Below are positions 1-51,197 of a stretch of 51,197 nt of DNA, in pieces (positions within the stretch are counted from its first letter, which is position 1; the number at the start of each line of letters is the position of its first letter). The translations under genes were made by a program, and so were the position numbers. The stretch covers positions 1-51,197 of the forward strand of contig JAFXAC010000077.1 in assembly GCA_017522125.1 (NCBI GenBank). Direction: 5' to 3'. This DNA is from Clostridia bacterium (GTDB lineage: Bacteria > Bacillota > Clostridia > Oscillospirales > CAG-272). The notes below the pieces were generated by a model. That model had not been told where the DNA came from. It did not search any database and worked only from the letters and a program-made list of their open reading frames with translations.

Positions 1-7
1 CGGGCAA

Positions 8-158
8 GTGATGTCGGCTTCGCCTAATGATGTAGCCTACGGCAATGATGTTGTGCCTTCGGCACAGTGGGCAAACATCACATCATTGCGACCATCGGGA
101 GCAACATCATTACGAACGAAGTGAGTAACATCACTTTTGCGCAAGCAAAAACATCATT
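8..158. repeat. Hairpin array A (linker AATGATGT / ACATCATT)
   Basis: A chain of small inverted repeats is joined by a near-constant 8-nt linker. From the left: linker GTGATGT (8-14), hairpin GGC-TTC-GCC (16-24), AATGATGT (26-33), hairpin GCC-TAC-GGC (35-43), AATGATGT (44-51), hairpin TGTGCC-TTC-GGCACA (52-66). To the right the linker appears as its reverse complement, ACATCATT, at 80-87, 104-111 and 151-158, with the variant ACATCACT at 128-135. Between the last two lies hairpin TTTTGC-GCAA-GCAAAA (135-150). The stems differ in sequence while the linker is kept. The 80-codon reading frame across this region looks accidental. The left end may lie outside the window. Function unknown. Confidence 0.8.
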
Positions 159-222
159 CCTTTACCGCCCGAAAACAAAATGTCGTATAACACACTATAC
201 CTTGCAGAGCAAGGTCGTGTGC

Positions 223-251
223 AAAAGGGACGAGAAAATCTCGTCCCTTTT
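223..251. terminator. Bidirectional rho-independent terminator
   Basis: A perfect 13-bp inverted repeat (223-235 with 239-251, loop AAA) ends in AAAA on one side and TTTT on the other, so it can work on both strands. It lies just past the stop of the minus-strand DUF6873-like gene and may also serve a plus-strand gene left of the window. Confidence 0.75.
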
Positions 252-303
252 GACATTAATAAAACTGCTTTACGGTAGGTGCCCGCAGGGTGTGTCGCGT
301 TTT

Positions 304-1008
304 TTATAAGAATATCATAGTTCCAACGTCGAAAATTGCTTCATCGGAAAGTGAGCGCACGGCGGTGTTATGCTGCTTGCAAAAAGACGAGATGCGCTCA
401 TAGTCGGGGTGTAATGCGATATTTCCCGCAAAGAACAGGGTGTCATTGCACAGTCCGCTTGCGCCGCCGATAAAGCCGTATTGATACGGAGGAAGTGCGA
501 CGTGTCCCGCAGAAATGAGAAGAGCCTCGCCGCCGCTTGCGCCGAAGGCTTTGCATATGCCCGCATCGGCGGAAATTACAGCGCCGTCTGCAAGCACAGC
601 GCAGGAGCATTTTGCATATCCCTGCGAAACGTCGACCACCTCAAGCTCCGCTTGCTTTGCAAGGGCGAGAGCTTCGGCGGCAGTGTGCTTTACGTTGCAT
701 ATTATGCGGTGCTGTGCTATGCAAGCGCACAGCGCTACGTCACTTGGATACGTCGCGCCTATCGGCGCATCGCACAGCCTTATCTCATATCCGTACTCGC
801 TGATGCGCGAAAGCTCGCGCTCGGCTATTGCGGCATAGCTTTTGTGAGTCAGTACGGCTTTGCCGATGGGAAGGAGTAAAAGGTCGGTGTGCGACGCTAC
901 GGGAGCAGATAGCTCGGGGTGAGGCGGTAGCAGGACAGGCTCTATTCCGAGTCGCGCAAGCTCCGCAAAGCAGGCGTGGGGCAGGCGGCAATCAGTTACA
1001 CAAAGCAT
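304..1008 (-). CDS. DUF6873-like protein (possible GME/pentein fold)
   Basis: This 234-residue cytosolic protein has no signal peptide or membrane segment. It resembles the uncharacterised DUF6873 family, thought to share the fold of guanidino-group-modifying enzymes. Features that fit are the regular beta-alpha units, the stretch VISADAGICKAF near the middle, a glycine-rich FIGGASG segment, and GNIALHPDY near the end. No catalytic role can be assigned. The start is the ATG at 1008: GGAGG sits at 1018-1014, five bases upstream, whereas the earlier in-frame TTG at 1020 overlaps that ribosome site and would be wrong. The gene follows rpmB on the same strand but is separated from it by a terminator-like hairpin. 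Family assignment is from memory of sequence pattern only. Confidence 0.65.
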   Translation of the reverse strand: MLCVTDCRLPHACFAELARLGIEPVLLPPHPELSAPVASHTDLLLLPIGKAVLTHKSYAAIAERELSRISEYGYEIRLCDAPIGATYPSDVALCACIAQHRIICNVKHTAAEALALAKQAELEVVDVSQGYAKCSCAVLADGAVISADAGICKAFGASGGEALLISAGHVALPPYQYGFIGGASGLCNDTLFFAGNIALHPDYERISSFCKQHNTAVRSLSDEAIFDVGTMIFL

Positions 1009-1026
1009 ATATACCTCCAAAATACA

Positions 1027-1053
1027 GAAAAGGCTGCCGTAATGCGACAGCCT
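1027..1053 (-). terminator. Probable terminator of rpmB
   Basis: AGGCTG (1031-1036) pairs with CAGCCT (1048-1053), with extra inner pairs. On the minus strand the stem is followed by TTTCTG. It lies just downstream of the rpmB stop. The T-run is short, so termination may be partial and allow readthrough into the next gene. Confidence 0.6.
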
Positions 1054-1066
1054 AAATCTGCTCTAA

Positions 1067-1255
1067 TCAGGCGTTTTCTGCCTTCTTCATGGTGCGCAGA
1101 CAACGCGCACAGATGCTGACGGTTTTAATGGTTCCGTTCTCGGAAACCTTGACCTTGCGGATATTGGGCTTCCAGGCTCTGTTGGTCTTACGATGGGAGT
1201 GAGAAACAGTATTGCCGAAAACAACACCCTTACCGCAAACGCTGCATTTTGCCAT
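1067..1255 (-). CDS. rpmB: 50S ribosomal protein L28
   Basis: This 62-residue protein of the large ribosomal subunit has the normal L28 length. It begins MAKCSVCGKG and continues with the family-typical GNTVSHSHRKTNRAWKPNI. Two Cys pairs (CSVC near residue 4 and CARC near residue 51) mark the zinc-binding form. The start is the ATG at 1255, preceded by AAGGAGG; an upstream in-frame ATG at 1294 lies between promoter and ribosome site and gives a non-homologous N-terminus. It has its own promoter (1300-1328) and a downstream hairpin, so it is probably monocistronic with some readthrough. Confidence 0.97.
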   Translation of the reverse strand: MAKCSVCGKGVVFGNTVSHSHRKTNRAWKPNIRKVKVSENGTIKTVSICARCLRTMKKAENA

Positions 1256-1299
1256 TCCTGACACCTCCTTAAATACTTGAGTCCATAACAACATCGGTA

Positions 1300-1328
1300 A
1301 TTATATCACAATATTTCAAAAAAAGCAA
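1300..1328 (-). promoter_or_regulatory. SigA-type promoter of rpmB
   Basis: On the minus strand, TTGCTT (1328-1323), a 17-nt spacer, then a perfect TATAAT (1305-1300), about 45 bases upstream of the L28 start codon. Confidence 0.7.
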
Positions 1329-1370
1329 GGGGTTTGTGAATTATTTTTTTATTTAATTTCAAAAATATCC

Positions 1371-2687
1371 TTATTTTTTAATAATTTCGCCTATTATCGT
1401 CGATTTTTCTACCTTCAAAAGGCGCACGGTGCGCTCCTCGCCCTTGATATCGGCGTCACTTGGGGCGTTTACCTCGATAAATGAGTCGGTATGTCCCGTT
1501 GCCTTGCCGTTTGAGAAGGTTTCGAAAAGCACGCTTCTGATAGGAGCTTTTTCAATCTCAGCGGTGAGTATTTCATGCGTTATTTGCTCTTGCAATGCCG
1601 CAAGCGAGGCGGCGCGTCGCTTTTTATCCTCCACGGATACCTGATCGGGCATCGTGGCGGCGGGTGTACCCTCGCGCGGAGAGAAGGGAAAGATGTGCGC
1701 GGTAAGGAATCTGTTTTTTAATAAAAACTCGCGCGTTTCGTTGTATTCCTTTTCACTCTCGCTGGGGAAGCCGACGATAACGTCGGTTGTGAACATCACG
1801 CTCGGCATGGCTTTTCTCAGCCGTGCCATAGCCGCGGCGGCTTCCTCGGCGGTGTAGCGGCGGTTCATCGCGGCAAGCGTTTTCGTAGAGCCGCTTTGAA
1901 GTGAGATGTGAAAATGCGGTGCTATGTGCGAAAGGCTTGATATTTTTTCGACAAAATCCTGGTCGAGCAACGTGGGGTATATAGAGCCAAGACGGATCCG
2001 CGTTTTATCGCATATCTTATCAACGCGACAAAGCAGGTCTGCAAGCGTAACGCCGTCAAGGTCGTGCCCGTACGAGGCGGTTTCAATGCCCGTAAGAACT
2101 ATTTCGGGACAGCCGTCTGCAACGAACGCGCTGACCTCGCGCAGTACGTCGTCGGGGTGCTTCGAGCGCACGCTTCCGCGCGCCGCGGGAATGGCACAGT
2201 ATGCGCAACGGTTTTCGCATCCGTCCTCAATTTTAATATATACGCGCGTGCGCGGAAAGCTACGAAGCGACATTTTCTCAAACGGCGCGCTCCCGATGTC
2301 GGGAACGTGAATGCTTGCCTGCTTGTGGGACTTGCTCTCGATAAGCTGTGCCGCAAGGCTTGCACATCTTAGCTTTTCGGCGTTGCCGCAAACGGCGCAA
2401 ACACCGTCCATTTCCGCTATCTTCTGCGGGGCGGATTGCGCGGTGCAGCCCGTGACTATTATGGGTGCGCCGGGGTTTGCGGTGTGAAGGCGGCGTATCA
2501 TTTGGCGCGATTTGCGGTCAGCCTCGGCAGTGACGGTGCAGGTGTTCACGATATACGCATCGCAGTCGTCCGAGGGGCTTGCCGCCGCGATGCCAAGCTC
2601 GGCAAGAGCCTCCGCAATAGCCTCGCTTTCGTATTGATTTACCTTACAGCCGAGAGTCAGCATCCCGACCTTTTTATTTTTGATCAT
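1371..2687 (-). CDS. mtaB: tRNA (t6A37) methylthiotransferase MtaB
   Basis: This 438-residue radical-SAM methylthiotransferase would convert N6-threonylcarbamoyladenosine at position 37 of ANN-decoding tRNAs to its 2-methylthio form. The N-terminal MTTase domain has the three cluster-binding cysteines C14 (TLGCKVNQYE), C50 (VNTCTVT) and C81 (VTGCTAQ). The radical-SAM domain carries CX3CX2C at C157, C161 and C164 (DGCENRCAYCAIP). A C-terminal TRAM-like region ends the protein. The opening MLTLGCKVNQYES separates MtaB from MiaB and RimO. The start at 2687 has GGGAGG just upstream, and a TTTACT/TAAAAT promoter lies at 2718-2746. Length is normal for the family. Confidence 0.93.
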   Translation of the reverse strand: MIKNKKVGMLTLGCKVNQYESEAIAEALAELGIAAASPSDDCDAYIVNTCTVTAEADRKSRQMIRRLHTANPGAPIIVTGCTAQSAPQKIAEMDGVCAVCGNAEKLRCASLAAQLIESKSHKQASIHVPDIGSAPFEKMSLRSFPRTRVYIKIEDGCENRCAYCAIPAARGSVRSKHPDDVLREVSAFVADGCPEIVLTGIETASYGHDLDGVTLADLLCRVDKICDKTRIRLGSIYPTLLDQDFVEKISSLSHIAPHFHISLQSGSTKTLAAMNRRYTAEEAAAAMARLRKAMPSVMFTTDVIVGFPSESEKEYNETREFLLKNRFLTAHIFPFSPREGTPAATMPDQVSVEDKKRRAASLAALQEQITHEILTAEIEKAPIRSVLFETFSNGKATGHTDSFIEVNAPSDADIKGEERTVRLLKVEKSTIIGEIIKK

Positions 2688-2717
2688 AACAGCCGCCTCC
2701 CGAAAAAATACGTATAT

Positions 2718-2746
2718 ATTTTATCATTTGCAAAGTAAAAAGTAAA
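2718..2746 (-). promoter_or_regulatory. Probable promoter of mtaB
   Basis: On the minus strand: TTTACT (2746-2741), 17 nt, TAAAAT (2723-2718). It lies 31 bases from the start codon with GGGAGG in between. Confidence 0.5.
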
Positions 2747-2814
2747 CACCTATCGCGCAAAAAACAAAAAATGTCAAAAAAACTTTTATGGGGCAGATTA
2801 TTTTTAAAATATCC

Positions 2815-2843
2815 TTGAAAACGCTTCGGGATTAGAGTATAAT
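2815..2843 (+). promoter_or_regulatory. Promoter of upp
   Basis: TTGAAA (2815-2820), 17-nt spacer, perfect TATAAT (2838-2843), 45 bases before the upp start. Confidence 0.7.
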
Positions 2844-2887
2844 AATATGTATAAAGCATATCTTTTGAAAAACAAGGAGAGCAAAAA

Positions 2888-3517
2888 ATGAGCATACTTC
2901 ATATTGTTGACCACCCCCTGATAGTTCACAAGCTGTCGATCATGCGTAACAAAAAGACGGGCTCTAAGGATTTCCGCGAGCTTCTTAACGAGATCGCAAT
3001 GCTTATGGCTTACGAGCTTACCCGCGATCTTCCTACCGAGGACATCGAAATAGAAACTCCTCTTTGCAAGATGAAGGCAAAAAAGATATCGGGCAAAAAG
3101 CTTGCCATAGTTCCCATCCTTCGCGCAGGTATCGGTATGGTAGACGGCATTCTTGCCCTTGTTCCCGTTGCCAAGGTTGGTCACATAGGACTTTACCGTG
3201 ACCCCGACACCCATATGCCCGTTGAGTATTATTCGAAGTTCCCTCAGGACATAGAGGATAGAATAGTTATCCTCGTTGACCCCATGCTCGCCACGGGCGG
3301 CTCTGCTTGCGACGCGCTTGACATCCTCAAAAAGCGTGGATGCCGCAACATTCGCTTTATGGCTCTCGTTGCCGCACCCGAGGGTGTTGCAAAGGTTCAA
3401 GCGGCACATCCCGACGTTGATATTTACGTTGCCGCACTTGACGAGTGCCTTAACGACCACGCCTACATAGTTCCCGGTCTTGGCGACGCGGGCGACAGAA
3501 TTTTCGGTACTAAATAA
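2888..3517 (+). CDS. upp: Uracil phosphoribosyltransferase
   Basis: This 209-residue pyrimidine-salvage enzyme makes UMP from uracil and PRPP in the cytosol. It has full family length. The PRPP-binding loop reads [10 protein letters not shown] (about residues 121-130). Other family marks are [17 protein letters not shown] near the N-terminus, [12 protein letters not shown] near residue 80, and the uracil-binding [16 protein letters not shown] at the C-terminus. Its promoter is at 2815-2843, an AAGGAGAG site precedes the ATG, and a strong terminator follows at 3526-3552, so it looks monocistronic. Confidence 0.97.
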
Positions 3518-3525
3518 GGACTTTC

Positions 3526-3552
3526 AAAGGCGGACTGCTGTCCGCCTTTTAT
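3526..3552 (+). terminator. Terminator of upp
   Basis: Perfect 10-bp stem (3526-3535 with 3540-3549), loop TGCT, then TTTTAT. It ends only about 10 bases before the next start codon. Confidence 0.8.
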
Positions 3553-3560
3553 ATAAATGA

Positions 3561-4550
3561 ATGAGAATCTTAAAAATAGAAAAAAACGACGCGGGACAGC
3601 GGCTTGACAAGTTTCTGTCGAAGGCAGTAAAGGGACTGCCGCAGTCGCTGATGTACAAATTCCTGCGCACAAAAAAAATAAAGCTAAACCGCAAGCGTGC
3701 CGAGCCGAAAACTATGCTTTGTGAGGGCGACGAGGTACAGCTTTTCATCAGGGACGAGTTTTTTGACTCGCCCGAAGCGGATACGTCCGCGTATATGCGC
3801 ATAGAGCCAAAGCTCGATATCGTCTATGAGGACGAAAATATACTTTTACTTAACAAGCGCCCGGGTGTCCTCGTTCACGAGGATGACGAGGGCAAGGACA
3901 ATACTCTCGTTATGCACCTGCAAGCGTATCTCTACCGTAAGGGCGAGTATTCGCCCGAGGACGAGCAAAGCTTTGCTCCCGCGCTTTGTAATCGCATTGA
4001 CAGAAACACGGGCGGAATAGTTATCGCCGCCAAGAACGCGGCGGCGCTTCGCGATATGAACGAGCGCATCCGCCTCGGCGAGGTAAAGAAATTCTATCTC
4101 TGCGCCGTACACGGCATTCCCGAAAAGCGCGCCGCCGTACTGCACGCCTACCTTCGCAAGGATAGCGCGACGAACACCGTTACTGTCAGCGATCGCAAGC
4201 GCGACGGCTACAAGGAGATAATCACGGGTTATCGCACGCTTGCCTCCGTTGGTAGGGGCGATGGCGCTCGCTCGCTCGTTGAAATTGAACTTTTCACGGG
4301 CAGGACGCACCAGATACGCGCCCACATGGCGCACGTCGGTCACCCGCTTTGCGGAGAGGGCAAGTACAGCGTAAACCGTGAGGACAAAAAGCTCGGATAT
4401 AAGTGGCAGGCGCTTTATTCCTACCGAGTTGGCTTCGCCTTTGAGAAAAAGGGAGAGGTGCTTGATTATCTGTCGGGCAGGGAATACGCTCTGTCCTACG
4501 ATGACGTTTGGTTCTGCTCGGATTTTGAGGGGGCTGGGTATGGCAAGTAA
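3561..4550 (+). CDS. RluA-family 23S rRNA pseudouridine synthase (RluC/RluD type)
   Basis: This 329-residue protein isomerises specific uridines of large-subunit rRNA to pseudouridine. An N-terminal S4 RNA-binding domain (about 11-72: GQRLDKFLSKAVKGLPQS) is followed by the RluA catalytic domain. The catalytic Asp is in NRIDRNTGGIVIAAKN near residue 150, and the family motif GRTHQIRAHMAHVGHPLCGE is near residue 247. The exact target uridines cannot be told from sequence. There is no clear Shine-Dalgarno site before the ATG at 3561, which sits directly after the upp terminator. Translation may depend on an A/T-rich leader, or the transcript may come from upp readthrough. The stop codon overlaps the start of lnt. 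Confidence 0.9.
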   Translation: MRILKIEKNDAGQRLDKFLSKAVKGLPQSLMYKFLRTKKIKLNRKRAEPKTMLCEGDEVQLFIRDEFFDSPEADTSAYMRIEPKLDIVYEDENILLLNKRPGVLVHEDDEGKDNTLVMHLQAYLYRKGEYSPEDEQSFAPALCNRIDRNTGGIVIAAKNAAALRDMNERIRLGEVKKFYLCAVHGIPEKRAAVLHAYLRKDSATNTVTVSDRKRDGYKEIITGYRTLASVGRGDGARSLVEIELFTGRTHQIRAHMAHVGHPLCGEGKYSVNREDKKLGYKWQALYSYRVGFAFEKKGEVLDYLSGREYALSYDDVWFCSDFEGAGYGK

Positions 4551-6150
4551 GCTTCTTCGCCCCTCGTCCGTATGGCAAAGGCTTGCATATCTCGCCGCCT
4601 CCGCGCTCGCCCTCGGGCTTTGTATGTGCTTTCCCGCGGCGGTCGGCGCGGTGATAGAGTGGATAGCGTTCATTCCTGCGGCGCTTGTGCTTTACTCTCT
4701 TGTCGAAAAGCCGCGCAGAGCGTACCTTTACGGCTTTTTCTTCTTTTATCTTATGTATTTTGTGGTGTGGCATTGGGTGCTAAGCCTTTATCCTATGAAT
4801 TTCGTCGGCATGACCAACGCGGCGTCCGCCGCAGTTGTTGCGCTTGCGTGGCTTGGGCTTCCGATGCTCGCCGCGATAGCGGGCGGCTTTGTCTTTCTTG
4901 TGTTCGCAAGGCTTGGCAAATCCTGCCATAACGCACTTTTGCCGTTCCTTGCCGCTACGCTGTGGGCGGTATTTGAATGGAGTCAAACGCTGACGTGGGC
5001 GGGCGTGCCGTGGGGCAGACTTGCCCTCGGTCAGCTTGTCGGCAACTTCACCGCCACGGCTATGACGGCATCGCTTCTCGGCTCTTATTTCGTTTCTGCC
5101 CTCATCATAGCCACCGCTTCTCTCGTGGCGCAGGCGCTGTTGCTCGGTAAAATAAAATGGCGCGTGATAACCGCCGCATCTCTCGTTTTAGGAAATTTGC
5201 TTTGCGGTGTGTTGCTCGTTTCCGTTCCTATGGGCGAAGAGAGCATAAAAGTAGCGGCAGTGCAGGGAAATATCTCCTCGCGCGAGGGCTATACCGCATA
5301 TACCAACTCTCAGATATGGGAAAGATACGAAAAATACACCCGACTTGCCGCCGCTGACGGCGCAAAGATCGTGCTGTGGCCCGAAAGCGTGTTTTCGGCG
5401 CGCTTTTTGTCGAGCGACAAGGCGTTGCAACGCGACCTTTCATCCCTCGCCGTGGATTGTGGCATTACTCTTTCCATCGGTTGCTTTTCTTACGGCGATG
5501 ATGGCGAGATACTTAACTGCATTGCGACCTTTTATCCCGACGGCTCCTCGCAGGACGAGCTTTACAGCAAGCGCCGCCTCGTTCCGTTTGGCGAATATAT
5601 GCCGTGGAGGACGTTTTTGAGCTTCGTCTTTCCGCCGCTTGCGGAGATCGCGTCGCTTGAGGAGGATATAATAGCAGGCGATAGCACCGCTATTGCCGAC
5701 GGCGGCGGAGTTGCCCTTGGCGGCATCATATGCTTCGATTCCATCTACGAGCCGCTTGCACGCGACAGCGTGCGCGACGGAGCAGAGCTTTTGCTTCTTT
5801 CCACCAACGACTCGTGGTTTGGCACGTCACGCGCCCTTTATATGCACGTTGCGCAGGCGCGGCTTCGCGCTATTGAAAACTCCCGCGGCGTGCTTCGCTC
5901 GGCAAGCACGGGTATTTCGTGCGTTATCTCGCCCACGGGCGCTATAAATGCGAGCCTCGGCGCAGGTGAGGAGGGATACGCGATCTCGGAGGTAATGCTT
6001 TCGAAGCGAAATACGCCCTACACGCTGACGGGCAATATCTTCGTCTACATCTCACTTGCTTTCGTTTTATCTATCGGAGCGTTTTCGGTATATAAGTCCG
6101 TAAGTCGGAGCCGACGTGTTCGGGACGCAAAATTTCACTTGTGTTCTTGA
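4540..6150 (+). CDS. lnt: Apolipoprotein N-acyltransferase
   Basis: This 536-residue membrane enzyme would transfer a third acyl chain to the N-terminal cysteine of lipoproteins. The first ~220 residues form about seven to eight hydrophobic segments. The rest is a nitrilase-like (CN-hydrolase) domain with the complete triad: E281 (VLWPESVFS), K344 (YSKRRLVPFGEYMPW) and C398 (GGIICFDSIYEP). The spacing matches E. coli Lnt (267/335/387). A last transmembrane helix ends the protein. The start is the ATG at 4540, with GAGGGGG upstream; it overlaps the pseudouridine-synthase stop by 11 bases, so the two are translationally coupled. The enzyme is classic in proteobacteria and actinobacteria and much less common in low-GC Gram-positives. 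Confidence 0.9.
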   Translation: MASKLLRPSSVWQRLAYLAASALALGLCMCFPAAVGAVIEWIAFIPAALVLYSLVEKPRRAYLYGFFFFYLMYFVVWHWVLSLYPMNFVGMTNAASAAVVALAWLGLPMLAAIAGGFVFLVFARLGKSCHNALLPFLAATLWAVFEWSQTLTWAGVPWGRLALGQLVGNFTATAMTASLLGSYFVSALIIATASLVAQALLLGKIKWRVITAASLVLGNLLCGVLLVSVPMGEESIKVAAVQGNISSREGYTAYTNSQIWERYEKYTRLAAADGAKIVLWPESVFSARFLSSDKALQRDLSSLAVDCGITLSIGCFSYGDDGEILNCIATFYPDGSSQDELYSKRRLVPFGEYMPWRTFLSFVFPPLAEIASLEEDIIAGDSTAIADGGGVALGGIICFDSIYEPLARDSVRDGAELLLLSTNDSWFGTSRALYMHVAQARLRAIENSRGVLRSASTGISCVISPTGAINASLGAGEEGYAISEVMLSKRNTPYTLTGNIFVYISLAFVLSIGAFSVYKSVSRSRRVRDAKFHLCS

Positions 6151-6175
6151 CTTTTTTCTCTAAAGAGGTTATAAT
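6147..6175 (+). promoter_or_regulatory. Promoter of the XRE regulator
   Basis: TTGACT (6147-6152), 17-nt spacer, perfect TATAAT (6170-6175). The -35 box overlaps the stop codon of lnt. Confidence 0.75.
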
Positions 6176-6223
6176 TTATAAGTATCAAGGTAAAGAATAT
6201 CGCTGATTTTTAGAGGAACATTG

Positions 6224-6832
6224 ATGAACGATATAAAAAACGCAGTTGCCAAAAACATTTCCGAGCTGCGTCAGTCGCACGGAATGACGCAGATAGAGCT
6301 TGCGGAAAAGCTCAATTATTCCGACAAGGCTATCTCCAAGTGGGAGCGAGCCGAGTCAATACCCGACGTTACGGTGCTTGTAACGATAGCCGAGCTTTTC
6401 GGCGTCACACTCGATTACCTCGTGCGAGATGACCATCCGAAGGAGGAGCATCAGGCGGCTACAAGCGCGCCGAGTCCTAAATATAACCGCCACCTTATCG
6501 CCGCGATGTCGGTGATGCTCGTGTGGTTTATCTCACTCTTGGTATTCGTTTTACTCGCGCTCTTTGCCACGTCGATAAAGGGCGAGTGGCTTGCTTTCCT
6601 TTACGGTGTTCCTGTGTCGGCAATAGTCCTTCTCGTTTTTAACAGTATCTGGTTTGATACGCGAAAAAACTATCTGATAATTTCCGTCCTTATGTGGTCA
6701 ATTCTTTTGGCGCTCCACGTGACGGTGCTTGTGGCGGGATATAACCTGTGGCTACTTTACCTTCTCGGTATCCCAGGTCAGCTCGTTATATTTATGTGGT
6801 CAAGGCTTAAAAAAGCTCCGAAAAAGAAATAA
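6224..6832 (+). CDS. XRE-family regulator with membrane domain
   Basis: This 202-residue protein has an N-terminal helix-turn-helix of the XRE/Cro type (about residues 7-63; MTQIELAEKLNYSDKAISKWERAES, with the second helix SDKAISKWE). A short charged linker with a Pro/Ser patch follows, then about four transmembrane helices. This layout is common in Clostridia and is usually read as a membrane-tethered regulator that may sense envelope state; its target is unknown here. The ATG at 6224 fits AGAGGAA better than the TTG one codon upstream. It has its own promoter (6147-6175) and a probable terminator, so it is likely a single-gene unit. Confidence 0.85.
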   Translation: MNDIKNAVAKNISELRQSHGMTQIELAEKLNYSDKAISKWERAESIPDVTVLVTIAELFGVTLDYLVRDDHPKEEHQAATSAPSPKYNRHLIAAMSVMLVWFISLLVFVLLALFATSIKGEWLAFLYGVPVSAIVLLVFNSIWFDTRKNYLIISVLMWSILLALHVTVLVAGYNLWLLYLLGIPGQLVIFMWSRLKKAPKKK

Positions 6833-6911
6833 AATCGGCTTACATGGAGTGTACTTTAAAGGACAGTTTTCAAAATTTTATAAAACACGTTACAGACCGA
6901 CAGGAAAAGGG

Positions 6912-6943
6912 CAGAGAAATTTCACGTTCTCTGTCTCTTTTTC
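6912..6943 (+). terminator. Possible terminator of the XRE gene
   Basis: CAGAGAA (6912-6918) pairs with TTCTCTG (6927-6933), followed by TCTCTTTTTC. It lies 80 bases beyond the stop codon; the stem is short. The rest of 6833-6987 shows no recognisable feature. Confidence 0.5.
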
Positions 6944-6987
6944 TTGGCATACACTTCTTCTGCACCCACATATAGTATTTTATTATG

Positions 6988-7199
6988 TCGATATGCCTCG
7001 CTCTCGCTCGGCTCGATATATTCTCGCTTCGCTCGAATTCGATATGTTTTTGCTTCGCTCAAACTCGATATGATATAAATCCGCGCTCACGGAGTGAGCA
7101 TATCGAGCGCGTTAGCGCATATCGCGCGCCGTAGGCGCATATCGAAAATCCGCGTTAGCGGATTTATATCGATGCGTAGTGTCCTTAAGGACACTACGC
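6988..7199. repeat. Hairpin array B (linker TCGATAT / ATATCGA)
   Basis: On the left, linker TCGATAT occurs at 6988-6994, 7013-7019, 7039-7045 and 7065-7071. It separates 18-19-nt units with complementary ends (for example 7020-7038, ATTC...GAAT, and 7046-7064, GTTT...AAAC). On the right the linker is inverted to ATATCGA at 7100-7106, 7139-7145 and 7166-7172, with a shortened copy at 7119-7124. The hairpins there are GCTCAC-GGA-GTGAGC (7085-7099), GCGC-GTTA-GCGC (7107-7118), GCGCC-GTA-GGCGC (7126-7138) and AAATCCGC-GTTA-GCGGATTT (7146-7165). The array closes with an 11-bp stem, loop TTAA (7174-7199). It fills the gap between the XRE gene and sigG. Function unknown. Confidence 0.85.
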
Positions 7200-7293
7200 T
7201 AAGGACTAACCCTTTTTATGCCAAAATCTGCTTTGAATAACCTACGCGCGATATAGCCGATAATTGTAATGTAAAAATTGTCGGGAGAATCGC

Positions 7294-8070
7294 ATGTACT
7301 ATAACAAAGTCGAAATTTGCGGAGTGAATACCACGAAGCTGAAAACCTTGACGGACGAGGAAAAGCACGAGCTTTTGGTAAAGACCAAGGCGGGGGACGA
7401 GGGCGCACGCGCCGAGCTTATATACGGCAATCTAAGGCTTGTGCTTAGCATCATTCAACGCTTTTCGGGGCGGCACGAGCCGATGGACGACCTGTTTCAG
7501 GTCGGTTGTATCGGGCTTGTTAAGGCGGTGGACAATTTCAACCTTGACCTTAACGTAAAATTTTCCACCTACGCCGTTCCGATGATAATAGGCGAGATAC
7601 GCCGTTATCTGCGCGACAATAACGCAATACGAATAAGCCGTTCGGTCAGGGATCTCGCCTACCGTGCGCTCGGCGCGCGCGAGGAGCTGATGAGCGATAA
7701 TCAAAACGAGCCAACGCCCGCACAGATAGCCGAGAAGATAGGGGAGAGCCGCGAGGCGGTCGTGAGGGCGATGGAGGCGATAGTTGAGCCAATGTCACTT
7801 TATGAGCCGATATACAGCGAAAACGGAGATTCACTTTACGTTATAGACCAGCTTGCCGACACCAATTCGTCTGACGAGATGTGGCTTGAAAATATTGCGC
7901 TTGCCGAGGCTATGGAGCATCTCGGCGAGAGGGAGCGCAGGATAATAAGCTTGCGCTTTTTTATGAACAAAACGCAAATGGAGATAGCCGAGGAAATAGG
8001 CATCTCGCAAGCGCAGGTGTCGCGCCTTGAAAAGGGCGCACTTGAGAGAATGCGCAAGGAGATAAATTGA
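7294..8070 (+). CDS. sigG: Sporulation sigma factor SigG
   Basis: This 258-residue sigma-70-family factor directs late forespore transcription. The opening NKVEICGVNTTKLKTL is the hallmark of SigG. Region 2 follows with LRLVLSIIQRFSGR, DDLFQVGCIGLVKAVDNFNL and KFSTYAVPMIIGEIRRYLRDNN. Region 4 ends the protein with TQMEIAEEIGISQAQVSRLEKGAL. Length equals B. subtilis SigG. The start ATG has GGGAG upstream. In many Bacillota sigG follows spoIIGA-sigE; here neither is present, and hairpin array B lies immediately upstream. A GAATA box at 7235 with a weak CGATAAT about 18 nt later could be a forespore-type promoter, but the match is poor. It ends in a strong terminator. Confidence 0.95.
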   Translation: MYYNKVEICGVNTTKLKTLTDEEKHELLVKTKAGDEGARAELIYGNLRLVLSIIQRFSGRHEPMDDLFQVGCIGLVKAVDNFNLDLNVKFSTYAVPMIIGEIRRYLRDNNAIRISRSVRDLAYRALGAREELMSDNQNEPTPAQIAEKIGESREAVVRAMEAIVEPMSLYEPIYSENGDSLYVIDQLADTNSSDEMWLENIALAEAMEHLGERERRIISLRFFMNKTQMEIAEEIGISQAQVSRLEKGALERMRKEIN

Positions 8071-8096
8071 AAAAAGCCTCGAAACGAGGCTTTTTT
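8070..8096 (+). terminator. Terminator of sigG
   Basis: Perfect 12-bp stem (8070-8081 with 8085-8096), loop AAA, ending in six T; it begins on the last base of the stop codon. Confidence 0.9.
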
Positions 8097-8179
8097 CTGT
8101 TATAATGGAATAAAAAATCCTTTATATTAATATATTATTATTAAACTTTACTAAAATAATAAAATATTAAATTTTGCAA

Positions 8180-8208
8180 TTGAAATTGACCTCGAAATGT
8201 TGTATAAT
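8180..8208 (+). promoter_or_regulatory. Promoter of the glycogen operon
   Basis: TTGAAA (8180-8185), 17 nt, TATAAT (8203-8208), 50 bases before glgB. A TTGACC at 8186 is too close to the -10 box to be the -35. No catabolite-control box was recognised. Confidence 0.65.
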
Positions 8209-8258
8209 ATAAAATAGGAAAATTTGATTCCGATTTTTCTGTTGAGGGAGGATAAAAA

Positions 8259-10199
8259 ATGAGCAATAAAAATGAAATGGCGGAATATCTGTTTCACCAA
8301 GGAACTAACTTTGAGTCATACAATTATTTTGGTGTTCATCGTGAAGATGGCTTGCTCACCTTCCGCGTTTGGGCTCCAAACGCCACGGCGGTTGCCGTAA
8401 TAGGCGACTTCAACGGCTGGCAGGGCTGTCACGGCTGCTATATGCGCCGCTTGAACGACGGAGGTATTTGGGAGATATCACTTCCCGATATGCCCGACGG
8501 AACTCGCTATAAGTATCTTATTCACACAAGGGACGGCAGACAGCTTCAGAAGGCTGACCCCTACGCCTTTGCCGCTGAGCTTCCCCCTGCAACCGCATCT
8601 CTCGTTTACACCGCCCCCACCGATTATCCGTGGCGTGACGCGGGCTGGATGAGCTTCCGCCCGAATGCGAGGGATTATAACCGCCCGTTAAACGTTTACG
8701 AGCTTCATCTCGGCTCTTGGAAGCGTCACGAGGACGGAACTTATCTTAGCTATCTTGAGCTTGCGCACGAGCTTCCTCAGTACGTCAAGCAGATGGGATA
8801 TACTCACATAGAGCTCTTGCCCGTTATGGAGCATCCCTTTGACGGCTCTTGGGGCTATCAGGTCACGGGATATTACGCGCCCACCTCGCGCTTTGGCTCT
8901 CCACGCGATTTCTGCGCTCTCGTTGACGCTATGCACGAGGCGGGAATAGGCGTTATTCTCGACTGGGTTCCCGCGCACTTCCCCAAGGATGCACACGGTC
9001 TTTACGAGTTTGACGGACAGCCGCTTTACGAGTATCAGGGCTGGGACAGAATGGAGCATAAGGGCTGGGGCACGCGCCGCTTTGACGTGGGCAGAACGGA
9101 GGTTCAGTCCTTCCTCGTTTCCAACGCCTGCTTCTGGGCGGAGGTCTACCACGCGGACGGAATCCGCGTTGACGCGGTAGCGTCCATGCTCTATCTCGAT
9201 TACGATAAAGCACCCGGCGAATGGGTACCCAATATCTACGGCGATAACCGTTGCCTTGAGGCTATGGCGTTCTTCAAGAAGCTCAACGGTCATATGGCAG
9301 GTCGCCACCCCGCCGTTATGATGATAGCGGAGGAATCGAGCGCGTGGGCAGGTCTTACCTCGTTTGATGGTGACGGACTCGGCTTCACCTATAAATGGAA
9401 TATGGGTTGGATGAACGACAGCCTTTCCTATCTCAAGACAGACCCGATATACAGAAAATATCATCACGATAAAATGACCTTCTCGCTGATGTACGCCTTC
9501 GGCGAAAAGTATGTGCTCCCCATCTCACACGACGAGGTCGTTCACGGTAAAAAGTCGCTTCTCGACCGCGCACCCGGCGATTACTACAACAAATTCGCAG
9601 GCACGCGCGCCTTTATGACTTATATGATGACTCACCCGGGCAAAAAGCTGCTCTTTATGGGCTGCGAGTACGGCCCGTTCCGCGAGTGGGACTATAACAG
9701 CAGTCTTGAGTGGTTTATGCTTGATTACGACAAGCACGCAAGACTTCAGCGCTTCAACGCCGACCTTAACCACCTGTATCTTGCAAACTCTGCCCTTTGG
9801 GCGCGTGATACGGATTGGAGTGGATTTGATTGGGTTGAGGTCGATAACGCAGATGCAAGCGTTATCGCTTACCGCAGAATGTCCGACGACGGCGAGCTTC
9901 TCATCGTTGTCAACTACACGCCTGTCTATTACCCCGAATACCGACTCGGCGTACCCTTTGCGGGACGCTGGAGCGAGCTTCTCTCAAGCGACGATCTTGC
10001 GTACGGCGGCGGCGGTGTAACGCACCCCGACGGAATCGTAAGCGAGCCGATACCCGCAGGCAAGTGGGATAATTCCGTATCCATTCGCCTTGCACCTCAC
10101 GGCGCGCTGATCTTCAAGCTCGAAGCCAAGGAGGCTGACGCTGAGCCCGCTCCCAAGGCAAAGAAAGCCGCTTCGTGCAGAAAAAAGAATAATAAATAA
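8259..10199 (+). CDS. glgB: 1,4-alpha-glucan branching enzyme
   Basis: This 646-residue cytosolic enzyme creates alpha-1,6 branches in glycogen. An N-terminal CBM48 module (about 20-115: FRVWAPNATAVAVIGDFNGW) precedes a GH13 barrel. The catalytic nucleophile Asp is in DGIRVDAVASMLYLDY (near 308), the acid/base Glu in MMIAEESSAW (near 363) and the third Asp in PISHDEVVHGKKSLL. A C-terminal beta domain and a Lys-rich tail (PKAKKAASCRKKNNK) end it. GGGAGG lies before the ATG. It is the first gene of a seven-gene operon; glgC starts 34 bases after its stop. The last ~20 residues are a low-complexity extension, not needed for the fold. Confidence 0.96.
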   Translation: MSNKNEMAEYLFHQGTNFESYNYFGVHREDGLLTFRVWAPNATAVAVIGDFNGWQGCHGCYMRRLNDGGIWEISLPDMPDGTRYKYLIHTRDGRQLQKADPYAFAAELPPATASLVYTAPTDYPWRDAGWMSFRPNARDYNRPLNVYELHLGSWKRHEDGTYLSYLELAHELPQYVKQMGYTHIELLPVMEHPFDGSWGYQVTGYYAPTSRFGSPRDFCALVDAMHEAGIGVILDWVPAHFPKDAHGLYEFDGQPLYEYQGWDRMEHKGWGTRRFDVGRTEVQSFLVSNACFWAEVYHADGIRVDAVASMLYLDYDKAPGEWVPNIYGDNRCLEAMAFFKKLNGHMAGRHPAVMMIAEESSAWAGLTSFDGDGLGFTYKWNMGWMNDSLSYLKTDPIYRKYHHDKMTFSLMYAFGEKYVLPISHDEVVHGKKSLLDRAPGDYYNKFAGTRAFMTYMMTHPGKKLLFMGCEYGPFREWDYNSSLEWFMLDYDKHARLQRFNADLNHLYLANSALWARDTDWSGFDWVEVDNADASVIAYRRMSDDGELLIVVNYTPVYYPEYRLGVPFAGRWSELLSSDDLAYGGGGVTHPDGIVSEPIPAGKWDNSVSIRLAPHGALIFKLEAKEADAEPAPKAKKAASCRKKNNK

Positions 10200-10233
10200 G
10201 TAATATATCGCAAGAAAGGAACGGATCAAAGCT

Positions 10234-11421
10234 ATGTATAAGAAAAAAGAATGTGTCGCAATGCTTCTCGCAGGTGGACAGGGAAGCCGACTCTACGCAC
10301 TTACCTCAAAGCTTGCCAAGCCCGCCGTTTTGTTCGGCGGCAAATATCGCATCATCGATTTCCCCCTTTCAAACTGTGTTAACTCAGGCATTGACACCGT
10401 AGGCGTCCTCACTCAGTATCAGCCATTGCTCCTGAATGATTATATAGGCAACGGACTTCCCTGGGACCTCGACCGCAACTACGGCGGTGTAAAGATTTTG
10501 CCCCCGTATCAGGGCAAGGATCGCGCCGATTGGTATCGCGGAACTGCCAATGCAATTTATCAGAATATTCAGTTCATCAAGCAGTACGATCCCGAATACG
10601 TTTTGATCCTTTCGGGCGACCATATCTACAAGATGGACTACGCCGCAATGCTTGCCGCACACAAGCGCAACAATGCGGATTGCACCATCGCCGTTATCGA
10701 CGTTCCGATCGAGGAGGCGAGCCGCTTCGGTATTATGAGCGTGAACGATGACGGAAGCGTGTGGAAGTTCTCCGAAAAGCCCAAGAACCCCGATAGCACG
10801 AAGGCTTCGATGGGCATTTACATCTTCAATACCAAAAAGCTCCTTTCCTATCTTGAGGAGGACGAGAAGAACCCCAACTCCGAAAACGATTTCGGTAAAA
10901 ACATCATTCCCGCAATGCTTGGCGCAGGCGAGAGAATGTTCGCGTACCCCTTCTCAGGCTATTGGAAGGACGTCGGAACCATCAAATCCCTTTGGGAAGC
11001 AAATATGGATATGCTTGGCGCAGACCCCGCACTTGTTCTCAACGACGACAAGTGGCGCATCTACGCACGCCACTACGCACAGGCTCCGCAGTTTATAAGC
11101 AAGGACGCGGAAATATCCAACTGCTCCATTACCGAGGGCTGTGAGATATACGGAAAGGTCAAAAATTCCGTTCTCGGCGTTGGTGTGCGCGTTTTAGAGG
11201 GTGCAGAGGTCGTGGACTCCGTTATTATGAGCGGTGCTACGATAGACAAAAATGCCGTTGTTAAGTATTCCATCGTCGATTCCTTTGCCTACGTCGGAGA
11301 GGGCGCAACTCTCGGCGCAGACCGTGCAGAGGGCGTAGAGGTAGCTGTCGTTGGCGCAGGCGTAAACGTTGCGGCAGGGGAGAACGTTCCCCAGGGCGCA
11401 ATGCTTTACGGCGAGTGGTAA
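10234..11421 (+). CDS. glgC: Glucose-1-phosphate adenylyltransferase, catalytic subunit
   Basis: This 395-residue protein makes ADP-glucose from ATP and glucose-1-phosphate, the committed step of bacterial glycogen synthesis. The nucleotidyltransferase domain starts with [22 protein letters not shown] (residues 11-32) and has [13 protein letters not shown] near 130 and [18 protein letters not shown] near 240. A left-handed beta-helix of hexapeptide repeats fills the C-terminal third. AAGGAACGG lies before the ATG. It sits 29 bases ahead of glgD, with which it most likely forms a mixed GlgC/GlgD complex as in other Bacillota. Confidence 0.97.
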
Positions 11422-11450
11422 GGGCAGAAATTAAAAAGGAGGATATTAAA

Positions 11451-12584
11451 ATGACCGCAGCAGGACTTATATTTTCCAATATTCACGACGAATGTCTGCC
11501 TGAGCTTACCCGCCATCGCACTATGGCGAGCGTTCCCTTCGGCGGCAGATACCGTCTTATAGATTTTCCGCTTTCCAATATGGTAAACTCCAACATCACA
11601 AAGGTTGGCGTTATAACCCACTACAATTATCAGTCGCTCCTTGACCACATCGGAACTGGTAAGGACTGGGATCTTGCCCGCCGTTCGGGCGGTATCAAGC
11701 TCCTCCCCCCCTTCATCTCCGCCTTTGATTCCAAGGGAACACCCTCGCTTTATCATACGCGCCTTGAGGCTATGCTGGGCGTTATGAATTTCATCTCTCG
11801 CTGTGATGAGGACGTTATCGTGCTTTCCGATTGCGACGCTATCTGCAACATCGACCTGCGCGACGTTATCAAGTACCACGAGAGAAGCGGCGCGGACATC
11901 ACCATCGTAACCAAGCGCGTCAGAAGCGCAAGCGCCATTGCCGCAAGACAGTGGATAGTAAATGCCGACGATAACGGCAACATCTACGAGGTGGCAGAGT
12001 ACACAAAGGGACTTTGCGACGAGGCAGAGGTTTCCACCAATATTATGGTGATCACCCGTAGCTACCTGCAAGCTATATTGCTTGACGCTTCGGCGCACGG
12101 ATACACGCACTTCTTTAACGAGGTCATTCTCAAAAACATCGGTAGAGCCAACTACCGCGCATACCGTTACCACGGATATTATGCAAACATCAGCTCTATT
12201 TCGGGCTATTTCGATTGCTCGATGAGCCTTCTTGATGCGAATGTGCGTAACGCGCTCTTCAGACAGGAGAACCGCGCCGTATACACGAAGGTCCGCAACT
12301 CCGCCCCCACGACCTATTGCGATGGCGCGAAGGTAACAAATTCCGTTGTAGCCGACGGATGCGTTATTGAGGGTGAGGTAGAGAACTGCATAATCTTCCG
12401 CGGAGTCAAGGTCGGCAGAGGCACGAAGATCAAAAACTCCATTCTGCTTCAGGACACCTACGTTGGTCAGAACGTAAGCCTTAACTGCGTTATCACTGAT
12501 AAAAATGCCATTATCCGCGACTCGCGCGTTCTTTCGGGACACGAGAGCATGCCCTTCTTCATCGGCAAGGGAATAATGGTATAA
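11451..12584 (+). CDS. glgD: GlgD, ADP-glucose pyrophosphorylase partner subunit
   Basis: This 377-residue protein is a paralogue of GlgC. It keeps the fold (VPFGGRYRLIDFPLSNMVNSNITKVGV) but lacks the N-terminal GGxGxRL nucleotide loop: the matching stretch reads LIFSNIHDECLPELTRHRTMAS. In related bacteria GlgD is inactive or weakly active alone and raises the activity of GlgC in a heteromer. A beta-helix domain follows. The start is the ATG at 11451 with AAGGAGG; an earlier frame-open codon at 11415 lies inside glgC and gives unrelated residues. glgA begins 19 bases after its stop. Confidence 0.94.
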   Translation: MTAAGLIFSNIHDECLPELTRHRTMASVPFGGRYRLIDFPLSNMVNSNITKVGVITHYNYQSLLDHIGTGKDWDLARRSGGIKLLPPFISAFDSKGTPSLYHTRLEAMLGVMNFISRCDEDVIVLSDCDAICNIDLRDVIKYHERSGADITIVTKRVRSASAIAARQWIVNADDNGNIYEVAEYTKGLCDEAEVSTNIMVITRSYLQAILLDASAHGYTHFFNEVILKNIGRANYRAYRYHGYYANISSISGYFDCSMSLLDANVRNALFRQENRAVYTKVRNSAPTTYCDGAKVTNSVVADGCVIEGEVENCIIFRGVKVGRGTKIKNSILLQDTYVGQNVSLNCVITDKNAIIRDSRVLSGHESMPFFIGKGIMV

Positions 12585-12603
12585 AAAATAAAGAGGTAAA
12601 ACA

Positions 12604-14043
12604 ATGAAAAAAAGTGTACTTTTCGTAGGAGCTGAGGCAATGCCTTTTGCCGCCACGGGCGGTCTTGGCGACGTTCTCGGCTCTCTCCCCACGGCGCTTG
12701 CCGCTGAGGGAACGGACGTGCGCGTGGTTATGCCGCTCTACTCGGCTGTTGGCGCAAAATGGCGCGAGCAGATGAAGACCGAGGCGGTCTTTACCGTAGA
12801 GCTTGCCTGGCGCCGTCAGTACTGTGGAATACTTAGCCTTAAAAAGGACGGAGTAACCTATTATTTCGTTGACAATGAATATTATTTTGACCGCGCGGGC
12901 GGACTTTACGGTCATTACGATGACGGTGAACGCTTTGCCTTCTTCTGCACAGCCGTGCTTGAAATGCTTCCGAGGATAAATTTCTTCCCGAAGGTGCTTC
13001 ACGCAAACGATTGGCAGTCTGCGCTTTCACTTATATATCTTTGTCGCAAATATATGGGGCGTCCGCAGTACGCCGCTATCCGCCGCGTATTTACCATTCA
13101 TAATATCGAATATCAGGGCAAATACGATTTCTACATTCTCGGTGACGTTTTCGGACTGGGTGCCGCTGACCGCGAGTGCGTAGAATACGACGGATGCATA
13201 AATCTTATGAAGGGAGCTATCGAGTCTGCCGAGATAGTAACTACCGTCAGCCCGAGATACGCCGAGGAGATAATGTCCCCGCAGTATTCTCACGGACTTT
13301 GGAGGATACTCCAGAGAAATTCGTCAAAGGTGCGCGGTATACTCAACGGCATCGACTACGCGTATTACGATCCCAAAACGGACCCTGTTCTTCCTAAGAA
13401 TTACAGCGCAAACGCTCCCGCGCAGAAGGCGGCTTGCCGCACGAAGCTGCGCCGCGATCTCGGACTTCCCGACGTCGACGTTCCGCTGATAGCCGTTATT
13501 TCGCGCCTTGCCTCGCACAAGGGACTTGACCTTGTTGCCGAATGCTTGCGCGGAGTTCTTTGGAACACGGGCGCGCAGTTCGTGGTCCTCGGATGCGGCG
13601 AGAGCAAGTATGAGGACTTTTTCCGCGCACTTGAGGGAGAATTCCCAAATCAGGTACGCGCCCTCATCACCTACGACAGAGATCTGTCCCGCAAGATATA
13701 CGCCGCGGCTGACGTCTTTATGATGCCGTCGAAGAGCGAGCCCTGCGGACTCTCGCAGATGATAGCCTCAAGATACGGCGCGATCCCCGTAGTAAGAGAA
13801 ACGGGCGGACTTGCCGACTCTATCCACGGCTATTGGGAGAAAGAGGACGGAACTCTTATGGGAAATGGATTTACCTTTGCCAACTACAGCGCCGCCGAGC
13901 TTTACGAGCGCACCTGCGCCGCAGTGGAGCTGCTTAAGGACAAGAAAAAGGCAAGGAAATTTATAAAGAAGATAATGTCCACCGACTTTTCGTGGGCGGC
14001 ATCTGCAAAGCAGTACGTCAGTATGTATGACAGCCTTAACTAA
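12604..14043 (+). CDS. glgA: Glycogen synthase (ADP-glucose)
   Basis: This 479-residue GT5 enzyme extends alpha-1,4-glucan chains from ADP-glucose. The N-terminal GT-B half has the ADP-glucose loop FAATGGLGDVLGSLP near residues 17-30; the usual Lys of KxGGLGD is replaced by Thr in ATGGLGDV. The partner half has GVLNGID-like RGILNGIDYAYYDP near 247 and the donor-site MMPSKSEPCGLSQM with its conserved Glu near 378. AAGAGGT precedes the ATG. Length is typical. It is followed after 28 bases by glgP. Confidence 0.96.
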   Translation: MKKSVLFVGAEAMPFAATGGLGDVLGSLPTALAAEGTDVRVVMPLYSAVGAKWREQMKTEAVFTVELAWRRQYCGILSLKKDGVTYYFVDNEYYFDRAGGLYGHYDDGERFAFFCTAVLEMLPRINFFPKVLHANDWQSALSLIYLCRKYMGRPQYAAIRRVFTIHNIEYQGKYDFYILGDVFGLGAADRECVEYDGCINLMKGAIESAEIVTTVSPRYAEEIMSPQYSHGLWRILQRNSSKVRGILNGIDYAYYDPKTDPVLPKNYSANAPAQKAACRTKLRRDLGLPDVDVPLIAVISRLASHKGLDLVAECLRGVLWNTGAQFVVLGCGESKYEDFFRALEGEFPNQVRALITYDRDLSRKIYAAADVFMMPSKSEPCGLSQMIASRYGAIPVVRETGGLADSIHGYWEKEDGTLMGNGFTFANYSAAELYERTCAAVELLKDKKKARKFIKKIMSTDFSWAASAKQYVSMYDSLN

Positions 14044-14071
14044 TCAAAGACAAACATTGGAGGAAGTTGAT

Positions 14072-16546
14072 TTGAATTACAAACCTAACGCAACTGAAGT
14101 AAAATTTAATATTGAACAAAAGCTTTCGCGCCAGTTCGGCGCAACCGCCCGCGACGCTTCACGCGAGCAGATGTATAAGGCTGTTGTTCACACCGTAAAG
14201 GACATCCTTACCGAGAAGCGCTCCGAGTTCAAGGATACCATCAATCACAAGGGCGAAAAGCGCATTTACTATATGTGCATGGAGTTCCTTATGGGACGCT
14301 CGCTCAAGACCAGCCTTCACAACCTCGGACTTGCCGAGTCCTATAAGAAGGCTCTGAAGAACCTCGGCTACGATCTTAACGATCTCTACGAGTGTGAGCC
14401 CGATGCAGGACTTGGAAACGGCGGTCTTGGCAGACTTGCCGCCTGCTTTATGGACTCTCTCTACTCGCTCGATTACCCCGCTTGCGGATTCTCGCTTTGC
14501 TACGAGTACGGTCTTTTCAAGCAGAAGATAGTTGACGGTATTCAGGTAGAGATGCCTGATATCTGGCTTCCCGGTGGCGAGGTATGGCTCGTTCCCCGTA
14601 CTGACCGTATCTTCACCGTCAAGATGGGCGGTAAGGTAATTGAGAAGTGGCAGAACGGCAGACTTGAGATAGGCTACGAGGACACCGAGGACTTCGAGGC
14701 AGTGCCCTACGATATGATGGTTTCGGGCGGCGACAGCGACGGCGTAAACAGACTCCGTCTTTGGAAGGCACGCGATATCCGTTCCTTTAATATGGGACTC
14801 TTCACGCAGGGACAGTACACCCGTGCGCTTGAGGAAAGCAACAGTGCCGAGATAATCTCGAAGGTGCTTTATCCCTCGGACAACCATATGGAAGGTAAGC
14901 TGCTCCGTCTTACTCAGCAGTACTTCCTTGTTTCCGCGTCCGTTCAGAGCATTATCCGCGACCATATGGCGGTTTACGGAACTCTTGATAATCTTCACGA
15001 GAAGGTTGCAATCCACATCAACGATACGCACCCTGCGCTCTGCATTCCCGAGCTTATGCGTATCCTCGTAGACGAATATAACTACTCTTGGGAGCATGCT
15101 TGGTACATCACCACCAACACCGTTTCCTACACCAACCACACCGTAATGCCCGAGGCACTTGAGAAGTGGAGCGAGGACCTCTTCCGCTTCCGTCTGCCCA
15201 GAATCCACACCATCGTACGCGAGATCAACGAGCGCTTCTGCAAGGAGGCTTGGGATCGTTTCCCCGGCAACTGGAGCAGAGTTTCCGCTATGAGCATCAT
15301 CAGCTACGGTCAGGTCCATATGGCAAATCTTGCCGTTATCGGCTCTCACACCGTAAACGGAGTTTCCAAGCTCCACTCCCAGATACTCGTGGATTCCGTA
15401 TTCAAGGATTTCTACCGTATGTGGCCCGAAAGATTTACCAACGTAACCAACGGTATTGCTCACCGCCGTTGGCTGTGCTACTCCAACCCGGGTCTTGCAG
15501 GTCTGCTTGACGAAACTATCGGAACGGGATATCGCAAGAACCCCGAGGAGCTTGAAAAGTTCCTTGCATTCGCTGACGATAAGGCTGTTCTTGACAAGCT
15601 TCGCGCTATCAAGCACGATAACAAGGAGGCGTTCTCCGAGTTCATCTACAAGCGCACGGGTACACCCATTGATACTCATTCTATATACGACGTACAGATC
15701 AAGCGTTTGCACGAGTACAAGCGTCAGCTTCTTAACGTTCTCAACATTATCGGAATGTATCTTGATCTTCTGGATAATCCCGATATGGATTTCTATCCCA
15801 GAACGTTCATCTTCGGCGCAAAGGCAGCTCCCGGATATCAGCTCGCAAAGAGGATCATTCAGCTTATTTGCATGCTCTCCCGTGAGCTTGATGCTAACCC
15901 CAAGATCCGCGAAAAGCTCCGCGTTATCTTCGTTGAGGATTACAACGTAAGTGCGGCAGAGTGCCTTATCCCCGCAGCCGAGATCAGCCAGCAGATCTCT
16001 ATGGCAGGTAAGGAAGCAAGCGGTACGGGCTGTATGAAGCTTATGATAAACGGTGCGCTCACCATCGGTACTCTTGACGGCGCAAACGTTGAGATGCACG
16101 CCGCAGTTGGCGACGATAACATCTATATCTTCGGTCTTAACGCCGCAGAGGTCGAGGAGCTTTGGCTCTCGGGCTACACTCCCGCCATCTACTACTCGCG
16201 TAACGAAAAGCTCCGCCGCATAATCGACAGACTTAACGTAGGCTTTGCAGGCGAGTCCTTTGCGGACATCGCAACCTATCTTATCTCTCCCACCTACGGC
16301 GTTGCCGATCCCTACCTCTGCATAGCTGATTTTGATTCTTATAACAGAATTCACGGCGCAATGTACAGAGATTACCTCGATCGCGACAGATGGACTCGCA
16401 TGTCCCTTGTAAACATCGCAAAGTGCGGCTACTTCGCCGCCGACAGAGCAGTTGCAGAGTATGCCGACAGAATTTGGCATCTCAACCGCGTTCCCGTTCC
16501 GAAGGCTGCTCCCGCGAAGACTGCAAAGGCAAAAACCAAAAAATAA
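14072..16546 (+). CDS. glgP: Glycogen/maltodextrin phosphorylase
   Basis: This 824-residue GT35 enzyme releases glucose-1-phosphate from glycogen using phosphate and pyridoxal phosphate. N-terminal marks are YYMCMEFLMGRSL and DAGLGNGGLGRLAACF. The PLP-lysine region reads ISMAGKEASGTGCMKLMINGALTIGTLDGANVE (written here in parts of a longer motif near residue 640), with the PLP-binding Lys after GCM. The likely start is the TTG at 14072, 8 bases after GGAGG (14059-14063). An upstream in-frame start at 14027 would overlap glgA by 17 bases and has no ribosome site. The Ala/Lys-rich C-terminal tail (AAPAKTAKAKTKK) resembles the tail on GlgB. Confidence 0.95.
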   Translation: MNYKPNATEVKFNIEQKLSRQFGATARDASREQMYKAVVHTVKDILTEKRSEFKDTINHKGEKRIYYMCMEFLMGRSLKTSLHNLGLAESYKKALKNLGYDLNDLYECEPDAGLGNGGLGRLAACFMDSLYSLDYPACGFSLCYEYGLFKQKIVDGIQVEMPDIWLPGGEVWLVPRTDRIFTVKMGGKVIEKWQNGRLEIGYEDTEDFEAVPYDMMVSGGDSDGVNRLRLWKARDIRSFNMGLFTQGQYTRALEESNSAEIISKVLYPSDNHMEGKLLRLTQQYFLVSASVQSIIRDHMAVYGTLDNLHEKVAIHINDTHPALCIPELMRILVDEYNYSWEHAWYITTNTVSYTNHTVMPEALEKWSEDLFRFRLPRIHTIVREINERFCKEAWDRFPGNWSRVSAMSIISYGQVHMANLAVIGSHTVNGVSKLHSQILVDSVFKDFYRMWPERFTNVTNGIAHRRWLCYSNPGLAGLLDETIGTGYRKNPEELEKFLAFADDKAVLDKLRAIKHDNKEAFSEFIYKRTGTPIDTHSIYDVQIKRLHEYKRQLLNVLNIIGMYLDLLDNPDMDFYPRTFIFGAKAAPGYQLAKRIIQLICMLSRELDANPKIREKLRVIFVEDYNVSAAECLIPAAEISQQISMAGKEASGTGCMKLMINGALTIGTLDGANVEMHAAVGDDNIYIFGLNAAEVEELWLSGYTPAIYYSRNEKLRRIIDRLNVGFAGESFADIATYLISPTYGVADPYLCIADFDSYNRIHGAMYRDYLDRDRWTRMSLVNIAKCGYFAADRAVAEYADRIWHLNRVPVPKAAPAKTAKAKTKK

Positions 16547-16570
16547 TTTACCGAAAGAGAAATAGACTTA

Positions 16571-18490
16571 ATGCTACCCGTATATTCAACTGAGATCGCC
16601 AAAAACGGCGTAATAATAAAAAAACAGTATGATGGGAAAGCCGCCGACACCCTCGGCGCTTTCCCCTGCGGAGCAAAGGTCGTATTCACAGCACAAGTGC
16701 CGAGAACGCTCGGCACCTGTGCTGTTGTTATGCGTATTGCCCGCGATAACGGCGCTTACGGCGAGGAACGCGTCGATCCCTCCTACCGTGACCTTCCCTT
16801 TGAATTCACCTCCACTAATTGGATTTACGATATATATACGCTTACAATAAACACAGCCGACCTTTGCGGCGGCGACGAATCGGGACTTTTTTACTACGAG
16901 TACCTTTTCCTCCGCGGCGCGGACACGCTGTTTTCAGATACATACGATAACCTTAATTTCAATCTTTCCTCAAAGGAAGGACGCTTTTTCCGACTCCTCG
17001 TTTATGAAAAGGGCTTTAAAACTCCCTCGTGGCTTGGCGGCGGCGTAATGTATCAGATATTCCCCGACCGCTTCTGCCGCGGAAAAGGAAGAACGAAGTA
17101 CGCCCCTGATGCCGAGCGCGTCAAAAAGTGGAACGGCGTTGAGGTTCAGCACGCACACTTCAGAGGCGAGGCGGTAAAGAACAATCAGTTCTTCGGCGGA
17201 AATCTCTGGGGAATCATCGAAAAGCTGCCGTACCTTGCGTCCCTCGGCGTAAGCGTGATATATCTTAATCCCATATTTGCGGCAAAGAGTAACCATAAAT
17301 ACGATACCGCCGATTATATGAAGGTAGACGATGGCTTTGGCGGCGAGGCGGCTTTTAAAAAGCTTGTTGATGCGGCTCACGCCGCAGGCATCAAGGTAGT
17401 GCTTGACGGCGTTTTCAACCACACGGGCGACGAAAGCACTTACTTTGATGCGGCAAGGGCTAATGACGAAAAGTACCGCGATTGGTATTATTTCCACGAG
17501 GACGGCGGCTACGAGTCCTGGTGGGGCATCAGCATTTTGCCCAAGCTCAGGCTTTCAAATCCCGATTGCCGCGATTATTTCACGGGCGAGGGAGGAGTAA
17601 TTGAAAAATACCTGCTTGCGGGTGCTGACGGCTGGCGACTTGACGTGGCGGACGAGCTTCCCGATGAATTTCTCTTTGAGCTGCGCGAGCGCGCACGCGC
17701 CGTAAATAAGGACGCGGTCGTTATCGGCGAGGTCTGGGAAAACGCCGCCGAAAAGGTCGCGTATAGCAAGCGTCGCTCGTATTTCAGGGGCAAGCAGCTT
17801 GACAGCGTAATGAACTACCCCTTGCGCGTGGCTCTTATCGACTACGCAACGAATCGCAACAGCGCACATCTTGCGAACACCCTTACGGAGCTTTACGCTT
17901 CATACCCCCCGCAGGTCTCAAACGTTCTTATGAACATCATTGGTACGCACGACACGGAGCGCATTCTCTCCTTGCTTGGCGACCGCGAGGCTGTCGAGAT
18001 AGCAAGACACGAGCAGGATAACGATAAGCTTGCCGCAATGCGCCTGTCCGACGAGGGCAGAGCGTGGGGCAAAAAGCTGCTTACCGTTGCCTCGGTCATT
18101 CAATACACCGTGTTCGGCTTCCCGTGTGTCTACTACGGCGACGAGCTTGGAATGGAAGGTATGGGCGATCCCTTCTGCCGCAGACCTATGGCTTGGGACT
18201 TTGGAGACGAGGAGCTTCTTGCTCATTACCGCACGCTTGGCGAAATGCGCAAGAGCGAGGGTGTTTTCGACGGCGGAGATTTCCGCGTAACTCGCGCCGA
18301 CGGCGGATATTTTGAGTTTGTTCGTACCAAGGGCAAGAGCTGTATCAAGGTCGCGGCAAATCTCTCGTGCGACGCGCAGAGCTGTAAAATGGACGGCGCG
18401 TGGACGGATATCTATAACAAAAAGCGCGGCAAGGGCGACCTTGAGCTTGGCGTGGGCGAGTTCTGCGTGCTTAAATATAGAGGACAGTAA
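16571..18490 (+). CDS. GH13 alpha-glucan hydrolase (neopullulanase/cyclomaltodextrinase-like)
   Basis: This 639-residue intracellular glycoside hydrolase has no signal peptide. An N-terminal beta-sandwich (about 1-145) precedes a GH13 barrel. Its four conserved regions are visible: DGVFNHTGD, DGWRLDVADEL (nucleophile Asp), VIGEVWEN (acid/base Glu) and IIGTHDTERIL (third Asp). The insert QFFGGNLWGIIEKLPYL is typical of neopullulanase and cyclomaltodextrinase relatives. It probably trims maltodextrins or debranches glycogen freed by GlgP. The ribosome site before the ATG is weak (GAAAGAG). It lies 24 bases after glgP, and its TAA shares a base with the next ATG (TAATG). Exact substrate is uncertain. 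Confidence 0.88.
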   Translation: MLPVYSTEIAKNGVIIKKQYDGKAADTLGAFPCGAKVVFTAQVPRTLGTCAVVMRIARDNGAYGEERVDPSYRDLPFEFTSTNWIYDIYTLTINTADLCGGDESGLFYYEYLFLRGADTLFSDTYDNLNFNLSSKEGRFFRLLVYEKGFKTPSWLGGGVMYQIFPDRFCRGKGRTKYAPDAERVKKWNGVEVQHAHFRGEAVKNNQFFGGNLWGIIEKLPYLASLGVSVIYLNPIFAAKSNHKYDTADYMKVDDGFGGEAAFKKLVDAAHAAGIKVVLDGVFNHTGDESTYFDAARANDEKYRDWYYFHEDGGYESWWGISILPKLRLSNPDCRDYFTGEGGVIEKYLLAGADGWRLDVADELPDEFLFELRERARAVNKDAVVIGEVWENAAEKVAYSKRRSYFRGKQLDSVMNYPLRVALIDYATNRNSAHLANTLTELYASYPPQVSNVLMNIIGTHDTERILSLLGDREAVEIARHEQDNDKLAAMRLSDEGRAWGKKLLTVASVIQYTVFGFPCVYYGDELGMEGMGDPFCRRPMAWDFGDEELLAHYRTLGEMRKSEGVFDGGDFRVTRADGGYFEFVRTKGKSCIKVAANLSCDAQSCKMDGAWTDIYNKKRGKGDLELGVGEFCVLKYRGQ

Positions 18491-18825
18491 TGGGAATACT
18501 TGATATCTTCAAAAAGAAAAACGATCCCTCCAACAAAAAATACCGCCTTGAAATGGCACAGCGTATTGCGGGGCAGGCGATAAAGTACGTCACCGAGCGC
18601 CGCGATAACGTCGAGGAGGTCATCGGAAAGGGCGGCTGTATGAGTCTGCATAATGGAGAATTCATCGTATTTTCATCATCTGACACCGTATTTCGCTGTA
18701 AGGCGGAGGAACTTGAGGCTTGGGAGCTTCTGTCCAAGGACGGCGTCGTGCTGACAGGCCCCGACATCGAGCATGGCGGCGCTGTGCGCACAATCATCGC
18801 CTTCTACGTTTATTACAGAAAATAA
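18490..18825 (+). CDS. Conserved-looking small protein at the end of the glycogen operon
   Basis: I do not recognise this 111-residue protein. It begins MGILDIFKKKNDPSNKKY, has a mixed alpha/beta composition, no signal peptide or membrane helix, and a motif-like stretch VIGKGGCMSLHNGEFIVFSS in the middle. The C-terminal half (KAEELEAWELLSKDGVVLTGPDI) looks well folded. The start codon shares its A with the stop of the GH13 gene (TAATG), so it is translationally coupled to the enzyme and closes the operon before a bidirectional terminator. Base composition matches its neighbours. A role tied to alpha-glucan metabolism is only inferred from position. Confidence 0.8.
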   Translation: MGILDIFKKKNDPSNKKYRLEMAQRIAGQAIKYVTERRDNVEEVIGKGGCMSLHNGEFIVFSSSDTVFRCKAEELEAWELLSKDGVVLTGPDIEHGGAVRTIIAFYVYYRK

Positions 18826-18864
18826 AAAATAACGCCTTCGATCGAAGGCGTTATTTTTTATTTT
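18819..18864. terminator. Bidirectional terminator between convergent genes
   Basis: A perfect palindrome centred on GATC, with a GC-rich core (AACGCCTTC/GAAGGCGTT) flanked by A-rich and T-rich arms. It ends the glycogen operon from the left and the minus-strand ferredoxin gene from the right. Confidence 0.9.
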
Positions 18865-18865
18865 C

Positions 18866-19681
18866 TTATTTTCCTATCTTGCGTTTGATCTCTTGCGGAA
18901 CGCGCGGAGAGGCAAATTTTTTGTCAAGATATTTGACGAGCAAGGGCGAAACCTTCATGCTCCTTGCGCCCTCTGGGCAGTATTTAACGCAGGCGTTACA
19001 GCGGATACAGCGGCTCTTGTCCACGGCGGGACTTCCCGAAATGATAGCTCCTGCGGGGCATACCTCGTAGCAGGCATCGCAGTAGCGACATTTCGAAGCG
19101 TCGAACGTAGGGACGGAAACTGCCATATTCATTATAGCCCTTGTTGGAATGAGCCTTGACATTCCTGCCATGATCGGCGCGGGAGGTATCTCTCCGACGG
19201 GATCGCGCGCGGCGGTTATAAGGAACTCGCCGATTAGGGCGAGATTATCGGGAAGCTCCTGCTTTACGCTTGCGTATTCTGCAAACGAATGCTCAAGCGG
19301 ACACGTCATAACGCGGAAAAGCGGAGTTTCGCACACGTCAAAAAGCTCAGCCGCCTCGGATGCGGCAGCACCGACTCCGCACGAACCGTAGCCAAGTATC
19401 AACGCCGAACGGGGAGCAAAGAGCTGCGCCGAGGTGAAAAAGTCAACTACGGGACGGGGAAGATGAAAGGCGTATACTGGTAAAATGGCAAGCAGAAGAT
19501 CGGCGTGAAGCTCAAGCGTAGTAGCGGCTTCTCGGTCATCGGGGTAGGTTATGTCAAGCACGTCTGCGGCATATCCCGCGCGGCGATAGAGAATGGTCGC
19601 CGCATCTGCAAGATCGGCACATCCCCCACCGGGAGAAAAGGTTATTATAAGGATCCTTTTTTTATTTACTTTGTTATCCAT
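18866..19681 (-). CDS. EFR1-type protein: flavodoxin-like domain plus 2[4Fe-4S] ferredoxin
   Basis: This 271-residue protein has an N-terminal flavodoxin-like domain (residues 9-170; ILIITFSPGGGCADLA) and a C-terminal bacterial ferredoxin domain with two CxxCxxCxxxC sets: CRYCDACYEVCPAG and CIRCNACVKYCPEG. This arrangement is the EFR1 family of Clostridia, probably an electron carrier of unknown partner. The classical flavodoxin FMN loop is changed here to FSPGGGCADL, so flavin binding is uncertain. No good ribosome site precedes the ATG at 19681 (only GGCAAG). It lies just downstream of asd on the same strand, 22 bases from its stop. Confidence 0.82.
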   Translation of the reverse strand: MDNKVNKKRILIITFSPGGGCADLADAATILYRRAGYAADVLDITYPDDREAATTLELHADLLLAILPVYAFHLPRPVVDFFTSAQLFAPRSALILGYGSCGVGAAASEAAELFDVCETPLFRVMTCPLEHSFAEYASVKQELPDNLALIGEFLITAARDPVGEIPPAPIMAGMSRLIPTRAIMNMAVSVPTFDASKCRYCDACYEVCPAGAIISGSPAVDKSRCIRCNACVKYCPEGARSMKVSPLLVKYLDKKFASPRVPQEIKRKIGK

Positions 19682-19703
19682 TTTTTAGCTTGCCTGAATG
19701 ATA

Positions 19704-20780
19704 TCAGTCAAAGTATCCAAGACGGTAGAGAAGCTCTGCGTTAAGGACTGAACCGCCTGCGGCACCGCGAAGGGTGTTGTGGGAAAGTCCTACGAACTTG
19801 TAATCAAAGAGGGTGTCGGGGCGCAGTCTGCCTGCGGTGATACCCATACCGCCGTAGATCTCGCGGTCAAGGTGGCACTGAGGACGGTTGTCTTCCTCAA
19901 AGTAGGTGATGAACTGCTTGGGGGCGGAGGGAAGCTCAAGCTCCTGGGGAAGTCCCTTGAACTCAGCCCAACGCTGAAGGATCTCCTCCTTGGAGGGAGT
20001 TCTCTCAAAGCTCATAAATACGGCGGCGGTGTGACCGTTGGTAACGGGAACACGGATGCACTGGGTGGTGATAATGGGAGCGTCAGCTTTAACAATAACG
20101 CCGTTTTCTACCTTACCCCAAACGCGCAGGGGCTCCTGCTCGCTCTTTTCTTCCTCGCCACCGATGTAGGGGATAACGTTGTCTATCATCTCGGGCCACT
20201 CGTTGAAGGTCTTGCCCGCGCCCGAAATTGCCTGATAGGTGGTAGCTACCACCTGCTTGATGCCAAACTCACGAAGGGGAGTGAGCATGGGAACGTAGGA
20301 CTGAATGGAGCAGTTGGGCTTTACTGCGATAAATCCGCGGGACGTGCCAAGACGCTTCTTCTGTGCCGCGATGACCTCAAAGTGAGAGGGGTTGATCTCG
20401 GGAACTACCATAGGAACGTCGGGAGTCCAACGGTTTGCGCTGTTGTTGGAAACAACGGGAAGCTCGCACTTTGCAAAAGCCTCCTCCATAGCAACAACGT
20501 CAGCCTTGGGCATATCAACTGCGCAGAGAACGAAATCGCAAAGCTCTGCGATCTTCTTTGCGTCAGAAGCGTCGAGAACCGTCATAGAGGCGAATTTCTC
20601 GGGCATTGGAATATCAAGCTTCCAGCGTGCGCCGACAGCTTCAGCGTAGGTCTTGCCTGCGGAGCGTGCGGATGCGGCAAGGCAGGAGACCTCAAAGTAG
20701 GGGTGGTTATCAAGTAAAGTCAGGAAACGCTGACCGACCATACCGGTAGCGCCGACAACACAACATTTTTTCTTGTTCAT
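19704..20780 (-). CDS. asd: Aspartate-semialdehyde dehydrogenase (archaeal/eukaryotic type)
   Basis: This 358-residue enzyme reduces aspartyl phosphate to aspartate semialdehyde, feeding lysine, diaminopimelate, threonine and methionine synthesis. The Rossmann loop is VVGATGMVGQRF at the N-terminus. The active-site Cys is in AVKPNCSIQSYVP near residue 158. The His region near the C-terminal part reads RVPVTNGHTAAVF. SARSAGKTY and the overall layout match the branch known from archaea and fungi (TIGR00978-like) rather than the classical proteobacterial form. The start is the ATG at 20780 after TTGAGGT. The promoter is at 20815-20843. Confidence 0.93.
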   Translation of the reverse strand: MNKKKCCVVGATGMVGQRFLTLLDNHPYFEVSCLAASARSAGKTYAEAVGARWKLDIPMPEKFASMTVLDASDAKKIAELCDFVLCAVDMPKADVVAMEEAFAKCELPVVSNNSANRWTPDVPMVVPEINPSHFEVIAAQKKRLGTSRGFIAVKPNCSIQSYVPMLTPLREFGIKQVVATTYQAISGAGKTFNEWPEMIDNVIPYIGGEEEKSEQEPLRVWGKVENGVIVKADAPIITTQCIRVPVTNGHTAAVFMSFERTPSKEEILQRWAEFKGLPQELELPSAPKQFITYFEEDNRPQCHLDREIYGGMGITAGRLRPDTLFDYKFVGLSHNTLRGAAGGSVLNAELLYRLGYFD

Positions 20781-20814
20781 GGTACTAAACCTCAACTTTC
20801 AAATAGATAAATAT

Positions 20815-20843
20815 ATATTATCACAAAACGCACAAAAAAGCAA
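20815..20843 (-). promoter_or_regulatory. Promoter of asd
   Basis: Minus strand: TTGCTT (20843-20838), 17 nt, TAATAT (20820-20815), 35 bases before the start codon. Confidence 0.6.
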
Positions 20844-20867
20844 CACTAATTTGCATTTTTCGCCGAT

Positions 20868-21725
20868 TTATTCGGATTTCATTTTAAGAGATTCGGCATA
20901 TACCTCGTTTTTGGGGATACCGCGCTCCTTGGCGACCGCCTTTATCGCGTCCTTCATGGAAATTCCCTCGGAAATATAGTATTCAAGATGCTCCCTGATG
21001 CTCATCTGCGACACGGCGCCGTCCGCACCTTCGGGTGCGCCCTCAAGCACAAGCACGTACTCACCGCGCGGCTCTTTTTCTTTATAATATTCCACCGCCT
21101 CGGAAAGAGTCATTCTCAGCGCTTCCTCGTTGAGCTTCGTCAGCTCTCGGCAAAGCGCAATCCTTCGCTCGCCACCGCAAACGGAAAGCAGATCGTCAAG
21201 TGTCTTGCGTAGCTTGTGCGGCGCTTCGTATATTATCTGCGTGCGCTCCTCGGACGCTATCGCGTCAAGCCTTGCGCGGCGCTCCTTTGAGGAAACGGGA
21301 ATAAAGCCCTCGAAGCAAAATCTGCGCGTGGGCAGGGCAGAGAGGGTGAGCGCAGTTATGGCGGCACACGCACCTGGGATAGAGGAAACGGGAATGCCGC
21401 GCTCGGCGCACAGACGGACGAGATCCTCACCGGGATCGGATATAGCAGGAGTTCCCGCATCGCTTATAAGTGCGCAGGATTCACCCGCCTCAAGGCGGTC
21501 TGCGATTTCAGGTCCGCGAGATGCTTTGTTATGCTCGTAATACGATACGAGGGGACGGCGAATGCCAAGGCGGGAGAGAAAAAGCCCCGAATTTCGAGTG
21601 TCCTCCGCGGCAATAAAATCCACCTCGGACAGCACCTTTACGGCACGCTCGGATACGTCGGCAAGGTTTCCGATGGGGGTGGCTACAAGATAAAGTCTGC
21701 CGCCTTCAACTTTGTTTTTTTCCAT
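20868..21725 (-). CDS. rsmI: 16S rRNA (cytidine1402-2'-O)-methyltransferase RsmI
   Basis: This 285-residue SAM-dependent methyltransferase modifies C1402 in the decoding centre of 16S rRNA. The family signature LYLVATPIGNLADVSERAVKVL opens the domain. EDTRNSGLFLSRLGI, SYYEHNKA and ALISDAGTPAISDPGEDLVR follow in the expected order, and FEGFIPVSSKERRARL is in the middle. The start is the ATG at 21725, preceded by AAGGAG; the longer reading frame upstream is hydrophobic and not part of the family. It is divergent from the amidase gene, with 63 bases between them. Confidence 0.96.
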   Translation of the reverse strand: MEKNKVEGGRLYLVATPIGNLADVSERAVKVLSEVDFIAAEDTRNSGLFLSRLGIRRPLVSYYEHNKASRGPEIADRLEAGESCALISDAGTPAISDPGEDLVRLCAERGIPVSSIPGACAAITALTLSALPTRRFCFEGFIPVSSKERRARLDAIASEERTQIIYEAPHKLRKTLDDLLSVCGGERRIALCRELTKLNEEALRMTLSEAVEYYKEKEPRGEYVLVLEGAPEGADGAVSQMSIREHLEYYISEGISMKDAIKAVAKERGIPKNEVYAESLKMKSE

Positions 21726-21788
21726 TTTGGCACTCCTTTTTGATTGCTTGAATAAAATAATAAGGAAATAAAAGAAAGGTTTTGTGAT

Positions 21789-22352
21789 ATGGCAATAAAG
21801 GTATATATCGATCAGGGACATAACCCCGTAAACCCCAACGCAGGGGCAGAGGGAAACGGTCTGCGCGAGCAGAATCTCGTATACGAGATAGGCAGGGAGC
21901 TTGCAGATCTACTACGCGCAAACGGGAATTTTGAGGTCAGATTATCGCGCCCAACGCCTCAAACCCAGCTTGGAAACAGTACCTCGTCAAGCCTTAGAAT
22001 AAGGGTGAACGAGGCTAATTCGTGGGGCGCGGATTATTTCATAAGCCTGCATACCAACGCCTCGACCTCACCCGCGGCGAACGGTAGCGAGGCTCTCGTT
22101 TATTCCTCGCCGTCTCGCGCGGCAAGCCTTGCCGAGGATATACTTGAGGAACTAAGCGAGGCAACGGGACTTCGCAATCGCGGCGTTAAGGTGAGAAGCG
22201 GGCTTTACGTGCTTCGCAAAACGCAAATGCCTGCGGTGCTTGTGGAGCTTGCCTTTATCTCAAATCCCGAGGAAGCCGCGCTTATGCGCGACCGCCCCGA
22301 GCTATTTGCAAGGGGAATATACAACGGGATAGTCGAATATACGGGCGTGTAA
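21789..22352 (+). CDS. N-acetylmuramoyl-L-alanine amidase (Amidase_3)
   Basis: This 187-residue zinc amidase cleaves the bond between MurNAc and the stem peptide. It is a bare catalytic domain: IDQGHNP near the N-terminus (first zinc His), LREQNLVYEIG (Glu ligand), FISLHTNAS (second His) and VLVELAFISNPEEA (catalytic Glu). There is no signal peptide and no cell-wall-binding domain, which resembles CwlC-type enzymes that lyse the mother cell after sporulation. That role is inferred from the missing signal and from spore genes in the window. GAAAGG lies 10 bases before the ATG. Confidence 0.92.
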   Translation: MAIKVYIDQGHNPVNPNAGAEGNGLREQNLVYEIGRELADLLRANGNFEVRLSRPTPQTQLGNSTSSSLRIRVNEANSWGADYFISLHTNASTSPAANGSEALVYSSPSRAASLAEDILEELSEATGLRNRGVKVRSGLYVLRKTQMPAVLVELAFISNPEEAALMRDRPELFARGIYNGIVEYTGV

Positions 22353-22381
22353 GCGGAAAATCAGCTCAAAACACATTAGAT

Positions 22382-22467
22382 GAAAAAGCGTGTTTTTTAT
22401 AGATATAAATCTAATTGAGTAGATAACTGTATTAAAAAACGCTATTTTTGTTAGATTGTTATCTAAT
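22382..22467. repeat. Imperfect 34-bp direct repeat, each copy ending in a small hairpin
   Basis: Two related copies begin at 22382 and 22433 (51-bp period). Each has an A-run, a GCG/CGC core and a T-run. Each ends in an inverted repeat with a 4-nt loop: TAGAT-ATAA-ATCTA (22400-22413) and TTAGAT-TGTT-ATCTAA (22451-22466). They lie in the AT-rich gap between the amidase and ligA. They could be operator sites or decayed repeats; nothing identifies a binding protein. Confidence 0.55.
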
Positions 22468-22503
22468 AAAATCGGATTGTTTGCGGAATTTTGCATTACT
22501 GAT

Positions 22504-22535
22504 CGCCTATTTGATGCCGAGGCATCAAATAGGCG
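22504..22535 (-). terminator. Terminator of ligA
   Basis: A perfect 15-bp inverted repeat (22504-22518 with 22521-22535) lies just past the ligA stop. The T-run on the minus strand is weak, but the stem is strong. Confidence 0.65.
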
Positions 22536-22545
22536 TAATTTTAAT

Positions 22546-24588
<2,043 letters not shown>

Positions 24589-24609
24589 TCATTAAGCATA
24601 TATAAATAT

Positions 24610-24638
24610 ATTATATCACTTTTACAGGGTAAAGTCAA
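24610..24638 (-). promoter_or_regulatory. Promoter of ligA
   Basis: Minus strand: TTGACT (24638-24633), 17 nt, TATAAT (24615-24610), 31 bases upstream of the start codon. Confidence 0.7.
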
Positions 24639-24781
24639 ATAAAAAGCATATTTTGAGCTAAATAAAAAGCTCTCGTCGCCCATGCGAGCGCAAAAGATCG
24701 CCCTTGCACCATAACGAATGTAATTTTTTGGTTATATTGCACAAACTTCACAAAAAAATCGAAAAAAATATAAAAAACCTA

Positions 24782-24840
24782 TTTATTTTTCACAAAAAAT
24801 GTGCTACAATATAGATGTAATACAAAGCATATGGTATTAC
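24782..24840 (+). promoter_or_regulatory. Leader of hpf: weak promoter and inverted repeat
   Basis: A TACAAT -10 (24805-24810) lies 17 nt after a poor -35 (TTTATT, 24782). Just after the expected transcription start is an inverted repeat, GTAATAC (24817-24823) and GTATTAC (24834-24840). The repeat may be an operator or an RNA hairpin. The rest of 24639-24781 is AT-rich without a clear feature. Confidence 0.4.
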
Positions 24841-24864
24841 AGTTCAAGACAGGAGGACGAATAC

Positions 24865-25395
24865 ATGAAAATTACAGTTGTTGGCAGACAGATGAGCATT
24901 CGCGACGATCTTCGTGAGCTCGCTGAAAAGAAGCTCTCAAAGCTTGACCGTTATTTTGACGGAGAGGGCAAGGCAACGGTAACCTTCAGCCGCAAGAGAA
25001 ACCGTGAGAATATAGAGATCACGATCTCGGCGGCAAACACTCTGTTCCGCTGTGAAACTGACGACGAGACCTTCCGCAACGCTATCGACCGTGCGGTAGA
25101 CACCATCGACCGTCAGATACGCAAAAATAAGACGCGCCTTGAAAAACGCCTTAAGAGGTCGGCGTTTGAGGATATCGGCGCACTTCCTGCCGAGCAGGTA
25201 GAGGTGGACGACGGCGATTTCGAGATCCGCCGCAAGAGCTTCCCGTTCAAGCCCATGTCGCCCGAGGAAGCGATCCTACAGATGAATCTTTTGGGGCACT
25301 CCTTCTTCGTCTTTATCGACGACGTAACGGAGGACACCTGCGTTGTCTATTCCCGTAAGGACGGCAACTACGGACTCATAGTTCCCGAAAAATAA
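24865..25395 (+). CDS. hpf: Ribosome hibernation promoting factor, long form
   Basis: This 176-residue protein binds the 30S decoding region and pairs ribosomes into inactive 100S dimers in slow growth. The N-terminal domain (1-100; MKITVVGRQMSIRDDLRELAEKK at the start, given here as two adjoining parts) is the S30AE/RaiA fold. The C-terminal domain (about 117-176; FPFKPMSPEEAILQMNLLGHSFFVF, in two adjoining parts) is the dimerisation module of long HPF, so this is the Bacillota type. The start is the ATG at 24865 after AGGAGG; an earlier frame-open ATG at 24799 overlaps the promoter. It ends in a long hairpin. Confidence 0.95.
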   Translation: MKITVVGRQMSIRDDLRELAEKKLSKLDRYFDGEGKATVTFSRKRNRENIEITISAANTLFRCETDDETFRNAIDRAVDTIDRQIRKNKTRLEKRLKRSAFEDIGALPAEQVEVDDGDFEIRRKSFPFKPMSPEEAILQMNLLGHSFFVFIDDVTEDTCVVYSRKDGNYGLIVPEK

Positions 25396-25407
25396 TGCTA
25401 ATCAACA

Positions 25408-25450
25408 AGGGCGCGATAGCAAATGCTTTTTGCATTTGCTATCGCGCCCT
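25408..25450. terminator. Long hairpin after hpf
   Basis: A perfect 19-bp inverted repeat (25408-25426 with 25432-25450), loop TTTTT, lies between hpf and the convergent AraC-family gene. It has no long T-run on either side, so it may also stabilise transcript ends. Confidence 0.7.
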
Positions 25451-25488
25451 GTTTGCCGAAAAAGCCCCGCGCGGGGCGGGGCGTAAAA

Positions 25489-26400
25489 TTATTTCTTTTC
25501 GATAGGGATCAGGATCTCGATGCTTCTTTCGCTATAGCCGCCGACGATCCCCCAATGATAAATAGCAAGCTCGGGAGCGTTTGCGATCCGATATTCGTTA
25601 TTGGATAACCATTTCGTAGCGATCTGCTTGCGAAGATCAAAGTATTCGGAAATTGGCATTTTGGACTTTTCCGTTTCAAAGACCGCATACGTCCTTTCGG
25701 GAATGACGATCTTTTCAAAGCCGAACCTGTCCATAAAATCAATTCCCGTAACGTTGCCGTTATACAAGTTATCAAACTCGTACTTATCCGCCGCCGCGCA
25801 GATGTAGAAATCATATCCATTATCATCCACGTTGGTAAGGATGCAGTAGTCGGATAATTTATCCTTGGATATTCCTTTTAGTATCCATTGATGCGCTCTT
25901 GTAGAAACAAAGAGGCTCTCCTCCTGCGTACCGCGCTGCTCGCCGTAGGGCGCACCCTCAAAACGCCTTTTATATCCCACGAGCATTATTTCGGGTCTTT
26001 TTTCAATTCGATAATTCATGATAGTACCGCCTTCAAGTGAAATTTTTATTGACAAGCGAGAGAAGGCCCTTAGCTTGCTTCCGTCAGCGCGCGCCTCTGA
26101 CGGAGTGATGCCGTGAAATTTTTGAAATGCTTTTGCAAAGCTGTCGGGGCTATCATAGCCGTATTTTAGGGCAACGTCGATCACCTTTTCCTTACCGCTT
26201 GCAAGCTCTGCGCCTGCTAACGATAAACGGCGAAGCCTGATATATTCACCAAGCGTGTATCCGCAAAGAATACTGAATATTCTTTGAAAATGATAGCTTG
26301 AAGAAAAGCATTCCGCGGCGATCGTTTCATAATCGATCTCCTCGGTCAGATGTGCTTCGATGTAATCAATTGCTTTTTGCATTCCTGTGATCCAATCCAT
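25489..26400 (-). CDS. AraC-family regulator with GyrI-like effector domain
   Basis: This 303-residue transcription factor has an N-terminal AraC/XylS DNA-binding domain of two helix-turn-helix motifs (residues 8-106; IDYETIAAECFSSSYHFQRIF and VIDVALKYGYDSPDSFAKAFQKFHG, the latter about 25 residues). A linker is followed by a C-terminal GyrI-like/SOUL-type effector-binding domain (about 128-303; MNYRIEKRPEIMLVGYKRRF). This order (HTH first) matches the Rob/YdeE-like family, which senses small hydrophobic compounds or peptides. GGAGAAGG precedes the ATG. The target genes are not evident from the neighbours. Confidence 0.9.
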   Translation of the reverse strand: MDWITGMQKAIDYIEAHLTEEIDYETIAAECFSSSYHFQRIFSILCGYTLGEYIRLRRLSLAGAELASGKEKVIDVALKYGYDSPDSFAKAFQKFHGITPSEARADGSKLRAFSRLSIKISLEGGTIMNYRIEKRPEIMLVGYKRRFEGAPYGEQRGTQEESLFVSTRAHQWILKGISKDKLSDYCILTNVDDNGYDFYICAAADKYEFDNLYNGNVTGIDFMDRFGFEKIVIPERTYAVFETEKSKMPISEYFDLRKQIATKWLSNNEYRIANAPELAIYHWGIVGGYSERSIEILIPIEKK

Positions 26401-26493
26401 AACCTTCTCCTTGTCTGGGTGTATTTTATCAGAAAGCGATTTAAAAATCCCGACGTTTTGTGCGAACGTATATCGGATATCTTACAAGCGGGT

Positions 26494-26528
26494 AAAAGAT
26501 CACCACCAAGAAAATTCTTGGTGGTGAT
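26494..26528 (-). terminator. Terminator of the D,D-carboxypeptidase gene
   Basis: Perfect 14-bp stem (26499-26512 with 26515-26528). On the minus strand it is followed by CTTTT. It lies 17 bases past the stop at 26545. Confidence 0.75.
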
Positions 26529-26544
26529 TGCATTTTGAGAATTT

Positions 26545-28491
26545 TTATTCAACCAACGATATCAGCTTGTGCGTATTTGTGTATCTTGCCGCACTGTTTT
26601 TGCATCCCATAACGATAGAGATATATTCTTTGCCGTTTATGTTGAATACCGAGCAAAGACAGCAGCCTGCGGTGTCCGTAGTTCCCGTTTTCATGCCTAT
26701 TGCATTGGGGTGATAATATTTACTGTTCGAGTTAAGCAAATAATTGGTGTTGGTCCACGTGGATTTGCCGCCGTTTATGTATTTGACCGTGCGTTTGTAC
26801 GAGGACGTTATTTCATTTATGGTGGGGTACGTTTTCCTTATGTGCGATACTATCAACACCAGATCGCTTATCGTCAGATAATGGTTCTTGTCAGGCTCTC
26901 CGACGGGGTTCATAAAGTGAGATGACGTAGCGCCTATCTCTTGCGCATATGCGTTCATAAGCTCGGTAAAGTATTCGATCGTATCCTCGTGCTTCATATC
27001 GGGATTTCCCGAAACGTGTCTTGAAACGTGAACGGCAATGGTGTAGGCGGCATCGCTTCCGGACGGTAGGAGCAGTGCTATCAGCAGATCGTACAGCGTC
27101 ATCGTCTTTCCGACCTCAAGATAGGCTCGCCCAAGCTCAAGATTAACGAGATAAAGCTCGCGTCCCGTGGTGACAACGGTATCCTCGGGGAGATATTTCA
27201 AAGCCGTTGCGGCGGCAAGGAGCTTTGTAATGCTCGCGGGCTCTATTTTGACGTCGGCGTTCTTTTCGCAGATCATTTTGAGCGTGTCAGCCTCGTAAAG
27301 ACCGTAATATTTAGTCGTAAGATTAAGAGAATCCTCTGCCAAAGCGTTGCAGACCGTGCAGCTGTTTTCGGAGAACGTATGACCTAACGGGTCTGAGTAT
27401 ACGGGCTCAACGAGAACGGCATTGCACGTCGAGCATTTCGTGCTTTCGGAATATCCACGCCTTGTGCAGGTGGGCTCGCCGCCCGCAACCGTTACGGGCG
27501 TGTGTCCCGTAGGCTCGGTGGTCGTGAATTCAGAGAGCGGAATGGAGCAGTACTCGCAGCTTAAATGCTCGGATATGCCGGGCATCGTGCAGGTGGGCGA
27601 CGTGGCGGGAATGGTTATCGGCTTGTGATCGATGGTGGGGAGTGCTTCGGGGGGCGTAAATACAACGCTACACCTTGCGCATACAACGCTGTCCGTGCAG
27701 CCCTCCTCCGTACAGGTGGGCGCCGTGCCCTTTACGGTTTTTTTGCTGTGTCCGAGGGCGGGGATGACCTCTGACTTAGTGATCACCTCGTTGCACTGTG
27801 AGCAGTAGACCTTATCGGTCTTGCCGTCCTTGGTGCAGGTTGCCGCCTTGCCCTTTTCGGTGGCGAGCGTGTGACCGAGAGGGGCGATAATCTGCGGCTC
27901 GCGCGTTACGGTGCCGCAGAGCGTGCAAGCCTCGCTGTCCGTACAGCCTTCCTCGGTGCAGGTGGGAGCCTTTGCCTCGATCGTAACGGTAACGTGCTCA
28001 ATAGCCGCAATGGGCTGTGCCTCGCGCGTTACGATGCCGCAGAGTGAGCAAGCCTCGCTGTCCGTATATCCGCCCTCCGTACAGGTGGGCGCTTTACCTG
28101 CGACTGTGGTGGGAGTGTGACCCACGGCTGCGATCGTCTGTCCTCCGCTTATAAACGTAGAGCATACCGAGCATACCAAGCCCTCCTCGCGTCCGCTTTC
28201 CGTACAAGTGGGCGCCATTGCCTTTGTCGGTACGGGGGTATGCTCCGCAAGCGGCAGGGGATTGACCTCGGTCTCGCCGCACGCGCAGGTGCGCTGTTGC
28301 GAGCCTTGCACGGTGCAGGTGGATGCGGAAATCAGCATCCATTCTCCGAATTCGTGCGTGTGCGCCACGGTGGTTTGCGCAGAAGCTCCGCTTGCGGAGC
28401 TACAACCGACGCACAAAATAATAAGCAGGATCAAAAAAACGGTAAAAAGCGATGAGGATAAAAAATTAACCGTCGATTTTTTTATATTCAT
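26545..28491 (-). CDS. D-alanyl-D-alanine carboxypeptidase with Cys-rich tandem repeats
   Basis: This 648-residue exported protein trims peptidoglycan stem peptides. It starts with a signal/anchor (hydrophobic 10-30, ending VGC-SS, a weak lipobox). Residues ~45-385 hold seven full 41-residue repeats of the form H(T)xxxT...APTCTExGxxxxxxCxxCxxV..., flanked by one divergent and one partial copy; each has three cysteines and one histidine. The C-terminal ~250 residues are a DacF/PBP5-like S11 peptidase: catalytic Ser and Lys in PASITKLLAA, second motif SGSDA (SGN in most relatives), and KTGT. The start is the ATG at 28491; the ATG two codons earlier touches GGAG. It has a near-consensus promoter. 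Confidence 0.9.
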   Translation of the reverse strand: MNIKKSTVNFLSSSLFTVFLILLIILCVGCSSASGASAQTTVAHTHEFGEWMLISASTCTVQGSQQRTCACGETEVNPLPLAEHTPVPTKAMAPTCTESGREEGLVCSVCSTFISGGQTIAAVGHTPTTVAGKAPTCTEGGYTDSEACSLCGIVTREAQPIAAIEHVTVTIEAKAPTCTEEGCTDSEACTLCGTVTREPQIIAPLGHTLATEKGKAATCTKDGKTDKVYCSQCNEVITKSEVIPALGHSKKTVKGTAPTCTEEGCTDSVVCARCSVVFTPPEALPTIDHKPITIPATSPTCTMPGISEHLSCEYCSIPLSEFTTTEPTGHTPVTVAGGEPTCTRRGYSESTKCSTCNAVLVEPVYSDPLGHTFSENSCTVCNALAEDSLNLTTKYYGLYEADTLKMICEKNADVKIEPASITKLLAAATALKYLPEDTVVTTGRELYLVNLELGRAYLEVGKTMTLYDLLIALLLPSGSDAAYTIAVHVSRHVSGNPDMKHEDTIEYFTELMNAYAQEIGATSSHFMNPVGEPDKNHYLTISDLVLIVSHIRKTYPTINEITSSYKRTVKYINGGKSTWTNTNYLLNSNSKYYHPNAIGMKTGTTDTAGCCLCSVFNINGKEYISIVMGCKNSAARYTNTHKLISLVE

Positions 28492-28529
28492 AGCCATCTC
28501 CGAAGATAAATTTTACTATACAAAATTTA

Positions 28530-28558
28530 ATTATATAACATCTTGTAAAAAATGTCAA
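28530..28558 (-). promoter_or_regulatory. Consensus SigA promoter of the carboxypeptidase gene
   Basis: Minus strand: TTGACA (28558-28553), exactly 17 nt, TATAAT (28535-28530). Both hexamers are perfect, 38 bases upstream of the start codon. Confidence 0.85.
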
Positions 28559-28619
28559 GAAAAAGTTGGTAGGGGATCTTTCCTGATTTTTTTCTGCATT
28601 AGGGAAAGAATATTATAAA

Positions 28620-29531
28620 ATGAAGATGGATGGCGAAATGAAAAGCAGAAAAACACAAATACTAATAATAGTGCCGGCATTGATTGCCGCCATTGCGGTT
28701 TTTACGCTTATAATGAAGGAAAACAGCCTTTCAAGAGCCGCCGCGGCTGAGGCGAGGCTTGCGTGCTGTGACCTCGCGGATGCGGCGGGCGAAATGGCTG
28801 ATGCGTCAAGCCTGATATCGACCTATGACGGCGCGATTGCGTTTGCAAGGGCGGCTGGTGCGGCACAGGCGCATATGTCGCGTGCAAGGCTTGAGGGCTG
28901 TGAGTCGGCTTACTCCCTTATAGACGAGCTTGTGCGCAGGGAGCGGACAGGAGAAGAAATAAGCGAAGTATGCGCCGCCTTCGCCAAGGCTGTGTCAAGC
29001 GCGGAAATCGACGGCGGCTCGGCGTTGAGAGAGCTGCTTGCTTCTGCGCAGGTACGCGATATGCTGTCAAGCGAGCAGAGCGCTAACGCTGATTTCCTTT
29101 GCCTTCGTCACCTCGGTAACGGGGGAAGCGCAAACGCCGAGCGCACGGCACGGCATTTTTCGTGCAAAAATTGCGAGCTTTTTGAGTGTGAGAGCAACGG
29201 CTTTCCACCATCGTACGTTTTGTCGGGAAAAAACGTTTATATATGCCTTACCTATGACGGTGAGCGCGTTCTTGAATATTGCTTTGACCGCGACGTCGAC
29301 CTTGCGCGTGACGTAGGCGAGGAAAGCGCACGCGACCTTGCGCTCTCGGTCTTGGACGGACAAAGGCTTGGCAGACTTTTCGTGATGGAGGCGTCGGAGC
29401 AGAAAAACGGCATATACAGATTTTGCTTTACGGACGCATCTTTTTCGCGAGAGCTTGCTGTGATCGAGATCTACGCCGACACGGGAAGACTTCGTCGCTT
29501 CAGTGCAGTGGAGTATTATAGGAGCAGATAA
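28620..29531 (+). CDS. Membrane-anchored protein, possibly YpeB-like
   Basis: This 303-residue protein has a single N-terminal transmembrane helix (about 10-31; ILIIVPALIAAIAVFTLIM), then an Ala-rich helical region (about 35-145). The C-terminal part (about 180-300) has pairs of beta strands like PepSY domains (ESARDLALSVLDGQRL; YADTGRLRRFSAVEYY). This layout recalls YpeB, the spore protein that stabilises the germination hydrolase SleB, but it is shorter than B. subtilis YpeB (about 450 residues) and no sleB is adjacent. The start is not certain: AGGGAAAG lies 13 bases before the ATG at 28620 and two later ATGs are possible. Treat the YpeB link as tentative. Confidence 0.7.
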   Translation: MKMDGEMKSRKTQILIIVPALIAAIAVFTLIMKENSLSRAAAAEARLACCDLADAAGEMADASSLISTYDGAIAFARAAGAAQAHMSRARLEGCESAYSLIDELVRRERTGEEISEVCAAFAKAVSSAEIDGGSALRELLASAQVRDMLSSEQSANADFLCLRHLGNGGSANAERTARHFSCKNCELFECESNGFPPSYVLSGKNVYICLTYDGERVLEYCFDRDVDLARDVGEESARDLALSVLDGQRLGRLFVMEASEQKNGIYRFCFTDASFSRELAVIEIYADTGRLRRFSAVEYYRSR

Positions 29532-29563
29532 AAAATCTTTTTTTGAAAAACTGTAAAAAAGTG

Positions 29564-29592
29564 TTGACAAATCATCCGAATTGTGGTAATAT
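29564..29592 (+). promoter_or_regulatory. Promoter of tRNA-Lys
   Basis: TTGACA (29564-29569), 17 nt, TAATAT (29587-29592), giving a start about 9 bases before the mature tRNA. Confidence 0.85.
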
Positions 29593-29607
29593 ATATGGCG
29601 TCCGCGT

Positions 29608-29683
29608 GACTCATTAGCTCAGACGGTAGAGCACTTGACTTTTAATCAAGGTGTCCGGAGTTCGAGTCTCCGATGGGTCACCA
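29608..29683 (+). tRNA. tRNA-Lys (anticodon TTT)
   Basis: A 76-nt cloverleaf can be drawn. Acceptor GACTCAT pairs with ATGGGTC. The anticodon stem CTTGA/TCAAG encloses the loop CTTTTAA with anticodon TTT. The T arm is CGGAG-TTCGAGT-CTCCG. The CCA end is encoded (29681-29683). It stands alone with its own promoter and terminator. Confidence 0.97.
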
Positions 29684-29718
29684 AAAATCCCCATCCTCAA
29701 AAGAGGATGGGGATTTTT
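29683..29718 (+). terminator. Terminator of tRNA-Lys
   Basis: Perfect 16-bp stem (29683-29698 with 29703-29718), loop AAAA, ending TTTTT. It starts at the last base of the tRNA. Confidence 0.9.
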
Positions 29719-29730
29719 GATGAACCATGA

Positions 29731-29936
29731 CGAACTCCGCTCCGCAAGCTTGCTTGCGGATGGAGTTCGCATTTGCGCCGTAGAGCGCAAAGAAAACGCT
29801 CCGCGTTTTCAGTGAAATCCATTCCTTCGGAATGGGTGAAATACGGCTTCGCCGTGTGAAATATTTGCCCAAGGGCAAATGTGAAATATTTTGCTTCGCA
29901 AAATGTGAAGGTGGCTTTTTTGCTTGCGCAAAAAGC
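29731..29936. repeat. Hairpin array C (linker GTGAAAT)
   Basis: Eight hairpins lie in a row. A two-part stem comes first (29731-29769, CGAACTCC...GGAGTTCG with inner CCGCAAG/CTTGCGG). Then TTGCGC/GCGCAA (29772-29789) and GAAAACGC-TCC-GCGTTTTC (29792-29810), followed by linker AGTGAAAT. Next are CCATTCC-TTC-GGAATGG (29819-29835), ACGGC-TTC-GCCGT (29843-29855), ATTTGCCC-AA-GGGCAAAT (29863-29880) and ATTTTGC-TTC-GCAAAAT (29888-29904). The linker GTGAAAT is exact at 29836-29842, 29856-29862 and 29881-29887, and GTGAAG follows at 29905. A last stem with GCAAAAAG lies at ~29914-29936. It fills the gap between the tRNA terminator and the next gene. Function unknown. Confidence 0.88.
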
Positions 29937-29980
29937 ATTTTATTAAAAATGATTGATAGTGATATTGATAAGGAGTGAAT

Positions 29981-30829
29981 ATGCTTTACGAAGTAATGAC
30001 GGCGGCGGGGTTTCCGAAGGAAGCCCAAGATTATTTTATACTAAAGGAACAAGAGCTGTTGCGTATGGAGCGCGCAGCGCAGAGGATAGCCGAAGCGGTT
30101 TCGGCGTTGTGTACGGACGGCGCGGAGTTCCTTCCGCTTTTGGCTTCGCTGTCGGAGGACAGTGGCGTACCGCGGTATGCTTCCGATATGCTCGTGCTTC
30201 TTTACGCCGCCGAGAAAATGGCGGAGCGTTACAAGGAAACGGGGATACCCGACGAAATATATCTTGATACACTATCCGACCTTCGCAACAAGCTCATTGA
30301 ATGCAAAAAGCTAAAGGGCGAGTGGGGAACGTTCGTCGCGTGGTGGCTTGCGGGATATTTCAGGCTCAATCGTTTTGCGCTCGGCAGACTTCAATACGAG
30401 GTGGTAGATCACGAGGGAAAGCCCGCGCTGAATTGCCACATACCGTCGGGCTCACCGCTGAGATTTGAAGCGGTTATGGATTCTCTTCGCAAGGCGTACG
30501 ATTTTTATCCAAACGTGCGCATGGACGGCAAGATCACCGTAGTCTGCCACTCGTGGCTGCTTTATTCGCCGCACAGGGAGCTGTTTGCCGATGGATCTAA
30601 TCTGCGCCGCTTCGTAGATCTTTTTACGGTCACGGAAGGCACACCCGACCCGAAAAATCAATCTCTGTGGCTGATTTTTTATAAGAATTACAATTCCGTC
30701 AGCCTTGACGAGCTGCCTGTGGAAACCTCTCTCCAACGCGCCTTCGTTGAGTATCTCCGCGCAGGTAACTGCATGGGCTACGGCAGGGGATATCTGATCT
30801 TTGACGGAGAAAAAGTAGTATCAAAATAA
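29981..30829 (+). CDS. GNAT-like acyltransferase-domain protein (DUF5596-like)
   Basis: This 282-residue cytosolic protein resembles a family of Clostridia annotated as acyltransferase-domain or GNAT-like C-terminal-domain proteins. The N-terminal half is helical (residues 1-125). The C-terminal half has the conserved-looking WGTFVAWWLAGYFRLNRFALGRLQYEV, written here as adjacent parts of about residues 111-138. HIPSGSPLRFEAVMDSLRKA and VCHSWLLYSPH follow, and GRGYLIFDG ends it. The reaction is unknown. The start is the ATG at 29981, 6 bases after AAGGAG; the GTG at 29975 overlaps that site. A bidirectional terminator follows its stop. Confidence 0.78.
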   Translation: MLYEVMTAAGFPKEAQDYFILKEQELLRMERAAQRIAEAVSALCTDGAEFLPLLASLSEDSGVPRYASDMLVLLYAAEKMAERYKETGIPDEIYLDTLSDLRNKLIECKKLKGEWGTFVAWWLAGYFRLNRFALGRLQYEVVDHEGKPALNCHIPSGSPLRFEAVMDSLRKAYDFYPNVRMDGKITVVCHSWLLYSPHRELFADGSNLRRFVDLFTVTEGTPDPKNQSLWLIFYKNYNSVSLDELPVETSLQRAFVEYLRAGNCMGYGRGYLIFDGEKVVSK

Positions 30830-30858
30830 AAAAGTGATGGTTTTTCCATCACTTTTTT
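30828..30858. terminator. Bidirectional terminator
   Basis: Perfect 13-bp stem (30828-30840 with 30846-30858), loop TTTTT, with A6 and T6 arms. It separates the GNAT-like gene from the convergent dnaJ-like gene. Confidence 0.9.
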
Positions 30859-30860
30859 AT

Positions 30861-32403
<1,543 letters not shown>

Positions 32404-32432
32404 ATCTGCCTCCAAAAGTGTATTCATTATAT

Positions 32433-32461
32433 ATAATATATCATTTCCTGCCAAAATTCAA
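32433..32461 (-). promoter_or_regulatory. Promoter of the DUF5685-dnaJ pair
   Basis: Minus strand: TTGAAT (32461-32456), 17 nt, TATTAT (32438-32433), 30 bases before the start codon. Confidence 0.6.
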
Positions 32462-32575
32462 TACCAATTTGTAAATTCTTTGGTTTTGGCGCCTTTAGCG
32501 TGAGATCTTCTGTGAGATTGTTACATTGTCGCGAGTGTTTTATTTGTCAACTTTCACAAAAAATTTTTTTGCCTA

Positions 32576-32604
32576 TTGACAAATGTACGGCAATAATGTA
32601 TAAT
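32576..32604 (+). promoter_or_regulatory. Consensus promoter of the orphan sugar-binding lipoprotein
   Basis: TTGACA (32576-32581), 17 nt, TATAAT (32599-32604); both hexamers perfect, 64 bases before the start codon. The stretch between (32605-32655) has a small inverted repeat around GCCCCTTGGGCGA. Confidence 0.85.
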
Positions 32605-32668
32605 TGACTTACCAATAAATGCCCCTTGGGCGATTTATGCCCACGAGCAAATTTTTCAGGAGGAAAAA

Positions 32669-34177
32669 ATGAAAAACGCAACAAAGCTTATAAGCCTTGT
32701 ATTGGCAGTTTTGATGATGGCTGTGGCGCTCGTTTCATGTGCTGACACTGGTGATGGCTCCACCACCACTACCGGCGCTGTTACTACGAACCCCTCATCC
32801 AGTAACTCGGACGTAGTTCCTACCGTTCCGGACGGAGTGACCTATCCCGGTCAGACCATCAACGTTATTGCCAGCAACTACGACTGGTTTGACGACGAGA
32901 TCTACGTCGAGGCTGAAACCGGAAGTGCAATTCCCGATGCTATCTGGAAGAGAAACGACCTTGTTAAGACGAAGCTCGGTATCGAGTTCGTTTACTCGGG
33001 TCAGGATTCCAGCAGCGGCCCCGGTGGAACCAACAAGGTAGTAGGCGAGATCGACAAGCAGTACGAGGGCGGTCTTAACGACTACTCCGTAGCAGTCGGT
33101 AACTCCTACACCATGGCTACCAACACCATGGAAAACCACTTCGTTGACCTTACCGACATGAGCCCCTACTTCGACCTTGACAAGTCCTACTGGTCTCAGG
33201 GTATGAACGATGCTCTCAGCATCGGTGATGCTCAGTACCTCTGCACGGGTCCTATGGTTCTTTCGTCCTACAGACTCATTTACGGTACTCTCTTTAACGA
33301 GACTATGTTCAACAACCACGAGGTTGCTCTTCCTTACGATAAGGTTGATGCTAAGGAGTGGACTCTTGCTTACCAGAGAAGCATCGTGGAGACCTTCTGC
33401 AACGCAGAGGTTGATCAGGATCCCAACGCAACCTACGGCTTTATCGTAAGCCATAATAACATAAGCTGCGACCCCTACCTCAGCGCACTTAAGGTTCCGC
33501 TCATCGTAAAGGATGAGGATAATATGTTTAAGGTAGAGACCGACAGAGACCGCACCGTTAGCGCAATGGGCGAGATCTGCGACCTTATCTATAACACCAG
33601 AGGCACCTTCCGTATCTCCAGCTACGGCAACGACAGCGAGCAGAATGATCTTGCAAAGAAGTTTGCCGAGGGTACTGCAGCAATGGTTCACCTTCGTCTG
33701 ATGGAGCTTGAGGGCGAGTACATCTCTCAGATGGAAGACATTTACGGCATTCTTCCTATGCCTATGCTCAACTCCGAGCAGGACGGCTACTACACCATCG
33801 CTCACGACCAGGTCTCCGTTATTGGCGTTCCCAACACCAAGAAGAGCGAGACCGAGCTTGAGATGATCGGTGCATTCCTCGATCTTATGGCTTATTACTC
33901 CTATACCGAAGTAACCCCTGTATACTACGATATGTGCCTTAAGGGCAGATATTTCGAGAACCCCCGCGCTCTCGATATGCTCGATACTCTCACCGAGGGT
34001 CTTTACATCGACCCCGCAGCTATCTACCACGAGATCCTTGGCGGTCCTCTCGGTAGCTGGCGTTCATGGGTAGGCAGCAACAAGACCAGCGTTGCTTCCT
34101 CCGTTACCATTCTTGCCAGAAACATGGGAGCACACGTTAAGAAGGTTAACACCGCTTTCGAAAAGATAGCTAAATAA
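32669..34177 (+). CDS. ABC transporter substrate-binding lipoprotein (orphan)
   Basis: This 502-residue protein has a lipoprotein signal (residues 1-23, lipobox LVSC with Cys24), a Thr/Ser-rich linker, and a bacterial extracellular solute-binding fold of the sugar-binding cluster (GQTINVIASNYDWFDDEIYVE at the start of the domain, just over one line). Codon use is strongly biased (CTT, GGT, TAC), as in the highly expressed glg genes. Two perfect promoter hexamers also point to high expression. No permease or ATPase gene is adjacent: the next gene is a HAD protein behind a terminator. It probably feeds a permease encoded elsewhere. Substrate unknown. Confidence 0.88.
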   Translation: MKNATKLISLVLAVLMMAVALVSCADTGDGSTTTTGAVTTNPSSSNSDVVPTVPDGVTYPGQTINVIASNYDWFDDEIYVEAETGSAIPDAIWKRNDLVKTKLGIEFVYSGQDSSSGPGGTNKVVGEIDKQYEGGLNDYSVAVGNSYTMATNTMENHFVDLTDMSPYFDLDKSYWSQGMNDALSIGDAQYLCTGPMVLSSYRLIYGTLFNETMFNNHEVALPYDKVDAKEWTLAYQRSIVETFCNAEVDQDPNATYGFIVSHNNISCDPYLSALKVPLIVKDEDNMFKVETDRDRTVSAMGEICDLIYNTRGTFRISSYGNDSEQNDLAKKFAEGTAAMVHLRLMELEGEYISQMEDIYGILPMPMLNSEQDGYYTIAHDQVSVIGVPNTKKSETELEMIGAFLDLMAYYSYTEVTPVYYDMCLKGRYFENPRALDMLDTLTEGLYIDPAAIYHEILGGPLGSWRSWVGSNKTSVASSVTILARNMGAHVKKVNTAFEKIAK

Positions 34178-34188
34178 TCTTGCATTCA

Positions 34189-34220
34189 ATGGGCTGCGCC
34201 AAAGGCGCAGCCCATTTTTT
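34189..34220 (+). terminator. Terminator of the lipoprotein gene
   Basis: Perfect 12-bp GC-rich stem (34189-34200 with 34204-34215), loop AAA, followed by a T-run. Confidence 0.92.
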
Positions 34221-34235
34221 CTTTAGCCAGCTTAC

Positions 34236-34264
34236 TTGACAATGTCTGAAAAGTAATATATAAT
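34236..34264 (+). promoter_or_regulatory. Consensus promoter of the HAD/ROK pair
   Basis: TTGACA (34236-34241), 17 nt, TATAAT (34259-34264), both perfect, 34 bases before the start codon. Confidence 0.85.
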
Positions 34265-34297
34265 ATAAGCGTTATTGTCAGACTTGGAGGAAGTAAA

Positions 34298-35008
34298 ATG
34301 ATAAAACTCGTGGCATTCGACCTTGACGGAACGCTGACGCAGCATAAAACCCCGATCAGCGACGAAAATCGCGCGGTGCTTGATCGCCTTGCCGAGAAAT
34401 ATACGCTTCTTATGGTAGGTGCGGGACAATGTATGCGTATTTATAAGCAGATGCGCGAATATCCCATTGATATAATAGGTAACTACGGCTTGCAGTATGC
34501 AAGATATGATGAGAAGGCGGGTGCTCCCATTATCGAGCGCGACCTCGTGCTTCCTTGCGATAGGGAGTCCGTAACGGCGAGAGTCGAAATGCTCAGAAAT
34601 AAATACGGCTTTACCGAGTACGCGGGCGAGAGCGTGGAGTTTCACCCATCGGGCTGTGTGACCTTTCCCGTGCTTGGCACGGAGGCAAAAATAGAGGACA
34701 AGCTTGCTTTTGACCCCGACCGTTCAAAGCGCCGCAAGATATACGACGAGGTGTGCGAGGTCTTTTCCGAGTACGTCGTGTTCGTCGGCGGCTCGTCCTC
34801 GTTCGATATGGCACCCAAGCCCTACGATAAATACTACGCGCTTTCAAAATATTGCGAGGAGCGCGGCATAGCGCACAGCGAAGCGGTCTTCGTAGGCGAC
34901 GATTACGGCAGGGGCGGCAACGACGAGTCGGTATTTGTTTCCGATTTCGGTTCGATAAAGGTTGATGATTATACGAAGCTCGGCGAATACGTCAAGGAGC
35001 TTCTTTAA
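34298..35008 (+). CDS. HAD-IIB protein, phosphomannomutase-like
   Basis: This 236-residue HAD-superfamily protein has motif I FDLDGTLTQHK (nucleophile D9, acid/base D11) and motif IV VGDDYGRGGNDESVF near residue 203. The overall plan and FDMAPKPYDKYYALSKYCEE near 167 resemble eukaryotic-type phosphomannomutase (PMM), where FDxFPxGWDK and GDxTxPGGNDxEI sit at the same places. It could interconvert hexose-1- and hexose-6-phosphates or act as a sugar phosphatase. GGAGG precedes the ATG. The ROK kinase gene begins 16 bases after its stop, so the pair may take a sugar to its 6- and 1-phosphates. Confidence 0.8.
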   Translation: MIKLVAFDLDGTLTQHKTPISDENRAVLDRLAEKYTLLMVGAGQCMRIYKQMREYPIDIIGNYGLQYARYDEKAGAPIIERDLVLPCDRESVTARVEMLRNKYGFTEYAGESVEFHPSGCVTFPVLGTEAKIEDKLAFDPDRSKRRKIYDEVCEVFSEYVVFVGGSSSFDMAPKPYDKYYALSKYCEERGIAHSEAVFVGDDYGRGGNDESVFVSDFGSIKVDDYTKLGEYVKELL

Positions 35009-35024
35009 AAAAGGAGAGATAAAT

Positions 35025-35987
35025 ATGAAATACAGAATAGGTATCGACCTTGGCGGTACGAATATCGCGGCAGGTCTTGTAGACGAAAATGCGGCAATAG
35101 TTAAAAAGGCAAGCACTCCCACGGGCGCTGACCGCGCTCCCGAGGCTATTGTTGACGATATGGCGGCTCTTTGCCACCGACTTATTGCCGAGGCAGGCGT
35201 GTCGATAGACGACGTTATCTTCGTCGGTATTGCGACCCCGGGTATCGCAGACCGTGACAACGGCGTAGTCGTTTACGCCAACAATCTGCCGTTCAGACAT
35301 TTCCCCATAGTCAAGCTGCTTTCCGCAAAGCTCCCCGTTGCCAATATGGGAATCGAAAACGACGCTAACGCCGCCGCTTGGGGCGAGGCAGTCGCGGGCG
35401 CGGCAAAGGGAACGAGTAATTCTATAATGATAACGCTCGGCACGGGTGTCGGCGGCGGAATCGTTATTGACAATAAGGTATATTCGGGCTTCAACTTCGC
35501 AGGTGCGGAGCTTGGACACATCGTGATTTCCGCAGGCGGCAAGCCCTGCTCCTGCGGCAGAAACGGCTGCTGGGAGGCGTATAGCTCCGCAACTGCACTT
35601 ATCAGAATGACCGCCGAAAAGCTTGACGAGTGCAAGGCGGCAGGTAGAGCTACCGCAATGACCGAGCTTGTAGCCAAAAAGGGCAAGATTTCGGGCAGAA
35701 CGGCATTTGACGCGATGCGCGCGGGTGATGCGGCCGCGAAGGAGGTCGTGGATTCATATATCTACTATCTCGCTTGCGGTATTGCCAACATAGTAAACAT
35801 ATTCCAGCCCGAGGTCCTTTCCATCGGCGGCGGTATTTCCAACGAAAAGGAAAATCTTCTCGCTCCCCTTGTTCCTCTTGTGAGAGCGCAGCAGTACGGC
35901 GGCAACCTCGTTCCGCTGACGGATATAAGGATCGCTCAGCTCGGAAACGATGCGGGTATTATAGGCGCGGCACTTCTTAATCATTAA
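35025..35987 (+). CDS. ROK-family glucokinase
   Basis: This 320-residue sugar kinase phosphorylates glucose (or a related hexose) with ATP. ATP loop: RIGIDLGGTNIAAGLVDE at the N-terminus. Sugar site: IENDANAAAWGEA near residue 108, followed by ITLGTGVGGGIVID. The ROK zinc site reads CSCGRNGCWEAYSS near 173, with an upstream His in ELGHIVIS. A C-terminal SIGGGISNE completes the fold. It lacks a DNA-binding domain, so it is an enzyme and not a repressor. The start is the ATG at 35025 after AAGGAGA; a longer frame beginning at 34962 overlaps the HAD gene. Glucose specificity is likely but not proven. Confidence 0.92.
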   Translation: MKYRIGIDLGGTNIAAGLVDENAAIVKKASTPTGADRAPEAIVDDMAALCHRLIAEAGVSIDDVIFVGIATPGIADRDNGVVVYANNLPFRHFPIVKLLSAKLPVANMGIENDANAAAWGEAVAGAAKGTSNSIMITLGTGVGGGIVIDNKVYSGFNFAGAELGHIVISAGGKPCSCGRNGCWEAYSSATALIRMTAEKLDECKAAGRATAMTELVAKKGKISGRTAFDAMRAGDAAAKEVVDSYIYYLACGIANIVNIFQPEVLSIGGGISNEKENLLAPLVPLVRAQQYGGNLVPLTDIRIAQLGNDAGIIGAALLNH

Positions 35988-35992
35988 TAACA

Positions 35993-36027
35993 AAAAGCTC
36001 TGTGACAAGATTTCTCACAGAGCTTTT
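35993..36027. terminator. Bidirectional terminator
   Basis: A 13-bp stem (35993-36005 with 36015-36027), loop of nine, with A4 and T4 arms. It lies between the convergent ROK kinase and coaW genes. Confidence 0.85.
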
Positions 36028-36031
36028 GCTT

Positions 36032-36889
36032 TTATTGCAGTGCGGATCCGATAACAGGGCCGTACTGCGAAAGCTTTGGAATTATAAAATTAACGCCGAA
36101 GCTGTTTTTCAGCGACTCAAAGACCTCGCGCACGGGTTGCATCGAGGTAAGATTTCCCGTAAGCACGATGTCGCTGATATTAAAGGAGCGTGCGGCGAAG
36201 ATGGACATCATAGCAACGGTCTCCGTTACCATATTGACTATTCCGAGCGAGATATCGTGCCGTGTGGCAAGGTCGCTGAGCTTGCCGAAGTTCGATGCGG
36301 TAAGATTTTCGTTTACGTCGGGGTAGATGCCCTTTTTTGAAATATCGCTGATGCGAAGGTCGACCTGCGAAAGATCGCCACCCTCGCAAAGCTGTTCGAT
36401 GTGGGAGATCGTGTCAACTCCAAGCATCTTTCTTGACAGACCGATTATAGTACCTCCGCCAACTCCCGTGCCGCCGAGATATTCCGTGGTTATTCCCTCA
36501 TCGGTGCATTTTGCGTGGATAAGCGCCGTGCCCGTCCCCATACTGACGACGATGGCTTCCTTGAGCCCCGACAGATATATGCCGCCGATGCCGATGCTGT
36601 CGAACTCGGATACGCTGTGGCAGGGCAGGGAGTATATGGGCGAGGTAACGAAGGCAGAGCCTGCGCCCGTCATCATTATTCTGTCGATATCGTCAAGGGC
36701 AAGACCGTTTTCAAGTGTGAACCTTCCAAACGCTCCGTACACCGAGGTCACGGGATCGGTTGCACGCACGAACATGGGCGCAATAAGCTTTCCGTCGGGC
36801 GCAAAGCCGACTATCTTCGTGGTGCTTCCGCCTACGTCGATGCCGATAACGGTCTTTTTATTTTTAGGTTTAAGTGTGAATTTTGCCAT
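36032..36889 (-). CDS. coaW: Type II pantothenate kinase
   Basis: This 285-residue kinase performs the first step of coenzyme A synthesis, making 4'-phosphopantothenate. ATP loop: VIGIDVGGSTTKIVGFAPDG near residue 15. The conserved MTGAGSAFV and the second phosphate loop VSMGTGTALIHAK (near 116-128) with GTGVGGGTIIGLSRKMLG follow in order. This matches the CoaW/PanK-II type found in staphylococci and some Clostridia, which is usually poorly inhibited by CoA. CGGAGAG precedes the ATG. The promoter at 36932-36960 overlaps the divergent promoter of the NagD-like gene. Confidence 0.92.
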   Translation of the reverse strand: MAKFTLKPKNKKTVIGIDVGGSTTKIVGFAPDGKLIAPMFVRATDPVTSVYGAFGRFTLENGLALDDIDRIMMTGAGSAFVTSPIYSLPCHSVSEFDSIGIGGIYLSGLKEAIVVSMGTGTALIHAKCTDEGITTEYLGGTGVGGGTIIGLSRKMLGVDTISHIEQLCEGGDLSQVDLRISDISKKGIYPDVNENLTASNFGKLSDLATRHDISLGIVNMVTETVAMMSIFAARSFNISDIVLTGNLTSMQPVREVFESLKNSFGVNFIIPKLSQYGPVIGSALQ

Positions 36890-36931
36890 AATTCTCTCCG
36901 ATTTTTATCAAATTGGGATTTTCTTTAGTTA

Positions 36932-36960
36932 ATTATAACATCATCTTGCAAAAAAATCAA
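36932..36960 (-). promoter_or_regulatory. Promoter of coaW
   Basis: Minus strand: TTGATT (36960-36955), 17 nt, TATAAT (36937-36932). It overlaps the plus-strand promoter at 36946-36974. Confidence 0.7.
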
Positions 36961-36974
36961 TACGGTGGTATAAT
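36946..36974 (+). promoter_or_regulatory. Promoter of the NagD-like gene
   Basis: TTGCAA (36946-36951), 17 nt, TATAAT (36969-36974). It lies face to face with the coaW promoter, sharing 15 bases. Confidence 0.7.
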
Positions 36975-37008
36975 ATTTGGTAAGATTATGCTTTAGGAGG
37001 CAATTAAG

Positions 37009-37830
37009 ATGTTTGAAAATCCCAGTAATAAGATATTGCAGGACAAAGTGCTTTACATATTCGATATGGACGGCACGATATATCTCGGCTCGCAGGTGTT
37101 CGATTTTGCCGTTAAATTCATAAACAAGCTTCGCGCGGCGGGGAAGAGAGTGCTGTTTTTTACGAACAATGCCTCGCACACCTCGGATTTTTACCTTTCG
37201 AAGCTCACTCGCCTCGGCTTTGCTCCCACGCGCGACGAGATTATGACGTCGGGTGACGTTACCGTTGAGTTTCTTACCCGTCACCGCGGTGGAAAGAGCG
37301 TTTATCTCGTAGGCACGGACGAGCTTGTGGCTGATTTTGCATCTCGCGGAATAAATATTATTTCTGGCGATGAGGCGAGCGCAGATATTGTTATTACGAG
37401 CTTTGATACAAGTCTGACGTATAAAAAGCTCGACGATGCCTGCCGCCTTATCAGAGGCGGCGCCGAGTATCTTTCGACACACCCCGACTATAACTGCCCG
37501 ACCGAAACGGGCTTTATCCCCGACAGCGGAGCAATAGCCGCATTTTGCACCGCATCGACGGGCAAAACGCCTACGTATTTCGGCAAGCCCTACCGTCAGA
37601 CCGTCGAGATGATAAGCGAGGCTACTGGCGTTTCGCTTGACAAGATGTGCATCTTCGGTGACAGGCTTTACACGGATATAGCCCTCGGCAAAAAGCACGG
37701 CGTTACCGCGGTTCTCGTGTACACGGGTGAAACTACGCGCGAGGACGTGGCAAACGCACTTGAGGCTGACCGCCCCGATTTCGTTTTCGACTCGCTTGCC
37801 GAGGCGGATGCGGCAATTTTTGAAATATAA
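37009..37830 (+). CDS. HAD-IIA (NagD/PGP-like) sugar phosphatase
   Basis: This 273-residue cytosolic phosphatase has motif I YIFDMDGTIYLGSQVFD (nucleophile Asp near residue 16), motif II VLFFTNNASH near 46-54, the HAD-IIA cap in the middle, a Lys in YFGKPYRQTVEM near 194, and motif IV FGDRLYTDIALGKKHG near 217. Family members dephosphorylate UMP, sugar phosphates or 2-phosphoglycolate; the substrate here is unknown. AGGAGG precedes the ATG. It is followed after 14 bases by rqcH on the same strand. Confidence 0.92.
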   Translation: MFENPSNKILQDKVLYIFDMDGTIYLGSQVFDFAVKFINKLRAAGKRVLFFTNNASHTSDFYLSKLTRLGFAPTRDEIMTSGDVTVEFLTRHRGGKSVYLVGTDELVADFASRGINIISGDEASADIVITSFDTSLTYKKLDDACRLIRGGAEYLSTHPDYNCPTETGFIPDSGAIAAFCTASTGKTPTYFGKPYRQTVEMISEATGVSLDKMCIFGDRLYTDIALGKKHGVTAVLVYTGETTREDVANALEADRPDFVFDSLAEADAAIFEI

Positions 37831-37844
37831 AGGAAAATTATTAA

Positions 37845-39614
37845 ATGTCATTTGACGCAGGAATGCTTGCCGCCGTCATCGCGGAAATAAACGCGGGCGC
37901 GGCAGGCGGAAGAATAGAAAAGGTCTATCAGCCGCAAAACGACGAGGTCGTTTTGCTTATGCGCACGAGGGACGGCGGCCGCCGCCTGCTTCTGCGTTGC
38001 GGCGCAAATGACCCTCGAATATGCTTTACGGGGGTGGCAAGGGACAACCCCGCCGCGCCTCCCACGCTTTGTATGCTTTTGCGCAAGCATCTTGGCGGTG
38101 CGTTTCTCGTAGGAGTGAAGCAGCTCGGCTTCGAGCGCGTGGCAAGCCTTGAGTTTGACGCGCGCGACGAGCTTGGCTTCCCGTGCAAGAAGTATCTCAT
38201 AGCCGAGGTCATGGGTAAAAACAGTAATCTTATCTTCACCGATGGCGATATGAAGATACTTGCCGCGCTTCGCACCGTCGACTTTACTACCTCGCGCTTG
38301 CGTCAGGTGCTGCCCGGTATGAAGTACGAGCTTCCGCCGCCTCAGGCGGATAAGCGCGATCCGCGCGAGGAGAGCGAGGACGGCTTTATTGCCGCCGTAA
38401 ACGGCGCAAGCGGTGAGATGACGGCGGCTAAGCTTATAAATTCCACCTATCTCGGCGTGGCCCCCGTGGTTGCAAGGGAGATAGTCACGCGCGCCTGCGG
38501 ACGCGCCGATGCAATCCTTTGCGACGTAGAGCCGAAGGCTCTTTATAAGGCGTTTTCGGGCGTGTATTCGGATCTGAGCGCGGGCAACACTCTGCCCGTT
38601 ATCGCGTACGACGGCTCAAAGCCCGTGGAATATTCCTTTCTTCCTCTGACGCAGTATGGGGTGGAGAACTGCCGCGTTTGCGAAAGCTTGGGGGAGATGC
38701 TCGATATCTATTTTGGGGAGCGCGACAGGGCGGCACTCGTCAGCGCACGCGCCGCCGATCTTCAGCGTGCCGTTGCCTCTGCGCAATCAAGGCTCCAGCG
38801 CAAGCTTGAACTACAGCGTGCCGAGCTTGCCGATTGCGACAAGGGCGACGAATGCCGACGCGATGCAGACCTCATTATAGCAAATCTCTATCAGCTCAAA
38901 AAGGGCGACGAGAGCGTGCGCCTCATCGACTACTCCGAGATGCTTCCCGACGGTAGCTTTGCGCTCCGTAGCCTTACGCTTGACCCGCGCCTCACGCCCT
39001 CGGCAAATGCGCAAAGGCTCTACAAAAAATACAATAAATCCTGCACGGCAAGGGTGGAGCTTGCAAAGCAGATAAAGCTTGCCGAGCGCGAGCTTGAGTA
39101 TATAATGAGCGTAAAGGACGCGCTAAACCGCGCCGAGACGGGCGCGGGGCTTGCACAGATACGCGCCGAGCTTGAGAGCGTTGGTATATTGCGCGCTCGC
39201 AAGGGCGCGGCACCAGCCAAAAGCGTAAAAGCGCCGCTTGGTGAGTACGTTACGACGAACGGCTACGAGGTGCTGTGCGGAAAGAACAATCTGCAAAACG
39301 AGGAGATCACCTTCCGCCGCGCCGAGAAGGGCGATATCTGGTTTCACGCCAAGGGCGTGCCCGGCTCTCACGTGCTTCTGCGCACGGGCGGAGCGCCGCT
39401 TGACGATATTCCCGACGCCGATCTCAACGATGCGCTGTGCATTGCCGCGTATAATTCCGACGCGCGCGACGGAAATAACGTAGCCGTGGATTACGTGGAC
39501 GTTCGCCACGTTAAAAAGCCGCCGTCGGCGCGACCGGGGCTCGTTATATACCACACGAACTATACGGCTTATATAACGCCCGATGCCGAAAAAGTGGCAT
39601 CAATGAAGAAATAA
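37845..39614 (+). CDS. rqcH: NFACT protein RqcH (Rqc2 homologue)
   Basis: This 589-residue protein acts in bacterial ribosome quality control: it binds stalled 50S-peptidyl-tRNA complexes and recruits tRNA-Ala to add C-terminal alanine tails. NFACT-N (1-~200; MSFDAGMLAAVIAEINAG) begins as in FbpA/RqcH proteins. A pair of coiled-coil arms (about 290-440, Arg/Glu-rich) and the C-terminal NFACT-R domain (about 450-560; FRRAEKGDIWFHAKGVPGSH) follow. Residues 97-98, where B. subtilis RqcH has the required Asp-Arg, read Glu-Arg (GFERVASLEF). GGAAAATT before the ATG is a poor ribosome site. The nearby rpsT gene is separate, with its own promoter. Confidence 0.93.
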   Translation: MSFDAGMLAAVIAEINAGAAGGRIEKVYQPQNDEVVLLMRTRDGGRRLLLRCGANDPRICFTGVARDNPAAPPTLCMLLRKHLGGAFLVGVKQLGFERVASLEFDARDELGFPCKKYLIAEVMGKNSNLIFTDGDMKILAALRTVDFTTSRLRQVLPGMKYELPPPQADKRDPREESEDGFIAAVNGASGEMTAAKLINSTYLGVAPVVAREIVTRACGRADAILCDVEPKALYKAFSGVYSDLSAGNTLPVIAYDGSKPVEYSFLPLTQYGVENCRVCESLGEMLDIYFGERDRAALVSARAADLQRAVASAQSRLQRKLELQRAELADCDKGDECRRDADLIIANLYQLKKGDESVRLIDYSEMLPDGSFALRSLTLDPRLTPSANAQRLYKKYNKSCTARVELAKQIKLAERELEYIMSVKDALNRAETGAGLAQIRAELESVGILRARKGAAPAKSVKAPLGEYVTTNGYEVLCGKNNLQNEEITFRRAEKGDIWFHAKGVPGSHVLLRTGGAPLDDIPDADLNDALCIAAYNSDARDGNNVAVDYVDVRHVKKPPSARPGLVIYHTNYTAYITPDAEKVASMKK

Positions 39615-39656
39615 GATAATATTTTTTGAAAATTGAAAAATTTTTCAAAAAACTAT

Positions 39657-39685
39657 TGCATTTTCACCTGATATGTGATATTATA
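39657..39685 (+). promoter_or_regulatory. Promoter of rpsT
   Basis: TTGCAT (39657-39662), 17 nt, TATTAT (39680-39685). It leaves a leader of about 70 bases before the S20 start. Confidence 0.65.
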
Positions 39686-39760
39686 TTTAACTGTGAAGAA
39701 ACAGGAGTGTGTGTCCTCTCAGTCTCACCCTTTTCTGTAAAATATTAGGGAGGTTTAGAA

Positions 39761-40024
39761 ATGGCAAACATTAAGTCTGCAAAGAAGCGTATTCTCGTTA
39801 TCGAAAAGAAGACTCTTGTCAACAAGATCGCTCGCACCAAGCTCAAGACCATCGTTAAGAAGTTTGTTGCCGCTGTTGAGTCGGGTGACAAGGCTGCCGC
39901 AACCGTAGCTTACACCGCTGCTGTTAAGGCTGTTGATCAGGCTGCTGCTCGTGGAATCATCCACAAGAACGCTGCTGCTCACAAGAAGAGCCAGTTCACA
40001 AAGAAGCTCAACGCCATGGCGTAA
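39761..40024 (+). CDS. rpsT: 30S ribosomal protein S20
   Basis: This 87-residue protein of the small subunit binds 16S rRNA early in assembly. The start MANIKSAKKRILVIEKKTLVN and the C-terminal KNAAAHKKSQFTKKLNAM match S20; it is Lys-rich and all-helical as expected. AGGGAGG lies 7 bases before the ATG. It has its own promoter and terminator, so it is monocistronic. Confidence 0.97.
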   Translation: MANIKSAKKRILVIEKKTLVNKIARTKLKTIVKKFVAAVESGDKAAATVAYTAAVKAVDQAAARGIIHKNAAAHKKSQFTKKLNAMA

Positions 40025-40056
40025 TTCTTGGCGTATATATAATATACCCAAAGGGG

Positions 40057-40097
40057 AAAAGGAACGCAAGTCGTGCTTGCGGCCTTTTCTTTTTTTA
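40057..40097 (+). terminator. Terminator of rpsT
   Basis: CGCAAG pairs with CTTGCG, and AAAAGG with CCTTTT, with a small internal mismatch; the stem is followed by a T-run (40087-40097). Confidence 0.8.
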
Positions 40098-40157
40098 GCG
40101 CATACGCGCTTGACACGTCTGCCCTGCGGTGATATAATAAAGCACAGAGGTATTGTA

Positions 40158-41243
40158 ATGGCTGATATTTTTGATTATCTTAAATGGCGCGGAGACCTTA
40201 GCTTTTCAGCATCTTCGCTGTGCGAGGTGGATGCTCTGATATTCGCGGAGCTTGCCTACGTCGAGTTTGACGGTATCGTTTGCGCCAAAGCTCGCGGGCA
40301 GGGAATATCCTTAAAAAACGCCGCGCGCCGATATTTTGATTCATACAGGGGCAGGGAGATAAGCCTTGGCAAGCTGCTTCCCGACTCCATAATAACGCTT
40401 CTTCGCGTCGCCGCCGAAAGCAAGCGATTTTCCGAGGTGCGCGTGTTTGGCTACCGTGACGTGCTTGACGAGGAGCAGGGCGAGCAATTTTCCGCTATCA
40501 CCTTTTTGATAGATGACGGCACGTACTGCGTGGCCTTTCGCGGAACGGACGACAGCATACTCGGCTGGAAGGAGGACTTCAGAATGTCCTTTCGCCGCGA
40601 GGTGCCTGCGCAAGCGCACGCGCTTAGCTACCTTGAGAGCGTTGCAAAGAGCAATGCTTTGGTGGGCGGCGGCAGGATAGTGGTGTGCGGTCACAGCAAG
40701 GGCGGAAATCTTGCGCTTTGGTCTGCGATGCACGCCGAAAGAGATGTGCGCGACGCCATAACGGCTGTATATAATTTTGACGGCCCCGGATTTTTGCACG
40801 ACGTGAAACGCTCCGAGGGCTATCGCGATATTGAAAAAAGAATCCATACCGTAGTGCCCGAGCGCTCCGTGGTGGGAATGTTTTTCTATGACGGCGCAAG
40901 ATATCGCACTGTAAAAAGCTCCGCAAGGGGGCTTTATCAGCACGATGCTATGTCGTGGCTTACCGCACCGCGCGGCTTTGTTCCCGCGGTGGATATCGAC
41001 CCCGAATACAAAAAGGTCAATAAAATACTCAGCCGTTGGATAGCAAATATGAATGACGGCGAGCGAGAGGCGGTAGTCGAATCGCTTTTCAAGCTGCTTT
41101 ATTCAACGAAGGCAACTACGCTTACGGAGCTTGCCGCTGACAGCCCCGCACTCTGGCGAGCATTCGTAAAGGCGGACGCCGATACCTCGGCGGCGCTGAA
41201 GATAGGACTTCGAGCCTTATTCGCTGATTATAAAAAGAAGTAA
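40158..41243 (+). CDS. Mbeg1-like (DUF2974) alpha/beta hydrolase
   Basis: This 361-residue protein belongs to the Mbeg1-like lipase-3-related group common in Clostridia. The opening DIFDYLKWRGDLSFSASSLCEVDALIFAELAY (residues 3-34, quoted as a run of key positions) is the family signature. The nucleophile elbow VCGHSKGGNLALWSAM (Ser near residue 174) follows FAGTD-like CVAFRGTDDSILGWKEDF. YNFDGPGF comes next. No signal peptide. The substrate is unknown; a cytosolic esterase or lipase activity is likely. The start is the ATG at 40158 with a modest AGAGG; the longer frame upstream overlaps rpsT. Confidence 0.88.
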   Translation: MADIFDYLKWRGDLSFSASSLCEVDALIFAELAYVEFDGIVCAKARGQGISLKNAARRYFDSYRGREISLGKLLPDSIITLLRVAAESKRFSEVRVFGYRDVLDEEQGEQFSAITFLIDDGTYCVAFRGTDDSILGWKEDFRMSFRREVPAQAHALSYLESVAKSNALVGGGRIVVCGHSKGGNLALWSAMHAERDVRDAITAVYNFDGPGFLHDVKRSEGYRDIEKRIHTVVPERSVVGMFFYDGARYRTVKSSARGLYQHDAMSWLTAPRGFVPAVDIDPEYKKVNKILSRWIANMNDGEREAVVESLFKLLYSTKATTLTELAADSPALWRAFVKADADTSAALKIGLRALFADYKKK

Positions 41244-41285
41244 AAGCAGAAAATACGTCGTTTACGAAGGTTTTTTCTGCTTTTT
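41242..41285 (+). terminator. Terminator after the Mbeg1-like gene
   Basis: AAAAGCAGAAAA (41242-41253) pairs with TTTTCTGCTTTT, with a GC-poor loop; T-run to 41285. Confidence 0.7.
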
Positions 41286-41286
41286 C

Positions 41287-41315
41287 TTGATATGCTTGTA
41301 AATTTGTGATATAAT
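41287..41315 (+). promoter_or_regulatory. Promoter of the DUF3006-plsY operon
   Basis: TTGATA (41287-41292), 17 nt, TATAAT (41310-41315), 30 bases before the likely GTG start. Confidence 0.75.
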
Positions 41316-41344
41316 GTAATATAATTCTTTTGTCGAGGTGTGCC

Positions 41345-41599
41345 GTGGAAAAGGAGCTTTTGCTTGTTGTTGACAGATTCGAGGGCGGATCTGCCGTCTG
41401 CATTGACGATGACGAGAACGTTTTTAATCTTGATAAAGCTGATCTTTCGGGCTTAGCGGAGGGGGATTGCTTCCTTGCGCGAATTGACGGCAACAAGGTC
41501 TGCTTCGTCAGGGCGTTGCCGGACGAAACCGCACGCCGCAGAGAAGAGGCGGCGGCTATGCTTGCCGCGCTGTTTTCAAAAAATAATGGACAGGGATAA
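41345..41599 (+). CDS. DUF3006-like small protein
   Basis: This 84-residue protein fits the DUF3006 pattern: an N-terminal beta domain with VDRFEGGSAVCIDDDENVFNL and LAEGDCFLARIDG, then a charged helix (DETARRREEAAAMLAALFSKN). Members of this family are small, predicted cytosolic proteins of unknown role. The likely start is the GTG at 41345, four bases after GAGGTG; an in-frame TTG at 41330 lies before that site. It is the first gene of an operon; plsY starts 5 bases after its stop. Confidence 0.78.
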   Translation: MEKELLLVVDRFEGGSAVCIDDDENVFNLDKADLSGLAEGDCFLARIDGNKVCFVRALPDETARRREEAAAMLAALFSKNNGQG

Positions 41600-41604
41600 A
41601 GCAA

Positions 41605-42432
41605 ATGATAAAGGGTATTTTTTGGAGCTTATTTGAAGGAGAGCTTGGTAAGACAGCCTTCTTCGCCTCGGGCGGCGCGTATGCCGTCGCGATAATTCTT
41701 TGTATGATAGTGGGCTATCTGCTCGGTAGCGTAAATTCCGCTATCGTGGTTTCAAAATTAAAGTATAAGCAGGACGTGCGAAATTACGGAAGTAAAAATG
41801 CGGGAATGACGAATATGTTCCGCGTTTACGGAAAAACGGGCGGGCTTCTTACCCTTGCGGGTGATTTTGCAAAGACTCTGCTTGCCGTGCTTTTTGCTGA
41901 GATTCTTGTCGGTAACGGCAAGTTCTTCATCGGAAGCGAGGGTGCGTACGTTGCGGGATTTTTCTGTATGCTCGGTCACATTTTTCCTCTTTACTATAAG
42001 TTTAAGGGTGGAAAGGGCGTGCTTGTTACCGCCACCACTCTGCTGCTCGTTGAGCCAGTGGTATTTGCGGCTTTGTTCGTTATATTTGCAGTCATCTTTC
42101 TCGGCTCAAAGATGGTTTCGCTTGCATCCGTGATGTGCGCGCTTCTTTTGCCCGTGCTTGTGGATAGCTATTATAAGGTGCTGATAGGTCAGGGCGGCGC
42201 GGCAGGCGCGATAAGAATGATAATAATCTTCCTTACCGCAGGCATAGTCGTGTTTATGCACCGCGCAAATATCAAGCGCATATACAACGGCGAGGAATCC
42301 AAAATGGAGCTTTTCAAGAAAAAGAAGCTCCCCGAATCCTCGGATGAGATAGAAGAAGCGGTTGAAGAAAAGCCGAGAGGGGAAAAGGTTGATAAAAATA
42401 CCAGCCGTAAAAAGTTAAGGAATAAAAAATGA
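41605..42432 (+). CDS. plsY: Glycerol-3-phosphate acyltransferase PlsY
   Basis: This 275-residue membrane enzyme acylates glycerol-3-phosphate from acyl-phosphate, starting phospholipid synthesis. It has about five to six transmembrane helices. The three conserved loops are present: LLGSVNSAIVVSK, YGSKNAGMTNMFRVYGK and GHIFPLYYKFKGGKGV. The first ~20 residues and the last ~45 (Glu/Lys-rich, EEAVEEKPRGEKVDKN) go beyond the usual ~200-residue core; the tail is cytosolic and low in complexity. Its TGA overlaps the next ATG by four bases (ATGA). Confidence 0.94.
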   Translation: MIKGIFWSLFEGELGKTAFFASGGAYAVAIILCMIVGYLLGSVNSAIVVSKLKYKQDVRNYGSKNAGMTNMFRVYGKTGGLLTLAGDFAKTLLAVLFAEILVGNGKFFIGSEGAYVAGFFCMLGHIFPLYYKFKGGKGVLVTATTLLLVEPVVFAALFVIFAVIFLGSKMVSLASVMCALLLPVLVDSYYKVLIGQGGAAGAIRMIIIFLTAGIVVFMHRANIKRIYNGEESKMELFKKKKLPESSDEIEEAVEEKPRGEKVDKNTSRKKLRNKK

Positions 42433-43619
42433 CCGATAACGTAAAAATGGCGGCGCACGTCGCCACCCTCGCCGCACGGAAATGCGTGCTTCGAAAATGC
42501 ACGCTCTCAAAGCCCTCGGACAATACCGTGGTGCGCTCCGAGCTATCAATGATGCGGCTCGGCGGCGAAAATGCCCTGCGCCTTGTGACTTATATGAAGG
42601 ACGGCAAGGCTATACAGAAAAATATTACCACAGACGAGCTTTCGGATCTCTTTGAGAAAAACGCCTACGGTCAGATAAATATCATCACTACGCTGGGTGA
42701 ATGCGAGCTTCGCCGTTCAAAATCGGGAAAGGTCACTCTGCTTGGCGGCGATAGGCTTCTTCGCGCTATCAGTGCTGACGTTTCCGAGGAAAAAAAGCTC
42801 ACGCCCGAGTCTAACGACAGAAGGAAAAACCGTATACTTACGGGCGACGAGCCGTTTTTGTACGAGCTTGGCATAACGGATAAAAACGGTCGCATACACG
42901 ATAAAAAGCAAGGAAAATTCAGACAGATATGCCGTTTTCTCGAATACGTCAAGGATATCGAGGAGCATCTGCCGCGCGAGGGCGAGCTTCGCATCTGCGA
43001 CCTCTGCTGCGGAAAGAGCTACCTTTCCTTTGCTCTCTATCACTATTTTGCAGTAGCTAAAAGCCGCAAGGTGTCTATGACGGGCGTGGACCTTAAGCCC
43101 GACGTTGTGGATTACTGCAATCGCGTTTGCGAAAGTCTTGGCTTTTCGGGACTTGAATTTATCTGCGGCGACGCAATAAAATATGAAACCGAAACTCCCC
43201 CGTCGCTCGTTGTTTCGCTCCACGCTTGCGATATTGCGACCGATATAGTGCTTCACCGTGCGGCTGATTGGGGCGCAAAGGTCATACTTTCGACTCCCTG
43301 CTGTCACCACGAGCTTGCAAATAAGCTGGACTGTGCGCCGCTTGGCTTTGCGTCGGCGTATCCTATGCTCAAGCGCAAGATGTGCGATGCTCTTACAGAT
43401 GCTATGCGCCTCTCCTTTTTGAAGAGCCGTGGCTACGCCGTTTCGGCGGCAGAACTTGTCGATCCCGACGACACCCCCAAAAACGTACTGCTGCGCGCAG
43501 TGAGAAAAAATAATTTCGACCCCGCCTCGCGCGAAGCGAAAAAGGCGGTGGCTGAATACGAGGAGATCAAGCGCTTCCTCGTAGGAAACGAAACGCTGTT
43601 TGCCGATACTCTCGAATGA
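42429..43619 (+). CDS. SAM-dependent methyltransferase (Methyltransf_32/GSTCD-like)
   Basis: This 396-residue protein has an N-terminal region of about 150 residues (LSKPSDNTVVRSELSMMRLG; KNAYGQINIITTLGECELRR) and a class I methyltransferase domain. The SAM loop is CDLCCGKSYLSFALYHYF near residue 190 and the acidic second strand is TGVDLKPDVVDYC. Motif IV region: VVSLHACDIATDIVL, then STPCCHHELANKL, the Cys-Cys-His-His mark of the GSTCD-like branch. The substrate, probably RNA, is unknown. Start and stop both overlap neighbours by four bases (ATGA), so plsY, this gene and the next are co-translated. Confidence 0.87.
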   Translation: MTDNVKMAAHVATLAARKCVLRKCTLSKPSDNTVVRSELSMMRLGGENALRLVTYMKDGKAIQKNITTDELSDLFEKNAYGQINIITTLGECELRRSKSGKVTLLGGDRLLRAISADVSEEKKLTPESNDRRKNRILTGDEPFLYELGITDKNGRIHDKKQGKFRQICRFLEYVKDIEEHLPREGELRICDLCCGKSYLSFALYHYFAVAKSRKVSMTGVDLKPDVVDYCNRVCESLGFSGLEFICGDAIKYETETPPSLVVSLHACDIATDIVLHRAADWGAKVILSTPCCHHELANKLDCAPLGFASAYPMLKRKMCDALTDAMRLSFLKSRGYAVSAAELVDPDDTPKNVLLRAVRKNNFDPASREAKKAVAEYEEIKRFLVGNETLFADTLE

Positions 43620-44734
43620 AGCTGCATACCGCAAATAAATATCTGTCCTCGCTTCCTCAAAGGGCGGAGAAGGGGATAGCGACGCGCTTTGACGCTTTGC
43701 GCGAAGCGGTGCTTACGGCATTGGGGATTGAAGGAGTAAGCCCTGTGCTTCTTACCGTTTCGGGCGAGGAGCATTCCTACGTATGCCGCGCCGCGGTAGC
43801 GGCACTTGTGCACGCAGGACACCGCGCGGCGCTCATCTGCCTTGACCCGAGCGCTCCCGCCGAGGAGCTTGTAAGGCTTGGACAAAGCTCCGTCGCTGAC
43901 GATGAGGTGGCAGAGGTCGTTACCGTAATACGTCGGATGGCAAGTGCGCTTGGCGTAACGCCCACCCTTATCGAGGCAAAGATCTTGTGCGCTCTTGCAC
44001 TTTGCGGCAGAAGGGGACTCAAAAATATAATTTTGGGCTTTGACCCGTCGCGTGTTACACGCGCGTTTTTCGATATCATTCCGCCCTCGCGCACGGTTGC
44101 CCTTTTACCCTCGGAGGCAAGCGCCGCCGATAGTGCCGCCATCGTGCGAAAGGGTGTGCTTGAGGTCATAAGCGCACCGCGCGGCGAGGACGAATATAGA
44201 GCGATCTCGGCAGTATGTGCCGCGGTCAATTGCAGGCATAGCGTTATCTCGCGCTCGGCTGTTGCCTCGTCCGCGTTTACTTACAGGGGAATTGAATTTT
44301 CCTACAAGGAGCGCCAATACGCCTTGCGCGGACACTCCGAAAGTATGATAACTGCGGCGCTTTCTGCCGTTTTGACGGCTTGCGCGCTCGAAAGGCGGGG
44401 CTTTAAGATAAACGAGGCAGACGTCAGAGCGATCTTGCCCAACGTAGCCGTGGAATACGGATGCAGGATAGTGTCGTACAATCCGTGCATCGTGGCTGCC
44501 GTTTACCGAAACGGTGCGCCCTCGTCGCAGATAGACGGTGATCTTGAGCGCATTTGCGCTCACCTTGGTAAAGCGGTCCGCGTGTTTTCCGTTCGCGAGG
44601 ATATAGCAGAGCTTGATGCCGCATTTCAAGCGTGCCGCGACGGTGAGTGCGCACTTTGCGTTAAGGGAGATGCGGGCTTTGTCCGCAATACTCTGAAAGC
44701 TCTCTCGGAATGGATAGCTCCACCCGTAAAATAA
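43616..44734 (+). CDS. FolC/Mur-ligase-like protein with degenerate P-loop
   Basis: This 372-residue protein has no obvious full match, but its layout follows folylpolyglutamate synthase. The opening resembles FolC (ANKYLSSLPQRAEKGIATRFDALREA). A strand-loop-helix, VLLTVSGEEHSYVCRAAVAALVHAGHRAALI (residues ~43-73, key part VSGEEHSYVC), sits where FolC has VxGTNGKGST. A GHxxxNAxxA-like helix appears as LRGHSESMITAALSAVLTAC near 243, and RIVSYNPCIVAAVYRNG stands where FolC has the DGAHNP segment. The Gly-Lys-Ser/Thr of the P-loop is lost (GEEHSY), as is the DGAHN motif. It is probably not an ATP-dependent ligase. It overlaps the methyltransferase gene by four bases. Confidence 0.68.
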   Translation: MKLHTANKYLSSLPQRAEKGIATRFDALREAVLTALGIEGVSPVLLTVSGEEHSYVCRAAVAALVHAGHRAALICLDPSAPAEELVRLGQSSVADDEVAEVVTVIRRMASALGVTPTLIEAKILCALALCGRRGLKNIILGFDPSRVTRAFFDIIPPSRTVALLPSEASAADSAAIVRKGVLEVISAPRGEDEYRAISAVCAAVNCRHSVISRSAVASSAFTYRGIEFSYKERQYALRGHSESMITAALSAVLTACALERRGFKINEADVRAILPNVAVEYGCRIVSYNPCIVAAVYRNGAPSSQIDGDLERICAHLGKAVRVFSVREDIAELDAAFQACRDGECALCVKGDAGFVRNTLKALSEWIAPPVK

Positions 44735-44754
44735 TCAACGAAAGGTGATATGCA

Positions 44755-45486
44755 ATGTCAAAAAGAGCCTTGATCGTCATAGGAGTGATCATACTCCTGC
44801 CGATAATGTTTACCCTGTTCTTTTATATAAGCTATTGCGGCGATAATCCCGTCGTGGCAAGCTATGACGGCGACGTTACGAGAATATCGTATAAGGACAA
44901 GATCCTTGTTGCCGTAGATGGGGAAGAGAATTATAGGTTCAGATATGGGGAATATCTCGGAAAAATAGGCGACAGAAACTTCGGTCCGTCCCTCTACCGT
45001 GTGCGTGACGATGAGGGCGGATGCTATTACGCCGTCGCCGACCGCGATAAGGACCTGCTGTACACCGAGTCGGGGCTGCTCGAGGACGGTGTGAAAACGG
45101 GCAACAGTACCGTAACAAGACTTGTTTTTGATAACTATTCGGTAATTATCGAAGGCTTTGAGGCGCAAACGGTGAGTAATGCCCTTTCGGGTGCTGATGC
45201 CGAGCAGATCGAGCTGAAGCCCGCGAAGTACCGTGACGAAAACGGTAAAGACCAATATCGCATTTACGATATATGGCTTTCTTACGACGGCTCTGCCATA
45301 CTCACGGAAAACGTAGGCAAGCTATTTTATCTGACAGAGGAAAAGACTTGGGCGTTCGTCCCGCTTGAAACGTATGAGGAGGGCATCGAGAAGTACGGCG
45401 AGAGCAGCAGCAAGCTTGTATTCGGCGCATACGCGGTAAAGTCGGCAGCGGCACGCATCGTGCTTAGCGAATACATACCCAAATAA
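44755..45486 (+). CDS. Membrane-anchored protein of unknown function
   Basis: I do not recognise this 243-residue protein. One N-terminal transmembrane helix (about 5-27; ALIVIGVIILLPIMFTLFFYIS) is followed by an extracytoplasmic, beta-rich domain with many Asp, Tyr and Gly residues (DGEENYRFRYGEYLGKIGD). Only one Cys (in YCGD) lies just after the helix, but the context is not a lipobox. It follows the FolC-like gene by 20 bases with AAAGGTGA before the ATG, so it may be the last gene of the plsY operon. A terminator follows at 45497-45536. Confidence 0.78.
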   Translation: MSKRALIVIGVIILLPIMFTLFFYISYCGDNPVVASYDGDVTRISYKDKILVAVDGEENYRFRYGEYLGKIGDRNFGPSLYRVRDDEGGCYYAVADRDKDLLYTESGLLEDGVKTGNSTVTRLVFDNYSVIIEGFEAQTVSNALSGADAEQIELKPAKYRDENGKDQYRIYDIWLSYDGSAILTENVGKLFYLTEEKTWAFVPLETYEEGIEKYGESSSKLVFGAYAVKSAAARIVLSEYIPK

Positions 45487-45496
45487 ATATCTATTA

Positions 45497-45536
45497 TCTC
45501 CGACTGAGCAGAGGTCTGCACAGTTGGAGATTTTTT
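45497..45536 (+). terminator. Terminator of the plsY operon
   Basis: TCTCCGACTG (45497-45506) pairs with CAGTTGGAGA (45521-45530), allowing one G-T pair, with a 14-nt loop and then TTTTTT. Confidence 0.85.
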
Positions 45537-45689
45537 ATCTCAAACGCCGAAAATGTAAGCAGTAAACAATAATGGATAAAAATTACATTGAAACTACAAA
45601 AAGTAAATAAAATGCTTTTTTCGACAATTAAAAGCGGTTAAAAAAACAGAAAAATAAAAATTTGTGCAATTTGACCATTGTGGTTGGAC

Positions 45690-45836
45690 GATGAGCTTGT
45701 CTGAGGGCTCGGAGAAGGGGAGCGAGGCATGCGAAAAGGTTGCGCGTGCAACGTTTGCACCCCAAAGGGGGTAAAAACAATTAACTATCGCGGAACAGTT
45801 TGCGCTGACATGCCTAAAAACGGGCTGATAAGCTAA
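45690..45836 (+). ncRNA. Candidate structured RNA in a gene-less stretch
   Basis: The gap 45537-46012 is AT-rich at both ends, but this part is GC-richer and folds on paper. AGCTT (45694-45698) pairs with AAGCT (45830-45834). GCTC (45707-45710) pairs with GAGC (45720-45723). GGCATG (45726-45731) pairs with CATGCC (45809-45814), enclosing GTTGC-GCGT-GCAAC (about 45739-45752) and a CCCC/GGGG hairpin (about 45760-45771). No strong promoter or terminator frames it, and the strand is a guess. The 114-codon minus-strand frame here (45594-45938) has no protein-like features. No known RNA family was recognised; an Rfam search (including the raiA motif) would decide. Confidence 0.4.
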
Positions 45837-46012
45837 AAAATGACTTAAAAAATTAAACAGAATGTAATTTTTATTTACTGCCTGCTTATGATGCGTTTTT
45901 TTGCACAAAGCAGATATCCCAAATCGATACGCGTTCATTTGACCGTATCACGCGCAGGCGTGAAAAAAACTCCGAAAAAATGACTCGGCGCAAGGTTTGA
46001 AAAATAATTTCG

Positions 46013-46041
46013 TTGACACTTTTTTCAGAATATGTTAATAT
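46013..46041 (+). promoter_or_regulatory. Promoter of the sugar ABC transporter operon
   Basis: TTGACA (46013-46018), 17 nt, TAATAT (46036-46041), 62 bases before the start codon. Confidence 0.8.
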
Positions 46042-46103
46042 ATATTTTAGAAATTTATTTTCGGCGGGAAAATCCCGCAAAAACAAAGGTAGGAGGAGTT
46101 GTA

Positions 46104-49100
46104 ATGACAACAAAATTCCAAAGAATTGTAGCTCTTCTCCTTGCCGTCTGCACTATGATGGGCTGTTTTATGCTTACAGCATACGCCGCTGATCCGACGT
46201 CGGATTCAAAAGGCGATTCAGTCACAAGTAATGCTATCGCAGACGCGAGGGAGCTACTCGATGCTATCACCTATGCAGAGTATCTTGCTTTGTACGGTGA
46301 CGACGCGATATACCCGTCGGGCACCGAAAGCATCGTGATCAATGGCGTTGACTATTATGCCGACAAGACCACGGCTGACGTCAAGAAGGAAACTTATGAC
46401 GGCATCGAGGGTCTGGTTACCCCCGAAAGCGGTGAGGTTACCTGGAAGGTCAACGTTCCCAAGACTGCCAAGTATGCTATCAAGCTTAAATACTGGCCTG
46501 TTGAGGGTAAGCCCGCGGCTATTCAGCGTGAGTTTAAGATAAACGGCGCTGTTCCTTTCGTCGAGGCTTATTACATCACTCTTTCGAGAGTGTGGAAAAA
46601 CGTCTATGACGAAGCAAACAAGCACACCCTTGAAACGGGCGATGAGCGTTATTTTCAGGCTGACTTCCTCGGAAACGAGATCAGACCTACGATGGTGACC
46701 GCTCCCGAATGGTGCGAGTATTCCCTTAAGGACATCGACGGCTTCTATCAGGACAGCTTCGAGTTTATGTTCACCGAGGGCGAGAATTTCATCACCCTTG
46801 AGGGCATAAGCCAGGCTATGGCTATTGCCTCTATCGAGCTTTACCCCTACGAAGAGCCCATTTCCTATGACGAGTACATCAAAAAGTACGAAGGTCAGCC
46901 CAACGGTACGGGCAATATAAAGTTTGAGGCAGAGCTTCCCTATAAGCTTTCCACCAACACCGTATATCCCGTTGAGGACCGTACCTCCGCACTCACCAGC
47001 CCCGTAGATCCCTCCTGCACTCTGCTTAACACCCTCGGCGGTGAAAAGTGGCAGACCTCGGGTCAGTGGGTAAGCTATCAGTTCACCGTTGAGACCAGCG
47101 GTATGTACGAGATAACCTCTCGCTTCAGACAGGACATCAATGACGGTATGTATTCCTCCCGTGTGCTTTATCTGTACAGTGACGACAGTGTTGCTGAGGG
47201 CGCGCTCGGATACTATAACGGCATTCCCTTCAGCGAGGCAAGAGAGCTGAGATTCAATTATTCTACCGATTGGCAGTCCGCGGCCCTTCAGTACGGCAAG
47301 TCCGTAGTGAACGAGGACGGCGAGACCGTAGTAGAGCTTTGCGATACGAAGTACTACTTCGAGGCGGGCGTTACCTACACCATGAAGCTTGAGGTTTCTC
47401 TCGGCTCGATGGGTAAGGTTATAAGCGATATTGAGAATTCCCTTACGGTAATCAACAACGCTTACCTTAACATAATCAGACTTACAGGCTCTAACCCCGA
47501 CGAGTATCGTGACTATTATTTCAGCGAGATAATGCCCGATACCATTATCAATATCATTCTCGAGGGTGAGAAGCTCAAGACCATTGCAAATCAGCTCGCA
47601 GCTCTTTCGGGCGAAACGGGATCTAACGTTGCAACGCTTCAGAAGATCGCGCGTCTGCTTGAGAGAATGGGCTCCGACGAGGACGAGATAGCAAAGAACC
47701 TTGAAACTCTCAAGACCTATATCGGTACTCTCGGCACTTGGCTCAGCGACGCAAAGAGCCAGCCCCTCCAGCTTGACTACATCGTGATTCAGGCTCCCGA
47801 GGATGAGCTTCCCGAGGCTGATGCAGGCTTCTTCGCAGCACTTTGGCACGAGCTTAAGAGCTTCTTCTGGAGCTTCTTCCGCGATTACAACAACATGGGT
47901 GCGTCCGCCGAAACCATTTCGGGCAACGAAACCATCGAGGTTTGGATCGCTACGGGCCGTGACCAGAGCCAGGTTCTCCGTAACCTTGTAAATAACGACT
48001 TTACTCCCGCTACGGGAATTCCCGTTGACCTCAAGCTCGTTGCAGCTAACACGCTTCTGCCTTCAATTCTTGCGGGCAGCGGTCCTGATACGTATCTCGG
48101 ACTCAGCGATAACGACGTTATCAACTACGCTATCCGTGGTGCGCTTGCTCCCATAGAGAATCAGGAGGGCTTTGATGAGGTTGCATCGACGCAGTTCAAT
48201 AAGGCTGCAATGATGGTTCTTGGTATTGCAGACGCACAAGAGGTTATGCACTACTACGGACTTCCCGAAACGCAGACCTTCCCGATGATGTTTATCCGTA
48301 CCGACATTCTTGCAAATCTCGGTATTGAAAAGCTCGATACTTGGGGAGATCTCCTTTCCGCAGCTACCGTTCTCAGCCAGAACAATATGACCATCGGTCT
48401 TTCCAACGACTATAAGATATTCCTCTATCAGATGGGCAGTGAGCTGTTCATTGACGGCGGAATGAGAGTCAACCTTGACTCCAACCTCGCACTTGATTCC
48501 TTTGAGACCATGTGCGATATGTTCACTCAGTACTCCTTCCCCTATAAATTCGACTTTGCAAACCGCTTCCGTACGGGCGAGATGCCCATCGGTATTGCCG
48601 CATATAACGCTACCTACAACCAGCTCATCGTATTTGCTACTGAGCTTCGCGGACTTTGGGAATTCGTTCCGCTGCCCGGCTATGAGTACGTAGATGAAAA
48701 CGGCGAGACCAAGATCAACAACTGCTCCGTTTCTACCGTAACGGCAACCGTTATGATCAACAACGACGGCGCAAATGCCGAGGCGCTTCATCAGAAGGCT
48801 TGGGAGTTCATGAAGTGGTATTCGGGCGCTGATTGCCAGATCAACTACTCAAACGAGATGGTTGCTATCCTCGGTGACTCCGCAAAGCACGCTACCGCAA
48901 ACGTAACCGCGCTTGACTCGATGCCTTGGACCAACAAGGAATACACGAACCTCAAGGCTCAGTTTGAGAACCTTGCTTCCATTCCTAACTACCCCGGCAC
49001 GTACATCATTCAGCGTTACACTCAGTTCTCCTTCCTGTCTGCTTATAACGACAAGCTCGATCCTACCGACGACCTTCTCGGATACATTCCCGTTATTAAT

Positions 49101-49508
49101 AAGGAAATATCTCGAAAGAGAGAAGAGTTCGGACTTGAAACCCTTGAGGTCGGAGAAACGCTGGCAAGCAAGCGTCAGTATATGATACTTGCGGCACTTG
49201 GCGCACTCGACGGACAGGGACTTACGAAGGCAGAGGAGGAAAGATACACCTCACTCGTTACCGTTATCAGCGACGCAGACAAGACGACCTACGCCGCAGA
49301 GATAGAGGCGCTTAAGAAGGCACTTTCCGACGTTCCTTCATATAAGGCTTATTGTGAGGACGTTTACATCGACGCTCTCAGAGCCGCAGGTGATGCTCTC
49401 AAGGCAGCAAACGGCGAGCTGTTTGGAAACATCAGCAAGTACGTCAACACCTGTGCTGACGCGCTGAAGTCGTATCAGGCATCTTACCCCGCTCCTATCG
49501 AGGGATAA
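46104..49508 (+). CDS. Giant ABC sugar-binding protein with N-terminal extension
   Basis: This 1134-residue exported protein has a signal peptide (residues 1-28; cleavage probably after TAYA). The first ~450 residues hold two beta-rich modules that look like carbohydrate-binding or beta-sandwich domains (VTWKVNVPKTAKYAIKLKYW; WVSYQFTVETSGMYEITSRF). A helical, coiled-coil-prone stretch (~470-560) comes next. The solute-binding domain (~607-915; TIEVWIATGRDQSQVLRNLV, LPSILAGSGPDTYLGLSD) resembles YtcQ/LplA-type proteins. A helical tail (~990-1134) ends it. Typical binding proteins are 420-560 residues, so this is twice the usual size. AGGAGGAG precedes the ATG at 46104. Two permease genes follow. 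No ATPase is in view. Confidence 0.88.
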   Translation: MTTKFQRIVALLLAVCTMMGCFMLTAYAADPTSDSKGDSVTSNAIADARELLDAITYAEYLALYGDDAIYPSGTESIVINGVDYYADKTTADVKKETYDGIEGLVTPESGEVTWKVNVPKTAKYAIKLKYWPVEGKPAAIQREFKINGAVPFVEAYYITLSRVWKNVYDEANKHTLETGDERYFQADFLGNEIRPTMVTAPEWCEYSLKDIDGFYQDSFEFMFTEGENFITLEGISQAMAIASIELYPYEEPISYDEYIKKYEGQPNGTGNIKFEAELPYKLSTNTVYPVEDRTSALTSPVDPSCTLLNTLGGEKWQTSGQWVSYQFTVETSGMYEITSRFRQDINDGMYSSRVLYLYSDDSVAEGALGYYNGIPFSEARELRFNYSTDWQSAALQYGKSVVNEDGETVVELCDTKYYFEAGVTYTMKLEVSLGSMGKVISDIENSLTVINNAYLNIIRLTGSNPDEYRDYYFSEIMPDTIINIILEGEKLKTIANQLAALSGETGSNVATLQKIARLLERMGSDEDEIAKNLETLKTYIGTLGTWLSDAKSQPLQLDYIVIQAPEDELPEADAGFFAALWHELKSFFWSFFRDYNNMGASAETISGNETIEVWIATGRDQSQVLRNLVNNDFTPATGIPVDLKLVAANTLLPSILAGSGPDTYLGLSDNDVINYAIRGALAPIENQEGFDEVASTQFNKAAMMVLGIADAQEVMHYYGLPETQTFPMMFIRTDILANLGIEKLDTWGDLLSAATVLSQNNMTIGLSNDYKIFLYQMGSELFIDGGMRVNLDSNLALDSFETMCDMFTQYSFPYKFDFANRFRTGEMPIGIAAYNATYNQLIVFATELRGLWEFVPLPGYEYVDENGETKINNCSVSTVTATVMINNDGANAEALHQKAWEFMKWYSGADCQINYSNEMVAILGDSAKHATANVTALDSMPWTNKEYTNLKAQFENLASIPNYPGTYIIQRYTQFSFLSAYNDKLDPTDDLLGYIPVINKEISRKREEFGLETLEVGETLASKRQYMILAALGALDGQGLTKAEEERYTSLVTVISDADKTTYAAEIEALKKALSDVPSYKAYCEDVYIDALRAAGDALKAANGELFGNISKYVNTCADALKSYQASYPAPIEG

Positions 49509-49547
49509 AGCATTAGAACCAAAATCAACGTAAGGAGAAACAAGTAC

Positions 49548-50495
49548 ATGTCAAGTAACACAGCAACAAAAAAGGCTGTATCCAGAAAAGATATGACACG
49601 CTGGCAGTGGACATGGAAAGAGATGAAGCGCAACTGGGTAGCGTACGTTATGATCGCTCCCTTCTGCATCGTTTTCACTCTTTTCACCGTAGCACCGGTT
49701 GTGGTCTCGCTTTTGATAAGCTTTACGGACTTTAACCTAATGCAGATCCCGAACATCGTGTGGCTGGATAACTACGTTCGCCTTTTCCTTGATGACGATC
49801 TTTTCCTGACTGCCATCAAAAACACGTTTATCTTCGCAGTAATCGTTGGCCCCGCTTCCTATTTGATGTCACTTATGGTCGCGTGGTTCATCAATGAGCT
49901 TAGCCCTAAGATCCGTGCTGTCGTAACGCTCATATTCTACGCCCCCTCCATTTCAGGTCAGGTTTATCTTATTTGGGGTACGCTTTTCTCCAGTGACTCA
50001 TACGGCTGGGTAAACGCAACGCTCCTTGACCTCAACCTTATAAGCGAGGAAATAGCGTGGTTTGAAAACGCATCTTACATTATGCCGCTTTGTATAGTGG
50101 TTGCCCTCTGGACCTCGCTTGGAACCTCGTTCCTTAGCTTTATTGCAGGTCTTCAGGGTATTGACCGCTCGATGTACGAGGCAGGCGCGGTTGACGGTAT
50201 CCGCAACCGTTGGCAGGAGCTTTGGTACATAACCCTGCCTTCCATGAAGCCGCAGCTGATGTTCGGTGCGGTCATGTCCATCACAAGCTCCTTCGGCTTC
50301 GGCGGAGTCGTTACCGCACTTTGCGGATTCCCCTCCACCGACTATGCCGCTTGGACCATTACTCACCACCTCGAAGACTACGGAGGACAGCGTTTTGAGG
50401 TTGGATATTCTTCGGCAATAGCAGTTGTGCTTTTTGCCATCATGATCGGAGCCAACGGCTTGGTCAAGAAAATCTTGTCAAAGGTAGGACAGTGA
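49548..50495 (+). CDS. Sugar ABC transporter permease (LplB/MalF type)
   Basis: This 315-residue inner-membrane protein has a charged N-terminal tail (KDMTRWQWTWKEMKRN) and six transmembrane helices, starting YVMIAPFCIVFTLFTVAPVV. The EAA loop that docks the ATPase reads YEAGAVDGIRNRWQELWYIT with LPSMKP after it, near residue 212. It belongs with the binding protein upstream (39 bases, AAGGAG) and the partner permease downstream (1 base between stop and ATG). The imported substrate is probably an oligosaccharide. Confidence 0.94.
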   Translation: MSSNTATKKAVSRKDMTRWQWTWKEMKRNWVAYVMIAPFCIVFTLFTVAPVVVSLLISFTDFNLMQIPNIVWLDNYVRLFLDDDLFLTAIKNTFIFAVIVGPASYLMSLMVAWFINELSPKIRAVVTLIFYAPSISGQVYLIWGTLFSSDSYGWVNATLLDLNLISEEIAWFENASYIMPLCIVVALWTSLGTSFLSFIAGLQGIDRSMYEAGAVDGIRNRWQELWYITLPSMKPQLMFGAVMSITSSFGFGGVVTALCGFPSTDYAAWTITHHLEDYGGQRFEVGYSSAIAVVLFAIMIGANGLVKKILSKVGQ

Positions 50496-50496
50496 T

Positions 50497-51197
50497 ATGG
50501 CAAAGAAATTAAGAACCAGAAAGCATAAGGTCGTACTTAACCGTTCGGCCGGTGGCGATGCGGGTATCACTGTAATCCTTACTCTGCTTGGTGCGTTCAT
50601 GTTCCTCCCCATGTTCTACGTTATCATGCAGTCGCTGAAGCCTCTTGACGAGCTTTGGATGTTCCCACCCAGATTTTACGTTATCAACCCCACGCTCTCC
50701 AACTTCGGTGATCTTTTCACCCTTATGAACACCTCCTGGGTACCGTTCTCACGTTACATATTCAATACTGTATTCGTGGCTGTAACGGGTACCGTAGGAA
50801 ACCTGTTCTTCGGATCGCTTGCCGCATACGCACTCGCAAAGATCGCGTTCCCCGGCGGCAAGACGATATTCAAAACTATCCGTATGTCGCTGATGTTCCA
50901 TCAGACGGTTACGCAGACTACTAACTTCATCATCATGAGTGCGCTCGGTATGCTTGATACCCAGTGGGCTATCATCATTCCCGCATGGGGCTCCACTCTC
51001 GGTCTTTACCTGATGAAGCAGTTTATGGAAACCAACGTTCCCAACACCGTTCTTGAGTCCTCAAGACTTGACGGCGCAAGCGAGCTTAAGACCTTCTGGG
51101 TCATCGCAATGCCCATGGTTAAGCCCGGTTGGCTTACTCTTATCGTTTACTGTTTCCAGAACCTTTGGAACTCCGGCTCCTCGATCTACATTCACTC
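50497..51197 (+). CDS. Sugar ABC transporter permease (YtcP/MalG type), cut by the window edge
   Basis: The frame is open from the ATG at 50497 to the last base; about 233 residues are seen, so the C-terminal ~60 are missing. It begins MAKKLRTRKHKVVLNRSAGG, then a first helix (ITVILTLLGAFMFLPMFYVI). MQSLKPLDELWMFPPRFYV follows, typical of the MalG/YtcP subunit. The EAA loop is SSRLDGASELKTFWVIAMPMVKPG, with the core DGASELKTF. It starts one base after the stop of the partner permease. Confidence 0.93.
   Translation, partial: MAKKLRTRKHKVVLNRSAGGDAGITVILTLLGAFMFLPMFYVIMQSLKPLDELWMFPPRFYVINPTLSNFGDLFTLMNTSWVPFSRYIFNTVFVAVTGTVGNLFFGSLAAYALAKIAFPGGKTIFKTIRMSLMFHQTVTQTTNFIIMSALGMLDTQWAIIIPAWGSTLGLYLMKQFMETNVPNTVLESSRLDGASELKTFWVIAMPMVKPGWLTLIVYCFQNLWNSGSSIYIH

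Follow-up and report, generated by a model that had tools for sequence, protein, structure and literature searches.

A FolC-derived gene behind plsY and a methyltransferase gene in Clostridia has lost its catalytic motifs and is probably retained as a pseudoenzyme

The stretch of DNA analysed here, which we call the window, comprises 51,197 nucleotides of contig JAFXAC010000077.1 from a Clostridia bacterium (CAG-272). On its forward strand, plsY and a methyltransferase gene precede an open reading frame that we refer to as FolC-B, with the following features:

41605 to 42432, forward strand: plsY, glycerol-3-phosphate acyltransferase (TIGR00023, above cut-off).
42429 to 43619, forward strand: SAM methyltransferase of the Methyltransf_32 family, 396 aa (PF13679, E 2.9e-32).
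43616 to 43619, forward strand: ATGA, the 4-base overlap of the methyltransferase stop and the FolC-B start, read from the sequence.
43616 to 44734, forward strand: FolC-B, a probable FolC-derived pseudoenzyme; intact ORF of 372 aa, ATG to TAA, with N-terminal and central domains at residues ~1-280 and a shortened C-terminal domain at ~285-372.
43763 to 43783, forward strand: former P-loop, residues 50-56, GEEHSYV versus GTNGKGS in FolC (alignments).
44105 to 44146, forward strand: site of the catalytic DHT...EKAGIIK loop, deleted or replaced, residues 164-177 (alignments).
44147 to 44239, forward strand: segment with the strongest conservation between intact and degraded FolC-B ("R-x-G-T-x-E-V-I-S"), residues 178-208, RKGVLEVISAP...C...NCRH.
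44498 to 44512, forward strand: DGAHN position, residues 295-299, AVYRN (alignment).
44755 to 45486, forward strand: hypothetical protein downstream of FolC-B.

The methyltransferase gene overlaps plsY at its upstream end and, judging from the sequence, is probably translationally coupled to FolC-B at its downstream end. The FolC-B frame is intact, as the earlier note had reported: shuffling the same bases yields a mean of 14 stops, and because none of 2000 shuffles was stop-free, chance does not account for so long an open frame. Its GC content by codon position is 0.62/0.50/0.59, and the normal base use described previously holds for positions 1 and 3, where the values lie near those of the neighbouring genes. 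A sequencing error or wrong frame is ruled out, as the same loss is found in five same-genus species from separate assemblies. Farther downstream (46032-49508), the window encodes a 1158-aa secreted-looking protein with a leader, whose C-terminal half resembles a solute-binding protein by eye.

Sequence profiles are blind to the relationship between FolC-B and FolC, and the assignment rests on structure, synteny and evolutionary intermediates. A Pfam search with FolC-B returned nothing above threshold (the best match being MeaB at 13.8 bits versus a cut-off of 23.1), NCBIfam gave no match, which places FolC-B below the curated cut-off of FolC TIGR01499, and a sequence search of the PDB gave no credible match. 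Similarities to MeaB, LpxK or HEAT are weak and under the cut-off, and were rejected. The Mur ligase superfamily domains PF08245 and PF02875 found no Pfam match in the window FolC-B; an intact FolC-B (L008) and a FolC-A (L002) do match.

For structure prediction with AlphaFold2, the input alignment consisted of P-loop-less sequences only, because true FolC rows could otherwise dictate the fold. The model of the window FolC-B has a mean pLDDT of 69, with ~84 over the first 210 residues. It agrees with the FolC-like architecture proposed in the earlier note: the top 17 Foldseek matches are all FPGS/FolC (best E 2e-11), and VIA-align gives a Z of 22.0 to the L. casei FPGS (262 residues, rmsd 3.1), with the best non-FolC chain at Z 15.5. 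The match to the L. casei enzyme covers residues 1-282, the C-terminal domain being modelled with low confidence. A second model, of a relative from the best-conserved clade (L110, pLDDT 78), matches L. casei FPGS from residues 1 to 420 (Z 28.2, 360 residues, rmsd 4.7), and since this match spans both FPGS domains, both domains persist in the group. The window FolC-B is thus predicted to have the FolC/FPGS fold and with it the fold of the Mur ligase superfamily.

The window genome has one canonical FolC (L002, with AGTNGKGS and DGAHNPEG), which is located on a different contig. When FolC-B is aligned with it, the P-loop site reads SGEEHSYV versus AGTNGKGS, and DGAHNPEG becomes AVYRNGAP; both of the losses claimed in the earlier note are therefore confirmed. 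In addition to these, we observe the loss of the DHT...EKAGIIK loop, the carrier of the metal ligand and modified lysine of FolC, and the replacement of the SPY loop and VLEAGMGGRLDSTN. ATP-driven ligation of the FolC type requires the P-loop, the metal ligands and the modified lysine, and as all of these are gone, such ligation by the window FolC-B appears very unlikely from its residues. A role for the dead copy as a stand-in for a missing FolC is ruled out, since the genome has an intact one; the copy at C67 is the only one there to pass the TIGR01499 profile. The same genome contains six further Mur-ligase middle domains.

Across the family, the slot after plsY and the methyltransferase gene holds an intact FolC with all motifs in genera g18, g80 and g87, where none of the five genomes concerned yielded a second FolC. 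Degraded copies occur in ten genera of the family, namely the window's genus and nine more. The metal/lysine loop and DGAHN are lost in every one of the degraded sequences (23/23), while Walker A is kept in three lineages, as GG[RS]GKTS (g19), GSNGK[TS] (g56) and GEAGKSS (g93), and lost in all others. A separate intact FolC is present in 19/24 genomes with a degraded copy. For the other five, comprising G003, G102 and G031 (96-99% complete) as well as G059 and G140 (incomplete), no FolC-A was detected beside the degraded copy, which argues that the dead copy is not dependent on FolC-A. Two intact FolC genes in one genome were not found among the sampled family genomes. Among 30 loci fetched from an order-wide search, no P-loop-less copies were found outside the family, and the best outside matches all carry GTNGKG[ST].

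Two side observations concern FolC itself. No FolC match at E 1e-18 was obtained for 44/146 family genomes (completeness of 90% or more in 27 of the 44), which suggests either that folate polyglutamylation has often been lost or that a replacement has been missed. In G031 (99% complete, no intact FolC detected), the degraded FolC is reduced to a 293-aa remnant (L084), perhaps a later stage of loss.

The strongest support for the descent of degraded from intact FolC-B is synteny, with the order plsY-methyltransferase-FolC-B found in 21/22 such loci, whether the copy is intact or degraded. More distant homologues in synteny that still have their P-loop appear to represent the ancestral, unmodified type and do not amount to a refutation. 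In the tree, FolC-A, intact FolC-B and degraded FolC-B are separate, with the degraded rows on long branches; because of these branches, the tree is weak evidence for a joint origin of the degraded copies, and their grouping may be a long-branch artefact. Degraded and intact FolC-B have in common the R-x-G-T-x-E-V-I-S segment, C-terminal to which a Cys and an Arg are conserved. A count of diagnostic residues in the window sequence gives 5 of B-type and 6 of A-type, and thus does not by itself place the sequence in a lineage.

The preferential conservation of this segment (RxGTxEVIS...C...R) is what one might expect of a neofunctionalised enzyme, in which the FolC scaffold would have gained another chemistry or an unusual nucleotide site. 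Such an enzyme would also be compatible with the lineages that keep a Walker A variant without the rest of the active site: as these variants outlast the other motifs, nucleotide binding may have outlived ligation. However, Walker A is gone in most lineages, including that of the window, the residues that degraded lineages conserve in common are for the most part of core type (Gly, Leu, Pro, Tyr and others), and no new cluster of acid, His or Cys residues common to all degraded lineages was seen. We regard a new enzymatic activity as a long shot.

Within the window's genus, FolC-B homologues were found in five genomes, whose source records describe uncultured gut Clostridia of ruminants and horses. 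The P-loop is absent in all of them (5/5; GQDSEYT, GRESEYA and similar), and plsY and the same methyltransferase precede each (5/5), so that the loss and the neighbourhood described for the window in the earlier note recur together in its closest homologues. While four of the five are 66-72% identical among themselves, all are only 25-27% identical to the window protein, which is the second-shortest copy and lacks a close relative in the sample. Such divergence is fast for a protein whose role is conserved.

Codon models give an omega of 0.095 for the four same-genus pseudoenzymes (2 delta lnL 644 versus omega = 1), 0.098 for the degraded pair G102/G148, which lies beside an amylase-like gene, and 0.119 for the degraded pair G115/G158; these values are approximate, as synonymous changes are near saturation, but neutrality is nonetheless rejected by a wide margin. 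The pairs G030-G115 and G107-G153 were left out for lack of convergence. Purifying selection is strong in the four-species same-genus clade and in two other lineages. On the window's own branch, 2 delta lnL is 0.45, in a test made powerless by synonymous saturation. The description of a maintained gene in the earlier note thus stands for the relatives (omega ~0.1), and for the window species, functional retention is probable by extension from them.

These data bear on whether FolC-B could be a relict, that is, a slowly decaying former FolC that stays open mainly through its operon position and is functionless in the window species. A relict would be redundant with FolC-A, would fit the high divergence within the genus, the shortening to 372 aa and the remnant in G031, and is not contradicted by the window branch, which offers no selection test. 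On the other hand, low omega is observed in three separate lineages whose copies are already degraded, an unconstrained frame at such divergence should hold ~14 stops, and both domains are kept in the group with the same core residues. Simple decay is therefore improbable to us.

If FolC-B is a retained pseudoenzyme, the leading guess for its partner is the co-encoded methyltransferase, of which it would be a dead activator or scaffold subunit; this narrower form of the explanation is a weak favourite and, taken by itself, unlikely. The four-base gene overlap argues for it, as does the equal strength of selection in the testable clade, where the methyltransferases of the same four species have an omega of 0.090. 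Methyltransferase and FolC-B are also present together in 6/13 genomes of the genus and absent together in 7/13, and in 5/7 pair-less genomes, plsY is directly followed by a homologue of the 44755-45486 gene, which otherwise lies 3' of FolC-B. Nevertheless, a single deletion of adjacent genes could account for the joint absence of the pair, and in the family, the majority of sampled methyltransferase loci lack an adjoining FolC-B. Furthermore, the methyltransferase neighbourhood emphasized in the earlier note holds in the window's genus but not in four others (g91, g72, g55 and g48), in which an alpha-amylase-like gene directly precedes the degraded copy instead. This amylase-like neighbourhood is a second conserved setting of degraded FolC-B, and in some loci the two genes overlap.

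Regarding individual loci, L164, L165, L167, L168 and L170 show a clean gap in place of methyltransferase and FolC-B between plsY and the next gene. The amylase-like setting is seen at L129, L130, L131, L132, L133, L134 and L174, with PF00128 confirmed in L129. A broader speculation, which we hold to be rather improbable, is that a dead FolC-B subunit binds and controls the adjacent methyltransferase and has been re-used beside the amylase-like enzyme in sister genera, these proteins being unrecognised Mur-ligase-fold regulators.

The explanation that we favour, and consider probable, is that the window gene encodes a pseudoenzyme descended from FolC, kept for a non-catalytic role in genomes whose folate work falls to another FolC. 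Its ancestor would have been a functional FolC whose gene followed plsY and the methyltransferase gene. In lineages with an extra FolC (FolC-A), the metal/lysine loop and DGAHN would have disappeared from the linked copy, and Walker A would probably have been lost afterwards, in most lineages. The fold would have been kept for a presumably non-catalytic role, most simply that of a binding, scaffold or regulatory subunit. In relatives, purifying selection preserves this fold in the absence of catalysis, a pattern indicative of binding or scaffolding.

Pseudoenzymes that bacteria have evolved from ligases of central metabolism are seldom observed mid-transition. Here, one bacterial family shows the full series, from an intact FolC in a fixed slot through Walker A-only copies to fold-only copies, and this series of decay can be compared with whether a second FolC is present. 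The degraded members escape profile-based annotation entirely, and neither FolC synteny nor a FolC-like model alone is evidence of folate polyglutamylation. In the literature, of which our coverage is incomplete, we found no relevant report of FolC pseudoenzymes.

Among known systems, FolC-B is most like FolC itself (TIGR01499; PDB 1fgs, 2gca, 1w78), with which it shares the fold (both domains in L110), the N-terminal MxxxxAxKY segment and the order of elements, but it lacks the P-loop, the SPY loop, the VLEAGMGGR segment, the modified-Lys loop, the RFE arginine and DGAHN. The wider Mur ligase superfamily (MurC-F, MurT, CphA) shares its central ATPase and C-terminal folds with FolC-B (Z ~14-19), although its structural similarity to FolC-B is below that of FolC and its catalytic motifs are absent from FolC-B. 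PAP11, a MurE-like protein with the Mur ligase fold, is a peripheral component of the plastid RNA polymerase, a complex unrelated to Mur ligases (PMC12681378, PMC9456514), and so offers a precedent for binding or scaffolding by this fold. This subunit (PDB 9epc chain Q) is a structural match (Z 14.2 and 17.8), but it is MurE-derived and from plants, and the kinship to FolC-B seen here is that of the superfamily fold. Finally, the trypanosome prozyme of AdoMetDC, a catalytically dead paralogue kept after duplication (PMC5201418), provides a model for a dead copy keeping a job. The prozyme has another fold and activates its own active paralogue, whereas activation of FolC-A by FolC-B would be unlikely where FolC-A is absent.
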